From: Lysobacterales bacterium
Lineage (GTDB): Bacteria > Pseudomonadota > Gammaproteobacteria > Xanthomonadales > Rhodanobacteraceae
Assembly (NCBI GenBank): GCA_015655335.1
Contig: JAATFF010000060.1
Location: forward strand, 1-60,285
Direction: 5' to 3'
DNA length: 60,285 nucleotides
Both the position numbers and the translations under genes were made by a program. The notes beneath the pieces were generated by a model, which searched no databases, had not been told where the DNA came from, and saw nothing but the letters and a program-made list of their open reading frames with translations. Positions 1 to 60,285 of the stretch are shown piece by piece (position 1 is the first letter of the stretch; each line of letters opens with the position of its first letter).

Positions 1-649
1 CGATGATGGCGATTCTCAGCGGTACGCTGAGTTGGCTGCCATCCGGCGTGAAGGCGGCGATCTTGCGCTCGACAATCGTCCACGGCTTGAAGATCGGCTT
101 GCCGTCGCGCGTGCTATTTACGTTGGCGAGCACCAGCGGGTAGTGCGGACCTGCGCAGCCGTGCGAGAGGCTGCCGCCGTCTACATTCATCGGTGTGCCG
201 GTGACCTGCGAGAGGAACGGCAGGCCGTAGTTGAATTCGTGATTGCCGATGGTGCCGCCGTCGTAGCCGATCGCGTCCATCGCCTTGTAAATCGCAAGTT
301 CCTGCTCGCAGTCCACTTTCTGTACTTGCGCCTGGTAATCGGCCAGCACGCTGCCTTGGATGGTGTCGCCCGCATCGAACAGGAAGCTGTTGGTGAACTC
401 GCTACGCGCCTTGCGTATCAGCGTCACGGTGCGCTCGAAACCCAGGGTGGGATCGGCCTTCTGCTTGTAGTAGTCGTAGCTGAGGACGTTGGAATGCAGG
501 TCGGTGGTTTCCAGTACCGCGACGTCCGCGCGCAGCCCATCGGGAAGCTTCTGGGTCTGCGGGGTCTGGGGTGCATGCGGTTGGCTGGCGCAGCCGGCGA
601 GCAAAAAGGCGGTGATAAGGGCGCAAACGCGGCAAGAACGGCGGGACAT
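1..649 (-). CDS. cpdB: 2',3'-cyclic-nucleotide 2'-phosphodiesterase/3'-nucleotidase, lipoprotein (C-terminus off window)
   Basis: Only the first 216 codons lie in the window. The start ATG is at 649-647. The N-terminus is a lipoprotein signal with lipobox LLAGC (about residues 16-20). It is followed by the metallophosphatase signature blocks ETTDLHSN, DAGDTIQGS and GNHEFNYG, which supply the metal ligands of the 5'-nucleotidase/CpdB superfamily. The line-up with the N-terminal half of E. coli CpdB is close, including the YDYYK and LADY segments. The family hydrolyses 2',3'-cyclic nucleotides and 3'-nucleotides in the periplasm for phosphate and nucleoside salvage. It is transcribed away from the neighbouring sulfatase gene. 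A lipobox instead of a plain Sec signal implies membrane anchoring. Confidence 0.9.
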   Translation of the reverse strand, partial: MSRRSCRVCALITAFLLAGCASQPHAPQTPQTQKLPDGLRADVAVLETTDLHSNVLSYDYYKQKADPTLGFERTVTLIRKARSEFTNSFLFDAGDTIQGSVLADYQAQVQKVDCEQELAIYKAMDAIGYDGGTIGNHEFNYGLPFLSQVTGTPMNVDGGSLSHGCAGPHYPLVLANVNSTRDGKPIFKPWTIVERKIAAFTPDGSQLSVPLRIAII

Positions 650-831
650 GGAGGGTTCCGGCTGGGGCGAACAGGGCATGAACCTAACAGATATGAATGA
701 CCATTCGCTGCCAACCCGATGGCCTAGTGGCGCTTCTTGACGATAAAAAGGCACTAAAATGACGCAACTTTGACAATCACAAAACGATGCGTCGTTCTAC
801 GAGGCGACGCCGTACGAGGGGGATCACGCAC

Positions 832-2544
832 ATGCCGTTGAATCTGTTTCGCGCATCGCGGAACCGCACGACTATGGTCTGCGCCTTGGCCTTCTTCGCC
901 ATCTGTGTCTGGGCAACGGCGTGGCAGGAGCCATTGCTGGAGCAACGCGTTTTCGTATTTGCGTTGATGTTGTGCGTGTTGAGCGTTGCATTGTTCGTGT
1001 TTGCGCGATTGGCCTTTGCACTTGTCCTCAGCGGCGGTTTGTTCTTGTTATTGCGCGCGATCACGGTGTTGAAGGAGGAGTATCTGGAATCGCCACTGAT
1101 GCCGGCGGATTTCGTTTACTACGTGCGCTCCAGTTTGTTCGAGACGCTGCGGCGTTATCCGAATCTCTACAGCGTTGGCCTCTGCGTATGCATCGCCGTG
1201 CCCATCGTGCTGTGGCTGGCGTGGTATGGCGATCGGCGGCTTTTTACAGGGTTGCGCGCATGGCTACGAGCCTTGTTGCGCATCGGCGGTATGGCGCTTT
1301 GTGCGCTGGTGTTCTGGATCTGCTTGCTCCCTTCCGGCCCGTTCGCGCAGGTGCATGCGCGCGGTGTGTGGGACAAGATGTCCGACGATGCGGAGTTGAC
1401 CAACTTCTTCGTCAACCTTCGTGATTCCACCGTGCATCTGCCCACGATGGCTAGCGACGATGCTGCCGAGCGCAACTGGCAGGCAACGGCGACCGATGTG
1501 CCGACGGCGATCGATCCGAGCCAATACCCGGACATCGTGCAGGTACTGGAAGAAAGCACGTTCGATCCCGCGCCATACACCCATTGCACCGTGCCCGAGT
1601 GCGACCTGGCGATGTTCAAATCCGATGCGCATACGCGCGGCACCGGCGTGATGCGCGTGCATACGTTCGGCGGTGGTACCTGGGTTAGCGAATTCGCGGC
1701 GCTCACCGGTATGCCGCAGGATATTTTCGGGCCCGGCGGTATGTACGCACCGTATGTACTGGCACCGCACGTGCGCAACGCGCTGCCGCAGTTGCTGCGT
1801 CGACTCGGCTATCTCACGGTGGCGATCTATCCGACCAACGGTACGTTTCTCAACGGACGCGATGCGTACAAGGCCTATGGTGTCGATCATTTTTACGGTG
1901 CAGGGGAACTCGGCCTCGACGATTGGGATGAAACCGACGCACAGATGTTCGCGGCGGCCAAACGCGTCTACGACAAGCTGAAGAAGCCGGGCCAACCGGT
2001 CTTCGTGATGATCCTCACGATCAATCAGCACGGACCGCACGATGATCCGATGTCGACATTGCCCAAACAGTTCCAGAACCTGCTGCAAGGTTTGCCGGCA
2101 GCCACCGCGCTGAACTTCGATACCTACCTGCAGCGCCTGCACGATTCGGATGCGGCGATGAAGGGGTTGGAACACGATTTCCTCGATCGCGCGCAACCGA
2201 CGGTGCTGGTGCATTTTGGTGACCATCAGCCATCGTTCGACGATCTCATGCGAACGTTGCCTCGCACTTTGCCGCCGGCGTTGGTGCCGTATCAGGACTA
2301 TCTGACCTACTACATGATCAAAAGCAACGTGCCCGGCGCGCCGCTGCCGACGTATCCGATGCTGGATATCGCACACTTGCCGGGAATGGTTTTGAAGGCC
2401 GCGGGATTGCCGATGGATCCGTATTTTTCCGCGTTGACTTCATTGCGGGAACGGTGCAACGGGCTTTACGCCGATTGTGCGGACAAGGAACTGGTGCAGT
2501 CGTATTACGCATGGATCTTCCATCGACTGCACGTGTATCAGTAA
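832..2544 (+). CDS. LTA-synthase-like sulfatase-family membrane protein (phosphoglycerol/phosphoethanolamine transferase type)
   Basis: The N-terminal 170 residues contain four or five hydrophobic segments. A periplasmic alkaline-phosphatase/sulfatase domain follows. The LtaS-type metal and nucleophile positions can be recognised: VLEEST (around E240/E241), GGGTWVSEF (nucleophile candidate T283), LTINQHGPHD, and FGDHQ (D464, H465). Such enzymes move phosphoglycerol, phosphoethanolamine or similar head groups between lipids and glycans in the periplasm, for example the OpgB and EptA types. The substrate cannot be told from sequence. ATG 832 is preferred because GAGGGGGA lies about 8 nt upstream. 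An in-frame ATG at 787 would add 15 arginine-rich residues and has no ribosome site. It converges with the pip gene with only 9 bp between stops. Confidence 0.85.
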   Translation: MPLNLFRASRNRTTMVCALAFFAICVWATAWQEPLLEQRVFVFALMLCVLSVALFVFARLAFALVLSGGLFLLLRAITVLKEEYLESPLMPADFVYYVRSSLFETLRRYPNLYSVGLCVCIAVPIVLWLAWYGDRRLFTGLRAWLRALLRIGGMALCALVFWICLLPSGPFAQVHARGVWDKMSDDAELTNFFVNLRDSTVHLPTMASDDAAERNWQATATDVPTAIDPSQYPDIVQVLEESTFDPAPYTHCTVPECDLAMFKSDAHTRGTGVMRVHTFGGGTWVSEFAALTGMPQDIFGPGGMYAPYVLAPHVRNALPQLLRRLGYLTVAIYPTNGTFLNGRDAYKAYGVDHFYGAGELGLDDWDETDAQMFAAAKRVYDKLKKPGQPVFVMILTINQHGPHDDPMSTLPKQFQNLLQGLPAATALNFDTYLQRLHDSDAAMKGLEHDFLDRAQPTVLVHFGDHQPSFDDLMRTLPRTLPPALVPYQDYLTYYMIKSNVPGAPLPTYPMLDIAHLPGMVLKAAGLPMDPYFSALTSLRERCNGLYADCADKELVQSYYAWIFHRLHVYQ

Positions 2545-2553
2545 CGGAAACGC

Positions 2554-3504
2554 TCAGCAGTAACGGTCGGCGAGCCGGTCGGTGGCGTCGATCAACACGT
2601 CCACAATGGCCGGCTCCGATGCCGCGTGCCCGGCCAATACAATGCGAAGATCCGCTTCGGGCCACACGGCCGCCAGATCGCACGCGTTCTTTGCCGGACA
2701 GATAATGTCGTAACGGCCGTGCACGATCACTGTCGGAATGTGACGCAGCTTCTCGACATCGCGCAACAACTGATTCGCTTCGAGGAAAGCGTGATTGCGA
2801 AAATAATGCGCTTCGATGCGTGCGAGGCTCAGTGCGACATCGGGCGCGGCGAAGCTCGCTTCGGTTTCCGGACTTTCTTCCAACGTGATGCCGCCGCCTT
2901 CCCAGGCGCCCCACGCTTGTGCGGCTTGCAGTCGCACGGTTTCGTTGTCGCTGGTTAATCGTTGCCAATACGCATCAAGCATGTTGCCGCGCTCTTCGAT
3001 AGGTATGGTTGCTGCATAGCGTTGCCACTTCTCCGGCAAGATCCATGACGCGCCACCCTCTTCGTAATACCAGCGGATCTCCTCCGGTCTGCATAGAAAG
3101 ATGCCGCGCAACACCAAGCCAAGCACGCGTTCGGGATGCGTCTGCGCATAGGCCAACGCCAACGTAGAGCCCCACGAACCGCCGAACACTACCCAGCGTT
3201 CGATGCCGAATTGTTCGCGGATCGTCTCGATGTCGGCGACCAGGTGCCACGTGGTGTTGTCGGTGAGATCGGCGAAGGGCGTGGAGCGTCCTGCGCCACG
3301 CTGGTCGAACAGCACAATGCGATAGCGCGCGGGATCGAAGAAACGTCGATGGTAAGGCGACAAACCCGCACCAGGGCCGCCATGCAAGAACACGACAGGC
3401 AATCCATCCGGATTGCCGCATTCTTCGACATAGAGCGTGTGGCCGCCGTCCACCGCAATCCGATGGGTGCGATAGGGTTCGATTTCGGGATACATCGTGC
3501 GCAT
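2554..3504 (-). CDS. pip: Prolyl iminopeptidase
   Basis: A 316-residue alpha/beta-hydrolase of family S33. The oxyanion-hole motif HGGPGAG is at residues 41-47. The nucleophile elbow GGSWG gives S110, the acid is D266 (GRYDIICP) and the base H293 (AGHAA). Length and the paired glutamates EEIRWYYEEGG match the proteobacterial monomeric enzyme, which releases N-terminal proline from peptides in the cytoplasm. The start is ambiguous: ATG 3504 gives MRTMYPEIEP, which matches family N-termini. An upstream in-frame GTG at 3567 would add 21 residues of no recognised content, and ATG 3495 is also possible. No strong ribosome site distinguishes them. Confidence 0.93.
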   Translation of the reverse strand: MRTMYPEIEPYRTHRIAVDGGHTLYVEECGNPDGLPVVFLHGGPGAGLSPYHRRFFDPARYRIVLFDQRGAGRSTPFADLTDNTTWHLVADIETIREQFGIERWVVFGGSWGSTLALAYAQTHPERVLGLVLRGIFLCRPEEIRWYYEEGGASWILPEKWQRYAATIPIEERGNMLDAYWQRLTSDNETVRLQAAQAWGAWEGGGITLEESPETEASFAAPDVALSLARIEAHYFRNHAFLEANQLLRDVEKLRHIPTVIVHGRYDIICPAKNACDLAAVWPEADLRIVLAGHAASEPAIVDVLIDATDRLADRYC

Positions 3505-3810
3505 GGTCAAGGTGTCCGGGAATGCGGGGAGATGAAGGCATGCTTCGTGACGCGGCGCCACGCGCACCTAGGTACAGCTGACGCCAAGCTTACCGTTTTG
3601 CCTAACGCCACCAAAACGCAAAAAGCGTTCATCGCGCATTAGCCCAATTCTCACGGCGCCCTCGTCATACTCGGGGCGTTTCCATGGTTGGCGCGGCTGG
3701 ATGAGTGCGGGAAGTGCCGCTGGCTCGTTGCAGATGCTGCATGCCACGCATGGCGCAAAGGGGGAAGACCGGTGGTTTTCCCGTGATAGATATCGCAAAG
3801 GAGTGGTCGA
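3505..3810. other. Intergenic region upstream of the DUF3300 gene, with nested small inverted repeats
   Basis: No credible gene was found here. It holds a perfect 7-bp inverted repeat, CGTTTTG at 3594-3600 with CAAAACG at 3612-3618. This overlaps a second hairpin, AACGC-AAAAA-GCGTT at 3615-3629. The DUF3300 promoter is presumably downstream of these. The ribosome site AAGGAG is at 3798-3803. The repeats could be a weak terminator or an operator; nothing in the sequence decides this. Confidence 0.5.
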
Positions 3811-5478
3811 GTGAGTAAGCAATATTCTTCCGGTTTGGCCATGGCCACAGGCTTGTGCGCAAGCATGCTGGCGCTGGCGGCCTGCAATCAGCAGGCGCCC
3901 AATACGGCCAATACACCGGCTTCCTCGGCCAGTGCGCCGGCGTCGTCCGGTAGCACCGCGGGGCCGCAGCAGGCCGCCTATACGCCGCCGACCGCCGATC
4001 AGCTTTATCAGATGGTCGCGCCAATCGCGCTTTTTCCGGACAAGCTTGTCGCGCAGGTATTGGCCGGCTCTACCTATCCGGATCAGATCACTGCAGCCGA
4101 GAACCTGCTAACCCAGAATCCAAATCTGAAAAGCGGCCTGCTGCAAGCGGCGGTGGAGCCGCAAAACTGGGATCCCAGCGTGAAAGGCTTGACGCAATTC
4201 CCGTCGGTGCTGAGCCAAATGGCGCAGAACGTTCAGTGGACGACGGCGCTGGGTCAAGCGTATGTCAACGATCCCACCGATGTGCTCAACGCCATCCAGG
4301 TGATGCGCCAGCGCGCGTCCGCGCAGGGCAATCTGCGCAGTTCGGCACAACAACAGGTCAGCACACAGCCGGCGCAGCAAGTGCAACAGAGCGAGGACGC
4401 GGGCGGATATGTCGAAAGCGGCAGCGCGCCGCCTGTTTATTCCGGCCCGGATGTCGTGCCTGCGCCGACTCAGGTGATTCAGATCGAGCCGGCACAATCG
4501 GATGCGGTCTATGTGCCTAGTTACGATCCGCAAACCGTCTATGGCGGCGAGGTGCCTTACTACCCCAGCTATCAATATGAGCAACCTTCATACAGCACCG
4601 GTGAAGTGGTAGCCGTAGGTGCCGTGGCATTTGGTGCCGCCATCGTGGTCGGTGCGTTGCTCGATAACCATCATGGCGGCTGGCATTCCTGGGGCATGAA
4701 TTGGGGCGGTGGCGGTGGCGGCGGCGGATACAACGGCGGTGGTGGGCGTCATCCGGCGGTCGTTTACAACAACCAAACCTATGTGTCGCGTTCGACGACG
4801 GTGGTCAATCGATACACCAACGTCACCAACAACCGCTACAACACGGTCAACAACGTTAATAACGCGCGTAACGTCACAAACAACGTCAACAACAATCAAA
4901 ACCAATTCAATCGCAACGTTGCCAACAACACGAACAACGCCAGGAACAACGTCGACAACCGGCAGTTCAACAACCACAACGTCGCCAACGCCAGTGCGCG
5001 GCCGCAGCAGCCGATGAGCGTGCCCAACTTCGGGCGTGCCGGGTATCCGTCGGCGGCGCCGCACGTTGCACAAGAGGCGCGCCCCGCCGCACCAGCAGCT
5101 CGCCCCGCGGCGGCGGCTCGGCAGAATCCGATGCATCCGCAGCCGAACCAGGCGGCCCCAGCGCGTCCGGCTTTTGCGCCGCATCCGCAGCCGTCGGTCG
5201 TCCATCAGCCGGCAGCGGCCGTCGCCCATCCGGCAGCGCAAGCACAGCCACACCCGGCGCCACACATGCAGCAACCGCACGTGCAGCAGGCTCCGCATCC
5301 GCAACCGGTAGCTCATCCCGCGCCTCAGGCACGTCCGCAATCCGCGCCGCGTCCCGCTCCAGCAGCACCAGCGCAACGGCCCGCGCCACACCCGCAGCCG
5401 CAGGCACATCCGGCGCCGCAGCAGCATCAGAACAACGCACACCAACCGCCGAAGAAAAAAGACGAATCGCATAACTGA
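3811..5478 (+). CDS. DUF3300 domain-containing exported lipoprotein with Asn-rich and Pro/Ala/His/Gln-rich tail
   Basis: GTG start with AAGGAG 7 nt upstream. The signal peptide ends in a lipobox-like LALAAC (about residue 24). A Ser/Ala/Pro linker follows, then the DUF3300 core (about 58-260) with the characteristic APIALFPDKLVAQVL, ASTYPDQI-like and PQNWDPSVKGL blocks. After that come a Gly-rich hydrophobic turn (VAVGAVAFGAAIVVGALL, GGGGGGG), an asparagine-rich stretch (about 330-395) and a 150-residue tail of Pro, Ala, His and Gln. The function of DUF3300 is not established. The location and composition suggest an envelope-anchored, disordered surface extension. It appears to be transcribed alone and ends at the strong hairpin at 5481-5520. 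Confidence 0.85.
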   Translation: MSKQYSSGLAMATGLCASMLALAACNQQAPNTANTPASSASAPASSGSTAGPQQAAYTPPTADQLYQMVAPIALFPDKLVAQVLAGSTYPDQITAAENLLTQNPNLKSGLLQAAVEPQNWDPSVKGLTQFPSVLSQMAQNVQWTTALGQAYVNDPTDVLNAIQVMRQRASAQGNLRSSAQQQVSTQPAQQVQQSEDAGGYVESGSAPPVYSGPDVVPAPTQVIQIEPAQSDAVYVPSYDPQTVYGGEVPYYPSYQYEQPSYSTGEVVAVGAVAFGAAIVVGALLDNHHGGWHSWGMNWGGGGGGGGYNGGGGRHPAVVYNNQTYVSRSTTVVNRYTNVTNNRYNTVNNVNNARNVTNNVNNNQNQFNRNVANNTNNARNNVDNRQFNNHNVANASARPQQPMSVPNFGRAGYPSAAPHVAQEARPAAPAARPAAAARQNPMHPQPNQAAPARPAFAPHPQPSVVHQPAAAVAHPAAQAQPHPAPHMQQPHVQQAPHPQPVAHPAPQARPQSAPRPAPAAPAQRPAPHPQPQAHPAPQQHQNNAHQPPKKKDESHN

Positions 5479-5480
5479 TG

Positions 5481-5520
5481 GAAAAGGTCTCTTTGCGCTT
5501 GCGCGCAAAGAGACCTTTTC
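5481..5520 (+). terminator. Rho-independent terminator after the DUF3300 gene
   Basis: A perfect 18-bp stem, GAAAAGGTCTCTTTGCGC at 5481-5498 with its reverse complement at 5503-5520, closed by the 4-nt loop TTGC. It begins 2 nt after the stop codon. The A and T runs at the stem ends make it usable from both directions, and the downstream Lrp gene converges on it. Confidence 0.88.
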
Positions 5521-5591
5521 AGCGGAGCAGTTGCGGTGATTGCGTGCGCAGCGAGGCGAACGAGCGTTGGATCGCTGCGTAAACCGTTGTT

Positions 5592-6092
5592 TCAATCCTG
5601 CGAGAGTGCGCGCGCCACATCCCACATCGCGCGCGTGATCGGACGATTCGCGTGCGGTGTCTGCAGCACGATCAACGTCGTGGTGCTAATGCTGGAGTGA
5701 ATCTTCAGCAAACGATCGAGTACGGCTTCAAGATGGTTGATCGACATCGCCACCACGCGTAGCAACGCGGAATCTTCGCCCGCAAGGCGACGGCAATCGA
5801 GTACTTCCGGAACATCCGCCACAATGGTCCCGATGCGCGCACAGATGCCGCCGTCGCAGCGCAGTCGCACCATGGCATCAATACCGTAACCAAGTCGCTT
5901 CGGCTCAACCACGGCGCGGTATCCGGTGATAACGCCAGCCTCCTCCAGCCGCTTGACGCGTTCGGCCACCGCCGGTGCCGATAGCCGCACCTTGCGGCCC
6001 AACTCGGCATAGCCCGTGCGGGCATCGCGCTGCAGGGCCTCCAAAAGCTGCCAATCCTTGGCATCCCAATTGGGTTTCGATTCGTAGGTCAT
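5592..6092 (-). CDS. Lrp/AsnC-family transcriptional regulator
   Basis: A 166-residue protein with an N-terminal AsnC-type winged helix-turn-helix (WQLLEALQRDARTGYAELG, then LSAPAVAERVKRLEEAGVI). A C-terminal RAM-like effector-binding domain follows. It is divergent from the EamA exporter that starts at 6211, the usual layout of an Lrp-like regulator and the amino-acid exporter it controls. ATG 6092 gives MTYESKPNWD, a typical start for the family. An in-frame ATG at 6128 adds 12 residues. Neither has a strong ribosome site. Confidence 0.88.
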   Translation of the reverse strand: MTYESKPNWDAKDWQLLEALQRDARTGYAELGRKVRLSAPAVAERVKRLEEAGVITGYRAVVEPKRLGYGIDAMVRLRCDGGICARIGTIVADVPEVLDCRRLAGEDSALLRVVAMSINHLEAVLDRLLKIHSSISTTTLIVLQTPHANRPITRAMWDVARALSQD

Positions 6093-6210
6093 AGGCGTCA
6101 ACTGATATTTCGATCCATGGCGAAACATGGGGATTGGCTATGGGTGCATTATTCCGCGGCAGACGTCTCAAGGCTAGGATTTCGCACATTCCTCCCCACG
6201 GAATTGACCC

Positions 6211-7143
6211 ATGGACACCCACGAGCGCCTGGACGGGCGCGCCCTGATTTACATCGGTATTGCCTTGATCACGTGGTCGTCCGCGTATGCGGGGATCGCG
6301 TATGCCCTGGCGTCCTTCACCCCTGGCGAAGTGGCGTTGGCGCGGCTTGCGATCGGCTCTTTGTGTTTCGCGCTGCTGATGTGGGTGAAACGAGCGCCGC
6401 TACCGCAACGGAGCGATTGGGTGCAGCTTGCCGTGCTCGGCGTGATCGGCCTTACTGTGTATCACCTATGTCTCAACTATGCGGAAACGCGCATTGCCAG
6501 CGGTACGGCAGCGATCTTGATTGCGCTGGTGCCGGCGGCGACGGCTACGCTCTCCGCATTCTGGATAGGGGAGCGCATCAGCGCGCGCAGAATGGTCGGT
6601 CTGGGCGTCGCACTGTTTGGCGTGGTGATGGTGGTGGTGGCCAGCGGCAAGCAAGTGACATTTCAACCGATGGCGGCGTTGGTGTTGGTTAGCGTAATCG
6701 CATCGGCGATCTTCTTCGTCGGGCAGAAGCCGCTGTTTGCCCGCAACAACATGATCGGCGTTACCGCGTTTACGTTTTTTGCCGGCACGTTGGGCACCGT
6801 CCCCTTCGGGCTCGGCTTGCCGCAAGCGCTTGTCGTTGCGCCGTGGTCGCATATCGCCGCACTGCTTTGGCTGGGCATCGCGCCAAGCTTCGCCGGTTAT
6901 CTCACATGGAATGCTGCTTTACGGCGTGCGTCGGCGTCGCAGGTTTCCAGTTTCATCTACTTCTCGCCGCCCATCGCGGTATTGATCGGCTGGGTGTGGT
7001 TGGGTGAGCGCCCCGGTTGGTTGACCTTGATCGGTGGCGCGATCACCGTCGGCGGCGTGGCACTGGCCAATGCGCGCCGCACCGTGCCGCCAAAGGCGAT
7101 GCCGATGACGCCGGCAGCGGTTGAGCAAGGTTGCGAATCGTGA
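6211..7143 (+). CDS. EamA/DMT-superfamily transporter
   Basis: A 310-residue polytopic inner-membrane protein with about ten hydrophobic segments in two homologous halves of five, as in the drug/metabolite transporter superfamily. Half 1 includes LARLAIGSLCFALLM and the loop NYAETRIASGTAAILIALVP. Half 2 includes the matching ASQVSSFIYFSPPIAVLIGW repeat with WLGERPG. Members commonly export amino acids or metabolites. The divergent Lrp-family gene supports an amino-acid-related substrate, though that is inference. Start ATG 6211 follows a CGGAA-type weak ribosome site. Confidence 0.88.
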   Translation: MDTHERLDGRALIYIGIALITWSSAYAGIAYALASFTPGEVALARLAIGSLCFALLMWVKRAPLPQRSDWVQLAVLGVIGLTVYHLCLNYAETRIASGTAAILIALVPAATATLSAFWIGERISARRMVGLGVALFGVVMVVVASGKQVTFQPMAALVLVSVIASAIFFVGQKPLFARNNMIGVTAFTFFAGTLGTVPFGLGLPQALVVAPWSHIAALLWLGIAPSFAGYLTWNAALRRASASQVSSFIYFSPPIAVLIGWVWLGERPGWLTLIGGAITVGGVALANARRTVPPKAMPMTPAAVEQGCES

Positions 7144-7293
7144 CGTACATCCGTCGCGCGATGGCAAGAGGATACTGAAGCTTGGTAACGTTGCGGTGGG
7201 CCTGGCATCGATGAGATGTGCGTGATGCCCGTAGCCGCGACACGCCTTGATGCCGGATGTCTAATTGCGCTGTATCTTTTCGAGGGGAAATCC

Positions 7294-7983
7294 ATGTACA
7301 CGCTTTACATCGCCAACAGAAATTATTCGTCTTGGTCGCTGCGGCCGTGGATATTACTTAGCGAACTCGGCATTCCTTTCGAGGAGAAGCTCACGCCTTT
7401 TCAGCGTGGCACGTCATTGAACTGGACGGCATTCCGGAATTTCTCGCCCACCGGCAAAGTGCCCAGTCTGCACGATGGCGACATCACGGTATGGGACTCG
7501 TTGTCCATCGCCGAATACGTGGCGGAGCGTCATCCCGACGCGTGGCCTGCCGATCCTCGGGCACGTGCATGGGCCCGTAGCGCTGCGGCAGAAATGCACT
7601 CGGGGTTCGAGGCTTTGCGCTCGCACTGCCCGATGAATTGCGGCATTCGCCTGCAAATGAATGCTATGCCTGCGGCGTTGTCGCGCGATATCGCGCGACT
7701 GCAGGAGCTATGGAACGAAGGCTTCACGCAGTTTGGCGGCCCTTATCTCGCGGGCGCTGCGTTTACTGCTGTTGATGCGTTCTACGCGCCGGTTGTGTTT
7801 CGCATCCAAAGCTACAAGCTGTCTGTCGATGCTGCTGCGCAAGCCTATGTGCAGCGCATGCTCGCGCTTCCTTCCATGCAGCGCTGGTACGAAGCCGCGC
7901 TCAAAGAAAGCTGGCGCGATGCCGATCATGAAGAAGAGACGCTGCGCCAGGGTACGCTGCTGGAGGATTTGCGCGTGGCGTGA
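7294..7983 (+). CDS. Glutathione S-transferase family protein
   Basis: A 229-residue cytosolic GST fold. The N-terminal thioredoxin-like domain (YTLYIANRNYSSWSLRPWI...) has the early Ser/Trp-Ser of the active-site region, a cis-proline in GKVPSLHDGD, and the DSLSIAEYVAER glutathione-binding segment. An all-helical C-terminal domain follows (AEMHSGFEALRSHCPMNCG...). ATG 7294 has GAGGGGA at 7282-7288; the in-frame upstream ATG at 7216 has no such site. The substrate is unknown. It converges with ubiE across a perfect 8-bp hairpin. Confidence 0.9.
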   Translation: MYTLYIANRNYSSWSLRPWILLSELGIPFEEKLTPFQRGTSLNWTAFRNFSPTGKVPSLHDGDITVWDSLSIAEYVAERHPDAWPADPRARAWARSAAAEMHSGFEALRSHCPMNCGIRLQMNAMPAALSRDIARLQELWNEGFTQFGGPYLAGAAFTAVDAFYAPVVFRIQSYKLSVDAAAQAYVQRMLALPSMQRWYEAALKESWRDADHEEETLRQGTLLEDLRVA

Positions 7984-7995
7984 TCAACGCCACGC
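7973..7995. terminator. Stem-loop between convergent GST and ubiE genes
   Basis: GCGTGGCG at 7973-7980 pairs perfectly with CGCCACGC at 7988-7995 around a 7-nt loop (TGATCAA). It overlaps the last codons of the GST gene and sits just beyond the ubiE stop. There is no long T run, so it is at best a weak bidirectional terminator or a 3'-end stabiliser. Confidence 0.45.
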
Positions 7996-8003
7996 ACTGA
8001 AGC

Positions 8004-8753
8004 TCAGAGCTTGTACGCGCGATGGATCGCCACGATGCCGTTGCTGAGATTGCGCACTTCAACGCGTCCGAAACCGGCGCGTTCCATCATGCCTTTGAGC
8101 GTTTCCTGATCCGGATGTTTGCGGATCGATTCGGCAAGGTACTGGTAGCTATCTGCGTCGCCGGCAAACAATTTGCCCAGCTTCGGTAGTACCTGGAAAG
8201 AATGGAAATCGTAGAGCTTGCTGAAAAGCTCGCTCTGCACTTTCGAAAACTCCAGTACCAAGGCTCGACCGCCGGGCTTGAGCACGCGGCAGATGTCGGC
8301 TAGGGCTTTGTCCTTGTCCGTGACATTGCGCAGGCCGAACGCCATGGTGACCGCGTCGAAGCTGCTGTCGGAAAAAGGAAGTACCTCGGCGTTCAATTGC
8401 GTCCAACGCAGGCCCGAGACCAGGCCGCGGTCGGTCAAGCGGTCGCGGCCCACGTTGAGCATGGCGGCGTTGATATCGCCCACGACCACGTCGCCTTCTT
8501 CGCCCACCACTGGCTTGATCAACGCGGCGATATCGCCGGTGCCACCGGCTAGGTCCAGTACGCGATCGCCACGGCGAATGCCGCTCACGCCGACGAAATG
8601 ACGCTTCCAGAGGCGATGGATGCCGAGCGACATCAGATCGTTCATCAGGTCGTAGTTGCGGGCGACCGAGGTGAAAACCTGGCCGACCAGTTTTTGCTTT
8701 TCCCCGACCGGAACGTCGCGGAAACCGAAGTGGGTAGTGGGCTGCTCGCTCAT
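8004..8753 (-). CDS. ubiE: Ubiquinone/menaquinone biosynthesis C-methyltransferase UbiE
   Basis: A 249-residue class I SAM methyltransferase. The UbiE/COQ5 signature is clear: N-terminal [39 protein letters not shown] motif [13 protein letters not shown], then [13 protein letters not shown] and the C-terminal [16 protein letters not shown]. It performs the C-methylation step in ubiquinone (and menaquinone) synthesis. ATG 8753 ([11 protein letters not shown]) is preferred over the in-frame ATG 8804 because the latter would run through a perfect 19-bp palindrome and adds 17 residues not seen in the family. Confidence 0.95.
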
Positions 8754-8780
8754 GCCGGCATGGTACAGGATGGCGGGTGC

Positions 8781-8799
8781 GGATAAGGCGGCCTTATCC
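8781..8799. promoter_or_regulatory. Perfect 19-bp palindrome between ubiE and the tsd-like operon
   Basis: GGATAAGGC at 8781-8789, one central base, then GCCTTATCC at 8791-8799. The arms are perfectly complementary. It lies 28 bp upstream of the chosen ubiE start and 89 bp upstream of the dsrE-like start, between the divergent genes. Symmetry and placement suggest a dimeric repressor or activator site. No family can be assigned by eye. Confidence 0.5.
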
Positions 8800-8805
8800 G
8801 TCATA

Positions 8806-8874
8806 TAGGCAACGCGAAGTAGCCTGATGGCCGCGGGCGGCGTAGCCTTCTCGCCGACGCAACCGCGTTGCCTA
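8806..8874. repeat. Perfect 11-bp inverted repeat flanking the dsrE-like leader
   Basis: TAGGCAACGCG at 8806-8816 and CGCGTTGCCTA at 8864-8874 are exact reverse complements separated by 47 nt. The right copy ends 13 nt before the ATG at 8888, next to the ribosome-binding region (GAGATGGAAAC). The pair could be two half-sites for looping or oligomeric binding, or a long-range stem enclosing the leader of the operon mRNA. Confidence 0.5.
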
Positions 8875-8887
8875 GCGAGATGGAAAC

Positions 8888-9427
8888 ATGAAACGTTCGA
8901 GCCTGCTGCTGTCCTGCGTTGTTGCCCTGCTTGGCTGTGCCACGGTGGCGGCTCAAAACGCCCCCGCGGTGATTACCGCTGCCGGCGCCTATCATCCGCT
9001 GCCCAAGGCCGCCTACCAGCCCGATCCCGCCGCTACCTATAAAGTCGTGTTTTCGTTGACCAAGGGCAGCGATAAACCGGATCAGATCAACCCGGGTCTT
9101 GAGCGCGTCGCGCGCACGGTCAATCTGTATGCCGCATCCGGTGTCGCGCTCGATCACCTTAAATTTGTCGCCGTAGCATCCGGTGCCGCGACCGACTTGG
9201 TGCTGGACGACGAGCACTACAAGGCGAAGTTCGGTACGGCCAATCCCAACCTTGCCGCCATCGCGCAGTTGCGCAAGGCCGGGGTGGATGTGGCCGTCTG
9301 CGGTCAGGCCATGGCCGAGCATCACTATCCCGCCGAATGGGCATCCAAGGACGTGACGCTTAGCCTCTCCGCGTTGACCACGATCACCGTACTGGAGCAG
9401 AAGGGCTACGCCCTGCTGCCGCTGTAA
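8888..9427 (+). CDS. Exported DsrE-family protein, first gene of the tsd-like operon
   Basis: A 179-residue exported protein. The signal peptide (to about VAAQNA, residue 23) contains LLGC, so either Sec or lipoprotein processing is possible. The mature part is a DsrE/DsrF-like alpha/beta fold: [30 protein letters not shown], the [10 protein letters not shown] strand, [18 protein letters not shown], and C-terminal [19 protein letters not shown]138 in AVCGQ sits where DsrE-type proteins carry their persulfide-binding cysteine. The next gene starts 13 bp later after CGGAG, so they are co-transcribed. A role in periplasmic sulfane-sulfur handling is inferred from the cytochromes downstream. Confidence 0.85.
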
Positions 9428-9440
9428 CAACGGAGCCGAC

Positions 9441-10391
9441 ATGTCGCCACATTTGAACAGTTGCTGGCAACGTATGCTGCTGGCCGGGTGTCTTGCCGTT
9501 GTCTGCGGCGTCGCCAGTGCCTCGCAAGATAACTACCTGCCACCGTGGAATCCGCCGCCGAGCGGTGGCGTGTCTTTCGCGGTGCCACCGTTCGATGCCA
9601 TTGCCGATCTGCACGGCGATATCGTCGATCCGCAGCTCACGGTGTTCTTCGCGGGTAATCAGTTCATGGTCGTGCATGATCTGGTCGAGGCGTTCAAGCA
9701 ACGCTATCCACAATACCCGCGCATCTACGTGGAAACGTTGCCGCCGGGCATTCTCGCCAAGCAAATCGAAACCGGCTCGCTGGTCATGGGCAACCTGCGC
9801 ATTGCGTTGAAGCCGGATATCTTCACCAACAGCAAAAGCTCGATCTCCGATCTGCAGAAGCAACACGGCTGGTTTGCCGACACCGTTGACTACGCGCGCA
9901 ACCCGCTGGCGATCATGGTCGCGAAAGGCAATCCCAAGCACGTCGAAGGTCTGAAAGATCTAGGCCGCGCGGATGTGCGTGTGAGCATGCCCAACCCCGA
10001 GTGGGAAGGCATCGCCAAACAAATCGAGGCCAGCTATCGCAAGGCCGGCGGTGATGCGTTGGATCGCACCATCATGGACAGCAAGGTGAAGGACGGCAGC
10101 ACTTATCTCACGCGCATCCATCACCGTGAATCGCCGCTGCGTGTGCTGCAGGGTGAATCGGATGCTGCACCGGTGTGGTCTACGGAAGTATATTTTCAGC
10201 AGCAAATCCTGCATCGTCCCGTGGAAACCATCGCGATTCCTGCAGATCAGAATGTGACGTCCACCTATACCGCTGCGCGTATGAAAGATGCGCCGCACGC
10301 GCAAGCTGCAAAAGATTTTCTTGCCTTCATGACATCCGCCGAGGCGCAGGGCATCTATCGCAAATACGGCTTCCAGCCGCCGCAGCCATGA
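9441..10391 (+). CDS. ModA/PstS-like periplasmic substrate-binding protein without its transporter
   Basis: A 316-residue protein with a Sec signal (to about residue 28, VASAS). The bilobal binding-protein fold of the bacterial solute-binding type II class is recognisable: LTVFFAGNQFMVVHDLVEAF, YARNPLAIMVAKGNPKHVEGLKDL, VRVSMPNPEWEGIAKQI and the C-terminal AAKDFLAFMTSAEAQGIYRKYGF. Molybdate- and oxyanion-binding proteins look like this. No ABC permease or ATPase gene is near. It lies inside a cytochrome operon and overlaps the next gene by 4 bp (ATGA). It may present an oxyanion to the redox proteins or act as a sensor; that is inference. Confidence 0.82.
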   Translation: MSPHLNSCWQRMLLAGCLAVVCGVASASQDNYLPPWNPPPSGGVSFAVPPFDAIADLHGDIVDPQLTVFFAGNQFMVVHDLVEAFKQRYPQYPRIYVETLPPGILAKQIETGSLVMGNLRIALKPDIFTNSKSSISDLQKQHGWFADTVDYARNPLAIMVAKGNPKHVEGLKDLGRADVRVSMPNPEWEGIAKQIEASYRKAGGDALDRTIMDSKVKDGSTYLTRIHHRESPLRVLQGESDAAPVWSTEVYFQQQILHRPVETIAIPADQNVTSTYTAARMKDAPHAQAAKDFLAFMTSAEAQGIYRKYGFQPPQP

Positions 10392-11050
10392 ACATGCTGC
10401 GTGCCGCGCTGATGATGTTGTGCGTGCTTGGTGCGTCCAGCGCACTGGCCGATACACTCAGCGGTGCAGTGCTGGCGCAGCAAGGCAATGGTCACGGCGT
10501 GGCGCCTTGCATGGCCTGCCACGGTGCCGATGGCGGCGGTCAGGCCGCAGCGGGCTTCCCGCGTTTGGCCGGTTTGTCGCAGGCCTATCTGCGCAAACAG
10601 CTGGATGATTTCGCCAACGGTTCACGCGTCAACGCGACCATGCAGCCGGTCGCGAGTGGATTGAGCGACACCGAGCGCGACGCCGTCGCCGAGTACTACA
10701 GCAAGCTGCCAACGCCGCCGGTGACGCCATCTCCCGCACCGAGCGGTGATATAGCGCAGGTCGGGCAGCGACTCGCGACACGCGGGCGCTGGTCGGATGC
10801 GCTGCCCGCTTGCGAACAATGCCACGGGCCCGGTGGCGTCGGCGTCGGCGATCACTTTCCACCACTTAGCGGGCAATCAGCCGTCTATCTATCCAACCAG
10901 TTGCATGCATGGCAGCAAGGTTCGCGCCGTAACGATCCTTTGCAACTCATGCAAAGCGTAAGCGGCAAATTGAGTGATGACGATGTCGCCGCGATCGGCG
11001 CGTGGTATGCCGCGCAAATGAACGTATCGCCGAAGGAGCAGCAGCCATGA
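10388..11050 (+). CDS. Dihaem cytochrome c4-family protein (TsdB-like electron acceptor)
   Basis: A 220-residue periplasmic protein. Signal peptide cleavage is near ALA-DT (residue 21). Two tandem class I cytochrome c domains follow, with haem sites CMACH (41-45) and CEQCH (142-146) and likely distal methionines M85 (TMQPV) and M189 (LMQSV). The FPRLAGLSQAYLRKQL and FPPLSGQSAVYLSNQL repeats are typical of the c4 family. TsdB, the partner of thiosulfate dehydrogenase TsdA, belongs to this family and is encoded next to tsdA, as here. ATG 10388 overlaps the previous stop by 4 bp, and its own stop overlaps the next ATG by 4 bp. Confidence 0.88.
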   Translation: MNMLRAALMMLCVLGASSALADTLSGAVLAQQGNGHGVAPCMACHGADGGGQAAAGFPRLAGLSQAYLRKQLDDFANGSRVNATMQPVASGLSDTERDAVAEYYSKLPTPPVTPSPAPSGDIAQVGQRLATRGRWSDALPACEQCHGPGGVGVGDHFPPLSGQSAVYLSNQLHAWQQGSRRNDPLQLMQSVSGKLSDDDVAAIGAWYAAQMNVSPKEQQP

Positions 11051-11976
11051 AGAGGATGCGCCCTATCTTGATCGGTGCGGTGCTATTGCTGACAGCATGC
11101 GAACGCTCTGCGCCGCAGACGGCCGCTTCCTCGGCCCATGTTCCCGCGCCGGCGACATCCTCGACGAAAGTTACCGATCACTTTGTGCCGCCGCCGGAGT
11201 CCGCTATTCCTGGCGACGATTTCGGCAAGCAAGTTGCGTTGGGGCGACAGATCTTTATCGATCCGGGTCATTACGCGAAAGCCTACGTCGGCAATCAACT
11301 CAGTTGCGAAAACTGTCACCTCGATGCAGGGCGACTCGCAAACTCCGCGCCATTGTGGGGCGCGTATCCGATGTATCCCGCTTATCGAAGCAAGAACCAT
11401 CACGTCAACACATTCGCAGAGCGTTTGCAGGGTTGCTTCAACTACAGCATGAATGGCAAAGCGCCACCGCTCGGTGATCCCGTGCTCGTGGCGCTGGAAA
11501 GTTATGCGTACTGGATGTCGAAAGGCGAGCCGATCGGTACATCGCTACCCGGCCGCAGTTATCCCAAAGTGACCAAGCCCGCACTCGCGCCCGACTATGC
11601 GCGCGGCACGGCTGTGTTCAAACGCGACTGCGCGCTTTGCCACGGCGGCGACGGTCAAGGCCAGCAGGCAGCGGGACGCACGGTATTTCCACCGCTGTGG
11701 GGGCCCCAGTCGTTCAACTGGGGCGCGGGCATGGAGCAGGTGAACAACGCCGCCGGCTTCATCAAAGCCAACATGCCGTTGGGTCGCGGCAATACGTTGA
11801 CCGATCAGGATGCATGGGATGTCGCGTATTACATGGACGCCCACGAACGCCCACAGGACCCGCGCTTCAACGGCTCGATTCAGGCCACGCGTGCGGCGTA
11901 TCACGACACGCCCGATTCGCTTTACGGCGTAGCGGTTAACGGCCAAACTTTAGGGCAGGGCACTGCGAAGCCTTAA
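11047..11976 (+). CDS. tsdA: TsdA-like thiosulfate dehydrogenase/tetrathionate reductase, dihaem lipoprotein
   Basis: A 309-residue protein with lipobox LLLTAC (C18). Domain 1 has haem site CENCH (87-91) followed by the TsdA signature around NSAPLWGAYPMYPAYR and GC at C130. That cysteine is at the position of the unusual His/Cys haem ligand that defines the active site of TsdA. Domain 2 has CALCH (195-199) and a distal methionine candidate M243 preceded by Asn, the N-M arrangement recalled for Campylobacter TsdA, rather than the Lys-Met of Allochromatium. The enzyme interconverts thiosulfate and tetrathionate. ATG 11047 has AAGGAG at 11033-11038 and a 4-bp overlap with the cytochrome gene. 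Confidence 0.85.
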   Translation: MKRMRPILIGAVLLLTACERSAPQTAASSAHVPAPATSSTKVTDHFVPPPESAIPGDDFGKQVALGRQIFIDPGHYAKAYVGNQLSCENCHLDAGRLANSAPLWGAYPMYPAYRSKNHHVNTFAERLQGCFNYSMNGKAPPLGDPVLVALESYAYWMSKGEPIGTSLPGRSYPKVTKPALAPDYARGTAVFKRDCALCHGGDGQGQQAAGRTVFPPLWGPQSFNWGAGMEQVNNAAGFIKANMPLGRGNTLTDQDAWDVAYYMDAHERPQDPRFNGSIQATRAAYHDTPDSLYGVAVNGQTLGQGTAKP

Positions 11977-11984
11977 GTATGAAA

Positions 11985-13001
11985 TCACGGCTCGTCGGCA
12001 ACTCGCAACAGCAACTTGCCGCGATTGCTACCCTCGAATAGTCTGTTTAATACCAAGGGCGCGTTCTCGAGTCCGTCTTCGATTGTCTCCTCCGCTTTGA
12101 TTTTTCCGGTGGTGACCCAGCCGACCAGATCGTGCGTTGCCTTTTGAGTGTCGTGATAATCAAAGGCCAGGAAGCCGCGTACCGTCAGGCGTTTGACGAT
12201 GATGATGCTGTAATCATCGCTGGGGCGTGTGCCGCTGGTGTAGTTGGCGATCTGCCCGCACAGCGCCACGCGGCCGCCGTTGACCATGCGCGACAACACC
12301 GCGCGCATCACCGGTCCACCGACGTTTTCGAAATTGACGTGTACGCCATCCGGCGTGGCGTCGACTAGCGCCTGCTTCCAGTTATCGGCTTTGTAGTCGA
12401 CGGCGGCGTCGAAGCCCAGTTTGTCGACAAGATGTCTGCACTTGTCCTGGCCACCCGCGATGCCGACGACGTGCGCGCCGCGCAGTTTGCCGATCTGCCC
12501 TGCGATTGAACCGACCGAGCCTGCTGCCGCAGAAACGACCAACGTTTCGCCTGGCTGCACTGGCGCAATCTCGGTAAGACCGTAGTACGCCGTGATGCCG
12601 CTGAATCCGCATGCGCCGAGCAAAGTCGGCAGCGGCACCGACGGATGGGGCGGCAGCTTGACGTAGTCCTTACGTCGGCGATCGTCGATGACCGCGTAGT
12701 CTTGCCAGCCCATCAAACCTTGCACGAGATCACCTTCTGCAAAGTGTGCGGATTTCGATGCGACCACACGACCCATGCCAAGGGCACGCATCACTTCACC
12801 TATTGCGACTGGCGGCATGTATTGCGGGATGTCGCTCATCCACACGCGGTTGGTAGGATCCATCGAGATGTAGAGCACGCGCACGAGAAATTCACCGTCC
12901 TTGAGTTCCGGAACGGGGTGCTCTTGCAGATCGAAGTCGTCGCGCTTGACCAATCCTTCGGGGCGAGTCTTCAGGCGCAGCTGGCGATTGATAAGGGACA
13001 T
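11985..13001 (-). CDS. Zinc-independent MDR NADP-dependent oxidoreductase (CurA/prostaglandin-reductase type)
   Basis: A 338-residue medium-chain reductase of the leukotriene B4 dehydrogenase/CurA branch. Evidence is the N-terminal block YISMDPTNRVWM, the cofactor motif VVSAAAGSVGSIAGQIGKLRGA with the NADP-binding segment GIAGGQDKCRHLVDKLGFDAAVDYK, and NFENVGGPVMRAVL. Zinc-ligand residues of alcohol dehydrogenases are absent. These enzymes reduce the double bond of alpha,beta-unsaturated carbonyls such as 4-hydroxy- or 4-oxo-alkenals. It is the last gene of the catabolic operon that starts at 17624, lying 27 bp after the SDR stop. Its 3' end converges with tsdA, 8 bp apart. Confidence 0.9.
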   Translation of the reverse strand: MSLINRQLRLKTRPEGLVKRDDFDLQEHPVPELKDGEFLVRVLYISMDPTNRVWMSDIPQYMPPVAIGEVMRALGMGRVVASKSAHFAEGDLVQGLMGWQDYAVIDDRRRKDYVKLPPHPSVPLPTLLGACGFSGITAYYGLTEIAPVQPGETLVVSAAAGSVGSIAGQIGKLRGAHVVGIAGGQDKCRHLVDKLGFDAAVDYKADNWKQALVDATPDGVHVNFENVGGPVMRAVLSRMVNGGRVALCGQIANYTSGTRPSDDYSIIIVKRLTVRGFLAFDYHDTQKATHDLVGWVTTGKIKAEETIEDGLENAPLVLNRLFEGSNRGKLLLRVADEP

Positions 13002-13028
13002 AGCGAATAACCTATGAGGAGAGGGCGT

Positions 13029-13817
13029 TCAGACGGCGCAAGCGCCGCCATCGATCACGAGCTCGGCGGCGGTAACGTAGCGGCTTTCGTCGGAGGCAAG
13101 GTATAGCACGGCGTAGGCGACGTCATCGGGTTCGCCGAGGCGGCGCATGGGAATACCGCGCGTCAGCTTGCGCGTAGCTTCTTCTTCACCGAGCGATGCG
13201 AAGAACGGTGCCACGATGCCGGTACGGATAAATGCCGGATGGATCGAGTTGCAACGCACATCGATTTTCTGTCGTGCACAATCCACGGCCACCGACTTGG
13301 TCAGCATCGCCACGGCGGCCTTTGAGGTGTTGTACGCGGTGTAATCCGGATCGGCCTTGAAAGCGGCGAGCGAGGAGATGTTTACGATAGAGGCGGGCTG
13401 CTGTTGGCGGAGATACGGCAGTGAGTGCTTGCAGCCAAGCATGATGCTTTCCACGTTCACGCCCATCACGCGGCGCCATTCCTTCAATTCAATCTGCTCA
13501 ACGCTGCCGAGTGAACCGATACCGGCATTGTTCACCAGCACGGACACGCCGCCCATGGCTTTGGCGGCTTCTTCCAGCAAGCGTTGCCAGGTCGCTTCGT
13601 CACGTACATCTTGCGCGGCCGACCATGCTATCTGCGTACCGAGGTCGCGATTGATATCCGCCGCAACGGCACTGACGGCCGCTTCGTCAATATCGGTGAT
13701 GAATACCTTGGCACCATGCCGCGCAAGCATACGCGCGATAGCAGCGCCAAGACCGCCCGCTGCGCCGGTGACGAAAGCGCATTTGCCCGCGACGCGCTGC
13801 GCTGAAAGATGTGTCAT
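13029..13817 (-). CDS. SDR-family oxidoreductase 1
   Basis: A 262-residue classical short-chain dehydrogenase. The cofactor motif is TGAAGGLGAAIA, with ITDID after beta-2 (NAD preference suggested by the acidic residue). NNAG is present, and the catalytic Ser (NISSLAAF), Tyr and Lys (YNTSK) are all there. The C-terminal RLGEPDDVAYAVLYLASDESRYVTAAELVIDGG matches hydroxyacyl/hydroxysteroid-type SDRs. ATG 13817 has an AAGGA site 8 nt upstream and starts 17 bp after the stop of the adjacent SDR, so it is operonic. The substrate is probably a hydroxyacyl-CoA or related alcohol, given the acyl-CoA dehydrogenase in the operon. Confidence 0.9.
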   Translation of the reverse strand: MTHLSAQRVAGKCAFVTGAAGGLGAAIARMLARHGAKVFITDIDEAAVSAVAADINRDLGTQIAWSAAQDVRDEATWQRLLEEAAKAMGGVSVLVNNAGIGSLGSVEQIELKEWRRVMGVNVESIMLGCKHSLPYLRQQQPASIVNISSLAAFKADPDYTAYNTSKAAVAMLTKSVAVDCARQKIDVRCNSIHPAFIRTGIVAPFFASLGEEEATRKLTRGIPMRRLGEPDDVAYAVLYLASDESRYVTAAELVIDGGACAV

Positions 13818-13833
13818 GGAAATGTCCTTGAGT

Positions 13834-14604
13834 TCAAACGCTGAGGTAGCCGCCATCGACATTCAGCACCGCACCGGTGGTGTACGACGCTGCATCGGAA
13901 GCGAGATAAAGCGCGGCGCCAGCCATTTCCGATGGTTGCGCCACGCGACGCATCGGTACATGCGCCAATGCGTTTTTGAGAATCGCCGGTGTGTTGACCA
14001 ACACCGAGGCGAACTTGGTATCGGTCAGGCCGGGCAACAGTGCATTGCAGCGCACGCCGGATTCGGCGCATTCCACTGCGAACGCCTTGGTCATCGAAAT
14101 CACAGCAGCTTTGGTGATCGAATAGATGCCTTGTTGCATGCCTGGCACCACACCGTTGACGGATGCGACGTTAACGATGGAACCACCGCCATTCTTGGCC
14201 ATCAACCGTGCGCCATGCGTGGACATATAGAAGTAACCGCGAATGTTGACGTCCACGGTTTTCTGGAAGATCGACGGCTCTGTATCCAGAATGTGACCGA
14301 AGAAAGGATTGGTCGCCGCGTTGTTGACGAGGATGTCGAGCCGGCCGTGCTTCTGCGTGACCTGCGCGAACAACGCTTCAATCTGCTCAAGCTCGCCGAT
14401 GTGGCAAGCGATGGCCTCGGCGGAGCCACCGGTGGCAGTGATCTCGTCGACCACGGTCTGACAATCGGCCTGTTTGCGGCTCGACACAATGGTATGCGCG
14501 CCGTGCGCAGCGAGCAGTTTGGCGATCTCGGCGCCGATGCCGCGGCTGGCGCCTGTCACGATGGCGATCTTGCCGGAGAGGTCGAAACTTGGCGTAGTGC
14601 TCAT
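13834..14604 (-). CDS. SDR-family oxidoreductase 2
   Basis: A 256-residue classical SDR: TGASRGIGAEIA cofactor motif, VSSRK after beta-2 (basic, NADP-type), NNAATNPFFGH, VNVASVNGV, and catalytic YSITK. The C-terminal RRVAQPSEMAGAALYLASDAASYTTGAVLNVDGG is family-typical. ATG 14604 is the first start that leaves a normal N-terminus; an earlier in-frame start would add 37 atypical residues. It resembles DHRS4/SDR types found beside acyl-CoA dehydrogenase and phosphotransferase genes. It differs from SDR 1 in predicted cofactor, so the two may work in sequence. Confidence 0.9.
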   Translation of the reverse strand: MSTTPSFDLSGKIAIVTGASRGIGAEIAKLLAAHGAHTIVSSRKQADCQTVVDEITATGGSAEAIACHIGELEQIEALFAQVTQKHGRLDILVNNAATNPFFGHILDTEPSIFQKTVDVNIRGYFYMSTHGARLMAKNGGGSIVNVASVNGVVPGMQQGIYSITKAAVISMTKAFAVECAESGVRCNALLPGLTDTKFASVLVNTPAILKNALAHVPMRRVAQPSEMAGAALYLASDAASYTTGAVLNVDGGYLSV

Positions 14605-14635
14605 GATCGATAAATCCAGTGAAAGTAAAAAGCAG

Positions 14636-15331
14636 TCAGCGAAGGGTGACCAGGTGCTGATCGGTCGATCGCGCCAGATGTGGCCACGCGTTGTACGTAA
14701 CGAGCGACACGCCACGCTTGCCCAAGCGCAGCTGCGTCGTGCTTGTATTCACCAGTGGCCAGCTGAGTTTGAACGTCTGCGCAGTGGGCGCATCGATCAG
14801 ACTATTTACGAGCACGGCGATAGGACCACCCGAGGTGAAGGCCCAGATCGTTTTCGCATCCTGCGCGGCGAGCGTTTGCAAAGCTTGCCGCGTGCGGTCG
14901 CGGAAGTCTGTCCAGGTGAGTGAATAATCGGCATCGTGTGTGCCGTCGGTCCAGCGCACGATCGCGGCTTCGAACATCTGCTGGAAGGCGCGATGCGAAT
15001 CCGTCGCCTGCTTCAGTTCGGCGCGTAGTGCGTCCGGTTCTGTCAGATCCGGGCGCAGGCGAGCTAGCAGTTCGTGGTGGTCGACCTCATCCAGTCCTTC
15101 CAGCTTAAGCAGGGAGCGGTCGAGGCCGGCGGCACTCAGCGCCAGTTCCGCTGTCCGCACGTGACGCTGCCGCGGACCTATGGCAACGACATCCGGTGTC
15201 GGACCGCAATCGGCCAACCACATGCCGAGCCGTCGTGATTGTTCCTCGCCCAGCGGCGACAGGCGATCGTAATCGGCAGCACGAAAGCTGGCTTGACCAT
15301 GACGAATCAGCAGCAGGCTGCGCACGCTCAC
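14636..15331 (-). CDS. Histidine phosphatase (phosphoglycerate-mutase-like) family protein
   Basis: A 231-residue protein of the branch 1 histidine phosphatase superfamily. The N-terminal LLLIRHGQASF carries the phospho-accepting His. LSPLGEEQSRRLG and GPRQRHVRTAEL give the conserved arginine region, and AFTSGGPIAVLV is the C-terminal histidine-region equivalent. The second His of the usual SHGG-type motif appears replaced here (SGG), which is worth noting. Its start overlaps the stop of the upstream kinase gene by 4 bp (ATGA), so it belongs to the operon. Its substrate is unknown; dephosphorylating an intermediate made by the adjacent kinase is an attractive inference. Confidence 0.85.
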   Translation of the reverse strand: MSVRSLLLIRHGQASFRAADYDRLSPLGEEQSRRLGMWLADCGPTPDVVAIGPRQRHVRTAELALSAAGLDRSLLKLEGLDEVDHHELLARLRPDLTEPDALRAELKQATDSHRAFQQMFEAAIVRWTDGTHDADYSLTWTDFRDRTRQALQTLAAQDAKTIWAFTSGGPIAVLVNSLIDAPTAQTFKLSWPLVNTSTTQLRLGKRGVSLVTYNAWPHLARSTDQHLVTLR

Positions 15332-16398
15332 AGCACCGAGCGAGCGATGATGCGGCGACAGCGTTCACCCATGTAGTGCGCAGCCTGACCGAAGCCGGCA
15401 AATTGTGGCTGAGTGGTTTGACCTAGCGCGAAGCGACGATAGATCTGCTGGATGATCACCATCAGGCGGAACACGCCGAATACTTCGTAGAAATCGAAGT
15501 TGTCCACGCTACGGCCGGCGCGGCAACCGTAGTAGTCGATCACTTCGCGGCGCGTCAGCATGCCGGGAGCATTCGACGGTTGGCGACGGAACGATTGGAA
15601 CGTTGCATCGTCATCCGCCTGCACCCAATAAGCTAGCGAGCCGCCTAGATCCATCAAGGGATCGCCGAGTGTCGCCATCTCCCAATCCAGCACGCCAATA
15701 ATGCGCAGTGGTTGTTCGGGATCGAGCACGACGTTGTCGAAGCGGTAATCGTTGTGGATGACACAGGTGGCGTTGTCGTGCATGGGTTGTCTTTCGCTCA
15801 GCCAAGCAACCACGTCTTCGCAAGGATCGGTGCCCTCGACAGCGGCCTGGCGCCAGCGATCGCTCCAGCCAGAGACCTGTCGCGCGATGTAGCCTTCGCC
15901 CTTGCCGATGTGTTGTATGTCTGCGCTGGATGTATCGACCTGATGCAGTTCCACCAGGCGATCGACGAAGCTATGGCAGAGCGCGCGAACGCTATCGCTG
16001 TCCAGACCGAGATCTGCCGGTAGATCTCGGCGCAAAATGATGCCGCGTAATCTCTCCATCACGTAGAAGTGCTGGCCGATGACGGTCTCGTCTTCGCATG
16101 CGGCGAGAATCGTCGGTACAAAAGGGTAATGCGGCTTCAACGCAGTCATGACCTGCGCTTCGCGCAGCATGTCGTGCGCCGATTTTGCTTTGGCGCCACG
16201 GGGCGGTCGGCGCAAGACCAATTCGCGATTCGGATAGGCCAGCAGATAGGTGAGATTGGAAGCGCCGCCCGGAAACTGCGTGACTGTCGAGGCGCCTTGC
16301 AACCCTTCGATGTGCTGTTTGAGATAGGCATCCACGCGGACGACGTCGAACGCATCCTCGTCGCGCACGGCGCGTGCCTGATCCAAAGTACCGCTCAT
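15328..16398 (-). CDS. APH-family phosphotransferase (ACAD10/11- or LvaA-type kinase)
   Basis: A 356-residue aminoglycoside-phosphotransferase/choline-kinase fold. It has the nucleotide lobe [25 protein letters not shown], the catalytic loop [14 protein letters not shown] (D and N), and the metal motif [18 protein letters not shown] (D). This subgroup is the one fused to an acyl-CoA dehydrogenase in eukaryotic ACAD10/11 and encoded next to one in bacterial pathways such as levulinate catabolism. There the kinase phosphorylates a 4-hydroxyacyl-CoA. It overlaps both the upstream dehydrogenase gene and the downstream phosphatase gene by 4 bp. No antibiotic-modifying role is suggested. Confidence 0.9.
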
Positions 16399-17624
16399 CG
16401 GAAAGACTCCATGCTGTCTTGTGCTTTGGATTCCAGCTTGGCGATGACGCCGCGATGCACTTCGTCCGGACCATCCGCCAGACGCAATATGCGTGCGTAG
16501 GCGAATAATTGCGTAAGCGGGAAATCGTCGGAGAGGCCGGCGCCACCATGAATCTGTATAGCGGTGTCGGCGGCGTGTTGCGCGACGGCGGGAACCACCA
16601 CTTTGATCTGCGAGATCAAGCTCAACGCGGCCTTGGGGCCGTGCGTGTCGAGCGTCCACGCAGTCTTCAACGTCAGCAGGCGCGCCTGTTCGATGGCCAT
16701 GCGCAAGTTCGCCACGATATCGGGATTACCGCCCAGTTCTGCCAACGGCTTGCCGAATGCCACACGCGAGCGAGCACGTTTGCACAGCAACGACAATGCA
16801 CGTTCCGCCGCACCGATCGCGCGCATGCAATGGTGCACGCGTCCCGGCCCCAGCCTTCCTTGCGCGATCTCGAAGCCGCGACCCGGTCCGAGAATGATGT
16901 TGGCGATCGGCACGCGCACATCGGTAAAACTCAACTCGCCGTGTCCGGAAGGTTCGTCGTAGGTATGAAACACCGGCAGCATGCGTTCGATCTTCACGCC
17001 CGGAGCGTCAAGCGGACAGATCACCATCGCATGCCGTCGATACGGTTCGGCTTCCGGATGGCTGAGGCCCATGAAAATGACGAAGCGGCAATGCGGATGT
17101 CCGGCGCCGGTGGTCCACCATTTGCGGCCGTTGAGCACGACGTGATCGCCGTCGATGCGCGCAGTGGCCTGCATGTTGGTGGCGTCGGACGACGCCACGT
17201 CCGGTTCGGTCATGCCGAAGCCTGAGCGAATCTCGCCCGCCAGCAACGGCTTCAGCCAGCGCTCGCGCTGCTCATCGCTGCCGTAGCGATGCAGCACTTC
17301 CATGTTGCCGGTGTCCGGGGCGCTGCAGTTGAACACTTCGGGCGCGATGAACGAGTGGCCCATGATCTCTGCCAGCGGCGCGTAGTCCAGGTTGCTCAAG
17401 CCGGCGCCGTGTTCGGCGTCGGGCAAGAACAGATTCCATAGTCCGGCGGCGCGCGCCTTGTGCTTGAGCGTTTCCATGATCGCCGGCTGCCGCCATGCGC
17501 GATGATCGGCGCTTCCCGTCAGTTCGGCGGCGTAGACGGGCTCTGCCGGCACTACCTCATCGCGCATGAAGCGCGTAAGGCGTTCGATCAGGGCCTGGGT
17601 GCGTTCGGAAGGGGCGAAATCCAT
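16395..17624 (-). CDS. Acyl-CoA dehydrogenase family protein (ACAD11/LvaC-like)
   Basis: A 409-residue flavoprotein. It has the N-terminal helical domain, the [17 protein letters not shown] flavin/substrate-binding segment, [11 protein letters not shown], the arginine-rich helical block [29 protein letters not shown], and C-terminal [34 protein letters not shown]. The DGPDEVH ending is characteristic of the ACAD10/11 branch, rather than a standard GT(S)EI-type base. It is first in the operon, directly downstream of the LysR-type operator. With the kinase it may convert phosphorylated hydroxyacyl-CoA to enoyl-CoA. Confidence 0.92.
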
Positions 17625-17674
17625 AGGCTTCTCTCCGGAATCCGTTCAGCCTACGCCCTTCGGAAGGGATTAAT

Positions 17675-17708
17675 AAAATGAATATGTCTTATAGGTACAT
17701 ATCATTTT
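17675..17708. promoter_or_regulatory. Inverted-repeat operator between the LysR gene and the catabolic operon
   Basis: AAAATGAATATGT (17675-17687) faces ACATATCATTTT (17697-17708). The arms match except for one extra A, giving an AT-rich dyad centred near 17692. It lies in the 154-bp divergent region between the acyl-CoA dehydrogenase start (17624) and the LysR start (17779). A T-N11-A-like dyad at this location is the expected binding site of the LysR protein itself. Confidence 0.65.
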
Positions 17709-17778
17709 CATGCATGGGTTGACGTATCCTTGGGCGGACTCTGAAACCCTATCGCCGAGCCACCGAGAACACCGCGTC

Positions 17779-18693
17779 ATGGATCGCACCGAGAGCCGTA
17801 TCGACCTTAATTTGTTTCGCGTATTGGATGCGATCTATACCTATGGCGGCGTCAGCGCGGCGGCGCGCGTGCTGCACCTTACCCAGCCGGCTGTCACACA
17901 TGCGTTGAAACGGTTGCGCGATCACCTGGGCGATCCGCTGTTCGTGCGCCAAGGCAACCGACTGCTGCCCACGGAGAAAGTGCGCACCATGATGCCTTCC
18001 GTGCAGGCGCATCTGGAGGGATTGCATGCCAGCGCGCATGCACAGCCACGATTCGATCCGGCGCGATTGGAGCTGGAATTCACGATCGGCTTTCGCGACA
18101 TCCTGGAATCGATCGCGCTGCCGGCTTTATTCAAGCAAATCGAGCGGGAGGCACCGCATGTGCGCGTGGTAAGCCACCGTATTGCCGCCGTTGATGTCGA
18201 GCGCGAATTGCGGGCGGGAACCTTGAACCTCGTAGTCGATCGTCCTTTACGTGCCGGTGCGCAGATTGTGCGTCAGCATCTGGCGGACGAAACCTTGGTA
18301 GTGGTGATGCGTGTCGGCCATCCGCTGTCATCGCAGTTGAAGCGCAGCGACTATCTCGCCGCCCAACACGTGACGGTTTCGCCGCTTGGCGAGGCCAGCG
18401 CACTGGATATGCTGCTCAACCAGAGTGGTACCTTTCGTGAGGTTCGCCTGGTCTGTCAGCATTATTTTTCGGCGTGTCAAATCGCGTCGAGCACGGACTT
18501 GTTGATGACGGTGCCGCGCTCGTATGCGATCCATTTGTCCACGTTGTTGCCGATCGCGGTGTTGCCGTTGCCGATCAAGCTCAAAGCGATCCCGATACTT
18601 GCGTATTGGCATGCATCGACAAATGACGACCCCGCTCACGCATGGTTTCGGCAGTGCGTGGTCGATGCTATTGGCAGCGGCATTGCCGCGTGA
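17779..18693 (+). CDS. LysR-family transcriptional regulator, divergent from the acyl-CoA dehydrogenase operon
   Basis: A 304-residue LysR protein. The N-terminal winged HTH is DLNLFRVLDAIYTYGGVSAAARVLHLTQPAVTHALKRLRDHLGDPLFVR, and the C-terminal type II binding-protein effector domain starts near residue 95. ATG 17779 gives MDRTESRIDLNLF, where the HTH begins at the usual distance; the in-frame ATG at 17710 lies inside the inverted repeat. It probably regulates the divergent operon through the site at 17675-17708 in response to a pathway intermediate. The effector cannot be deduced. Confidence 0.92.
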   Translation: MDRTESRIDLNLFRVLDAIYTYGGVSAAARVLHLTQPAVTHALKRLRDHLGDPLFVRQGNRLLPTEKVRTMMPSVQAHLEGLHASAHAQPRFDPARLELEFTIGFRDILESIALPALFKQIEREAPHVRVVSHRIAAVDVERELRAGTLNLVVDRPLRAGAQIVRQHLADETLVVVMRVGHPLSSQLKRSDYLAAQHVTVSPLGEASALDMLLNQSGTFREVRLVCQHYFSACQIASSTDLLMTVPRSYAIHLSTLLPIAVLPLPIKLKAIPILAYWHASTNDDPAHAWFRQCVVDAIGSGIAA

Positions 18694-18729
18694 TGGGGCA
18701 GGCCGGCGTGTTTGTCGGCCGAAGAAAAG

Positions 18730-21360
18730 CTAGTCTTTCTCTTGGTCCACCGGCGCGTGTTCATGGTGCTCGGCTATCACGTGCCGCTCATGCAGCTCTT
18801 CGCTGGTATTGAGCACTTCGGCAGGTGCCTCCGGTGCGGTGTCCAGCTCGGGCGTACGCGCTGATTCTTTCTCGCTGTCGCCACCGGTGATCTTGAGAAT
18901 CGAATGGCGCATTTCGCGGGCGAGAATCACGCGAGCATCGCGCACCATATCTTCCAGTGCGGCGTCGTAGTCGAGCTTGCCGTTGTCGTCGGTCCAAACC
19001 ACACGACCTTCGCGCAACTTCTGGATAAAGCCACGGAACAGTGCTTTGTCGAAGAACTCTGGCGCAGACGGTTCGCTCAATAGGCTGAGGCGCTGCGCGG
19101 TAAGCGTGCAGACGTTTTCCAGCTCGGCTGAGGTGATCGTGTGCGGTCCGTTCTTCACCAAAGCGGCGATGGCGATGTAATAGCGCTCGAACGCCTGGAT
19201 CAGGCTGCGCCCGATGACCTTGAGCTGATAAGCGGCGTCGTCCTGGCCGGGGCTGCGTTCCAGCACGCGGCCTTCGCCGGTGGATTCCAGCAAGCCGCGA
19301 CGCACGAAGAAATCGATAGTCGCTTGCAGTTGCGCGCCGAAACCTTCGTTATCCCACGGCAGGAACAGCTCGCCTTGAATAAAGGGATAGATGATGCGGC
19401 CCAAGCGAAGAATCGAGGCGCGTGACATGCGGCGGTTGTTGAGGAAGCAACAGGCAACCCACGCGGCAGCAGCGGTGATGTGCAGCACATTGTTACGGAA
19501 GTAACTCAGCAACACCGCCTGTTCGCTTTCCACGGTGAGTACGTCGCCAAGAGGGTGACGCACGCGCGTGATCCAACCCATTTGTTCGCCGTAGCCGACG
19601 ATCGCAGCCGGGTCCATGGGCGTAAGTGTCATGCGATCGGAATAGGGCAGCTCTTCGAGCAATGCCTTCATCAACTCCAGCTGCGCTAGCAGATCGTTTT
19701 CCGCCATCGCGTGCTTGGGCGTTGCCAGCAACGCGAGTGCAAGCAGGTTGATGGGATTGACGTCCGCAGCGCGATTGATATTGATCTGGATTTTTTCCGC
19801 CAGCTGGTCGACGACGGTGTTCAGCCATTCTGGCTTGGCATTCGGGTCGATCGTGGCTTCGCGCCAGTTGCTGGCCGCAGCGTCGAGCAGAGGATTGAGC
19901 TCGATCGGCTCGCCGAAGTTGAGCGCGACATGGCCATAGCGCTGGCGCAATACACCCAGGCCACGCAGCAGGCCGATCAGCGATTCTTTTTCTTTCGGTT
20001 TGCCGGAAAGCTCGCCGATATAGCTTTTGCCTTCCATCAACTTTTCGTAGCCGATGTAAACCGGCTGGAACAACACGGGGCGGCGCGGCGCGCGCAGATA
20101 CGCACGCACGGTCATCGCCAACATGCCGGCGCGGGGCGCGAGCAGACGGCCGGTGCGCGAGCGTCCGCCTTCGATGAAGTATTCCATCGGCACGCCGCGA
20201 TCGATCAACTGCGCGACGTATTCGTTGAACACCACCGGATACAGCGCATTGCCTTTGAAACTGCGGCGCAGGAAGAATGCGCCGCCGCGACGAAGGATGG
20301 GGCCGATCAGCGGCAGGTTGAGGTTCACGCCCGCCGCGATATGCGGCACGACCACGCCCGATACATGCAGCTGATAGGACATCAGCAGATAGTCGGCGTG
20401 GCTGCGGTGGCTGGGTGCGTAAACCACTTCGTAGCCGGGCGCGGCAGCGCGGGCTTTGTCGAAGTGGTGCATGGTGATGCCGTCGTATAGCTTGTTCCAG
20501 AAGTTGCGCAGCAGGAACGAGGCTGATCGCACCACCGGATGCGAGTAGTCGGCGGCGATCTCCATCGCCATTTTCTGCGCGCGCTCCCAGGATTTGCCGT
20601 AGCTGATGTTTTCCTTGGTGGCCGTGGTGGCGATGGCGGCGCGCACGGGTTCGGCGTTCAGCACCGCATCGACAACGGTACGGCGGTGCGAAAGGTCCGG
20701 CCCGATCACTGCCGCGCGAATACGACGGAAGTGGGTGCGCAGCACGCGCGCCATCTTGCGTGCGAAGCGTTCCGGACGAATGTCGCCTTCTTCGTTGAAG
20801 ACCGCACGTAGCGATACCGGTGCGGAGAAGTGCACCACGGTGTCGCGGCCGTTGAGCAGCAACGCGAGCATGCGCCGGAAGCGGCCGACCATCACCCAGT
20901 TTTCCGAGAACAGTACGCTGAACCAGCCGCTTTCGCGCGTGGGTGCACGGCCGACGTAGATCGAGACTGGCACGATCTGGATATCGCGGTCGGGAAATCC
21001 TTCCAGTGAGCGCACGAGTTGGCCGAGCGGTTCGTTCGGCGAACGCTGACGATTGCGTCCGAATAACCAGCCGTCGCGACGTGCCAGCGCAAAGACCGAA
21101 CGCCGCCGGCGCGTGTTGGGCAGCGGCTGCATCGGACTTGGTAGGCCGGCCTCGCGGCAGGCGCGGTCCAGGATCAGCGCATCGGAAAAACCGTCGCGCT
21201 CGATCACGTAGCAAACGGGCGCATCGCCCTGCAGCAAGCCGGCCGGTTCGGCCGGGTCGCGGCGGATGCGTACCCAGGGTTCAAGCAGGTGGCCTGCAAG
21301 GTTGAACCACCAGGGCGCGCGGCTGCGGTAGCTGGATTCCGCGGTCGTCATAGTCGGCAT
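18730..21360 (-). CDS. plsB: Glycerol-3-phosphate 1-O-acyltransferase PlsB
   Basis: An 876-residue membrane-associated acyltransferase, slightly longer than E. coli PlsB (about 807). The four GPAT motifs are present: HX4D in APSHRSHADYLL (H318, D323), GAFFLRRSFKGN, the YFIEGGRSRTGRLL block and VFQPVYIGYEKL. It transfers acyl groups from acyl-ACP/acyl-CoA to the sn-1 position of glycerol-3-phosphate, the first step of phospholipid synthesis. The extra length is mostly an acidic C-terminal tail after DSEKESARTPELD. The lipoprotein gene upstream ends 29 bp before this start, so they are probably co-transcribed. ATG 21351 is an alternative start. Confidence 0.96.
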   Translation of the reverse strand: MPTMTTAESSYRSRAPWWFNLAGHLLEPWVRIRRDPAEPAGLLQGDAPVCYVIERDGFSDALILDRACREAGLPSPMQPLPNTRRRRSVFALARRDGWLFGRNRQRSPNEPLGQLVRSLEGFPDRDIQIVPVSIYVGRAPTRESGWFSVLFSENWVMVGRFRRMLALLLNGRDTVVHFSAPVSLRAVFNEEGDIRPERFARKMARVLRTHFRRIRAAVIGPDLSHRRTVVDAVLNAEPVRAAIATTATKENISYGKSWERAQKMAMEIAADYSHPVVRSASFLLRNFWNKLYDGITMHHFDKARAAAPGYEVVYAPSHRSHADYLLMSYQLHVSGVVVPHIAAGVNLNLPLIGPILRRGGAFFLRRSFKGNALYPVVFNEYVAQLIDRGVPMEYFIEGGRSRTGRLLAPRAGMLAMTVRAYLRAPRRPVLFQPVYIGYEKLMEGKSYIGELSGKPKEKESLIGLLRGLGVLRQRYGHVALNFGEPIELNPLLDAAASNWREATIDPNAKPEWLNTVVDQLAEKIQININRAADVNPINLLALALLATPKHAMAENDLLAQLELMKALLEELPYSDRMTLTPMDPAAIVGYGEQMGWITRVRHPLGDVLTVESEQAVLLSYFRNNVLHITAAAAWVACCFLNNRRMSRASILRLGRIIYPFIQGELFLPWDNEGFGAQLQATIDFFVRRGLLESTGEGRVLERSPGQDDAAYQLKVIGRSLIQAFERYYIAIAALVKNGPHTITSAELENVCTLTAQRLSLLSEPSAPEFFDKALFRGFIQKLREGRVVWTDDNGKLDYDAALEDMVRDARVILAREMRHSILKITGGDSEKESARTPELDTAPEAPAEVLNTSEELHERHVIAEHHEHAPVDQEKD

Positions 21361-21389
21361 CTGCGTATTCTACCGTTACCGGCTTAAGT

Positions 21390-22364
21390 TCAAGGCTTTA
21401 CCGGGAGCGTGCTGGCCGTGGACGTGCTGCTAGCCGGCGCAGGGGCGCTAGCTGCCGGTGCGGGCGCAGTACTGCTTGGGGCAGGTGCGGGATGCAGCAG
21501 CTGCTCATGCTGAGCGCGTTCGCTGTTGATCAGATCCTGGCTGTACCAGCGGCCATCGACCAGCAGCAGTTGCGAATCGGTACTGAGCGGCTTACCAAGC
21601 AGCGTGTAATCGACCTTCACGTGAGCTTGATGGTGATCGATGCCTACCGTGGTGACCTTCACCGAATCCAGGGTGTCGTCGACCGAAAGTCCGTAGATCG
21701 CCAGCAACTGCTTGATACCGCCGTATGCGGTCGAATACGCCTTCATCGCGGTATCGAAGTCCATGTTTTGCAGCTGGTCCGGGCTCTTGAGATCGAGCTG
21801 GCGTGTCGTGACCACCACCACGCCGACCGCCTGCTTGGCCTTGTCCTGATCGAACCACGGCGTCTGCTGAGCCCACGGCAGCAAGACGTTGAGCGCATCG
21901 CGGGCCTGCTGCTTCTGGTTTTCCGTCAGCGCCTTGTTCTGCGCGATGCCGGTGGTGAGGATGGCCTGGCCGATGCCGATCATCACGGGCAGCTGGTCGT
22001 GATACTGCTGGTCCATCTGCACCAGCTTCGGTTTCAGTTGGTCGTAGAGCGCGGTCTCCGCATTCGGAGCGGTGAGCTGCTGGATGGCGAGGGTGAAACG
22101 GGCGCGATCCTCATCTGTAATCGGACGCTGGTCGGGTCGCTGGTGCGGCCAGTCGGTACGCAGGTTGGCGTAGTCGGCGGGCGGAAGGGCGTGTTTCCAG
22201 AAGCCGGCAAAATCGCCGCTCTTGATGAGCGTCACAGATTGCTGCACGGCTGCTTCCGGGGTATCGCCTCCGGGCATGGCGGCGGTCTCTTCCTTGTTGT
22301 GGCAGGCGACCAATACGAGCATCGCCAGAAACAGCGCGATACGGCCAAGTGTCTGAAAACGCAT
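21390..22364 (-). CDS. Lipoprotein of unknown function, upstream of plsB
   Basis: A 324-residue protein. ATG 22364 gives a lipoprotein signal with lipobox LVLVAC (about residue 20), then a polar CHNKEE start. The body is mostly helical (TPEAAVQQSVTLIKSGDFAGFWKHALPPADYANL...), with a C-terminal beta segment (HVKVDYTLLGKPLSTDSQLLLVDGRWYSQDLI) like small NTF2/DUF4878-type folds. The tail is a low-complexity Ala/Pro/Ser stretch. I do not recognise the family with confidence. It may be an envelope protein co-expressed with phospholipid synthesis; the only evidence is its position ahead of plsB. Confidence 0.75.
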   Translation of the reverse strand: MRFQTLGRIALFLAMLVLVACHNKEETAAMPGGDTPEAAVQQSVTLIKSGDFAGFWKHALPPADYANLRTDWPHQRPDQRPITDEDRARFTLAIQQLTAPNAETALYDQLKPKLVQMDQQYHDQLPVMIGIGQAILTTGIAQNKALTENQKQQARDALNVLLPWAQQTPWFDQDKAKQAVGVVVVTTRQLDLKSPDQLQNMDFDTAMKAYSTAYGGIKQLLAIYGLSVDDTLDSVKVTTVGIDHHQAHVKVDYTLLGKPLSTDSQLLLVDGRWYSQDLINSERAQHEQLLHPAPAPSSTAPAPAASAPAPASSTSTASTLPVKP

Positions 22365-22622
22365 GGAATATCTCACGTGAGAGGGCGGTGACTTGCCGAC
22401 CTGGCAAGCGACGATACGGCGGCGCACGTCGGGTGCGCCGTGCATCTTAAAAGAAAACCCCACGGGCGTTGGGCCTCGCGGGGTCATGCCGGCAGTGCCG
22501 GAAGGGAAATGGCCATGCCTGCAGAAATTGGAGGTCAGCAGGATCCGGCGGATGCCATCATACGGGTCTGCTGAAGCTCAAGCAATACTTTAGATATAAT
22601 CATCTAACTTATTGATATTTAA

Positions 22623-23519
22623 TCAATCAATACGCAAGGCGTTGATCTTCTGTTGCCGCCGCTGGTCGCGCGGGGTGCCCCATTCGTTGTTGAACAACGC
22701 CGGCTCCCACGATCCATAGGTCGGATTGGGCAACACGAACCAGCGGCTGCCGATCCAACCCATATACGGCGCGATGGCCTGGGAGCGACCCGCTTCGGTA
22801 TTGCTGAGCACGGTGACGAAATCGCCGAGCTGGTCGCCGAACTGCATCAGCACGCGATAGTGCTGGCTGACCAGCTGGCGGCGGCAGTTTTTCTCGGTGC
22901 CGACTTGATCGCAGTCGCGCAGGATGGTGCCCAGGCCCAAAAACGCCTGCGGACCGGAGACCGGGAAACCCACTTTTCGCAGGTTGTCGATGGTCGCTGT
23001 GTCCAGATCCTGCGCACGGTTGGAGATATAGATCACCGCGACGCCATGCTTGGCCGCGAATTGCGTAAACGCGACCGCACCGGGTAACGCACGCGCGTGT
23101 TCTTCCTTGCACCATGCAGCCCAGTCGGCTTCGTTGTACTCGCCGCCGTTGCGGACCAGTCGCGCCTGGTAGGGCGAGTTGTCGAGCACGGTTTCGTCGA
23201 TATCCAGAATCACCGCTGGCTTCAGGCCCTTGTAAGGCGCGATGCGGTCGTCCTTGGGCAGCGCATCCCACTCCTTGTCCTTCAGCGCAGCAAGCAGTTG
23301 CGATTGCGCATTGCGGAAGGTTTCCAGATAGATGAGGTCGTGCTCGGGCGCGGTCTGTGTCCAGGCGACGGCGTTGAGATTGTCGTCGGCGGAGACAGCG
23401 GCCGGCGCAGGTGCGGCAACGTTAGCGGCGGCCGCTGGAGCGGAAGAGTGCGGCGCCTGACTGGCGCAACCGCAAAGCAGGAGCAACGAGCCCACGAGTA
23501 CGGGCAAAGACTTGGACAT
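22623..23519 (-). CDS. 5'-nucleotidase, lipoprotein e(P4) family (HAD acid phosphatase)
   Basis: A 298-residue outer-membrane-type lipoprotein acid phosphatase. The signal has lipobox LLCGC (C17 by the ATG 23519 start), preceded by an AGGGTG ribosome site. HAD motif I is DIDETVLDNSPY. The e(P4) group follows with WAAWCKEEHARALPGAV, motif II region VIYISNRAQD, and FGDQLGDF as the acidic motif. The Haemophilus homologue dephosphorylates NMN and nucleoside monophosphates at the cell surface for NAD precursor uptake. It is divergent from the AI-2E permease gene, with 50 bp between starts. Downstream (22585-22622) is an AT-rich stretch with no visible terminator. Confidence 0.9.
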   Translation of the reverse strand: MSKSLPVLVGSLLLLCGCASQAPHSSAPAAAANVAAPAPAAVSADDNLNAVAWTQTAPEHDLIYLETFRNAQSQLLAALKDKEWDALPKDDRIAPYKGLKPAVILDIDETVLDNSPYQARLVRNGGEYNEADWAAWCKEEHARALPGAVAFTQFAAKHGVAVIYISNRAQDLDTATIDNLRKVGFPVSGPQAFLGLGTILRDCDQVGTEKNCRRQLVSQHYRVLMQFGDQLGDFVTVLSNTEAGRSQAIAPYMGWIGSRWFVLPNPTYGSWEPALFNNEWGTPRDQRRQQKINALRID

Positions 23520-23569
23520 GGAACACCCTGTGAAAGAAAAACGATGTCTGCAGAGCATGAGCGAAGTTT

Positions 23570-24634
23570 ATGACAGACTTGCCGATATTCGGGTCAACCG
23601 CCAAGGCGATCACCGTGCCTGCACTCTTGGACTCCGTCCGCGGCGTTCGTGTCACCAGCTATATCCTGGCCGGTTTCGCACTGCTGCTGATGCTACTGCT
23701 GCGCTTGCTGCCTGCTTTATTCGCCGGCTTGTTGGTCTACGAATTGGTGCACGCGATGACGCCGCTGCTAGGGCGCCGCATTTCCGGCGAGCGTGCGCGC
23801 CTGGTCGTGGTGACGGTGCTCGGTGTCGTGGTGGTGGGTTTGCTGACACTGCTGGTGATCGGCCTCATCGGCTTCTTCCGCAACGAGATCGGCAATCCGG
23901 ATCTGTTGTGGCAGCAGCAATTGATGCCCTTGGTTGAAAAAGCCCGGCAGCAGTTGCCAGCCGCGCTGACGGGCTGGTTGCCGGACAGCGTGGACGAATT
24001 GCGCGTGATGGCGTTGGACCTCACGCGCAAACATGCCTTGAGCTTGCAAATGGCCGGCAAGGAAACCGCACGTGTGCTGGTTCGCATCATCATCGGCCTG
24101 GTGCTTGGCGCGCTGGTGGCGCTTAATCGTGAGCGGCCGCCGCATCAGGTTGGCCCGTTGGCGGCGGCGCTAGGGGAGCGCTGTCAGCACTTGGCCGAAG
24201 CCTTCCACAACATCGTATTTGCGCAGATCAAGATTTCGCTGATCAACACCGTGGCAACCGCGATCTTTCTGCTTGGCGTGCTCCCCTTGATGGGTATTCA
24301 CGTGCCGCTGTCCAAGACGCTGGTGGTGGTCACGTTCCTCGCGGGTTTGCTGCCGGTGATCGGCAATCTGATTTCCAACACGGCGGTAACGATCGCTGCG
24401 CTATCGGTATCGGCGTGGGTGGCGGTGGCCGCGCTGGGCTTCCTGATCGTGATTCACAAGCTGGAGTATTTCCTCAACGCGCGCATCATCGGTACGCAGA
24501 TCCGCGCTCGTTCGTGGGAGCTGCTGGTGGCGATGTTGGCGATGGAAGCGGCATTCGGATTGGCCGGGTTGATTGCCGCACCGATTTACTACGCGTATTT
24601 GAAGAGCGAGCTTGAGACCGAGGGCATGGTTTGA
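23570..24634 (+). CDS. AI-2E/TqsA-family membrane permease
   Basis: A 354-residue inner-membrane protein with seven or eight hydrophobic segments arranged as in the PF01594 family. There are two N-terminal segments, a pair at about 80-105, a soluble helical loop (about 110-165, LPDSVDELRVMALDLTRKHALSL), and the C-terminal block AQIKISLINTVATAIFLLGV to LIAAPIYYAYLKSELE. The conserved LEYFLNARIIG is present. The family name comes from an AI-2 exporter; many members instead act as sodium/proton antiporters or have unknown substrates. No quorum-sensing genes are nearby. Confidence 0.88.
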   Translation: MTDLPIFGSTAKAITVPALLDSVRGVRVTSYILAGFALLLMLLLRLLPALFAGLLVYELVHAMTPLLGRRISGERARLVVVTVLGVVVVGLLTLLVIGLIGFFRNEIGNPDLLWQQQLMPLVEKARQQLPAALTGWLPDSVDELRVMALDLTRKHALSLQMAGKETARVLVRIIIGLVLGALVALNRERPPHQVGPLAAALGERCQHLAEAFHNIVFAQIKISLINTVATAIFLLGVLPLMGIHVPLSKTLVVVTFLAGLLPVIGNLISNTAVTIAALSVSAWVAVAALGFLIVIHKLEYFLNARIIGTQIRARSWELLVAMLAMEAAFGLAGLIAAPIYYAYLKSELETEGMV

Positions 24635-24668
24635 AGCTTTTCTTCCCGTATAAGCACGACAAATCGAC

Positions 24669-24778
24669 TCCCTCCCCTGCGAAGTAGGGGAGGGTTGAGG
24701 TGGGGTTACACAGTCTTGCGCTGAGGCCAGTACGAGCTACCCCCTCCTAACCTCCCCCTACGATGTAGGGGGAGGGAC
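24669..24778. repeat. Paired inverted stem-loop repeat (REP/BIME-like), CTCCCC type
   Basis: Two hairpins in opposite orientation fill the gap between the AI-2E permease gene and bluB. The first has CCCTCCCCT (24670-24678) pairing with AGGGGAGGG (24686-24694). The second has CTCCCCCTA (24752-24760) pairing with TAGGGGGAG (24766-24774). The flanks GGTTGAGGTGGGG and CCCCTCCTAACC are also related as inverted copies. The whole element is therefore a large imperfect palindrome. This is the layout of dispersed repetitive extragenic palindromes in Xanthomonadales. It may also terminate both converging genes. Confidence 0.8.
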
Positions 24779-24784
24779 AGGTGC

Positions 24785-25501
24785 CTAAGCCTTGGGCGCT
24801 AGAGGGTCTACTTCGCGCACTGCAGTCATCAGTGCTTCGTTCTCCACGACGTGATCCCAGGTATTGCCGTGAACCAATTGTTCCAGCGGAATACGTGCGC
24901 GCCAGCCGGCGATTTCAAGCTCCGGCCGCGGTAGAAATTCGCTGACGTGACCCAGGCACAAATAGGCCACCGGCTGCACATGCGCAGGCAGTCCCAATGT
25001 GGCGGCCAATTGCGCCGGATCGACGATGCTCACCCAGCCCACGCCGATGCCTTCGGCGCGCGCCGCAAGCCATAGATTCTGCACCGCAAGGCACGTGCTG
25101 AAGAGATCGGTCTCCAGCATGGTGTTGCGGCCGAGCACATGCGGGCCGCCGCGTTGGCGGTCGCAGGTGATGCAAAGATTGATCGGGCTATCGACGATGC
25201 CTTCCAGCTTCAGGCGGCGGTAGAGCGCGGCGCGTTCGTCCGTGTAGTGGACGGCCGCTTCGGCGTTGGCCTGGTCGTAAAGCGCTTTGACGGCGCGCTT
25301 TATCTCGATGCTGTCGATAACGAGAAAATCCCACGGCTGCATGAAACCGACCGAAGGAGCGTGATGCGCAGCGCGCAGCATGCGCGCGAGTACATCGGGC
25401 GCGATGGGATCGGGCAGAAACTGCGAGCGCACGTCGCGGCGCTCGCGAATGGCCCGATACAGCCCTTCGCGTTGCTCGTCCGGAAAACCGTGTGGGTTCA
25501 T
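24785..25501 (-). CDS. bluB: 5,6-dimethylbenzimidazole synthase BluB
   Basis: A 238-residue flavin-destructase of the nitroreductase fold. The BluB-specific blocks are all visible: RERRDVRSQFLPDPI, RAAHHAPSVGFMQPWDFLVI, YRRLKLEGIVDSPINLCITCDR, and DLFSTCLAVQNLWLAARAEGIGVGWVSI. The enzyme fragments FMNH2 with oxygen to give DMB, the lower ligand of cobalamin. The start has GAGGTGAT just upstream and lies 9 bp after the rep stop, so it is the second gene of a rep-bluB transcript. No other cobalamin gene is in the window, so it may serve lower-ligand remodelling of imported corrinoids. Confidence 0.93.
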   Translation of the reverse strand: MNPHGFPDEQREGLYRAIRERRDVRSQFLPDPIAPDVLARMLRAAHHAPSVGFMQPWDFLVIDSIEIKRAVKALYDQANAEAAVHYTDERAALYRRLKLEGIVDSPINLCITCDRQRGGPHVLGRNTMLETDLFSTCLAVQNLWLAARAEGIGVGWVSIVDPAQLAATLGLPAHVQPVAYLCLGHVSEFLPRPELEIAGWRARIPLEQLVHGNTWDHVVENEALMTAVREVDPLAPKA

Positions 25502-25510
25502 ACCATCACC

Positions 25511-27493
25511 TCAGTTACCGGCCAGCATCGCTGCGATCTTTGCCATGTGCGACTCTGCCGTTTCGCGCACGGCTTCCTTATCCGCTTCGAGATCCTTGCC
25601 TTCCCAATGCAAGTCGTCCTGCGGCAGTTCGTGCAAAAAGCGGCTGGGTTGGTTGCTGTGCACTTCGCCGTAACGCTTGGTCTTGGATGACCACGACAGT
25701 GTTAGCAGTTCTTTGGCGCGCGTGATGCCCACGTACATCAAACGACGCTCCTCGTCGGTGCGTCCTTCGTCGATGGCGCCGTCATGCGGCAGCGTGCCTT
25801 CTTCGCAGCCGACGATGAAGACAAAGCGAAACTCCAGACCCTTGGCAGCGTGCAAGGTCATCATGCGCAAAGCATTGCCGGGTTCGTCGCGATCGGCATG
25901 ACTCAACAGCGCCAATTGCGACGCCAGATCGCCCGCGCTGGTGCCACCCCTTTGCATGGCGCGAAACCAGTCGGCAAGTTCGCGCAGATTGCCCAGGCGG
26001 CGCTCGCGCAACGCGGCATCCGGAGTGCCAGTAGCGATGTGCGCGGCGTAGCTGGTGCGCGTCAGTATGCGTTCGACCAGATCGGCAGCACTCTCGTGCA
26101 GCGAAGCGCTGCGCAATTCATCCAGCAGATCGGAAAACGACGCCAGTGCGGCGGCGGGACGCGGGCTGAGCTGGCGCAACACGCCGTCGCTGCGTGTGGC
26201 ATCGAGCAACGAGGTTTGGCGTGACTGTGCAAGCTGACCCAGTTTTTCCAGCGTCGTAGCACCGATTTCGCGCTTGGGTATGTTGACGACGCGCAGGAAC
26301 GCAGCGTCGTCGCTGGGATTGGTCAAGAGGCGCAAGTAACACAGGAGATCTTTCACTTCCGCGCGATCGAGAAACGACAGTGCGCCAGTGAGGTGATACG
26401 GCACGCGTGCCAAGCGCAACGCCTTTTCCAAGGGACGCGCCTGAAAGTTGCCGCGATAAAGAATGGCCATGTCGTGCCAACGCACTTTGTGCTTTTCCGC
26501 CAACGTGGCGGCCATGCCGGCGATGCGTTCGGCTTCGTGCTCGCCATCCTTGCATTCGATGATGCGGATGGGTGCGCCTTCGGGATGTTCGCTCCACAGC
26601 TTCTTGGTATGCAGATGCGGGTTGTTGGCGATCAGCTGATTGGCGGCGCGCAAAATGCGTCGTCCGCAGCGGTAGTTCTGTTCCAGCTTGATCACGCGCA
26701 GGTTCGGCCAGTCTTTGCCGAGCTGATCGATATTTTCAGGGTTGGCGCCGCGCCAGGCGTAAATCGACTGATCGTCGTCACCCACGCAAGTGAAGTTACC
26801 GCGATCGCCGGAGAGTGCTTTCAGCAGACGGTATTGCGCGTCGTTGGTGTCTTGATATTCGTCCACCAATAAATAGCGCAGACGTTCGCGCCACGCGTTG
26901 CGGCATGCTTCGTCGCTCTCAAGGATGCGCAGCGGGAGTCGGATCAAATCGTCAAAATCGACCGCGTTGAACGCGGCCAGCCGCTGTTGATACAGCTCAT
27001 AGATGGTAGCGGCATCCAGCTCGCGCGGACTGCGTGCGGCGGCTAGCGCTTCTTCCGGCGACAGGCCACTGCTCTTGGCGCGGCTGAGCAGATTGCGCAA
27101 GCCGAACAACACGTCGGACTTGGCGCCTTTGGGCGCCAGTTCCTTGACGATGTTTTCGCTGTCGTCGGCATCCAGCACCGAAAAGCCGCGGCGCAGCCCC
27201 GCGCGTTCGTGCTCGATCTGCAAAAACTTCAAGCCCAGCGCGTGGAAAGTGCAGACCGTGAGCGCTTGCGCGTCCTCCGCACTCACCAGCTTGCTGACAC
27301 GCTCGCGCATTTCGCGCGCGGCCTTGTTGGTGAAGGTGATCGCCGCGATTTTCGAGGGAGCGAGCTTTCGCCGCTGCACCAGGTGCGCGATTTTTTGGGT
27401 GATCACCGACGTTTTTCCGGAGCCGGCGCCCGCGAGCACCAGCAGCGGGCTGTCGACGTGTTCGACAGCGGCCAATTGTTGGGGGTTGAGCAT
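25511..27493 (-). CDS. rep: ATP-dependent DNA helicase Rep (UvrD/Rep, SF1A)
   Basis: A 660-residue superfamily 1 helicase. Motifs in order: Q-motif [11 protein letters not shown], Walker A AGAGSGKT, motif Ia [14 protein letters not shown], motif [12 protein letters not shown], motif [16 protein letters not shown], motif [12 protein letters not shown], motif [12 protein letters not shown], and motif [14 protein letters not shown]. The N-terminus MLNPQQ matches E. coli Rep rather than UvrD, and the length (about 670) fits Rep. It translocates 3'-5' to remove proteins ahead of the replication fork. ATG 27493 is chosen over the upstream in-frame start (27544) because it places the Q-motif correctly. 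It is divergent from tdk. Confidence 0.94.
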
Positions 27494-27635
27494 GCGGCAG
27501 GCGGATCGGTCAGCTGGGAACAGCGCAGTGAGGGATCGTAACAAACCGGCGGCTGGCGGAGCAGGCTTGCGGCCGATCCATCCAGATGGCAGCGGGTCGC
27601 GTTACCATGCCTCATTCCGCAGGACCGGCGCCCGT

Positions 27636-28268
27636 ATGGCCAAGCTCTATTTCTATTACTCGGCAATGAATGCCGGCAAGACCACCAATCTGCTGCAAAG
27701 CGCTTACAACTACTACGAGCGCGGCATGCGCACGTTGATCCTGACCCCTGCGCTGGACAATCGCTATGGCGAGGGTGTGGTGGCTTCGCGCATCGGTCTG
27801 AGATCGCCGGCGCAACGTTTTACGGCCGATATTGACCTGTTGGCACTCGTACAGGCCGATATGGCCGCGCATGGCGCCTTGCATTGCGTATTCGTCGACG
27901 AAGCGCAGTTTTTGAGCAAGGCGCAGGTATGGCAGCTCAGCGATGTGGTCGATCAGCTGAACATTCCGGTGCTCGCTTACGGATTGCGCACGGATTTTCG
28001 CGGTGAGTTGTTCGAAGGCAGCCGCTACTTGCTTGCTTGGGCCGATAGCCTGGAAGAAATCAAGACGATCTGCCATACCGGCCGCAAGGCCAACATGGTG
28101 GTGCGCGTGGACGAGCAAGGCCGCGCTATTACCGAAGGGCCGCAGGTTGAGATCGGCGGCAATGAACGCTATGTCTCGGTGAGTCGCGCCGAGTTCAAGA
28201 AGATCACTCAAGGGCGCGGCCGCATCGAACTGAAGCAACCCGGCCTGCCGCTGGACGGCAAATCCTGA
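27636..28268 (+). CDS. tdk: Thymidine kinase
   Basis: A 210-residue type II thymidine kinase. Walker A is SAMNAGKT (residues 9-16). VFVDEAQFL is the Walker B/lasso base, [15 protein letters not shown] the conserved thymidine-site loop, and GGNERYVSV the C-terminal lasso motif. It phosphorylates thymidine in the salvage pathway. Compared with E. coli Tdk, the CFCGRKA segment is CHTGRKA here and VSVCR is VSVSR, so zinc-type cysteines are missing. The fold otherwise looks intact. ATG 27636 follows AGGA about 12 nt upstream; longer in-frame extensions are antisense to rep. Confidence 0.94.
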
Positions 28269-28299
28269 TCCGGGCCGACGCCGTTACAAGGAAAAACGC

Positions 28300-29070
28300 A
28301 TGAGCCTTCCGATTACTTATTTTCCCGCGTGGCAGCGGCCGCATTGGCAGCCCGGCGACGAGGAAATCATCTTGCAGTTCTACGTGTTCGGAGAGTTCAA
28401 GCCGATCCGCGTGCCCTCGGCAACCTACGGCAGCGACGGTCTGCCGGAAGAAGTCGAGCTGAGTAGCCATCACAACAGCGTGTTGCGCGAGTGGGAAGGC
28501 TATCCTTTGAAAGGGCCGTTGGGCGAGCTGTTCAAGAACGACTCGCCCGAGGCCTACGAAAAAGCCATCGCGGCGCCGCAAGTACTGGTGATACGCGGTC
28601 GCTTCAAAGACAGTTCCGATACGGGTTATCTGCGCGATACCTTCGGCGTGCTGGCCGGGCTACTCGATATTGGCGGCGTGGCGATTCTTGATCCGCAAAT
28701 TCTTAGCCTGTTCGATGCCGATGAATGGCGTCGTCGTTATTTGATCAAGGACGGCGCGCCGCTGCGCAATCATTTGCTGATCTTGCGCGACGACGAAGAA
28801 GATTCCGATCGCTTGTGGATTCACACGCGTGGGTTGCGCAAGTTCGGTCGTCCCGACATCAGTTTGCATGATGTACCGGTTGAAGAAGCCGATCGCGCGG
28901 GTGCCCTATGCCAGCGGCTGCTCGAATTGCAGATGCTGGGTGCGCATTTTGTCGACGGGCAGACGCTGGATGTCTACGGTATGTTTGGCGGGCTTGTCGC
29001 CGAACTGGGTGGCGGTTATGACGATCCGCAATTCAACAACACTTACGTGTCGTTTTATTGGCCTGGCTAA
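28300..29070 (+). CDS. Uncharacterised protein downstream of tdk
   Basis: A 256-residue soluble protein with no signal peptide or membrane segment; the ribosome site AAGGA lies just upstream. It begins with aromatic-rich YFPAWQRPHWQPGDEEIILQF. A middle section (PQVLVIRGRFKDSSDTGYLRDTFGVLAGLLDIGGVAILDPQ) and WIHTRGLRKFGRPDISLHDV follow. The last part distantly recalls DUF4261-type proteins, in which a similar GLxxFGRPE-like motif occurs, but I would not assign it. It starts 31 bp after tdk and may be co-transcribed. Function unknown. Confidence 0.8.
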   Translation: MSLPITYFPAWQRPHWQPGDEEIILQFYVFGEFKPIRVPSATYGSDGLPEEVELSSHHNSVLREWEGYPLKGPLGELFKNDSPEAYEKAIAAPQVLVIRGRFKDSSDTGYLRDTFGVLAGLLDIGGVAILDPQILSLFDADEWRRRYLIKDGAPLRNHLLILRDDEEDSDRLWIHTRGLRKFGRPDISLHDVPVEEADRAGALCQRLLELQMLGAHFVDGQTLDVYGMFGGLVAELGGGYDDPQFNNTYVSFYWPG

Positions 29071-29088
29071 GCCCTGGCGCCCGCGATC

Positions 29089-29195
29089 CGTCGTCCCGGC
29101 GAACGCCGGGACCCAGTGACTTACGCTCCTAAACCAAGACGCTAGGTGACCAGCTTTGCTGTTGTAAAGCGCCTCCGGCGTTCGCCGGGACGATG
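29089..29195. repeat. Inverted pair of GTCCCGGCGAACGCCGGGAC-type extragenic palindromes
   Basis: The left unit has CCCGGCG-AA-CGCCGGG at 29095-29110, a perfect 7-bp stem. The right unit (29172-29195, CTCCGGCGTTCGCCGGGACGATGG) is its reverse complement with about three changes. Both sit between the unknown gene ending at 29070 and the mutM stop at 29228. This is a common dispersed intergenic repeat style in proteobacteria with high G+C. The pair is distinct in sequence from the element at 24669-24778. Confidence 0.75.
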
Positions 29196-29227
29196 GATCT
29201 GATGCTGACAGTACTCTGTCGCACGTA

Positions 29228-30055
29228 TCACTTCTGACAGCTCGGGCACCAAAACGTTGAACGCTGGCCGAGCACGGCTTGTCGAATGGCCGTACCGCAC
29301 ACTTTGCACGGCTCGCCTTCACGTCCGTACACATAGAGCTCGCGAAAGAAATAACCTGGCGCGCCGTCCGGATTGAGAAAATCACGCAACGTGGTGCCCC
29401 CGCGTTCGATGGCCCAAGCCAGGATGCGTTTCACTTCCGCGGCAAGGCGCTGGTAACGAGCGCGGGAAACCACGCGTGCCGGACGGCGCGGGTCGATGCC
29501 GGCAGCGAACAAGGCTTCGCTGGCGTAGATATTTCCCACGCCCACAACGATAGCGTTATCCATCAAGAACAATTTCACTGCCGCTTTGCGGCCACGCGAA
29601 CGATGCCACAGCAAATCGCCATCGAATGCGTCGGTGAGCGGTTCCGGGCCTAGTCCTGCGAGCAGTTCGTGTGTGGTGCCGGGTGCTTGCCATAATAGAC
29701 AGCCAAAGCGGCGCGGATCGGTGAAACGCAGCATGCGCTCGCGCTCGCCATCGGCAGGTTCGAGCAGAAAATCGACATGGTCGTGGCTACCTGGCGGAAT
29801 ATCGGGTGGCAACACACGCAATACGCCCGTCATGCCCAGGTGCAGTAGCGCGCTGCCCACCTGCGTATGCAGCAGGAGATATTTTGCGCGACGTTCCACT
29901 TCGTCGATGCGTTGCCCAGGCAGCAGTTCGCTGATTTCGCGTGGGATCGGCCAGCGCAGATCTGCGCGGCGTAGCGTGATGCGGGTAATGCGACGGCCGA
30001 TCAGATGCGGAGCGATGCCCCGTCGTGTGGTTTCAACTTCGGGCAATTCAGGCAT
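29228..30055 (-). CDS. mutM: Formamidopyrimidine-DNA glycosylase MutM (Fpg)
   Basis: A 275-residue base-excision glycosylase. The N-terminal [12 protein letters not shown] supplies the catalytic Pro (after Met removal) and Glu; the conserved AKYLLLH lysine, LHLGMTG and GVGNIYASE (helix-two-turn-helix) follow. The C-terminal zinc finger CKVC ... CPSC (four Cys) carries the conserved Gln-Arg-Ser-Thr-Phe/Tyr loop. It removes 8-oxoguanine and FaPy lesions. It begins 1 bp after the stop of the membrane-anchored gene upstream and is the last gene of the ABC transporter operon, an unusual partnership. Confidence 0.96.
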
Positions 30056-30056
30056 G

Positions 30057-30548
30057 TCAAAGCGCCTTGATCGTTTCGCTCTGTGCCGAACGCGGCATAT
30101 AGCGCAGCGAAATGGTGCCCACGCGTTCCCCTACTTGCACATAACCGCGCTGGCCGATGGCGGTCATGCCGCCGAAGAGAATTGTTTGGCCGTCCAAATC
30201 GAGTTTTGCCTGCGGCGGCGAAAGGCCGATCTTGGGTGCGTCGTAACTATCGGCGGATTGCCAGTCTTGGACCGGCGCGGCCGCAATGCGAACGAGTTCG
30301 CCAAGGCGCAGATCGTCGGCGCGGCTCATGGCGCCCTGATTCGTACGCCACCAATGCTTGTCGCGTTTCACGTAGTGCTCGACAACATCGCCGATGCGCA
30401 GATCTACGCGAGTGATCGCATCGGGATCGAGCAACAACAGCGTGCCGGGCGCAGACAGCCGGTCGCTGCGAAATTGCCACCCCGCGACTGCCAGCAACAT
30501 CAGTACCGCGGCAAGGAACCACAACTGTCGGCGTGCGGCACGCTTCAT
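30057..30548 (-). CDS. DUF4340-like membrane-anchored protein of the Gld-type ABC operon
   Basis: A 163-residue protein with one N-terminal transmembrane segment ([16 protein letters not shown]) and an extracytoplasmic domain. The segment [23 protein letters not shown] and the later [12 protein letters not shown] resemble half of a DUF4340 unit (duplicated in longer homologues). Its ATG overlaps the stop of the GldG-like gene by 4 bp. DUF4340 proteins are frequent partners of GldA/F/G-like ABC exporters of unknown substrate. It is short compared with standard DUF4340 proteins. Confidence 0.75.
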
Positions 30549-31870
30549 GCGCGGCGCCGACGCCAAGCGATCAGGCCACCGATCAGTAGCAACAGCAACG
30601 GCACGATGACGATGAATGCAAAACTCAGTACGTTCAATTCGCCCTGAGAGACCGTCAGCACGCGATCGGGCGCACCGCGAGGCGGCATGTTGATCAGCGT
30701 GTCGTCGCCAAGCAGCCAATCGAAAATACGTTCGCCCAATGTGCGGTTGCCGCCATTTCCCAGGTAGCTGTTGGAAAGGAAATCGCCATTGCCGATCAGC
30801 ACCACGCGCTGCTCGCTCTTAGCTGGACTTGGCGAGAGCCTACTAAGCGCGAAGCCGAAATCGAGAGGACCCTTGAGCGCATTAGCGGATGTGTTGTCGA
30901 TCGACTGCGTGGTGGCTTGCGGGCTGGAGCGCAGGAAAGGAACGACGCTCCATTCGCTCTTGCGCACTTCCGCCAGCGGCGCAACTTCCGGGAACAGCGT
31001 GGACAGGGTAAAGCCGCGGGTGATGGTGCTGGGCGGATAGTCGCCAAGTGCGATCATGCGTGGATCCTTCAGGCCGAGCGCGGCGGAGGACGCATCGATC
31101 AATTCGCCGGGAAGCACGCGAACGCCCAGTGTGTCGGCAAGCGGTTGCAGGCTTGGATCCTGATTGCCAGGGTCGGCCAACCAGAGCAGATTGCCGCCGC
31201 CGCCGAGGTAATCGACCAAGGCTTTCGTGGCGGCCGGCGACAACGATGCCTGCGGGCTGGCCAGTACGACCAGGTTGGTGCTATCGGGCACGGCGGTGAC
31301 TTGCGAGAAATTCAGCGGTACGGCGCGCATGCCGCTGTGTTCGAGTTGTTCGACGAACGTGCCCAGGTCCGCATTGGCGACACCGTCGGCACGTCGCTCG
31401 CCGTCGCCCGTGACGAATGCGACGATCCGATCGTTGCCGCGCACCAGGCGCTCCAGTGCATCGGTGAGGCTGCGCGCCGTTAACACATCCATGCGTTGTT
31501 CGCGGCCGCGATAGTGCAGGATCAGTTCGCCATCCACCGTGATACCGAGGTTGCGCATCGCAGCGGGATCTTTTTGCGGATCGACGAAACTCAGATGAAG
31601 ATCGGGTTTGGCTTGCTGGTAACGCTGCAGCACCGCCGCGATGGTCTGGCGCAAGTCGCCTTGCGGGTTGGCGTAGCTGACGATCTCCACCGGCCCATCC
31701 AGCTTGGCCAACACCGTACGCGTTTCCGGCGACATGCTTACGCGACTGCCGTAAGTCCAGTCGGCTTGGTGATCGTGACGAGCAGAGAGATAGCCGATCG
31801 CGCCTGCACCAAGCAACACGAGCACGCCAAACAGCCAGCCGTTGAGGCGACGAAGGATCGTCATGTTCAT
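30545..31870 (-). CDS. GldG-family extracytoplasmic ABC-system protein
   Basis: A 441-residue protein with an N-terminal transmembrane helix (LFGVLVLLGAGAIGYLSA) and a C-terminal one (FAFIVIVPLLLLLIGGLIAWRRRR). The body matches the GldG/uncharacterised ABC-associated domain: LSPETRTVLAKLDGPVEIVSYA-like start, VDGELILHYRGREQRMDVLTARSLTDAL, FVTGDGERR, and NLLWLADPG. In Bacteroidetes GldG works with GldA and GldF in gliding; here the set is a general envelope ABC system of unknown role. Its start codon shares a base with the permease stop (TGATG). Confidence 0.85.
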   Translation of the reverse strand: MNMTILRRLNGWLFGVLVLLGAGAIGYLSARHDHQADWTYGSRVSMSPETRTVLAKLDGPVEIVSYANPQGDLRQTIAAVLQRYQQAKPDLHLSFVDPQKDPAAMRNLGITVDGELILHYRGREQRMDVLTARSLTDALERLVRGNDRIVAFVTGDGERRADGVANADLGTFVEQLEHSGMRAVPLNFSQVTAVPDSTNLVVLASPQASLSPAATKALVDYLGGGGNLLWLADPGNQDPSLQPLADTLGVRVLPGELIDASSAALGLKDPRMIALGDYPPSTITRGFTLSTLFPEVAPLAEVRKSEWSVVPFLRSSPQATTQSIDNTSANALKGPLDFGFALSRLSPSPAKSEQRVVLIGNGDFLSNSYLGNGGNRTLGERIFDWLLGDDTLINMPPRGAPDRVLTVSQGELNVLSFAFIVIVPLLLLLIGGLIAWRRRRA

Positions 31871-32655
31871 CAGCCGCGCTCCCGGTCGGCGGCCAGGCGT
31901 TGTATGCCCAGCAACAATGCCACCGCGATCGCCAGCAGAAACCAGACGATATCTGCGCTCGACACCAGTCCGCGCAGCAACGTTTCCTCGTGCGTGTTCA
32001 TCGCCAGCCAGTTGATGAAGCCGTTGCTGACGCCAGCGAGCTGCGCGCCAAGGTTGATGCAGGTCAGCGCGAGACCCACCATCAACGCCGCCACTGCCGC
32101 CACGGCCGGATGCGAAGCAAATGCCGAACACGCCACACCAATCGCGCCCAACACGGCCAACGCCAGGAACGTACCGAGCGTTGCGGCCACGAGCTTGCCC
32201 CAGTCCAGCGTGGCGCCGTGAGCAAGACTCATCGGAATGGCGAGTGCGAGCGCGAGCCACAACGCCAGCCAGATCAGCACGGCCAGGTATTTGCCCAATA
32301 AGATGCGCGCCGCCGAAAGACCGCTTGCGAACAACAGCGGCAACGTCCCCGCGCTGCGCTCGCTGGCCAGCGTAGACATGGTCAGCAATGGCACCAACAG
32401 CAACGCCAGTTCGATCAGGCCGAACGGCAGCGGGCTGCCCGTGATGAAACTGCTGAGCACGCGTACGGCGACCAGGTCCGTGTAGCCGGGGCCGTCGGGC
32501 AGGGCGGCGAGCCTTACCTGATTGAGCAGGAAAATCTGCAGCAACAGCGCGAAGCGCCAACCCAACTCGGCCAACGCGAGAGCTCCGATGATCCAGCCAA
32601 GCGGGCGCACGAACAGGCGGCGCAATTCCAGCCGCGTCACAGCGAAAAGTGTCAT
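31870..32655 (-). CDS. ABC-2-type transporter permease (GldF-like)
   Basis: A 261-residue integral membrane protein with six hydrophobic segments. The N-terminal FAVTRLELRRLFVRPLGWIIGALALAELGW and the cytoplasmic STLASERSAGTLPLLFASGLSAARILLGKYLA motif are classical for ABC-2/GldF permeases. It overlaps the ATPase gene by 4 bp at its 5' end and abuts the GldG-like gene at its 3' end. It forms the membrane part of the transporter. Substrate unknown. Confidence 0.88.
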   Translation of the reverse strand: MTLFAVTRLELRRLFVRPLGWIIGALALAELGWRFALLLQIFLLNQVRLAALPDGPGYTDLVAVRVLSSFITGSPLPFGLIELALLLVPLLTMSTLASERSAGTLPLLFASGLSAARILLGKYLAVLIWLALWLALALAIPMSLAHGATLDWGKLVAATLGTFLALAVLGAIGVACSAFASHPAVAAVAALMVGLALTCINLGAQLAGVSNGFINWLAMNTHEETLLRGLVSSADIVWFLLAIAVALLLGIQRLAADRERG

Positions 32656-33404
32656 GCGGCTTGAGTCCTTCCAGCCATCGCGATATCGAAGAATGTTTTT
32701 TCCAGCGCGGCGTGTTCATCCGCGTGCAAAGGTGCGTCGTAACGCAGCGTACCTTCGTGCAGGATCGCTACGCGATCACACACCGCAGTAACTTCGGCCA
32801 ATTGGTGGGTGGACAGGATCACCGCCGTACCGCCTGCTGCCAGTTCGCGCAGCAGGCCGCGCAGGGCGACGACTTGTATGGGATCGAGCGCGTTGGCCGG
32901 TTCGTCCAGCACGAGCAAGGCCGGACGATGCAGCAGCGCGCAAGCGAGCCCGAGGCGTTGCCGCTGACCCTGCGACAAGACGCCGGCAAGGCGGCGTGCC
33001 AAGTCCTTCAACTCCAGCCGTTCCAGCACGGCGTCGCGCAGTCGATTGAGATCAGCGCCCCGCAGGCCACGCAGCTGACCATGCGCATCCAAATGCTCGC
33101 GCACGGTCAGTTCTGGCCATAACGGGGCACCTTCCGGCAGCCAGCCCAAGGCGAGCCGGGCCAGTTCGGGGTGCTCGAGGAAGTCCTGGCCCTGGAGTCG
33201 GATGGCCCCCTTATCGGGCCGCAGCGCGCCTGCGATCATGGCCAGGGTGGTGGACTTGCCAGCCCCGTTCACCCCAAGCAGGCCAAGCACTTGCCCGGCC
33301 TCAAGGCGCAGGCTGAGGTCGCGCACGGCGGGACGCCCGGCGCGCTGGCGGCCGACGTCTTCAAGTTGCAGTACGGGAGGTAAAGCGGGTTTCGGCGCGT
33401 TCAT
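32652..33404 (-). CDS. ABC transporter ATP-binding protein (GldA-like)
   Basis: A 250-residue ATPase: Walker A GVNGAGKST, Q-loop region LGWLPEGAPLWPELTVREHL, signature LSQGQRQRLG, Walker B LLVLDEPANALDP, and H-loop STHQ. It follows the CcmA/GldA branch. Start ATG 33404 (MNAPKPALPP) is used; an in-frame upstream start at 33440 adds 12 residues. It is the first gene of a five-gene, overlapping operon through mutM. Confidence 0.9.
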   Translation of the reverse strand: MNAPKPALPPVLQLEDVGRQRAGRPAVRDLSLRLEAGQVLGLLGVNGAGKSTTLAMIAGALRPDKGAIRLQGQDFLEHPELARLALGWLPEGAPLWPELTVREHLDAHGQLRGLRGADLNRLRDAVLERLELKDLARRLAGVLSQGQRQRLGLACALLHRPALLVLDEPANALDPIQVVALRGLLRELAAGGTAVILSTHQLAEVTAVCDRVAILHEGTLRYDAPLHADEHAALEKTFFDIAMAGRTQAA

Positions 33405-33571
33405 TGCTTGATTGTCGGGGTGACCCCATCCGTTAGACAACCGTTGCCTGTCACGAAGCGGTGTTTTAACGGAAGCGCAAGCGGCGTGGCACTACTATGG
33501 TGGTAGTCCGTGCTGGTGGGTATGGACGCCCTCGACTAGACTGCCTTTTCAACGTACCCGGGTATATCCAG

Positions 33572-34765
33572 ATGTTTGATGCTGTGCTGAATTTTCTCTC
33601 CAGCGGCCTTGTCCATGCCGGTTGGTTGACGATGGTTGTCTACCTGTTGGTGATGACCCAGATCACCATTTTCACGGTCACCCTTTATCTGCATCGCTGC
33701 CAGACTCATCGTGGCGTCGATCTGCATCCGCTTATCGCGAATTTCTTCCGCTTCTGGGGCTGGCTCACCACGGGCATGGTCACCAAGGAGTGGGTTGCGG
33801 TGCATCGCAAGCACCACGCCAAAGTAGAAACCGAAGAAGACCCGCATAGCCCGCAGATCTACGGCCTGAAGAAGGTCTTCTGGGACGGCGTGGGTCTTTA
33901 TCGCGACGCCAGCGAAGTGAAGGAAGATCTGGAAAAGTACGGCCGCGGCACGCCCGACGATTGGATCGAGCGCAAGCTGTACAGCGGACACCCGTATTGG
34001 GGCCCGACGTTGATGCTGATCATCAACCTCGCACTGTTCGGTGTCATCGGCGCAGCCGTGTGGGCCGTGCAGATGGCATGGATTCCGTTCTGGGCCGCCG
34101 GCTTCGTCAATGGTGTCGGTCACTGGTGGGGCTATCGCAACTTCGAAAGCTCCGACACCGCGACCAACTTGGTTCCGTGGGGCGTCTGGATCGGCGGCGA
34201 AGAACTGCACAACAATCACCACGCGTTCCCGAGCTCGGCCAAATTCGCGCTGCGCAAGTGGGAGTTCGATATCGGCTGGGCGGCGATCTGTGCGCTGCGT
34301 GCCGTGGGTCTCGCCAAGGTGTTGCGCGTAGCGCCGACGCTGGATGTGCGTCCCAACGTGCATCTGCCCGACGCCGAAACGCTGAAGGCTGTACTTACTC
34401 ACCGTTTCCAAGCGATGACCGACTACTACCGCAACGTCATCGTGCCGACTCTGCGCGACGAAGCACAGCACGCCGGTGAAAACATCAAAGCCACGCCGCG
34501 CCGTATGCGCCGTGCACTAGCCGACGGCGGCCGCTGGCTTGACGGCGAAGGCCGCGAGCGCATGCAGGCCGTGCTGGCTAAGCGCCCAACCCTCAACACC
34601 GTGTGCGATTTCCGCAATCGTCTTGCCGACCTGATGGAACAGCGCGGTGCCGACCAGGCACTGAAGGGTTTGCAGCAGTGGATTGCCGAGGCTGAGCAGA
34701 GCGGTATTCGTGCGTTGCAGGATTTCGCGCAGCGTTTGAAGGGTTACGCGATCAGCGGTGCTTGA
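33572..34765 (+). CDS. desA: DesA-type fatty acid (phospholipid delta-9) desaturase
   Basis: A 397-residue membrane desaturase. The three histidine boxes are HRCQTH, HRKHH and HNNHH, with four or so transmembrane stretches around them. It aligns along its length with Pseudomonas DesA, including VNGVGHWWGYRNFE, ATNLVPWGVWIGGEELHNNHHAFPSSAK, and a 100-residue helical C-terminal extension ending IAEAEQSGIRALQDFAQRLKGY. In Pseudomonas the enzyme desaturates acyl chains in existing phospholipids, adjusting membrane fluidity. ATG 33572 is the best start; the longer in-frame start has no support. It ends at a terminator at 34790-34815. Confidence 0.93.
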   Translation: MFDAVLNFLSSGLVHAGWLTMVVYLLVMTQITIFTVTLYLHRCQTHRGVDLHPLIANFFRFWGWLTTGMVTKEWVAVHRKHHAKVETEEDPHSPQIYGLKKVFWDGVGLYRDASEVKEDLEKYGRGTPDDWIERKLYSGHPYWGPTLMLIINLALFGVIGAAVWAVQMAWIPFWAAGFVNGVGHWWGYRNFESSDTATNLVPWGVWIGGEELHNNHHAFPSSAKFALRKWEFDIGWAAICALRAVGLAKVLRVAPTLDVRPNVHLPDAETLKAVLTHRFQAMTDYYRNVIVPTLRDEAQHAGENIKATPRRMRRALADGGRWLDGEGRERMQAVLAKRPTLNTVCDFRNRLADLMEQRGADQALKGLQQWIAEAEQSGIRALQDFAQRLKGYAISGA

Positions 34766-34789
34766 AGTTAGGCTGCCAGGGTTGAATTG

Positions 34790-34820
34790 AAAAGCCTGCC
34801 TTTTGGCAGGCTTTTCTTTT
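34790..34820 (+). terminator. Rho-independent terminator of desA
   Basis: AAAAGCCTGCC at 34790-34800 pairs with GGCAGGCTTTT at 34805-34815 around a TTTT loop. It is followed by CTTTT. The stem is 11 bp and perfect, 25 bp after the desA stop. It separates desA from the AT-rich methyltransferase gene. Confidence 0.9.
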
Positions 34821-34900
34821 TGGCTTCACGAAGAAGTTGGAAATCTTTGTGGTTCTGCCATACCAGTCTCTTTTGCGATTTCATGAGAAAGCTATCGGTC

Positions 34901-35725
34901 ATGTTGAATTGGTTTGCAGATCCGCGGCAATACGTTGATGCCGTAAATAGCCTTGGCTCAACGGTGGGGGCGTACGAAGCCTCTATAGCCCAATGCGAAG
35001 AGGCTCAGGGGTGGTGCGCATGGTGCAACCGAGCGACGGTCTTTTACTTATCAAACGGGTCCGTACGCAGTTTGCGAGAAGGTATGCAGTGTGCCCATTG
35101 CAAGCTGACGAACCGACAACGCCTAATGGGGTTCACCATCGCCGATACTGTGGGTGGCGTTGAAGCACGAATTGCTTTGTTGGAGCAGACGACGCGGTTG
35201 TATCGCTCGATAAAACGCCGTTACCCCAATACGATAGGTTCGGAATTTCTCGGGCGCGATAAGCGGCGAGGAAGGGGTCATGTGTGGCGATCGAGCACCT
35301 TTCGCTTTCGTTACACTCGGCACGAGGACATCACGCAGTTGTCATATGCATCGAACTCACTCGATGTGATAGCGCATAGCGATGTGTTGGAACACGTTTA
35401 CGACTATCGCGCTGCGTTACGGGAATGTTGTCGTGTACTTATACCCGGTGGGGCGCTTATATTTACCGTGCCGTTCTTTCACGAAAACGCTTCTTCTTTA
35501 CTCCGCGGGAAGCCAAATCCGGACGGATCTCTTGCCCATTTTGCGCCGCCTGAATATCACGGCGATGGTATAGGTGGTGCAGGGATCTACACGTTTCACT
35601 CGTTTGGGTTGGACTTGTTCGACGAGATTCGTGCCGCAGGTTTTTCCGAGGTTGTTATCGGACTTTGCTACGTACCTACACAGGGCTTTGCCAGTACGTG
35701 CGGTGTCTTTCGTGCAATCAAGTAA
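34901..35725 (+). CDS. SAM-dependent methyltransferase with N-terminal zinc-ribbon-like CxxC pair, AT-rich
   Basis: A 274-residue protein. Residues about 35-70 contain two CxxC pairs (WCAWC and QCAHC), likely a zinc ribbon. They are followed by a Methyltransf_11-type core: AHSDVLEHVYDYRAALRECCRVLIPGGALIFTVPF is the post-II and motif III region, and LVGF-like ends follow. The first SAM-binding glycine loop is not obvious. Such zinc-ribbon methyltransferases occur in polysaccharide clusters. Sampled lines give about 45-48 % G+C, well below the neighbours near 60 %, with many ATA, AGA and TTA-like codons. ATG 34901 has GAGAAAG upstream; ATG 34883 is possible. It sits alone between terminators. 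Confidence 0.75.
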   Translation: MLNWFADPRQYVDAVNSLGSTVGAYEASIAQCEEAQGWCAWCNRATVFYLSNGSVRSLREGMQCAHCKLTNRQRLMGFTIADTVGGVEARIALLEQTTRLYRSIKRRYPNTIGSEFLGRDKRRGRGHVWRSSTFRFRYTRHEDITQLSYASNSLDVIAHSDVLEHVYDYRAALRECCRVLIPGGALIFTVPFFHENASSLLRGKPNPDGSLAHFAPPEYHGDGIGGAGIYTFHSFGLDLFDEIRAAGFSEVVIGLCYVPTQGFASTCGVFRAIK

Positions 35726-35739
35726 GTCATTTAATAAAA

Positions 35740-35764
35740 AAAACCCGCCAAACGGCGGGTTTTA
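35740..35764 (-). terminator. Rho-independent terminator of rpmB-rpmG (bidirectional)
   Basis: AAAACCCGCC at 35740-35749 pairs with GGCGGGTTTT at 35754-35763; the loop is AAAC. On the minus strand the stem is followed by a run of eight T, so it terminates the ribosomal protein operon. On the plus strand it also has four T and can serve the methyltransferase gene. Confidence 0.92.
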
Positions 35765-35813
35765 GTTGGATGCTTGATCCCGGCTTTCGCCGAAGTGACC
35801 GTCTAACAATAGG

Positions 35814-35981
35814 TCACTTGATCTTGCCTTCCTTGTAGATCACGTGCTTGCGAACGACCGGATCGTATTTCTTGAATTCAAATTTGTCCGGGGTGTTCTT
35901 CTTGTTCTTCTGCGTGGTGTAGAAGTGGCCGGTACCGGCCGACGAGATCAGGCGGATCTTGTCTTGCTTGCTGTTAGCCAT
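35814..35981 (-). CDS. rpmG: 50S ribosomal protein L33
   Basis: A 55-residue protein, [20 protein letters not shown] at the start and YKEGKIK at the end. It matches L33 of the zinc-free proteobacterial type: no CxxC pairs, with [22 protein letters not shown] as the core. The ribosome site AAGGAG precedes ATG 35981 by 7 nt. It follows rpmB by 10 bp and ends before the strong terminator at 35740-35764. Confidence 0.97.
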
Positions 35982-35991
35982 GACTTACTCC

Positions 35992-36228
35992 TTAGACCTT
36001 TTCGCCGCGGGCACGCAGGTCGGCGATCACGGCCTCGATGCCTTTCTTGTCGATAGTGCGTAGCGCGTGGTTGGAGACGCGCAGTTTCACCCAGCGATTT
36101 TCGCTGGCGACCCAGAAGCGACGCTCATGCAGGTTGGGCAACCAGCGGCGACGGGTTTTGTTGTTGGCATGCGAGACGTTGTTGCCGGTCTGCACACCCT
36201 TTCCGGTGACTTGGCATACACGGGCCAT
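35992..36228 (-). CDS. rpmB: 50S ribosomal protein L28
   Basis: A 78-residue protein: [20 protein letters not shown], then [19 protein letters not shown] and [20 protein letters not shown]. This is standard proteobacterial L28. ATG 36228 follows GGAGGTC. A much longer frame runs upstream, but it is only antisense to secB. rpmB is the first gene of the rpmB-rpmG operon. Confidence 0.97.
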
Positions 36229-36552
36229 GATGACCTCCGTAATTCGTTTACCGCCCGTTAGCCAGGGCGACATCGGCCCAGCGGCGCCATGCGCCCCGCG
36301 ATGCTGGAGAGTGCTGCTTTCGCCCTGTGTCGTGAGGTCCGTATCGCGTAGCGGACATACCCAAATGGCCGGGTCGACGAAGGCGAGCCGTGCATTATCC
36401 CGTAAAAACAGGGCGGTGTGCAAATACGGCCACGTTTTTCCTTGCACGTGGGCCAGGGCGCCGTTGGGGCGCCATGGCAGCAGCCGGGGATGTATGGAAC
36501 AATCTCCTCCTTTGCGTCTCGTACGCTTGCTCATTCGAACCGAGGGATTCTC
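36229..36552. other. Divergent intergenic region between rpmB and secB
   Basis: No gene is visible in these 324 bases. It holds the probable rpmB promoter at 36394-36423 (minus strand), which would give an mRNA leader of about 160 nt. Near secB it has a GGCGCC-containing short palindrome (GGGCGCCGTTGGGGCGCC, around 36446-36463). No RNA family is recognised in the leader. Confidence 0.6.
36394..36423 (-). promoter_or_regulatory. Candidate sigma-70 promoter for rpmB-rpmG
   Basis: On the minus strand TTGCAC (36423-36418) and GATAAT (36399-36394) are separated by 18 bp. Each box differs from consensus (TTGACA, TATAAT) by one to two bases. The expected start point is near 36387, upstream of rpmB by about 160 nt. 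Confidence 0.55.
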
Positions 36553-37053
36553 ATGGCAGAAGTTATCGCCAACGGTCAGGCCAACGGCCCGGCCAGCCAG
36601 CCGCAGCTCATGCTGCAGAAGATCTACGTGAAGGACGTGTCCTTCGAGGCACCCAATGCGCCGCAGATCTTCCAGGAAGTCAGCGAGCTCAACGAGGCGC
36701 CGCAGGTCCAGCTCAACCTGACCCAGCGCGCGACCGGCCTGGGTAGCGACATGTACGAAGTGGTGCTGAGCCTGACCCTCACTTGCACCGTGAACGATCG
36801 CACCGCCTACCTGGCCGAAGTGCATCAGGCCGGCCTGTTTGGTATCGCCGGTTTCAGCGATATCGATCACGCCAGCATCATTGGCAGCTATTGCCCGAAC
36901 CTGTTGTTTCCCTACGCGCGTCATGTGATCTCGGCGTTGGTACAGGAAGGCGGCTTCCCGCCGTTCCTCCTGCAGCCGATCAATTTCGAAGCCCTGTACG
37001 CCGAGCAGCAGCGCCGCGTGGCGGGCGGCGAGGCTCCCACGCTCAACAGCTGA
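36553..37053 (+). CDS. secB: Protein-export chaperone SecB
   Basis: A 166-residue Sec[51 protein letters not shown] and the conserved [25 protein letters not shown] block. The tetrameric chaperone keeps exported proteins unfolded and hands them to SecA. ATG 36553 has a GAGGG site upstream; the longer in-frame start (36418) does not. It is followed by gpsA after 10 bp, the conserved secB-gpsA arrangement of gammaproteobacteria. Confidence 0.97.
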
Positions 37054-37063
37054 GCATAAAACC

Positions 37064-38089
37064 ATGACCGACCAGCCGATTCTGGCTGTTCTGGGTGCCG
37101 GCTCCTGGGGTACGGCACTGGCCGCGCTGGCCGCGCGCAATGGCGTTCCCACCCGTTTGTGGGGGCGCAATGCCGCTACGCTGGCTGATATGGCGGCCAC
37201 GCGCCGCAACCAGCGCTATTTGCCGGATCTCGAATTGCCCGGCGGGCTCGACTTCGAGCCCGATCTGGCGACGGCCCTGCATGGGGCCACGATCGTGCTG
37301 ATCGTGGTGCCGAGCCACGCCTTTGCCGAAATGCTCGACGAGATCGCGCCTTTGCTCGATCCCGCCGCCAATATCGCCTGGGCGACCAAGGGCTTTGAGC
37401 CCGGCACCGGCCGTTTCCTGCATGAGCTGGTCGCCGAAAAGCTTCCGGGTCGGGCCGCGGCGGTCATCACCGGCCCGTCGTTCGCGCGCGAAGTCGCTGC
37501 CGGCATGCCCAGCGCCGTGACCGTGCATTCGGAAAACGATGCGTTTGCCCACCAATTGGCCACGCTGCTGCACGCACCCAACTTCCGTGCCTACTCCGGC
37601 AAGGATGTGTTGGGCGCGGAGCTTGGCGGCGCGATGAAAAACGTGCTGGCGGTCGCCACGGGCGTGGCCGACGGCATGCAGCTGGGCCTGAACGCGCGCG
37701 CGGGCCTGATTACCCGCGGCATGAACGAAATGCTGCGTCTCGGGGTTGCGCTTGGCGCGAGACCGGAAACCTTGATGGGCCTCTCGGGCCTGGGCGACTT
37801 GGTGTTGACTTGCACTGGCGATCTCTCCCGCAACCGGCGCCTGGGCATGGCGTTGGGGCAGGGCGTTGGCATCGACGAAGCCGTGGCGCAGATCGGCCAG
37901 GTCGTCGAAAGCGTTGTCACTGTCGATGAAGTGGTACGCCTGGCGGACAAGCACGGCCTGGATCTGCCGATCAGCAAAGGCGTGCGCGCGGTGTTGCACG
38001 GCGAAGTCACGCCGGTCGAAGGACTGAAGGCCCTCATGGCCCGCGAGCAGAAGCCGGAATATCCGCAGGGCCTGTTCGAGGCGCACTGA
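37064..38089 (+). CDS. gpsA: NAD(P)H-dependent glycerol-3-phosphate dehydrogenase
   Basis: A 341-residue enzyme. Cofactor motif is [12 protein letters not shown], followed by the conserved [10 protein letters not shown] and [19 protein letters not shown]; the catalytic Lys is in [13 protein letters not shown] and substrate-binding Arg in [10 protein letters not shown]. It makes sn-glycerol-3-phosphate, the substrate of PlsB found elsewhere in this window. It shares a transcript with secB. Confidence 0.97.
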
Positions 38090-38185
38090 ATGCCCGTTCT
38101 TATCCGCATGTACGTATCCGCTTGCGGTACGGACCCGGATCGCTGCTAAGCTCAAGGTTTTGATCGCTCCAAGGATCGCATCCGC

Positions 38186-41100
38186 ATGCACCTACCGGAC
38201 GAGAAACAGCACGGCGATCCGCCATCCGCCTCCAAAAATGAGCGCGGTGAGGAAAGCTTGCCCGGCGTATGGCGCAAGATGCTGGCCAAGCCGGCCGCTG
38301 CTGCGGCACACGAGCACACCGTGCTCGGCTTCTTCTTCGAAGTCGTGCCCGAGGAGGGTGTGCCTTACGCGAGACTGGATGCGGCACCGGTCGTGCTGGC
38401 GGTGGTCGAACATGGCCGCTTCGCGCGTCCCGCACCGCTGGAAAGCAAACTGTTGGCGCACGCGGCGCTGCAATCGCACGAGCAGCGGCTCGCCACCGTC
38501 GTACTCGGCTTGCCGCAGACCCTGCGCAAGTCGCGCAGCTATGCGCGTCTGACCGGCCATGTCGGCAATACGCTGCTGGCGGAAATGCTCGACACCGCAC
38601 CGTGTTTCCTTGGCGGCCTGGCGGGTTTGCGCCTGTCCCGGGGTAAATCGCATCAGCTTAACTGGCACTGGCATCTGGAAAACGACGGCAGCCAGCGTTT
38701 GCTGCCCGCACTTCCCCACAGTCAGCGCCTGCTGCGCCTGGAAGGCTTGTGGTATCTGGATGCCGAACGCGCCGAACTGGGGCATCTGGAAGCGGACACC
38801 GAAGAAACGCATTGGCTCGATCTGCCGGCGCTCAAGCATGAATACAGCCGCAGCCTGCGGCGTACCTTGCCGACGAGCCGACTGGCGCATCGCATTCCAC
38901 CGCCACAGGTATTCGAGGAACTGCGCCGCGCGGAACTCGCGCCTAAGCCGGTGCTGATCCTGCACGCACTCACCCGTCATGCGCGATTGGGCGCCGGTAC
39001 GCCACCGTTAGCCTATGCCCGGCTCGCTTTCGACTATGCAGGCGAGCGCCTGCCTGGGCGCGGCGGCGAGCCGCTGGTGCGTCGCGTGCGCAACGGGCAG
39101 TTGGTGGAAATCGTCCGCCGGCGCGCCGAAGAGCTGTCCACCATGGAGCAGCTGGAACGCGCGGGCCTCACCTTGGGTGTGGATACGGAGGGTCTGCCTT
39201 GGGATCTCGCCGACACGCTACCGGAAGACACCTGGCTGTTTCCGGGTAAAGGCCACGCCGGCGCGCTGGAAGTGAACACGCCAGCGCGTTGGCTGGCGCT
39301 GAGGCCGAAACTCGAAGCGGAAGGCTTCCTGCTCGAATACGCGCCGAGTTTCCCGTTCGAAGTGCTGGAAGGCCCAGTGCGCTGGTACGGCAACGCTGTC
39401 GAAGATGCCGACGATCACGCGTTCGATCTGGAAATCGGTATCGAGGTCGAAGGCAAGCGCCGCAATCTATTGCCCGCCGTCGCACAGGCACTGGCGGAGC
39501 ATCAGCTCAACTTAAGTCCAGCGCCGAACGAACCGGAAGACGCGGTGTGGTACGCGCCCGTCGACGAACGCCGCCGCGTGCCAGTGCGACTGAAAGAATT
39601 GCGCGGCCTGCTCGCGCCGCTCGCCGAGTATTTGGAAAAGCCGAAGAAAAAACTGCACCTGCCTCGCGTACAGGCCGGTCGCTTGGAGGAAATCGTCGAG
39701 GCGCTGCCCAGCGGTGGCGAGTTGCAGGCGCCCGAACAACTGCGTGGCTTCACGGCGCGCCTGCGCGATGCTGCCGAGCGCGCGAGCGATGTAGTACCCG
39801 AAGGTTTAACCGTTGAATTGCGCCCCTACCAGCGCGAAGGTCTGCGCTGGTTGAACGCACTCGCCGAAGCAGGTGTTGGCGGCGTGCTTGCCGACGACAT
39901 GGGTCTGGGCAAGACGCTGCAATTGATTACCCATCTGCTGGCGTTGAAACAGCACGGTGCCTTGCAGCAGCCCGCATTGATCGTCGTGCCCACCAGTTTG
40001 ATCCCGAATTGGCTGGCCGAGATCGCCCGCTTCGCCCCGTCGCTGCGTGCACTTGCGTTGCACGGCCCGCAGCGCAGCGGCGATTTCTCGCAGATCGCTT
40101 CGCAAGACATCATTCTTACCAGTTACGCGTTGTTGCCGCGCGACGTCGTCACGCTACGCAAGCAGCCCTTTTCGCTGATTGCGCTGGATGAAGCGCAGCA
40201 GGTGAAAAATCCGCGCACGCAGGCGCGCCGCGCCGTGCTCACGCTACGCGCGCCGCGTTGCATCTGCCTGACGGGCACGCCGCTGGAAAATCACCTCGGT
40301 GAATTGTGGTCGCAGGTCGATCTTGCGGTGCCCGGTTTGCTTGGCGATGAAGGTGCGTTCCGGCGCCACTATCGCGTGCCGATCGAAAAGCAGCGCGATG
40401 AAGAATGTCAGGCGCGCCTAAATCGTCGTCTTGCGCCGTTCATTTTGCGGCGAACCAAGTCGCAGGTCGCCTCCGAACTGCCCGCCAAGACCGAGATCAC
40501 TCGGCGCGTGGTGCTCGATGGCCGCCAGCGCGAACTGTATGAAAGCTTGCGTCTGTCGTTGGCCGATGAGCTACGCGAAGTGATCGCTCAGCGTGGCATC
40601 GCGCACAGCGGCATCGTGGTGCTCGACGCGTTGCTTAAGTTGCGCCAGGTGTGCTGCGATCCGCGCCTGGTAAAACTGGAAGCCGCGCGCGGCGTGCGCG
40701 ATTCCGCCAAGTTCGAGCTGCTGATGGATATGCTGCCCGCGCTGCTCGCCGAAGGGCGCAAGGTGCTGCTGTTTTCGCAGTTCACCGAAATGCTCAAACT
40801 GATCGCCAGCGAGCTGGAACGCCATCGCATCCGCTACGTGATGCTGACCGGTGAAACGCGTGATCGCGCCGAGCCCGTGCAACGTTTTCAGGAAGGCGAG
40901 GTACCGTTGTTCTTGTTGTCGCTGAAAGCGGGCGGCGTCGGTTTGAACCTTACCGCTGCCGACACCGTGATCCACTACGACCCGTGGTGGAATCCCGCCG
41001 CCGAGGCGCAGGCCAGCGACCGCGCGCACCGTATTGGTCAGGACAAGCCCGTGTTCGTGTTCCGCCTGATCACCGTCGGCACCGTCGAGGAACGCATCGA

Positions 41101-41218
41101 AGAGCTGAAGGCACGCAAGGCAGAACTCGCCGAGGCCGTGCTGGAAGGCGGTGGTACGCGCGAAAAGCTCAGCTTCGATCAAACCGATCTGGATGCGCTA
41201 CTGGCGCCCTCTTCTTGA
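38186..41218 (+). CDS. SNF2/HepA-family DEAD/DEAH helicase
   Basis: A 1010-residue protein. The N-terminal 540 residues form an uncharacterised region. From about 545 there is a complete Snf2 motor: motif I LADDMGLGKT (about 567-576), Ia PTSLIPNWLAEI, motif II LDEAQ (about 667), III LTGTPLENHLGELWSQVD, IV-V VLLFSQFTEML and LSLKAGGVGLNLTAADTVIHYDPWWNPAAEAQASDRAHRIGQ, containing VI. The family remodels protein-DNA or RNA-polymerase complexes using ATP; bacterial members are often stress or defence linked. It is a single-gene unit here, 96 bp after gpsA; the ribosome site is AAGGA. Confidence 0.92.
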   Translation: MHLPDEKQHGDPPSASKNERGEESLPGVWRKMLAKPAAAAAHEHTVLGFFFEVVPEEGVPYARLDAAPVVLAVVEHGRFARPAPLESKLLAHAALQSHEQRLATVVLGLPQTLRKSRSYARLTGHVGNTLLAEMLDTAPCFLGGLAGLRLSRGKSHQLNWHWHLENDGSQRLLPALPHSQRLLRLEGLWYLDAERAELGHLEADTEETHWLDLPALKHEYSRSLRRTLPTSRLAHRIPPPQVFEELRRAELAPKPVLILHALTRHARLGAGTPPLAYARLAFDYAGERLPGRGGEPLVRRVRNGQLVEIVRRRAEELSTMEQLERAGLTLGVDTEGLPWDLADTLPEDTWLFPGKGHAGALEVNTPARWLALRPKLEAEGFLLEYAPSFPFEVLEGPVRWYGNAVEDADDHAFDLEIGIEVEGKRRNLLPAVAQALAEHQLNLSPAPNEPEDAVWYAPVDERRRVPVRLKELRGLLAPLAEYLEKPKKKLHLPRVQAGRLEEIVEALPSGGELQAPEQLRGFTARLRDAAERASDVVPEGLTVELRPYQREGLRWLNALAEAGVGGVLADDMGLGKTLQLITHLLALKQHGALQQPALIVVPTSLIPNWLAEIARFAPSLRALALHGPQRSGDFSQIASQDIILTSYALLPRDVVTLRKQPFSLIALDEAQQVKNPRTQARRAVLTLRAPRCICLTGTPLENHLGELWSQVDLAVPGLLGDEGAFRRHYRVPIEKQRDEECQARLNRRLAPFILRRTKSQVASELPAKTEITRRVVLDGRQRELYESLRLSLADELREVIAQRGIAHSGIVVLDALLKLRQVCCDPRLVKLEAARGVRDSAKFELLMDMLPALLAEGRKVLLFSQFTEMLKLIASELERHRIRYVMLTGETRDRAEPVQRFQEGEVPLFLLSLKAGGVGLNLTAADTVIHYDPWWNPAAEAQASDRAHRIGQDKPVFVFRLITVGTVEERIEELKARKAELAEAVLEGGGTREKLSFDQTDLDALLAPSS

Positions 41219-41513
41219 TGGCATGCGCTCCGCAGCACTGTGTTGCATGAGCGATGCCGTATCGCTCCACGCACAGTTTTTCAGAATTTAGGACCGGTCA
41301 GATAGGTACGGCCGAGCTCCTCTTCTAGCTTGTCGCGTGGACGTCGAAGCGACTAGCTCTACCGCACAGGTTCATGGGCGTGTCGCCTTGTTATCGGGCG
41401 ACATGCGCCTTTTCGTGCGCCGTCGTTCGGGACAGTCCTTGCAGTGACTTTTCGCGGATGCGTGTCATGAGCGTGTGTCCGTGTGCATCCCTTTACGGAC
41501 GGACCCTCCATTG
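41219..41513. other. Intergenic region upstream of the autotransporter
   Basis: No gene was found. TGTCGCC at 41381-41387 pairs perfectly with GGCGACA at 41397-41403, a 7-bp stem with a 9-nt loop and further partial pairing outside (GGGCG with TGCGCC). The position, about 110 bp before the autotransporter start, fits a leader hairpin. A second in-frame start (GTG 41475) and an out-of-frame ATG at 41467 lie at its end. Confidence 0.5.
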
Positions 41514-44500
41514 ATGAACTCTGCAAACACCTTCACCGGGATGACGCGCCGCATCCTGGTCAGCGCCATCTCAGCAACACTGCTCGCGCCTTGCGCATCC
41601 TACGCAACCAACGGACAACAAATAGCGGATGGCGTTGCGCTCCTGCTCGCACCAGACAATTACGTGACGAATGCACAGCCAACGCTATCCGTGCTCAATG
41701 CCGGCAGCATTACCGCGGACGGCGGTGTATCGGTGAATGCTTCCGGTAGTAGTGGTATTGCCGCGCAGGTCAATGGTCAACGCAGTTTGCTGGCGTTTAG
41801 CGGCGGAAGCATCAGTACCAGTGGTCAATACGGTTATGGGGTTTATGCGCTGGCCGGCGGACTGGCCACCATCGGGCGTGATGCGAACGGCGTGGGGACG
41901 AGCATCACCACGTCCGCAAACTCCGGTTACGGTTTATACGGCACCGATGCCGGCACGGCGATCAATGTCGTGGGCGCCACCATCAGCACGTCAGGCGCGG
42001 CTGGTTACGGAGCACGTATCAGTGGTGCCACGCTGTTGCTGACCAACAGCAGCATCAGTACAACCGGCAACACTTCCTATGGTGTCTATGCCGATGCGGC
42101 GGTTTTCGCGCCTGCTGCGCAGGGGCAGGTAGTACTCAACAATGTTTCGATATCGACGCAAGGTGCCAGCTCACATGCGGTGTACCTGGATGGATCGCGT
42201 GCAGGAGTAACGGCTGCCATTACCGGCGGTTCATTCGCGACATCGGGCAACCAGTCGGTCGGCATCTACTTGACCCAAGGTGCGCAAGCGACCGTAACGG
42301 GTGCGAGTGTGCAAACCTCGGGCGCATCTTCCTATGGCATCAGCATGAACCAGGACGGATCGCAGATTACGTTCGACCACGTATCTGTGACGACCGCTGG
42401 CAACAATGCCGACGCGGTGTGGGCACCTAGCAACACAAGTATTACTGCGAGCAATTTCGATATCCACACCACGGGCGGCACCGCGTTAGGTTTTGACAAT
42501 CGTGCGTCGACGATGACGTTGACTAACGGCAGCATTCTGACGGAGGGCGATAGCTCGCATGCGCTGTACGCATCGCAAGAGTCCAACAGCCCCGCCACCA
42601 TTGCGGGTGAAAATCTGAGTATCCGTACCGAAGGGACGGGTGCAGTCGGTGCATGGGCACGGTTGGGCGGTCAAATATCGCTGACCGACAGCAGCATCAC
42701 GACCACGGGCAATTCGGGCATTGGGGTGCGAACGACGATCGGAAGCACCATTTCGCTTGCCAACACCAGCATCGACACCAGTGGTGTCGGCGGCTATGGC
42801 GCATATGTTTATGGCAGCGTGGATGTGGCCAATGGCCGAGTTCACACATCCGGCCAGGGTGCGTGGGGTCTATTTATCCTCGATGGTGGCCAAGTCAATC
42901 TCGATAATGTCGAACTGCTTACCGATGGCGCCGGCGCGTATGGTGGTGCATTCGGCGATTCGATCGGCGGTGCGGGCGGTACATTGAATATGAATGGTGG
43001 TTCGTTCACCAGCACACAATCCGATGCGTTCAATGTTCAAGGCAATAGCGCTATCCACTTGAGCAATGGTGCACAAGTCATCGGTGGAGACGGCGTGCTT
43101 ATGGATGTCGCCGATTCTTTGGGTCAAGTCACATTGACCATGGACAACGACGTTGCCGCCCAAGGCGACATCGTGTTCGATCCGTATCTTCTCAGCGGCG
43201 GCACCACACCAGCTGCCAACACTACGGTGTCGTTGAGTAATGGCTCACGATGGACGGGCGCGACGCAGCATGCGGTGAGCTATCTATCGCTGGATAGCGG
43301 CAGCTTGTGGACCATGACGGGCGACTCCTCCGTGGGTCAGCTTGCGTTGAGCGATTCCACTATCCAGTTTGCGCCGCCGCAGAATGGCAACTACAAAACA
43401 CTTGCAGTGAACGGCGATCTATCAGGCACGGGTGGTGTGATCGGCATAAACACACTGCTCAACGAAGGCGGGGCGCTTGATAACCAGCAGACCGATCGTT
43501 TGCTCGTTCTCGGTAACGTCACTACCACAGGCGCAGTGCTATTGGACGTCACACCCCAAGGTAATGGGGCGTCGACGGGCACTCTTGAAGATGGCACGGT
43601 GAGCTCGAGCCAAGGTATTTCCTTGGTACAGGTCGCCGGCTCTTCGCGTGCCGACGCCTTTGCGCTGAAGAATGGCTACGTTGCCGTCGGTCCATGGAAA
43701 TACACGTTGTACGCGTTTGGGCCCGGTCAAACGGATCCTGCCCAGAATGCATTGGGTTCGGGCACGCTGAATTGGGATTACCGACTGGCGAGCGCCTATG
43801 TCGAGCCGCCCGATCCGGATAATCCGCCCCAGCCAGATAGGCGAGCGCCTGTTCGCCCTGCCTTGGTGCCGCAAATGCCTTCTTATATCACCGCGCCGAC
43901 AGCGTTGCTGAACTATGGCGACGCGATGATCGACACGCTGCATCAGCGCTTGGGCGAGATTCGCGATGCTGCGCCAAGCGACCCGCACGGCGGCGAGCTG
44001 TTCGTGCGTTACGTCGGTAGCCAGCAGCGGTACTCGTCAAATCTCGGTTTTGCCGATTACGGTTTTGGCTTCGATCAACAGATCAACGCGTTGCAGTTGG
44101 GCGGCAGCATCGTCTCCTGGACCACTGACAACTCCAGCTTGCGTGCGGGATGGGCTTTCGACAAAGGCACCACGCGCGTGACACCGAATGCGCCCGACGG
44201 CGCCAGTGTGAGCAGATACGACGCACATGGCGCATCGGCGTGGATGACTTGGCAGCAAGCGAATGGCTTCTATGTGGATGCCGTGCTGGGTGACGAGCAT
44301 TACCAGGGCGACGTGGATACGCAGGCACGCGGCAGTGCTGCCGCCAACCTCAGGGCGGCAAGCTGGACGGCCTCGGTGGAGATGGGCTATCCCTTTGCGC
44401 TTGGCAAGGGCTGGTCGCTGGAGCCACAGGCGCAGCTGAAGCGTCAATCGTTGACCTTCAACAGCTTCACCGACGCCGATGGGCTCTACACGCAGGTCGA

Positions 44501-44819
44501 TGTAGGTGGCTTGACGACAACACGCATGGGAGTTCGTTTGACGAAAACCGACGATGCGCGCTTCTCACCTTACGTGCGCGCGGATTTCATTCGCACCACC
44601 GGCGGTGATTCGCAGATCTACACGTCGAGCAACGCTTGGGATGCAAGTGGTGCGTTCAACGGAGGTCGCTTGGGTAATAGTTATCGGCTTGGCGCGGGTG
44701 CGACCAGTCAATGGCTTTCACACGTGGCGCTCTACGGCGAGGCGGATTATCGGCACGGTACCGATAGCTATGGCCTGCGCGGCTGGCAGGCAAATATGGG
44801 ATTGCGTTTCGATTTCTGA
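41514..44819 (+). CDS. Autotransporter (type Va) with repetitive passenger and C-terminal beta-barrel
   Basis: A 1101-residue protein. The signal peptide ends near SYA-TN (about residue 32). The passenger (about 33-800) contains some fifteen degenerate rungs. A linker follows (PPDPDNPPQPDRRAPVRPA), then a C-terminal autotransporter barrel of about 270 residues starting near LNYGDAMIDTLHQRLGEIRD and ending in aromatic LRFDF, as outer-membrane proteins do. Pertactin-like passengers fold as a right-handed beta-helix. No protease triad was seen. A surface adhesin or interaction factor is the likely role. ATG 41514 has GGACGGA upstream; GTG 41475 and ATG 41541 are alternatives. Confidence 0.88.
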   Translation: MNSANTFTGMTRRILVSAISATLLAPCASYATNGQQIADGVALLLAPDNYVTNAQPTLSVLNAGSITADGGVSVNASGSSGIAAQVNGQRSLLAFSGGSISTSGQYGYGVYALAGGLATIGRDANGVGTSITTSANSGYGLYGTDAGTAINVVGATISTSGAAGYGARISGATLLLTNSSISTTGNTSYGVYADAAVFAPAAQGQVVLNNVSISTQGASSHAVYLDGSRAGVTAAITGGSFATSGNQSVGIYLTQGAQATVTGASVQTSGASSYGISMNQDGSQITFDHVSVTTAGNNADAVWAPSNTSITASNFDIHTTGGTALGFDNRASTMTLTNGSILTEGDSSHALYASQESNSPATIAGENLSIRTEGTGAVGAWARLGGQISLTDSSITTTGNSGIGVRTTIGSTISLANTSIDTSGVGGYGAYVYGSVDVANGRVHTSGQGAWGLFILDGGQVNLDNVELLTDGAGAYGGAFGDSIGGAGGTLNMNGGSFTSTQSDAFNVQGNSAIHLSNGAQVIGGDGVLMDVADSLGQVTLTMDNDVAAQGDIVFDPYLLSGGTTPAANTTVSLSNGSRWTGATQHAVSYLSLDSGSLWTMTGDSSVGQLALSDSTIQFAPPQNGNYKTLAVNGDLSGTGGVIGINTLLNEGGALDNQQTDRLLVLGNVTTTGAVLLDVTPQGNGASTGTLEDGTVSSSQGISLVQVAGSSRADAFALKNGYVAVGPWKYTLYAFGPGQTDPAQNALGSGTLNWDYRLASAYVEPPDPDNPPQPDRRAPVRPALVPQMPSYITAPTALLNYGDAMIDTLHQRLGEIRDAAPSDPHGGELFVRYVGSQQRYSSNLGFADYGFGFDQQINALQLGGSIVSWTTDNSSLRAGWAFDKGTTRVTPNAPDGASVSRYDAHGASAWMTWQQANGFYVDAVLGDEHYQGDVDTQARGSAAANLRAASWTASVEMGYPFALGKGWSLEPQAQLKRQSLTFNSFTDADGLYTQVDVGGLTTTRMGVRLTKTDDARFSPYVRADFIRTTGGDSQIYTSSNAWDASGAFNGGRLGNSYRLGAGATSQWLSHVALYGEADYRHGTDSYGLRGWQANMGLRFDF
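41811..42963 (+). repeat. About fifteen degenerate 24-25-residue repeats in the autotransporter passenger
   Basis: The protein repeats [IV]xTxG-x4-G-[VI]-Y followed by a variable arc, for example ISTSGQYGYGVY, ITTSANSGYGLY, ISTTGNTSYGVY, VQTSGASSYGIS and VHTSGQGAWGLF. Spacing between units is mostly 24-26 residues, with a few longer inserts (28-32). At DNA level the copies are strongly diverged, so the array is old. A period of this size suits one turn of a beta-helix. Confidence 0.8.
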
Positions 44820-44827
44820 GGTGTCAT

Positions 44828-44869
44828 GAGAAAGAGGCGCTGAATGTATTCATTCGGCGCCCCTTTCTC
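44828..44869 (+). terminator. Terminator after the autotransporter gene
   Basis: GAGAAAGAGGCGCTGAATG (44828-44846) pairs with CATTCGGCGCCCCTTTCTC (44851-44869) with two mismatches and the loop TATT. The 19-bp stem starts 9 bp after the stop. The following T-run is short (CGTTGC), so termination may be partial. Confidence 0.7.
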
Positions 44870-44995
44870 GTTGCTGGCGTGGCGATATCAGCAGAGTCGC
44901 CGCCGAGCTCGTGCTTGAAAGTGGCGGCAAGCGAGAAATTCGGCTTCGATCAGGGCGATTTTGGCGCGTGGTTTGCGCGACTGCTCAACGCATTC

Positions 44996-45763
44996 TTATT
45001 GCGCCGGTGACGATCCGTTCGTCTGTGGTCCATTGGCAGTCACGGGCGGCGCTTGCAACCACTCCGGCTTACCGACGACGACTTGCCCGTGGATGTCGTC
45101 GAAGTCGTTGCTGGCTTCTTCGTGGAGTTTGTTTGCAATAGCGAAGGCACTCTCCGGGAACGGAGAAAATCCGCGGAGGTAGGTGATGCCGCCTTCTTCG
45201 GCCGATTCGTCAATCGGCTCGACCTCGTGGTTGAAGCGACGAATCGCGCGTGGCGCGGCGATGCTGTCGCCATACTTGGGTTGCATCTGCCGCAACAGAG
45301 CGGCCGCCTGGTTGATCTCCTGCGACGTCGATCTGGAGCGTGCTTCTGCGTACGCCAGCTGATACTGGGGTTTCTTGCGTTCGGCGGCCAGAGCCAGCCA
45401 TGCGAGGCCTAGCGGACGGTTTTGCGGGACGTCATCCATATCGCCGTTGAAGTAGGTCAAACCTAGTGCGTATTGAGCGTCCTTATTGGCCCAGTAGGCG
45501 GATTCTTCGAGCATACCGACCATTTTTTTGTGCTTGCCGCGCGCTAGCGCGGCACGAGCTTCGCAACCGTAGTAATCGCCTGGGAGGATGAATTCGAGTT
45601 CGTCGGGGCAGTAAATATCTTTGTTCTGCGCTTGCACCTGCGTCGCGTCAGGCGTTGCCGAGCTGCCGGTGGCGGCAGGTGACGACATTTGTCCGGCTGC
45701 GCTGTTGGCAAAGGTCAGTCCGACAGCCAATGCGCCCAGAGCGGCGATTAATCGCTTAAACAT
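44996..45763 (-). CDS. Exported Sel1-like repeat protein
   Basis: A 255-residue exported protein. The signal peptide (LIAALGALAVGLTFANSAAG) is cleaved near residue 25. A Sel1-like helical hairpin, ANKDAQYALGLTYFNGDMDDVPQNRPLGLAWLALAAE (about 95-130), has the typical A-x4-LG-x2-Y-x3-G pattern. An isolated Cys pair (YCPDELEFILPGDYYGCEA) could make a disulphide. ATG 45763 follows AGGGG. Sel1 repeats bind proteins; the target here is unknown. It is not clearly in an operon. Confidence 0.75.
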   Translation of the reverse strand: MFKRLIAALGALAVGLTFANSAAGQMSSPAATGSSATPDATQVQAQNKDIYCPDELEFILPGDYYGCEARAALARGKHKKMVGMLEESAYWANKDAQYALGLTYFNGDMDDVPQNRPLGLAWLALAAERKKPQYQLAYAEARSRSTSQEINQAAALLRQMQPKYGDSIAAPRAIRRFNHEVEPIDESAEEGGITYLRGFSPFPESAFAIANKLHEEASNDFDDIHGQVVVGKPEWLQAPPVTANGPQTNGSSPAQ

Positions 45764-45912
45764 CCTATTGGCCCCTTCAGAAAGTTCACGTAACGACAGC
45801 ACTATTTCCGCAAACGAACAAGGAGCGATTCCGATGACGTCTCGCGAGGCTTTTCGTGCCCGTCTTCGTGTTCAGGTACGGCCGTCGATGTCTGATCCCA
45901 GCTTATCCGCAA

Positions 45913-46596
45913 TCAATCGCGCGCTGCCACTTCATCGATATGTCGCAGCAAATCGGCGGGATCGTCGTAGACGCGGAACGCGCCCGAGCGTTGCAATTCA
46001 TCCTGGCCGTAGCCGCCGGAAAGAAGACCCACACCAAGCGCTCGCGCACGTTGCGCAGCAAGCATGTCCCAGATGCTGTCGCCGATCACCAGCGATTGAT
46101 GGATATCCACGCCCAGCCGCTCAGCGGCCGCAAGGAACAGGTCGGGATCGGGTTTAGCGTGGCGCACCATATCGCGCGTCACCACGGGGACCTTGTTCGG
46201 ATCGACACCCAATGCCGTCAAGTTATGCGCGGCGGTCTGCATGCGGCCGCTGGTAGCGATCGCCCATGGAATCTTTTCCTGCGTGAGGAAATCCAGCAAT
46301 TCGCGCGCGCCGGGCAGCGGTTTTACCGAACCCTGCGTGTGGTGCCGATTGAAGGCTTCGGCATGCCATTGCTGTAGCCGCTGGATGCGTTCTTCGGTGA
46401 TGTCCAGGCCCGTTTCGCGCAGCAGGATGTTGGTGAACAGGCCGCCGCTCATGCCGATCTTGCGATGGATGGTCCATACCGGCAGCACGACACCTTCTCG
46501 ATCCAGCGATTCCTTCCAGGCGAGCACATGCTGGTAGACGCTATCGATCAACGTGCCGTCGAGGTCGAACAGAAAAGCGGTGTTGGAGCGAGGCAT
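45913..46596 (-). CDS. HAD-superfamily phosphatase (beta-phosphoglucomutase-like subfamily)
   Basis: A 227-residue subfamily IA HAD enzyme. Motif I FLFDLDGTLIDS, then a C1 cap domain (AWKESLDREGVVLPVWTIHRKIGM...), motif II IATSGR, motif III HAKPDPDLF and motif IV VIGDSIWDM. The substrate could be a sugar phosphate or phosphoglycolate; the cap does not decide. It lies 72 bp downstream of the glucokinase gene on the same strand, which favours sugar-phosphate metabolism. Confidence 0.9.
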   Translation of the reverse strand: MPRSNTAFLFDLDGTLIDSVYQHVLAWKESLDREGVVLPVWTIHRKIGMSGGLFTNILLRETGLDITEERIQRLQQWHAEAFNRHHTQGSVKPLPGARELLDFLTQEKIPWAIATSGRMQTAAHNLTALGVDPNKVPVVTRDMVRHAKPDPDLFLAAAERLGVDIHQSLVIGDSIWDMLAAQRARALGVGLLSGGYGQDELQRSGAFRVYDDPADLLRHIDEVAARD

Positions 46597-46668
46597 GGAT
46601 GATCACCGATGCGGATGAGGCGAAGTTTTATCCGTTCAACGTGACAGCGATGTTGTTACGCAAGTCCG

Positions 46669-47685
46669 TTAACAGCCAGACCGCAGAGACCGTCCCGATT
46701 CCAGCACAGCGAGCGCTGCGGCGCCCAGCAAACCCGGTTCCGGATGCGTAATCGCAATCGTGGGTACCTGTTCCATCGTGTCGCGGAATCGACCCTTGGC
46801 CTCGAAGCGTTCGCGGAAGCCGCCGTTCTGTAGCCAAGGCATCAGGATTTTCAATACGCCGCCGGTGAGATAAACACCGTCCCAGCCACCGAGGCTCAAT
46901 ACCAAGTCGCCAGCGACGCTGCCAAAGATGCCGGCCAGCGTTTCCACCGTACGTGTGCACAAGGCATCGCTGCCATCGGTGGCGCGTGCGGTGATGTCTT
47001 CGGGGGTGTATTCCTCGGCGCGCTGGCCGGCCATGTCGGCCAGTGCGAGATAGAGGTTCACCAAGCCGTTGCCGCAAATCATGCGCTCGTTGGAGACGCG
47101 GCCAAAGCGCGCGTTCAATCGATGCAGGATTTCCACATCTTCGGCCGTGTGCGCGGCAAAGCCGGCGTGGCCGCCCTCGGTTTCCAGCACGATCCAGTGG
47201 CCATAACGCAGCAGCAGACCCGCCACGCCAAGGCCCGTGCCCGGGCCCATCACCACGAAGGTCTGCGCGGATTTGTGGTCGTGCTCCGGCAGCAAGGGTG
47301 GTCCAACCGGTTGCAGCTGGTCTTTTTGCAGCAGTGGAATCGACATGCCTTGTGCGGCGAAATCGTTCACCAGGCGCACGCCGTCGAAACCGATTTCGGC
47401 CTGCAACCCATGGGCGGAAACGGCCCAGGGATTGTTGGTGATTTGTACCGTCTCGCCATTGGCAATGCGCCCGGCCGCCGCAATGATCGCGTGCGATGCC
47501 GTGTGGCCGGTATCGGTGAAGTATTGGCGGATCGTGTCGGCCAGCGTGTCGAAATCCTTCACGCGATAGCGCCGCACGCTATCCATCAGCAGCGGCGTGA
47601 CGGAGGAAGTATCGGCGAGTGCGAAACGCACATTGGTGCCGCCAAGGTCGGCGAGCAGGGTGGGGGTTGTGACGGAGCGATCCAT
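46669..47685 (-). CDS. glk: Glucokinase
   Basis: A 338-residue bacterial ATP-dependent glucokinase. LLADLGGTNVRFAL is the phosphate-1 motif; NNPWAVSAHGLQ, VNDFAAQGMSIP and GPGTGLGVAGLL form the sugar and nucleotide sites; ETEGGHAGFAA provides the conserved Glu/His sugar ligands. LSLGGWDGVYLTGGVLKI is the C-terminal nucleotide segment. It phosphorylates glucose to glucose-6-phosphate. ATG 47685 is used since the only upstream in-frame option (47703) is a TTG. Confidence 0.95.
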   Translation of the reverse strand: MDRSVTTPTLLADLGGTNVRFALADTSSVTPLLMDSVRRYRVKDFDTLADTIRQYFTDTGHTASHAIIAAAGRIANGETVQITNNPWAVSAHGLQAEIGFDGVRLVNDFAAQGMSIPLLQKDQLQPVGPPLLPEHDHKSAQTFVVMGPGTGLGVAGLLLRYGHWIVLETEGGHAGFAAHTAEDVEILHRLNARFGRVSNERMICGNGLVNLYLALADMAGQRAEEYTPEDITARATDGSDALCTRTVETLAGIFGSVAGDLVLSLGGWDGVYLTGGVLKILMPWLQNGGFRERFEAKGRFRDTMEQVPTIAITHPEPGLLGAAALAVLESGRSLRSGC

Positions 47686-47770
47686 GGGCAATCCAGACGA
47701 CAAGCCTTACAAGACTGCCCGGTGTTGCTTCGTTCGTCCAGTTTGGATTTGTCGGCAAGCGCCCACGCGA

Positions 47771-47794
47771 GCCGGCGACATCGCGGTCGCCGGC
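47771..47794 (-). terminator. Stem-loop downstream of the S53 peptidase gene
   Basis: GCCGGCGAC (47771-47779) pairs perfectly with GTCGCCGGC (47786-47794) around a 6-nt loop. It begins 13 bp beyond the peptidase stop, ahead of glk. The T-run is poor, so it may act as a weak terminator or 3'-end protector. Confidence 0.5.
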
Positions 47795-47806
47795 CCTTCG
47801 TTTGCC

Positions 47807-49333
47807 TCAGGTTTTCAGGCTCGACAAGGCGTTAAGCAAAGCCTGCCCATTGGGGCTGCCCCATCCGGTACATGCATCCCATCCGGGGCCGGCCTGATAG
47901 GCGCCGTTATTTCCTTGCGTGATGTCGCGAAATGCCGTTTCGCCGATCTGATACAGCGCCGTGTGGACATCGCCAACGGGCGTGCCGAGTTTCTGGTTCA
48001 AGCGTGCGATCAATGCGGCCCACAGCGGCGCCACGGCACTCGTGCCGCCGATCACTTGCGACTGGCCGCCCACCAACACTTGATACCCAGTCACCGGATC
48101 GGCATTGCCGGCGACATCGGGGACGCCACGGCCGGTGCTGCCGCTGGGCGACTTGGGCACATTCGCGTTTTGCTGCCACGTCGGCAGGTCGAATTCGATG
48201 CTGATGCCGCCACCCGTGGCGCCATCGTTGCTGGCGGTTTCGTTCCACACGACTTCGTCCTGGATGCTGGTGCCGCTGGCATCGAGCGTGGTGCCGCCAC
48301 AGGCGAGCGCGTAGGGACTGGATGCGGGAAAATCGACGTGCGGTTGGTTGTCGGTCTCGCCATCGCTGGAGCCATTGTCGCCCGCGGCGACCGTGACGGT
48401 GACGCCCAGCGCCGCCGCATCCTGCAACGCACTTTCCATGGCGGTGCGCGAAGCGCTGGTCCAGCCATCTTCGGGGCCGCCCCAACTGATCGAGATCACC
48501 GATGGTTTGTTGGTCGTGTCATGCGCGGCTTGTGAAATAGCCTCGTAGAAACCCTGGTCGGTGTTGGCGGTGAAATACACCGCAATCGCCGCACCGGGTG
48601 CCAGCGCGCCGGCCACTTCGATATCCAGCATCACTTCGTCGTCGGCATCGCCACCGTCAGGCTGGTTCTTGCCGCCATCGACCGAAACGGCCGTCACCTT
48701 GGGCGGTTTCGTGATACCGAGGCTACTGAAATATTGGCTGAGATCGCTGGTGCTGAAACCGCCGCCCAGTTCGATGATACCGATCGTTTCGCCGCTGCCA
48801 TCGGTGTCGGCGGGAAAGTTGTAGAGCTGGCCAATTTGGATCGGCGTAAAGCTATTGCTGGGTTGTGCGTTGGGTCTGCGCGAACGCGGACGCGCCACCG
48901 GCCGACGATCGAGGCCCAGCACCGCGATCGCCTCGGGCGGGAGGGTGGGCGCATGGCCGCAACCGACAAACGGGCCGTAGCCATTGAGCTGATATTTGCC
49001 CAGCGTGACGCCGAAGGCCTGTTCGAGCGCCGCGGGCGCGCCTCGCAGGCGCAGCACGCGGCGATGGGGATCGTTGCTTGTTTCGTTCAGCCCATGTTTG
49101 CGCGCGAAATCGCGAAGGCTATCCAGGTCCGCCGGGTCGGCGCCGCAGTGCTGGCCGAATTCGCCGCGAGGCCAGCGCGGTGGATGCGGCCATGACGCGG
49201 GCGTCGGTGCGGCGCCCTGGCGTCGTCGCAGTACGACGGTGACTTCGATCGGTTCGGTACCTTCGTGCGGGCCGAGGTATTTCATGCCTTCGGGCGTGGT
49301 CCAATGCGGTGTACGCGCGGTGTGGGGGCTCAT
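47807..49333 (-). CDS. S53-family (sedolisin/kumamolisin-like) serine-carboxyl peptidase
   Basis: A 508-residue proprotein. The prodomain (about 1-160) has the activation-domain core LDSLRDFARKHGL and AFGVTLGKYQL. The catalytic domain carries E233 and D237 (DDEVMLDIEVAG), oxyanion D319 (AAGDNGSS) and Ser432 (GGTSAVAP). The spacings (4, 82 and 113) match kumamolisin closely. The calcium site is in DITQGNNG and the GPGWDACTGWGSPNG end. Such enzymes work at low pH outside cells. No Sec signal peptide is visible at the chosen start (ATG 49333 with AGGAG), nor in the longer frame to 49381. Confidence 0.93.
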   Translation of the reverse strand: MSPHTARTPHWTTPEGMKYLGPHEGTEPIEVTVVLRRRQGAAPTPASWPHPPRWPRGEFGQHCGADPADLDSLRDFARKHGLNETSNDPHRRVLRLRGAPAALEQAFGVTLGKYQLNGYGPFVGCGHAPTLPPEAIAVLGLDRRPVARPRSRRPNAQPSNSFTPIQIGQLYNFPADTDGSGETIGIIELGGGFSTSDLSQYFSSLGITKPPKVTAVSVDGGKNQPDGGDADDEVMLDIEVAGALAPGAAIAVYFTANTDQGFYEAISQAAHDTTNKPSVISISWGGPEDGWTSASRTAMESALQDAAALGVTVTVAAGDNGSSDGETDNQPHVDFPASSPYALACGGTTLDASGTSIQDEVVWNETASNDGATGGGISIEFDLPTWQQNANVPKSPSGSTGRGVPDVAGNADPVTGYQVLVGGQSQVIGGTSAVAPLWAALIARLNQKLGTPVGDVHTALYQIGETAFRDITQGNNGAYQAGPGWDACTGWGSPNGQALLNALSSLKT

Positions 49334-49449
49334 GGCGCAACTCCTGGGGAAGGGAACGTGCACCGCGCAACGATGGCACACCGTATGTGTCGATCTTGCG
49401 TATGCGCGGATCGGCGTTAATTCTTGGCTCAGCGCATCTCAGGGACTGA

Positions 49450-50532
<1,083 letters not shown>

Positions 50533-50609
50533 CACCCTGACGTCCGACACATTCGGCGTGCAGGGGCGCTGGACTATCGTGCGAACGAGTCAGCCAGGAC
50601 GCGCTCGCC

Positions 50610-51737
50610 ATGACAGTCGCTGTTCGTGCACCGGTCCTGATCGTCGGCGCAGGCCCTACTGGGCTCGCTGCAGCACTCTTTCTCGTTCAACGTGGCATCG
50701 CCGTGCGCATCGTCGATGTTGCGCCGGCGCCGACTACGACATCCAAAGCGTTGCTGGTTAATCCGCGCACGCTTGAAATCTTGCACGACAGCGGTGTTGC
50801 CGCTCGCATCATGACCGAAGGCACGCGCTTGACCGGTGCGTGTTTGCACCGTGGCGCCAAGCTCGTGGCTTCACTGGACATGCTGGCGTTGTTGCCGGGC
50901 CAGCCGCTCATCGGTATCGCTCAGGCGCGCACGGAGGCGTTGCTGACCGAAGCACTACAGGCGCGTGGCGTGATGGTGGAGCGCGGAGTGAGCTTGCAAA
51001 CGCTGCATCAGAATGCTGAGTGCGTCATGTTGACGTTGCAGCATGCCGATGGCCGTCTCGAAAACACATCCGCCGCGTTGGTATTCGGCGCGGATGGTGC
51101 GCGTAGCACCGTACGCCACCAGCTCGGTCTCGCCTTCGAGGGAAGTGCTTTTCCAGAGCCCTGGCGGCTGTGGGATGTGCAGCTGCAAACAGCGCTCGAT
51201 CCGCAACGCGTGCATATTGTCTTTCTGCCGGATGGCTTTATGTTTCTGATGGCGTTGCAGGGCGATGTATGGCGAGTGCTGGGCAACAGCGCCGATCCGC
51301 TTGCGCAGCTGCCGGCGAACAGCGTGCCGGGGAAGGTGTCGTGGCAATCGGAATTTCACATTGCGCATCGTCTCGCCAGCCGGGTTTGCGTTCAGCGCGT
51401 GGCGCTCGGCGGCGATGCTGCGCATATCCATTCGCCACTGGGTGCACGCGGTATGAACTTGGGTATTGAGGATGCCTGGGTATTCGCCGATTGCGCTGCC
51501 GATGCGCTCGATGGAGGTCTGCAGCGCATACGCGAATACGGCCAAATGCGCGAAGTAGTGCATTACCAAGTCGTGAAAAAGATCGCGGCGATGACGCGAC
51601 TGATGCGCGGCAAGCCCGCAGCACTCGCGCGGATTCGCGAGTGGGCGATTCCGCAGTTAGTGAAGTTGCCATCCCTGCGAAAGCAGATGGCCGTCACCAT
51701 CGCCGGTATGGACCATCCACTGCGCACGCACTTGTAG
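50610..51737 (+). CDS. FAD-dependent monooxygenase (PheA/TfdB-UbiH type)
   Basis: A 375-residue class A flavoprotein monooxygenase. It has the Rossmann motif VLIVGAGPTGLAAALFLVQRGIAVRIVD, the second FAD/NADPH motif FGADGARSTVRHQL, and the ribityl-binding GDAAHIHSPLGARGMNLGIEDAW. The short length lacks the C-terminal thioredoxin-like domain of phenol hydroxylases. The substrate is likely an aromatic or other hydrophobic compound. It stops 4 bp from the stop of the convergent tautomerase gene. Confidence 0.9.
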   Translation: MTVAVRAPVLIVGAGPTGLAAALFLVQRGIAVRIVDVAPAPTTTSKALLVNPRTLEILHDSGVAARIMTEGTRLTGACLHRGAKLVASLDMLALLPGQPLIGIAQARTEALLTEALQARGVMVERGVSLQTLHQNAECVMLTLQHADGRLENTSAALVFGADGARSTVRHQLGLAFEGSAFPEPWRLWDVQLQTALDPQRVHIVFLPDGFMFLMALQGDVWRVLGNSADPLAQLPANSVPGKVSWQSEFHIAHRLASRVCVQRVALGGDAAHIHSPLGARGMNLGIEDAWVFADCAADALDGGLQRIREYGQMREVVHYQVVKKIAAMTRLMRGKPAALARIREWAIPQLVKLPSLRKQMAVTIAGMDHPLRTHL

Positions 51738-51741
51738 CGAC

Positions 51742-52122
51742 TCAGGCGTATTGCGCGATGCCGTTGCCGAACGACCAATTTTCCTTGGCCGTTTCCAGCA
51801 GGTTGATGAGAACGTCCTGGGGTCGCAGCCCTGGATCGGCGGTCAACTTTTCCATCACGCTTTTGTAGAACGCCTGCTTCTGCTCAACCGTGCGCGTGTT
51901 GTTGCAGGCGATCTGCACGATGACCAGGTCGTCGCTGCGCGCGATATCCAGGTAATGAGGGTCGTAGTCGAATTCGTCGGCATCGTGCTGGCTGACCAGG
52001 ATGAAGCGATCGTTTTCCGGTACGTTGAAAGCTTCATGCATGGCGGCGTAGATGCCGTTACGCAAGGCAGCGATGTAGGCCGGGGATTTGCCGCGGCGCA
52101 AGGCAATGCGTACGAGAGGCAT
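51742..52122 (-). CDS. Tautomerase-family protein
   Basis: A 126-residue protein starting MPLVRIALRRGKS. After removal of Met the catalytic amino-terminal Pro of the tautomerase superfamily is exposed; Arg and the RNGIYAAMHEAFNVPENDRF segment follow, typical of the MSAD-like subgroup. ATG 52122 has AGGAG 9 nt upstream. It follows the DUF4865 gene by 17 bp on the same strand. Such tautomerases with DUF4865 and LysR genes recur together; the substrate is unknown. Confidence 0.9.
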   Translation of the reverse strand: MPLVRIALRRGKSPAYIAALRNGIYAAMHEAFNVPENDRFILVSQHDADEFDYDPHYLDIARSDDLVIVQIACNNTRTVEQKQAFYKSVMEKLTADPGLRPQDVLINLLETAKENWSFGNGIAQYA

Positions 52123-52139
52123 GATGGAACTCCTGATGA

Positions 52140-52703
52140 TTAGGGTTTTGTTGCAGGTTGCGAAACGTGGCCGACCTCGTAGACATCGGCGTCGCTGCCG
52201 ATGGGTCGACTGACTGCCGTACCCCATAGTCGAAAGCGCAGCAGCGTCCACGTAGTGGGATCGTAAGCACTGATCGCCGCGAGCGCACCGCGGTCGAGAT
52301 CGGTTTGCACGCTGGCTTCTTCCTCGTCGCGTAACGTGCTTAGTGTCGTGCGGGCTGCGATGGGTGCGATATCGCGCGTGGCATGGGTCGCCAAGGAGAG
52401 ATCCGACACTGTCCTGGCATGCCACACCGACCAGGTCTGCACCACGGGTCGGCCAAACGACTCGATCACACCGGCGAAACCTGCGCCACCAAGAAAGGCG
52501 TTCATGCCTTGCGTGTTGTGCCAGAGATAGAACGGCGCGTACAGATTTTCATGAGCGCCCGCGTTGCGGTCCGCGTACAGATAGGTCTTGAACGATAGGT
52601 GCGGGAAATCGTCCGTCAGATGTCCTCGCGCGGCGATGCGCTGGCGAATGATGTCCATGTCGTAATCCGCGGGCAGGGCGATGCGGTATTGCATGGTGAT
52701 CAT
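52140..52703 (-). CDS. DUF4865 family protein
   Basis: A 187-residue protein. MQYRIALPADYDMDIIRQRI, FKTYLYADRNAGAHENLYAPFYLWHNTQGMNAFL and FGRPVVQTW are typical DUF4865 signatures, with about the normal family length. It has no signal or membrane segment. Function unknown. It pairs with the tautomerase gene and is divergent from a LysR gene. Start ATG 52703 or 52694; neither has a clear ribosome site. Confidence 0.85.
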   Translation of the reverse strand: MITMQYRIALPADYDMDIIRQRIAARGHLTDDFPHLSFKTYLYADRNAGAHENLYAPFYLWHNTQGMNAFLGGAGFAGVIESFGRPVVQTWSVWHARTVSDLSLATHATRDIAPIAARTTLSTLRDEEEASVQTDLDRGALAAISAYDPTTWTLLRFRLWGTAVSRPIGSDADVYEVGHVSQPATKP

Positions 52704-52812
52704 GGTTGATCGGCTCCGTCGGCGCTGCACCGACCGTCATGGAGAGCGCGAGGCACGGGAATTCCCCGTCGCTTGACGAGCCTACCTTAGCGAGTCAGCA
52801 TACTATTTAAAA

Positions 52813-52840
52813 TCGGGAATTTAAGAACTAATAATCCCGA
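52813..52840. promoter_or_regulatory. Inverted repeat in the LysR/DUF4865 divergent region
   Basis: TCGGGAATTTA (from 52813) opposes TAATAATCCCGA (ending at 52840). The outer 6 bp, TCGGGA and TCCCGA, are perfectly complementary, and the inner AT-rich part is nearly symmetric. It lies 17 bp upstream of the LysR start at 52857 and is a good candidate for LysR autoregulation. Confidence 0.6.
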
Positions 52841-52856
52841 AAAACAGGACAATTAT

Positions 52857-53750
52857 ATGCAGCGCGTTACCTTCGATCTGGATGTCATGCGTAGCTTCGT
52901 CACCGGTATCGAGCTGGGTAGCTTCGCCAAAGCCGCCGAACGGCTCGCCCGATCCACCTCCGCCGTGAGTGCCCAGCTGAAAAAGCTGGAAGATCAGGCC
53001 GGCACTCCGCTGTTACGTAAGGCGGGGCGCGGCATGGCATTGACCGAAGCCGGCGAAACCATGCTCGGCTACGCGCGGCGCTTGCTGGAACTCAACGATG
53101 AGGCTGCCACCGCGGTGCGCGGTATCCCATTGGAAGGACGCGTGCGACTGGGTTTGCAGGAAGATTTCGGCGAGAGCGTGCTGCCCGAGGTCCTGGGGCG
53201 GTTCAAACGCGCCCATCCCAGGCTACGCGTCGAAGTGCACATTGCACGCAACCCCGCATTGCTGCAATCGCTAAACGCGGGGCAGCTCGATCTCGCGTTG
53301 GCATGGGAAATAGAGTCGCGCGCGCCATACATCGAGCACGTGTACACCTTGCCGATGTGCTGGATCGGTGCCGATGACGCGCCAGTCGCTCGCGAAGCCG
53401 GCGAGCCCGTGCCGCTGGTGGTGCTGGAAGCGCCATGCCTGATGCGCACGGCGGCCATCGATGCCTTGGATCGTGCAGGTATTCCTTGGCGCATCGCATT
53501 TACCAGCGCCAGTCTTGCGGGGACCTGGGCTGCGGTCAAAGCAGGGCTGGGCGTCAGTGTGCGAACGCCGCTCGGCTTGCCGTCGGAGCTGCGCGCGATG
53601 GATCCGCGAGAGGCCTGCCTCCCCGCATTGCCCATGCTCGGCCTCGCGCTTTATCGCGGTGAAGCCGAATCCGCACCGGCGGTGAGTCGGCTGGCGGAGC
53701 TGATCCTGCAGTGCCTGCAAACGGATCGTCCGCCGCTTTCGCTGGCGTGA
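52857..53750 (+). CDS. LysR-family transcriptional regulator beside DUF4865/tautomerase genes
   Basis: A 297-residue LysR protein. The HTH is DLDVMRSFVTGIELGSFAKAAERLARSTSAVSAQLKKLEDQAGTPLLRK; the effector domain (about 92-295) contains LQEDFGESVLPEVLGRFKRAHP. It is divergent from the DUF4865-tautomerase pair and likely controls them and itself through the dyad at 52813-52840. It ends 1 bp from the stop of the convergent glutaminyl cyclase gene. Confidence 0.93.
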   Translation: MQRVTFDLDVMRSFVTGIELGSFAKAAERLARSTSAVSAQLKKLEDQAGTPLLRKAGRGMALTEAGETMLGYARRLLELNDEAATAVRGIPLEGRVRLGLQEDFGESVLPEVLGRFKRAHPRLRVEVHIARNPALLQSLNAGQLDLALAWEIESRAPYIEHVYTLPMCWIGADDAPVAREAGEPVPLVVLEAPCLMRTAAIDALDRAGIPWRIAFTSASLAGTWAAVKAGLGVSVRTPLGLPSELRAMDPREACLPALPMLGLALYRGEAESAPAVSRLAELILQCLQTDRPPLSLA

Positions 53751-53751
53751 C

Positions 53752-54537
53752 CTAGCCGCCCGGCTGCGGCGGTGTCAGTTGAATCTCATAGATCAGCGGC
53801 CAGCGCTTGCCGGTGACGAACAACCGATCGTGCTTCGCGTCGTAGGCGATGCCATTGAGTACGTCGTTGCTGGGATCGGCTGTTTCATCCGCTTTCGGCC
53901 CGAGGCCAGTCAGATCGATCCAGCCCACCACTTTGCCGCTGGCCGGATCGATGCGGGCGATGCGGTTGGTCAGCCAGACATTGGCGTAGATCTGGCCTTT
54001 CACCCATTCCACTTCGTTGATGTTGACGAGCGGCGTGCCAGCGGCCGTGACATCGATATGGCCGACTTGCTTGAGCGTTTCCGGGTCGAGCACGCGAATG
54101 GTCGGCGTGCCGTCGCTCATCAAGATATCGCGGCCATTCTCGGTAAGCGCCCAGCCTTCGCCGGGATAGTCGAACTGGCCCAGCCGCTTGAAGCTATCGA
54201 GATCGTAGATATAGCCGTGATGCGACTGCCAGGTCAGCTCGATCAGCTTGTGCTTCCACGCCACGATGCCTTCGCCGTAATCGGGCGGCGGCAGGTGGGC
54301 TTGCTGCACGACTTCGCCGGTCTTGATATCGACCTTGCGTACGGAGGATTGTCCGACCGTGCCGGTGCCTTCGTAGAAGTAACCGTTGAGGTAGAAAAAA
54401 CCTTCGGTGTACGCACCGGTATCGTGCGGGTAGGTATGCAGTACCTTGTAGCCATACACCGGTATGGCGGACTGCGCGTAGGCGGAAGAGGCCAGGCACA
54501 GCGCGAGAAGGACGAGCAGGCGAGAGAGTCGTTTCAT
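53752..54537 (-). CDS. Glutaminyl-peptide cyclotransferase (plant-type, five-bladed propeller)
   Basis: A 261-residue exported protein with signal peptide cleaved near AYA-QS (about residue 21). The fold shows repeated blades with conserved motifs of the plant/bacterial QC family: GAYTEGFFYLNGYFYEGTG, GEGIVAWKHKLIELTWQ, LPPPDYGEG, INEVEWVKGQIYANVWLTN and LNGIAYD. It converts N-terminal Gln to pyroglutamate on exported peptides. ATG 54537 gives a normal signal; 54555 is an alternative. It is divergent from the Kef-type antiporter. Confidence 0.9.
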   Translation of the reverse strand: MKRLSRLLVLLALCLASSAYAQSAIPVYGYKVLHTYPHDTGAYTEGFFYLNGYFYEGTGTVGQSSVRKVDIKTGEVVQQAHLPPPDYGEGIVAWKHKLIELTWQSHHGYIYDLDSFKRLGQFDYPGEGWALTENGRDILMSDGTPTIRVLDPETLKQVGHIDVTAAGTPLVNINEVEWVKGQIYANVWLTNRIARIDPASGKVVGWIDLTGLGPKADETADPSNDVLNGIAYDAKHDRLFVTGKRWPLIYEIQLTPPQPGG

Positions 54538-54602
54538 AGCGCCGGATAATCCCATGTCCGATGCGTTCCCGTCAGCAGCGTCTTTTTTTACGTTCCCGTC
54601 GG

Positions 54603-54643
54603 GTATCGCATGAAATAATCGTCGTCGAAGGATTATTCGATAC
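54603..54643. promoter_or_regulatory. Nested inverted repeats just upstream of the Kef-type antiporter gene
   Basis: An outer pair GTATCG (54603-54608) and CGATAC (54638-54643) encloses an inner pair AATAATC (54614-54620) and GATTATT (54631-54637), with spacers of 5 nt on the left and none on the right. The element ends 9 bp before the GTG at 54653, next to the ribosome site (GGAGCGAGC). It could be an operator or a leader hairpin covering initiation. Confidence 0.45.
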
Positions 54644-54652
54644 GGAGCGAGC

Positions 54653-56491
54653 GTGGACAGCCAGTCTTTTCTGCGTACTGCCGTGGTGTTCCTGCTGGCA
54701 ACCGTGATCGCGGTGCCGCTGACCAAGCGGTTTCGGCTGGGTGCCGTGCTGGGCTATCTGCTGGCTGGCATCGTGATCGGACCGGCCGAGCTTGGCCTGA
54801 TTGCTAATCCCGCTGGTATCGGTGCCATCTCCGAATTTGGCGTGGTGCTGATGCTGTTCGTGATCGGCCTGGAGCTTTCGCCGCAGCGCCTTTGGGTGAT
54901 GCGTCGCTCCGTATTCGGCACGGGCCTCTTGCAAGTGCTGACCTGCAGCGCAGTCATCGGCGTGATCGCTTATGCATGGTTCGGTTTGCCGCCGGCTGCG
55001 GCGGCGATTATCGGCGGCAGTCTGGCTTTGTCGTCGACGGCGTTCGGCCTGCAGATTCTTGCCGAGCGAAAGGAGGCCGGACTGGCCTACGGGCGGCAAT
55101 CGTTCGCGATCCTGCTGTTCCAGGATCTGGCCGCGATTCCGTTGATTGCCGCCGTGCCACTGCTGGCGTCGACATCGGCCAAGCACGGCATCGATCCGTA
55201 CGCGGTGCTTCGCACCGTAGGCGTGATCGTGGCGGTGGTGGTCGGCGGTCGTTACTTGTTGCGTCCGATATTCCGCTTCGTGGCACGGGCCGATTCAGTG
55301 GAAGTGTCGACCGCTACAGCGTTGCTGGTGGTGATGGGCATCGCCCTGCTGATGGAAGAGACCGGCGTGTCGGTCACGCTTGGCGCGTTTCTCGCTGGTG
55401 TGTTGTTGGCCGACTCCGAATATCGCCACGAGCTGGAATCGAACATCGAGCCGTTCAAGGGTTTGTTGCTGGGCTTGTTCTTCATCAGTGTCGGCATGTC
55501 GATGCAGATCCATCTGCTGGTGCAATCTCCGCTGCTGGTGCTTGGGCTGACGTTTGGTCTATTGCTCGTGAAAGGCATGTTGCTATGGCCTCTGGGGCTC
55601 ACCGTGGGTGGCTTGGGTCGTGGCGATGCATTGCGGTTGGCAGTCATGCTGGCTTGTGGAGGCGAGTTTGCTTTCGTCGTGCTGCGACAGGCGGCCGAGC
55701 GTGGTTTGATCGCCGAGCAGCAAAGCGGTCTGCTGATACTGGCCATTACGTTGTCGATGGCGCTGACGCCTCTGCTGGTGGCGGTCACGGGCAAGCTGCT
55801 CGGCAAGCGGCAGAAAGAATCATCCACACGCCCCTTCGACACCATCGATGTGGATCGTCCGCGCGTGATCATTGCCGGTTACGGGCGCATGGGACAGATT
55901 ATCGCGCGCGTGCTGCGTGCCAGGAATATTTCGTTCGTAGCGCTCGATCACTCCGTCGAACAACTCGACCTGGTGCAGCGCTTCGGCAACCGCAAGGGCA
56001 TCTTCTATGGCGACCCGGCGCGTCCGGAACTATTGCGCGCGGCGCAAGCGGATAAAGCGGAAGTATTCGTGCTGGCCAGTGACGACCCGGAATCCAGTCT
56101 GCGCGTCGTGCGCGTCGTGCGGCGTCAATATCCCCACCTGAAGATCATTGCGCGTGCGCGCAATCGCCAGCACGTGTGGCGACTGATGGACCTGGGTATC
56201 GATGAACCGGTGCGCGAGACGCTGTACTCGAGTCTCAAGATGACGCGCAAGGCACTCGAAGCGCTGGGCCTATCCTCAGAGGAAGCCGTGGCGGAAGTGG
56301 AGCATTTTCGGCGCCAGGATTCGGAGCTGATCAAGATCCAATATCTGGTCTACGACGACGACGCGAAACTTGTGCAAACCACGCGCGAAGCGTTGGCCGA
56401 CCTGGACAGGCTGTTCGAGGCCGACGCGGAAATCAAACCAGCGCCGGCGAACAAGCCCGATGCCGATACGCCGCTTGTCGACGAACGCTGA
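54653..56491 (+). CDS. Kef-type (CPA2) cation:proton antiporter with RCK domain
   Basis: A 612-residue protein. Residues 1-390 form about twelve transmembrane helices with the CPA2 motifs GYLLAGIVIGP, FVIGLELSP, SSTAFGLQIL and LFQDLAAIP. Residues about 400-520 form the RCK/TrkA-N domain with VIIAGYGRMGQIIARVL (NAD(H)-binding) and LDHSVEQLDLVQRFG. A short acidic tail follows. KefB/KefC proteins release K+ in exchange for H+ during electrophile stress; no ancillary kefF/kefG gene is adjacent. GTG start. Confidence 0.9.
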   Translation: MDSQSFLRTAVVFLLATVIAVPLTKRFRLGAVLGYLLAGIVIGPAELGLIANPAGIGAISEFGVVLMLFVIGLELSPQRLWVMRRSVFGTGLLQVLTCSAVIGVIAYAWFGLPPAAAAIIGGSLALSSTAFGLQILAERKEAGLAYGRQSFAILLFQDLAAIPLIAAVPLLASTSAKHGIDPYAVLRTVGVIVAVVVGGRYLLRPIFRFVARADSVEVSTATALLVVMGIALLMEETGVSVTLGAFLAGVLLADSEYRHELESNIEPFKGLLLGLFFISVGMSMQIHLLVQSPLLVLGLTFGLLLVKGMLLWPLGLTVGGLGRGDALRLAVMLACGGEFAFVVLRQAAERGLIAEQQSGLLILAITLSMALTPLLVAVTGKLLGKRQKESSTRPFDTIDVDRPRVIIAGYGRMGQIIARVLRARNISFVALDHSVEQLDLVQRFGNRKGIFYGDPARPELLRAAQADKAEVFVLASDDPESSLRVVRVVRRQYPHLKIIARARNRQHVWRLMDLGIDEPVRETLYSSLKMTRKALEALGLSSEEAVAEVEHFRRQDSELIKIQYLVYDDDAKLVQTTREALADLDRLFEADAEIKPAPANKPDADTPLVDER

Positions 56492-56636
56492 ATGGCATTC
56501 AGCTGTAACGCGCTGTTGCAAACAAACGTAGAAATAGTTCACGAAAACGGTAAGTTTCGCGTAAGAAATCGGGAGGGGATGGGATTCAGCTCCTTGGGTG
56601 TAAACCTACGGTAAGCACGTTGCGTTTCAATGTCGC

Positions 56637-57737
56637 ATGACTATGTCTTTCCAGCCGCTCGTCATCCGCTTCGGTCGCCTAGGCGATACGTTGTTGCTCC
56701 AGCCGTTGTTGCGCAGGCTTCACGCTCGTTATGGTCAGCCTTGTCAGCTGTTGGCGGTGGGCAAGTATTCCGTCGAGTTGTATCGGGATCAGCCGGATGT
56801 GGCCGAGATCATCGCGCTGCAGTCGCATCATCGACCTCTGCCGTTCAGTCCGGAGCAATGGCGTGCCATTCATGCGTTGCGCAAGATGCGCGACGTACCG
56901 GTGTACGTATGCGAACCGCAACCGCGCTCGCTCGCTCGCATTCGGTTGATGTTGAAGCTGGCGGGCATTCCCGACAGTCATTGCGTTTTTCTCAATGACA
57001 TTCCATTGCCGGCGGATGGTCATTGGATCGAACACTTGCTGCAATTGGCCGATGCTACGCCACCGGCCTTCTGCGATCGGTTCGCGAATGTGGCCTGCAT
57101 GACCAGTTGCGTTCCCGAACTGTTGGTCAGCGAGCAGGAGCGCGCCGAATGTCATCGCTGGCTGGTTGATCGCGAATGGCTAGGCCAACCATTGGTGTTG
57201 CTGCAGCCGGCGAACAAACGCACGGTGCGTTGGAATGGGGTGCGTGCGGCAAGCGACGATGATAAGCAGTGGCCGATCGCACATTGGGCCAAGGTCGCCG
57301 CGGCTATCCACGTGCAGCTGCCGCATGCGCGCATTCTGCTGTGCGGATCGCAGGCCGAAGCGGATTATCTGGAAAGCATTCGCAAAGCGATGGTGCAGCC
57401 CGGCGTTGAAGTGATTGCCAAAGATTTGCCGCTGACACGGCTAAAGGCGCTGCTGGCCGTGGCGCACAGCATGATTTCAGTTGATACCGGACCGGCGCAT
57501 ATGGCCGCTGCGATGGGTTGCCCGCTGGTAGTGATGTTTGGCTCCGTTTCGCCTGCTCATTGGACGCCGCGCGGCGGTGCGCCCGATGCCGTGCACGTAC
57601 TGGGAGGTCCGCCGCATAACCGTGTCGATGCCATTACGCCCGAAGCGGTGATCGACGCATGGCACGCGCTGCCGGCACGCAGGTTGTCGATGTCGCACGT
57701 GGACATGGCATCGACGAGCATCTACGCGGCGGCGTAA
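56637..57737 (+). CDS. Glycosyltransferase family 9 protein (heptosyltransferase-like)
   Basis: A 366-residue GT-B enzyme. The N-terminal FGRLGDTLLLQPLLRRLHARYG and the C-terminal nucleotide-sugar site MISVDTGPAHMAAAMGCPLVVMFGS, then HVLGGPPHNRVDAITPEAV, match family GT9. GT9 enzymes attach heptose to lipopolysaccharide inner core. No other LPS genes are near, so the acceptor is uncertain. ATG 56637 or 56643 are possible starts. Confidence 0.9.
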   Translation: MTMSFQPLVIRFGRLGDTLLLQPLLRRLHARYGQPCQLLAVGKYSVELYRDQPDVAEIIALQSHHRPLPFSPEQWRAIHALRKMRDVPVYVCEPQPRSLARIRLMLKLAGIPDSHCVFLNDIPLPADGHWIEHLLQLADATPPAFCDRFANVACMTSCVPELLVSEQERAECHRWLVDREWLGQPLVLLQPANKRTVRWNGVRAASDDDKQWPIAHWAKVAAAIHVQLPHARILLCGSQAEADYLESIRKAMVQPGVEVIAKDLPLTRLKALLAVAHSMISVDTGPAHMAAAMGCPLVVMFGSVSPAHWTPRGGAPDAVHVLGGPPHNRVDAITPEAVIDAWHALPARRLSMSHVDMASTSIYAAA

Positions 57738-57760
57738 TCACTCACGGCACGTTTGGTGCA

Positions 57761-60285
57761 TCAGGGATCGGAAGGTTGTGCCGGTTGGCGCAGAGTCTGG
57801 CGTACGCTGGGGATAGCACTTCCGCGTGCAGCCAATTCATGCGCGATGTCGACGAAGCCAAGATGCCGTGCCACGTCTGCAGCTGTGCGACCGAAGCCGT
57901 CCGCCGCATTGCGATCGGCACCGCGCGTCAGTAGCACGCGCGCGGGCGGTAGCAAGGCATGCATGGCACAGGCGTGCAACGCGGTGACACCACGCTGGTC
58001 TGCATGATCGATGCGCGCGCCGGCGTCGAGCAGCACGGGCAGCAACGCGCCGATGTGAGTGGCATCGCAGGGACTGCCCGGACGCATATGGGCGCCCAGT
58101 AACAGAAGAAGCGACGTCTTGCCTTCGCCGTCGGCGAGGTTCGGATCGGCCTTGCGCTTGAGCAGTGCATCGAACAGACGACGCGCGCGCAGACTGTCGT
58201 TCTGTTCAAACCCAAACTGCGATCCGGCGTGCAGCGCACTGTGACCGCGCGCGTCGACGGCGTTGGCATCGGCGCCAGCCTCCAGCAACTGTTCGGCGAT
58301 CTCCGGGTAACCCTGGACCGCGGCGATCATCAGCGCCGTGGCGTCGCCCGGAAGACGTTGATCCACGGCCGCTCCACGCTCGAGCAGCAGCGCGACCAAC
58401 GCTTCGCGTCGCGCTGCGACGGCGGCGGCCAGCGGCGTCATCCCGTTGTTGGCGCTGGCAGCGATGTCGGCGCCGGCCTCGATCAGCGTCGTGGCGACGT
58501 CGCGATGACCGGCACCACACGCGTGCAGCAGGGCGGTAGCGCCTTGGGTATCCCGGGTATCGACGGAAAAACCGAGTTCGAGCAAGCGACGCACGGCGAC
58601 ATCCTGCCCATGCGTAGCGGCGTGAATCAGATCCTCGGCACGCAACGGACGGCGCGGACGTTGCCAGCCGTTCCAGTCGAGCCAGCGCTCCAATTCAGGA
58701 TGCTCCAGCGCGAGTCCGAGCGGTGTTTCGCCATTTCCATCGACCGCTTCGGCGTCGGCGCCGTGCGCGACAAGCGCGCGCACCAGCGGCAGCGCATCGG
58801 CGCCGTATTCGAGTGCGGCAAACAACGGTGTACGTCCGCTGCCGTCGCGGCCATTGGGATTGCAACCACGTGCCAGCAAGGCTTGCAGCAAAGCGAGTTG
58901 GCCGTTGGTGGCGGCCAGATGCAGTGGCGTGCGCTCGCGTTCGTCGGTGCCGAACGGATCGGCGCCGCGCTCGAGCAAGGCAAGCGGAAGTGCGGCAGCT
59001 TGCGGTGCGTCGTGCAGGCGACCCAATGCTTGCGCGAGCAGACCGGCACCGGCGGGCGTGGCGCCGGCATCGAGCAGATCTTCGATCGCCTCGGTGCTGT
59101 CGGGCAGCCGCGGCAGCAGCGCATCGAACAGACGACGTCCGAGCGGCGGCAGGGTGGGGTGATCGCTGTCGATATCGTCGATCAGTTGCGGTTGTAGACG
59201 AGCTTCGGCTTCCAGGCCGTGATCGAGCAACCAGCGTCTGGCGGCACTGAGGTCCGGTTCGGCGAGATCCACATAGAGTTGAGCGAGCTGCGACGGCGAC
59301 CAGTCACGCACGCGCGCCGCGAAACTGGAAACGACCGCCCAATGACCGAAACGCAAAGCATCGAGCAGATGTGCAGGGGTGTCGGCGCCTTCGGAAATGG
59401 CATCCAGATTCAGGCTGGCTGGGAGCGGCGTATCCGGATCGAGCAGGGCGACCAAATCCCAGCGCCCGCTGGCGGCAGCATGATCGAGCGCGCTGCAGCC
59501 ATCGCTGCCGGGTGTCTTCGGTTCCGCGCCGAGTGCGAGCAATGCACGTACGGTTTCGGTTTGTGCACGCGGTGATTGGCAGGCGAGCGTGAGGGCATCG
59601 CGGCCGTGCTTGTCGCGGGTACGCGCATCGGCCTGCGCTTGGGCAAGCAATTGCACGATGCCTACGGGGCCGGCGCGCGATGCTTCCATCAACGCGGTGC
59701 TGCCGTGATGATCGAGCAGATTTACATCCGCGCCCGCTGTGCGCAGCGCGCGTGCAATGTGTTCATGTCCCTCGGCAGCGGCAGCCATCAGGGCACTACG
59801 CTGTTTGGCGTCGACGGCGTTCACGGCAGCGCGATGCTTCAGCAGCATCTTTACGCCGGCAATGTCGTCATCGGCGATACCGGCCGCGGCGACCAAGGCG
59901 GGTTCGCCATTCGCCGGGGAGACCTTGGCGCCACGCCCCAGCAGAAATTGCACCAGCGGCCAGTTGGCGGCGCGGCAAGCGATCGACAGCGCGCTGGCGC
60001 CGGTGTTGTTGAGTGCATCGATCGAGGCGCCCGCATCCAGCAGCATCGCTGCAACGGTGGGCTCGCCGCTGAGCACGGAACCGTGCAGCGGGGTGTTGCC
60101 GTCGACATCGGCGGTGAGCGGGCTGGCGCCGTTGGCCAGCAACGTCATCACGGCGTCGGCACGACCGTGCCAGCTGTCGCGCGTGGCGGCAAGCAGCGGT
60201 GTCAGGCCGCCGTTGGCGCGATTGACGTCGGCACCTTTGGCGATCAGTGCACGCAAGAGATGCGGATCGGGCAACAGCGCGGCGA
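57761..60285 (-). CDS. Giant ankyrin-repeat protein (N-terminus off window)
   Basis: At least 841 codons are in the window; the 5' end runs off at 60285 in open frame. It contains roughly twenty ankyrin repeats of the TPLHxAAxxGxxxxVxxLLxxGAD type, in two blocks. Between them is a non-ankyrin helical stretch (about 290-400 from the window edge) with LYVDLAEPDLSAARRWLLDHG. No signal or membrane segment is visible in the part present. Ankyrin proteins mediate protein contacts; the partner is unknown. The C-terminus converges with the GT9 gene, 23 bp apart. Confidence 0.9.
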   Translation of the reverse strand, partial: AALLPDPHLLRALIAKGADVNRANGGLTPLLAATRDSWHGRADAVMTLLANGASPLTADVDGNTPLHGSVLSGEPTVAAMLLDAGASIDALNNTGASALSIACRAANWPLVQFLLGRGAKVSPANGEPALVAAAGIADDDIAGVKMLLKHRAAVNAVDAKQRSALMAAAAEGHEHIARALRTAGADVNLLDHHGSTALMEASRAGPVGIVQLLAQAQADARTRDKHGRDALTLACQSPRAQTETVRALLALGAEPKTPGSDGCSALDHAAASGRWDLVALLDPDTPLPASLNLDAISEGADTPAHLLDALRFGHWAVVSSFAARVRDWSPSQLAQLYVDLAEPDLSAARRWLLDHGLEAEARLQPQLIDDIDSDHPTLPPLGRRLFDALLPRLPDSTEAIEDLLDAGATPAGAGLLAQALGRLHDAPQAAALPLALLERGADPFGTDERERTPLHLAATNGQLALLQALLARGCNPNGRDGSGRTPLFAALEYGADALPLVRALVAHGADAEAVDGNGETPLGLALEHPELERWLDWNGWQRPRRPLRAEDLIHAATHGQDVAVRRLLELGFSVDTRDTQGATALLHACGAGHRDVATTLIEAGADIAASANNGMTPLAAAVAARREALVALLLERGAAVDQRLPGDATALMIAAVQGYPEIAEQLLEAGADANAVDARGHSALHAGSQFGFEQNDSLRARRLFDALLKRKADPNLADGEGKTSLLLLLGAHMRPGSPCDATHIGALLPVLLDAGARIDHADQRGVTALHACAMHALLPPARVLLTRGADRNAADGFGRTAADVARHLGFVDIAHELAARGSAIPSVRQTLRQPAQPSDP

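Follow-up and report, generated by a model that had tools for sequence, protein, structure and literature searches.

The locus described here raises the question of what is achieved by a kinase and an acyl-CoA dehydrogenase (ACAD) of broadly ACAD10/ACAD11 type when they are encoded together with a phosphatase-fold protein, two SDRs and a putative enone reductase. It was not until papers of 2024 and 2025 that the breakdown of 4-hydroxy acids was credited to ACAD10/11.

Gene content and organization of the operon

The window (the whole stretch of DNA analysed, 60,285 nt) belongs to a Lysobacterales bacterium related to Dyella, and carries six minus-strand genes at 11985–17624 with a LysR gene on the opposite strand (Table 1). 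An earlier sequence-only reading had proposed a six-gene operon of these families, with kinase and dehydrogenase as separate overlapping genes, and both points were borne out by the ORF check and the family profiles. The intergenic gaps, from the ACAD to the CurA-like gene, are -4, -4, +31, -29 and +27 bases, the first two being the 4-base overlaps ACAD/kinase and kinase/HisP, and the SDR1/SDR2 gap turns from -29 to +16 if Met 16 is the SDR2 start. LvaB is a 12-kDa partner of LvaA, and gaps of at most 31 bases are too small for a 12-kDa ORF, in agreement with the absence of an LvaB-type partner that had been claimed. The enone reductase was correctly assigned to a CurA-like family but is not CurA proper, since it scored 339.5 bits with the CurA model against a cut-off of 440 (NCBI equivalog), and it is therefore called CurA-like only. 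The operon itself contains neither a CoA ligase nor a transporter gene, nor any further gene of beta-oxidation, and the neighbours typed at 8004–21360 include PlsB, cytochrome c, solute-binding, DsrE-like and UbiE genes.

Table 1. Predicted features of the locus, with the evidence for each
Feature	Position	Strand	Evidence or remark
ACAD10/11-LvaC-type acyl-CoA dehydrogenase (predicted 4-phosphoacyl-CoA phosphate-eliminating)	16395–17624	-	Pfam, PDB matches, residues, tree
APH-fold kinase (predicted 4-hydroxyacyl-CoA kinase)	15328–16398	-	Pfam, PDB matches, motifs, tree
HisP, histidine-phosphatase-fold protein, GTG start	14636–15331	-	Pfam, alignments, AF2, Foldseek
SDR1	13834–14604	-	NCBIfam PRK07035, 447 bits (cut-off 373); predicted oxidoreductase of 4-oxo/4-hydroxyacyl-CoA
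SDR2	13029–13862	-	NCBIfam PRK07069, 454 bits (cut-off 339); Met 16 a possible start
CurA/PTGR-like C=C reductase, under CurA cut-off	11985–13001	-	Family profile matches
LysR-type regulator, divergent	17710–18693	+	Next in-frame Met at 17779, perhaps the true start
Candidate LysR operator/promoter box, consensus CATAAAGCATATTCATTT	17676–17693	-	Window match 15/18

The operon is probably LysR-controlled. The candidate box, conserved among near relatives, sits within an imperfect palindrome (17673–17711) and was matched at 13–18 of 18 positions in loci L005–L040, against 8–12 matches in 297 of 300 background windows; scores in the other loci (9–14) were near background. A box shared by the split genes of one further genus was also sought and discarded, its scores being near background.

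Conservation of the operon

Conservation was evaluated on the best 80 of 423 loci from a kinase scan, a choice that biases the set toward near relatives, and each gene was counted only over loci with enough flank. The genes recur together more often than chance would give, and all seven (the six plus LysR) were present in 31 of the 80 fetched loci. Every locus with room (66/66) had an ACAD no more than 2.5 kb from the kinase; a divergent upstream LysR gene was present in 65/66, HisP, again at 2.5 kb or less, in 69/76 and a downstream SDR1 in 62/72; SDR2 and the CurA-like gene, both counted at >60% identity, were present in 30/67 and 29/63, respectively. SDR1 was the best conserved gene across the 31 complete operons (median identity 89%). 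Locus L077, counted as lacking SDR1, is a filter miss, as the gene is there split into two ORFs.

In the kinase scan behind these loci, the kinase was spread over gamma-, beta- and alphaproteobacteria and two acidobacterial assemblies, and the window-type kinase occurred in 16 of 78 genomes of the host's family, host counted. Ten kinase neighbourhoods inspected in one further genus held no ACAD of the operon's type, and several ACADs of the group, including L209–L212 (second ACAD matches in one genus), had no kinase nearby.

The kinase and the dehydrogenase form a sister branch of ACAD11

The window ACAD matched PDB entry 4hr3 with 544 bits and ACAD11 with 438 bits (52% identity), the next ACAD following at 150 bits. 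The ACAD11 active site comprises R, H and R on one helix and a catalytic Asp. By alignment, R257, H265, R268 and D384 of the window ACAD correspond to ACAD11 R626, H634, R637 and D753, and these four residues, reported for 4-phosphoacyl-CoA, were kept in all 155 aligned sequences selected at >250 bits, the window included, and in none of the five other ACADs of the host genome compared (of 7 further matches). The kinase belongs to PF01636 (APH fold, 165.9 bits), its PDB matches being 9o56 (258 bits), 3dxp (177 bits) and the ACAD11 kinase (168 bits, 33% identity), and preserves the HxD....N (H215-x-D217....N222) and DWE (as LDWE) motifs.

In the trees, in which the ACAD11 rows are long branches, the window side was split from the ACAD11 side with support of 100/100 for the kinase (44 rows) and an SH-aLRT of 100 for the ACAD (50 rows, quick method). 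Both proteins are thus placed by sequence in a sister clade to ACAD11, outside the narrow ACAD10/11 orthologue group, and the position acted on in the substrate, or its chain length, may consequently differ. An initial 60-row kinase tree that included outgroups was set aside: in it, two outgroup kinases of the host genome sat on branches of length 10, and three changes were needed for the window-type label. These two rows were left out of the final tree, together with five rows linked to DUF6285 and some nearly duplicate rows. DUF6285 (PF19802), considered as a candidate for LvaB, was itself discarded, being absent from the host genome and six others, and in one order it adjoins far more distant kinases and ACADs.

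The assignment to the ACAD10/11 type made in the sequence-only reading therefore holds in the broad sense, given the motifs, the 4-phosphoacyl-CoA residues and the conserved operon, and fails in the narrow one: the phylogeny, which that reading had itself named as its refuter, puts the window pair across a fully supported branch from ACAD11, and a closer pair exists in the same genome. Indeed, contig C15 carries a second kinase/ACAD pair (KIN15/ACAD15) of the same kind, with its kinase gene likewise overlapping a phosphatase-family gene. That gene is a ComB-like 2-phosphosulfolactate phosphatase (PF04029), and no His_Phos_1 match was found on C15. The C15 pair also differs from the window in its ACAD11-side sequences, in the fadB and thiolase genes behind the kinase and in the IclR-type regulator beside the ACAD. 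ComB was rejected as a general kinase partner: it occurred in only 2 of 78 family genomes, both times beside the kinase.

HisP has an altered active site and recurs beside the kinase

The operon had been said to encode a phosphatase, which is right as to the histidine-phosphatase fold and overlooked that the second catalytic His is missing. HisP retains the RHG motif (R10-H11-G12), R56 and E82, invariant across the 31 rows of the alignment, and its fold is intact (AF2 model with pLDDT 93.7, Foldseek). The second His is replaced by S167, with Ser in 96 of 96 subfamily sequences, whereas the alignment has His at this position in four PDB relatives; the second His is also present in both further host histidine phosphatases that were aligned (a third was left out). 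H218 was considered as a stand-in and rejected, because two of the four PDB relatives that possess the second His have the same HL motif. Phosphatase activity may survive the loss of the second His.

HisP is, as that reading also missed, a recurrent partner adjoining the kinase where LvaB is absent. In one order, 135 of 138 HisP genomes also had an ACAD of this group, while 31 of 166 genomes with such an ACAD lacked HisP, both counts being uncorrected for descent. HisP was also nearby, in a different gene order, in 6 of 6 fetched members of one ACAD11-side clade. The 7 of 76 loci with room that lack it indicate that it is not needed everywhere. A literature search on histidine phosphatases gave no match, and we found no literature on the missing His of HisP or on the wider partnership.

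A proposed route and its alternatives

We consider it fairly probable that the operon is a route for 4-oxo and 4-hydroxy fatty acids into beta-oxidation through a kinase and a phosphate-lyase, with HisP as a partner limiting the kinase. Against this reading count the place of both proteins outside the ACAD11 clade, the want of ligase, transporter and further beta-oxidation genes in the operon, the kinases and ACADs found apart from each other and, for HisP, the genomes and loci that lack it. The CurA-like enzyme, where present, might saturate the C2=C3 bond of conjugated 4-oxo substrates, SDR1 and/or SDR2 might interconvert 4-oxoacyl-CoA and 4-hydroxyacyl-CoA, and the two SDRs may jointly fix the stereochemistry accepted by the kinase. 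By analogy with characterised relatives, the kinase would convert 4-hydroxyacyl-CoA to 4-phosphoacyl-CoA, and the ACAD would expel the phosphate, needing no added electron acceptor (as has been reported for ACAD10/11), to give 2-enoyl-CoA, which would pass to ordinary beta-oxidation encoded elsewhere. The parts given to the SDRs, the CurA-like enzyme and HisP, as well as the natural substrate, are hypotheses.

HisP retains its phosphate pocket residues but carries Ser for the second His, and its likeliest role is that of a dedicated partner, which could sense or slowly remove 4-phosphoacyl-CoA and so limit the kinase, like the degenerate HAD domain in ACAD10. According to the available part of PMC11342911, ACAD10 carries out both steps, kinase and ACAD relatives from B. 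pseudomallei can each replace the matching ACAD10 domain, and the HAD domain, in which a catalytic Asp is missing, shows next to no phosphatase activity and acts as a restraint on the kinase. The operon resembles mammalian ACAD10 and ACAD11 in the kinase fold and catalytic motifs and in the four ACAD residues, and ACAD10 also in having a degenerate phosphatase-fold partner (HAD there, histidine-phosphatase fold here); ACAD10 and ACAD11 are kinase-ACAD fusions, whereas the operon has separate genes, extra SDRs and a CurA-like gene.

The lva operon, compared by gene content from published descriptions, likewise unites kinase, ACAD and SDR (as described in the available parts of PMC6692424 and PMC11342911) and follows the same 4-oxo to 4-hydroxy to 4-phospho logic. 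The operon might then be a variant levulinate (4-oxopentanoate) operon, with HisP in the place of LvaB and ligase and transporter elsewhere. A histidine phosphatase standing in for LvaB is in print for the levulinate cluster of Pseudomonas citronellolis LA18T (LC458675), where kinase, histidine phosphatase, ACAD and SDR occur without LvaB (Habe 2019, PMC6692424, available part). However, ligase, transporter and LvaR adjoin that cluster, and the same part of the report lists neither a second SDR nor a CurA-like gene. In the window, an LvaE-type ligase, an LvaFG-type transporter and a sigma-54 LvaR were all missing from the genes typed at 8004–21360, and the regulator is LysR, which makes this reading decidedly unlikely. 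The available part of an Acinetobacter baylyi proteomics study (PMC6971185) held no tie to the operon. Detoxification of lipid-peroxidation products (4-hydroxy-2-alkenals and 4-oxo-2-alkenals), reduced by the CurA-like enzyme and the SDRs, with kinase and ACAD removing the 4-hydroxy acid, appears to us quite improbable. This idea, already raised in the sequence-only reading, depends on the CurA-like gene, whose CurA and prostaglandin-reductase-like family matches agree with it, as does the handling by ACAD10/11 of 4-hydroxy acids that partly derive from lipid peroxidation (PMC11342911, available part); yet that gene is missing at >60% identity from over half of the loci with room, the six genes include no aldehyde dehydrogenase, and the patchy distribution of the operon in the family better fits an accessory catabolic function. 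A literature search combining 4-hydroxynonenal and CurA returned nothing relevant.

A different gamma-hydroxylated CoA ester (of a terpenoid, a sterol side chain or an aromatic-derived acid, for instance) is an unlikely substrate of the pair in place of straight-chain fatty acids, the wide taxonomic spread of the kinase favouring a common substrate; it would suit the separation of both proteins from the ACAD11 clade and the fact that C15 already has a pair on the ACAD11 side, with fadB, thiolase, MaoC and further ACAD genes close by, so that the window and C15 sets probably differ in substrate. HisP could also be an ordinary active phosphatase, hydrolysing dead-end 4-phospho-acids (metabolite repair) or dephosphorylating 4-phosphovaleryl-CoA, as Habe et al. 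suggest for their enzyme in the available part of PMC6692424. The retained RHG, second Arg and Glu and the intact fold speak for activity, the invariant Ser, set against His in the two host and four PDB relatives, speaks against it, and we hold an ordinary phosphatase to be somewhat unlikely.

Significance of the partner protein

Bacterial 4-hydroxyacyl-CoA kinases might, as we suggest very tentatively, be checked by a histidine-phosphatase-fold protein that is dedicated to this task, has lost its catalytic ability and responds to the 4-phosphoacyl-CoA level. If true, HisP would be a bacterial analogue, of unrelated fold, of the disabled HAD domain of ACAD10, occupying the LvaB slot; and if the ComB-like gene on C15 acts likewise, phosphatases of three unrelated folds would have been recruited beside one kinase family. 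Because the phosphatase-fold partner that lacks a catalytic residue is here encoded separately, in a conserved bacterial operon, the question of HAD control in ACAD10 becomes testable in simple strains. The operon also points to a widespread sister branch of the lva and ACAD10/11 system that has SDR, CurA-like and LysR genes of its own, which may be useful for the bioconversion of 4-hydroxy acids, gamma-lactones and levulinate.

Operon Structure and Conservation Across Loci

Six genes fill the minus strand at 11985–17624, with successive spacings of −4, −4, +31, −29 and +27 bases (minus denoting overlap), and a LysR gene diverges from them. The six-gene operon proposed in the sequence-only reading is real and conserved (see below), and its statement that kinase and acyl-CoA dehydrogenase (ACAD) are separate overlapping genes was confirmed, the overlap being 4 bases. 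The source genome (contig C47 carries the window) is 3.5 Mb in size and 86% complete, and its nearest relatives, judged by the operon in the kinase scan, are Dyella and other Rhodanobacteraceae. The operon is flanked by PlsB at one end and by solute-binding and cytochrome c genes at the other. Besides two cytochrome c proteins, of which one carries a SoxA/TsdA-type domain, the latter region encodes DsrE-like and solute-binding proteins, and it is possibly a small sulfur-oxidation cluster.

Features of the operon and its surroundings
Feature	Position	Strand	Product
ACAD	16395–17624	−	Acyl-CoA dehydrogenase
Kinase	15328–16398	−	APH-fold kinase
HisP	14636–15331	−	Histidine-phosphatase-fold protein
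SDR1	13834–14604	−	SDR
SDR2	13029–13862	−	SDR
CurA	11985–13001	−	CurA-like reductase
LysR	17710–18693	+	LysR regulator gene
Possible sulfur-oxidation cluster	8888–11976	+	DsrE-like, solute-binding, two cytochrome c proteins

One scan of a genome collection with the kinase as query gave 423 matches; analysis was restricted to the 80 best loci, in which near relatives are over-represented, and counts were taken among those with enough flank. Within 2.5 kb of the kinase, ACAD was found in 66/66 and HisP in 69/76 of these loci. The divergent LysR was present in 65/66 and SDR1 in 62/72 (one of the misses, at locus L077, being a split ORF); SDR2 and CurA at >60% identity were found in 30/67 and 29/63, respectively. 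All seven genes, LysR included, occurred together in 31 of the best 80 loci. The conserved core is LysR-ACAD-kinase-HisP-SDR1; close SDR2 and CurA belong mainly to the Rhodanobacteraceae/Lysobacteraceae form, a remote SDR often standing in their place elsewhere. Among the 31 complete operons, SDR1 was the most conserved gene (median identity 89%) and HisP the least (63%). Distribution in the family is patchy, the kinase being found at ≥54% identity in 16 of 78 genomes, own genome included. An entire Dyella-like operon (76–96% identity) was also retrieved at L005, on a contig labelled Candidatus Eremiobacteraeota that is probably mis-binned Rhodanobacteraceae.

Upstream (5') of the ACAD gene, the box CATAAAGCATATTCATTT matched at 13–18 of 18 positions in loci L005–L040, from part of which it had been built; 297 of 300 background windows scored 8–12, and loci outside this set 9–14. 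As it derives from part of the loci on which it was scored, and the others reach 9–14, the box is supported for near relatives only.

Other arrangements were also observed. In one genus the kinase was present in 146/149 and the ACAD in 145/149 genomes, two having neither (Fisher p 0.0016); SDR1 followed the kinase, with ACAD absent, in 10/10 neighbourhoods read, and one genome (L170) had an extra copy with HisP, kinase, ACAD and LysR together. At L137–L142, L144, L214 and L215 an ACAD of this group accompanies a LysR gene with no kinase nearby; in the order of these loci, kinase and SDR1 can sit elsewhere in the genome. L146 and L147, where again no kinase is nearby, combine an ACAD of this group with two SDRs and a CurA-like gene. 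DUF6285 was seen either by itself or joined to an APH-like kinase in a single long ORF, often next to distant ACADs (L095–L124), and these loci are a separate kinase-ACAD association.

Relationship of the Kinase and ACAD to ACAD10/11

The window ACAD scored 544 bits with PDB 4hr3 and 438 with ACAD11 (8v3u), the next ACAD reaching just 150. The three basic residues and catalytic Asp described for ACAD10/11 and LvaC (PMC12440821) correspond to R257, H265, R268 and D384, a set kept in 155/155 aligned sequences chosen at >250 bits (window and PDB rows included) and in 0/5 other ACADs of the same genome, these five being the ones compared out of seven further matches. The kinase motifs HxD....N and LDWE are also kept. 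Identity to ACAD11 is 33% for the kinase and 52% for the ACAD; the reported values are 29% for LvaA against the ACAD10/11 kinases and, for LvaC, 62% to ACAD10 and 56% to ACAD11 (PMC11342911).

In a kinase tree built by a careful method (44 rows), 29 window-type and 14 ACAD11-type rows, labelled by best BLAST query, were separated by a branch with 100/100 support. These counts leave out PDB 9o56, and both ACAD11 and 9o56 were flagged by the software as long branches. The same split (SH-aLRT 100 on both sides) was obtained in a quick ACAD tree of 50 rows, with 4hr3 on the window side. A second kinase/ACAD set, on contig C15 of the same genome, lies on the ACAD11 side: its kinase scored 509 bits with 3dxp and 266 with ACAD11 (177 and 168 for the window kinase), its ACAD 490 with ACAD11. 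Since this set has the higher ACAD11 scores, the window pair is not the closest ACAD10/11 counterpart even in its own genome. The ACAD10/11-type assignment of the sequence-only reading therefore holds in a broad sense, by scores, residues and motifs, but both trees place the pair outside the ACAD11 clade. The C15 set adjoins fadB and thiolase genes; its kinase gene (L093, 15552–18838 for the set) overlaps a ComB-like 2-phosphosulfolactate phosphatase gene, and the trio recurs in one other family genome (L247).

The Histidine-Phosphatase-Fold Protein

All 31 members of a HisP alignment matched His_Phos_1 and kept RHG, R56 and E82. Where the second catalytic His would stand, Ser was found in 96/96 sequences (window included; one per locus, >60 bits to the window protein). 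Four PDB relatives have His there, and so do the two other histidine phosphatases of the same genome that were aligned, out of three matches (the third on contig C156). AlphaFold predicts the fold with confidence (pLDDT 93.7); the closest structures are phosphoserine phosphatases and a phosphatase of the riboflavin pathway.

Among 293 genomes of one order (HisP E ≤ 1e-20, ACAD E ≤ 1e-110), the HisP subfamily was found in 138 and ACADs of this group in 166; 135 of the 138 had both, 3 had HisP without ACAD and 31 ACAD without HisP (odds ratio 180, uncorrected for descent). HisP also stands, in a different gene order, beside ACAD11-side ACADs and kinases at all six loci fetched from one ACAD subclade.

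Two roles are considered for HisP: that of a sensor/brake, or that of a repair phosphatase with weak activity. For the levulinate cluster of P. citronellolis, Habe et al. 2019 (PMC6692424) suggested that the phosphatase may dephosphorylate 4-phosphovaleryl-CoA. The HAD domain of ACAD10 is described as lacking a catalytic residue, having negligible phosphatase activity and restraining the kinase (PMC11342911); because HisP likewise lacks a catalytic residue, we favour, by analogy, a role as sensor/brake over weak repair.

Proposed Pathway

The association of kinase, histidine phosphatase, ACAD and SDR was already known, being printed for the P. citronellolis cluster, which shares these four with the window operon and from which LvaB is noted as absent (Habe et al. 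2019, PMC6692424). Among the papers listed in searches of an open-access library, which lacks most subscription papers, none dealt with the HisP subfamily, its missing His or the six-gene operon.

The two-step chemistry is reported as demonstrated for ACAD10, either domain of which can be replaced by B. pseudomallei relatives, and the proposed mechanism, via a transient 2,4-dienoyl-CoA, requires a C4 leaving group (PMC11342911). Given this need, the conserved ACAD pocket argues, by inference, for the window pair working at C4. Most likely, 4-oxo- or 4-hydroxyacyl-CoA would be converted by the kinase to 4-phosphoacyl-CoA and by the ACAD to 2-enoyl-CoA, which would enter beta-oxidation. The candidate enzyme for the LvaD step, from 4-oxo to 4-hydroxy, is SDR1, and CurA would saturate 4-oxo-2-enoyl substrates; as the ACAD10 kinase is reported to prefer the R form (PMC11342911), it is conceivable that the two SDRs invert the alcohol. 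The operon is a variant of the lva/ACAD10-11 kind, in which the proposed core kinase/ACAD chemistry is likely.
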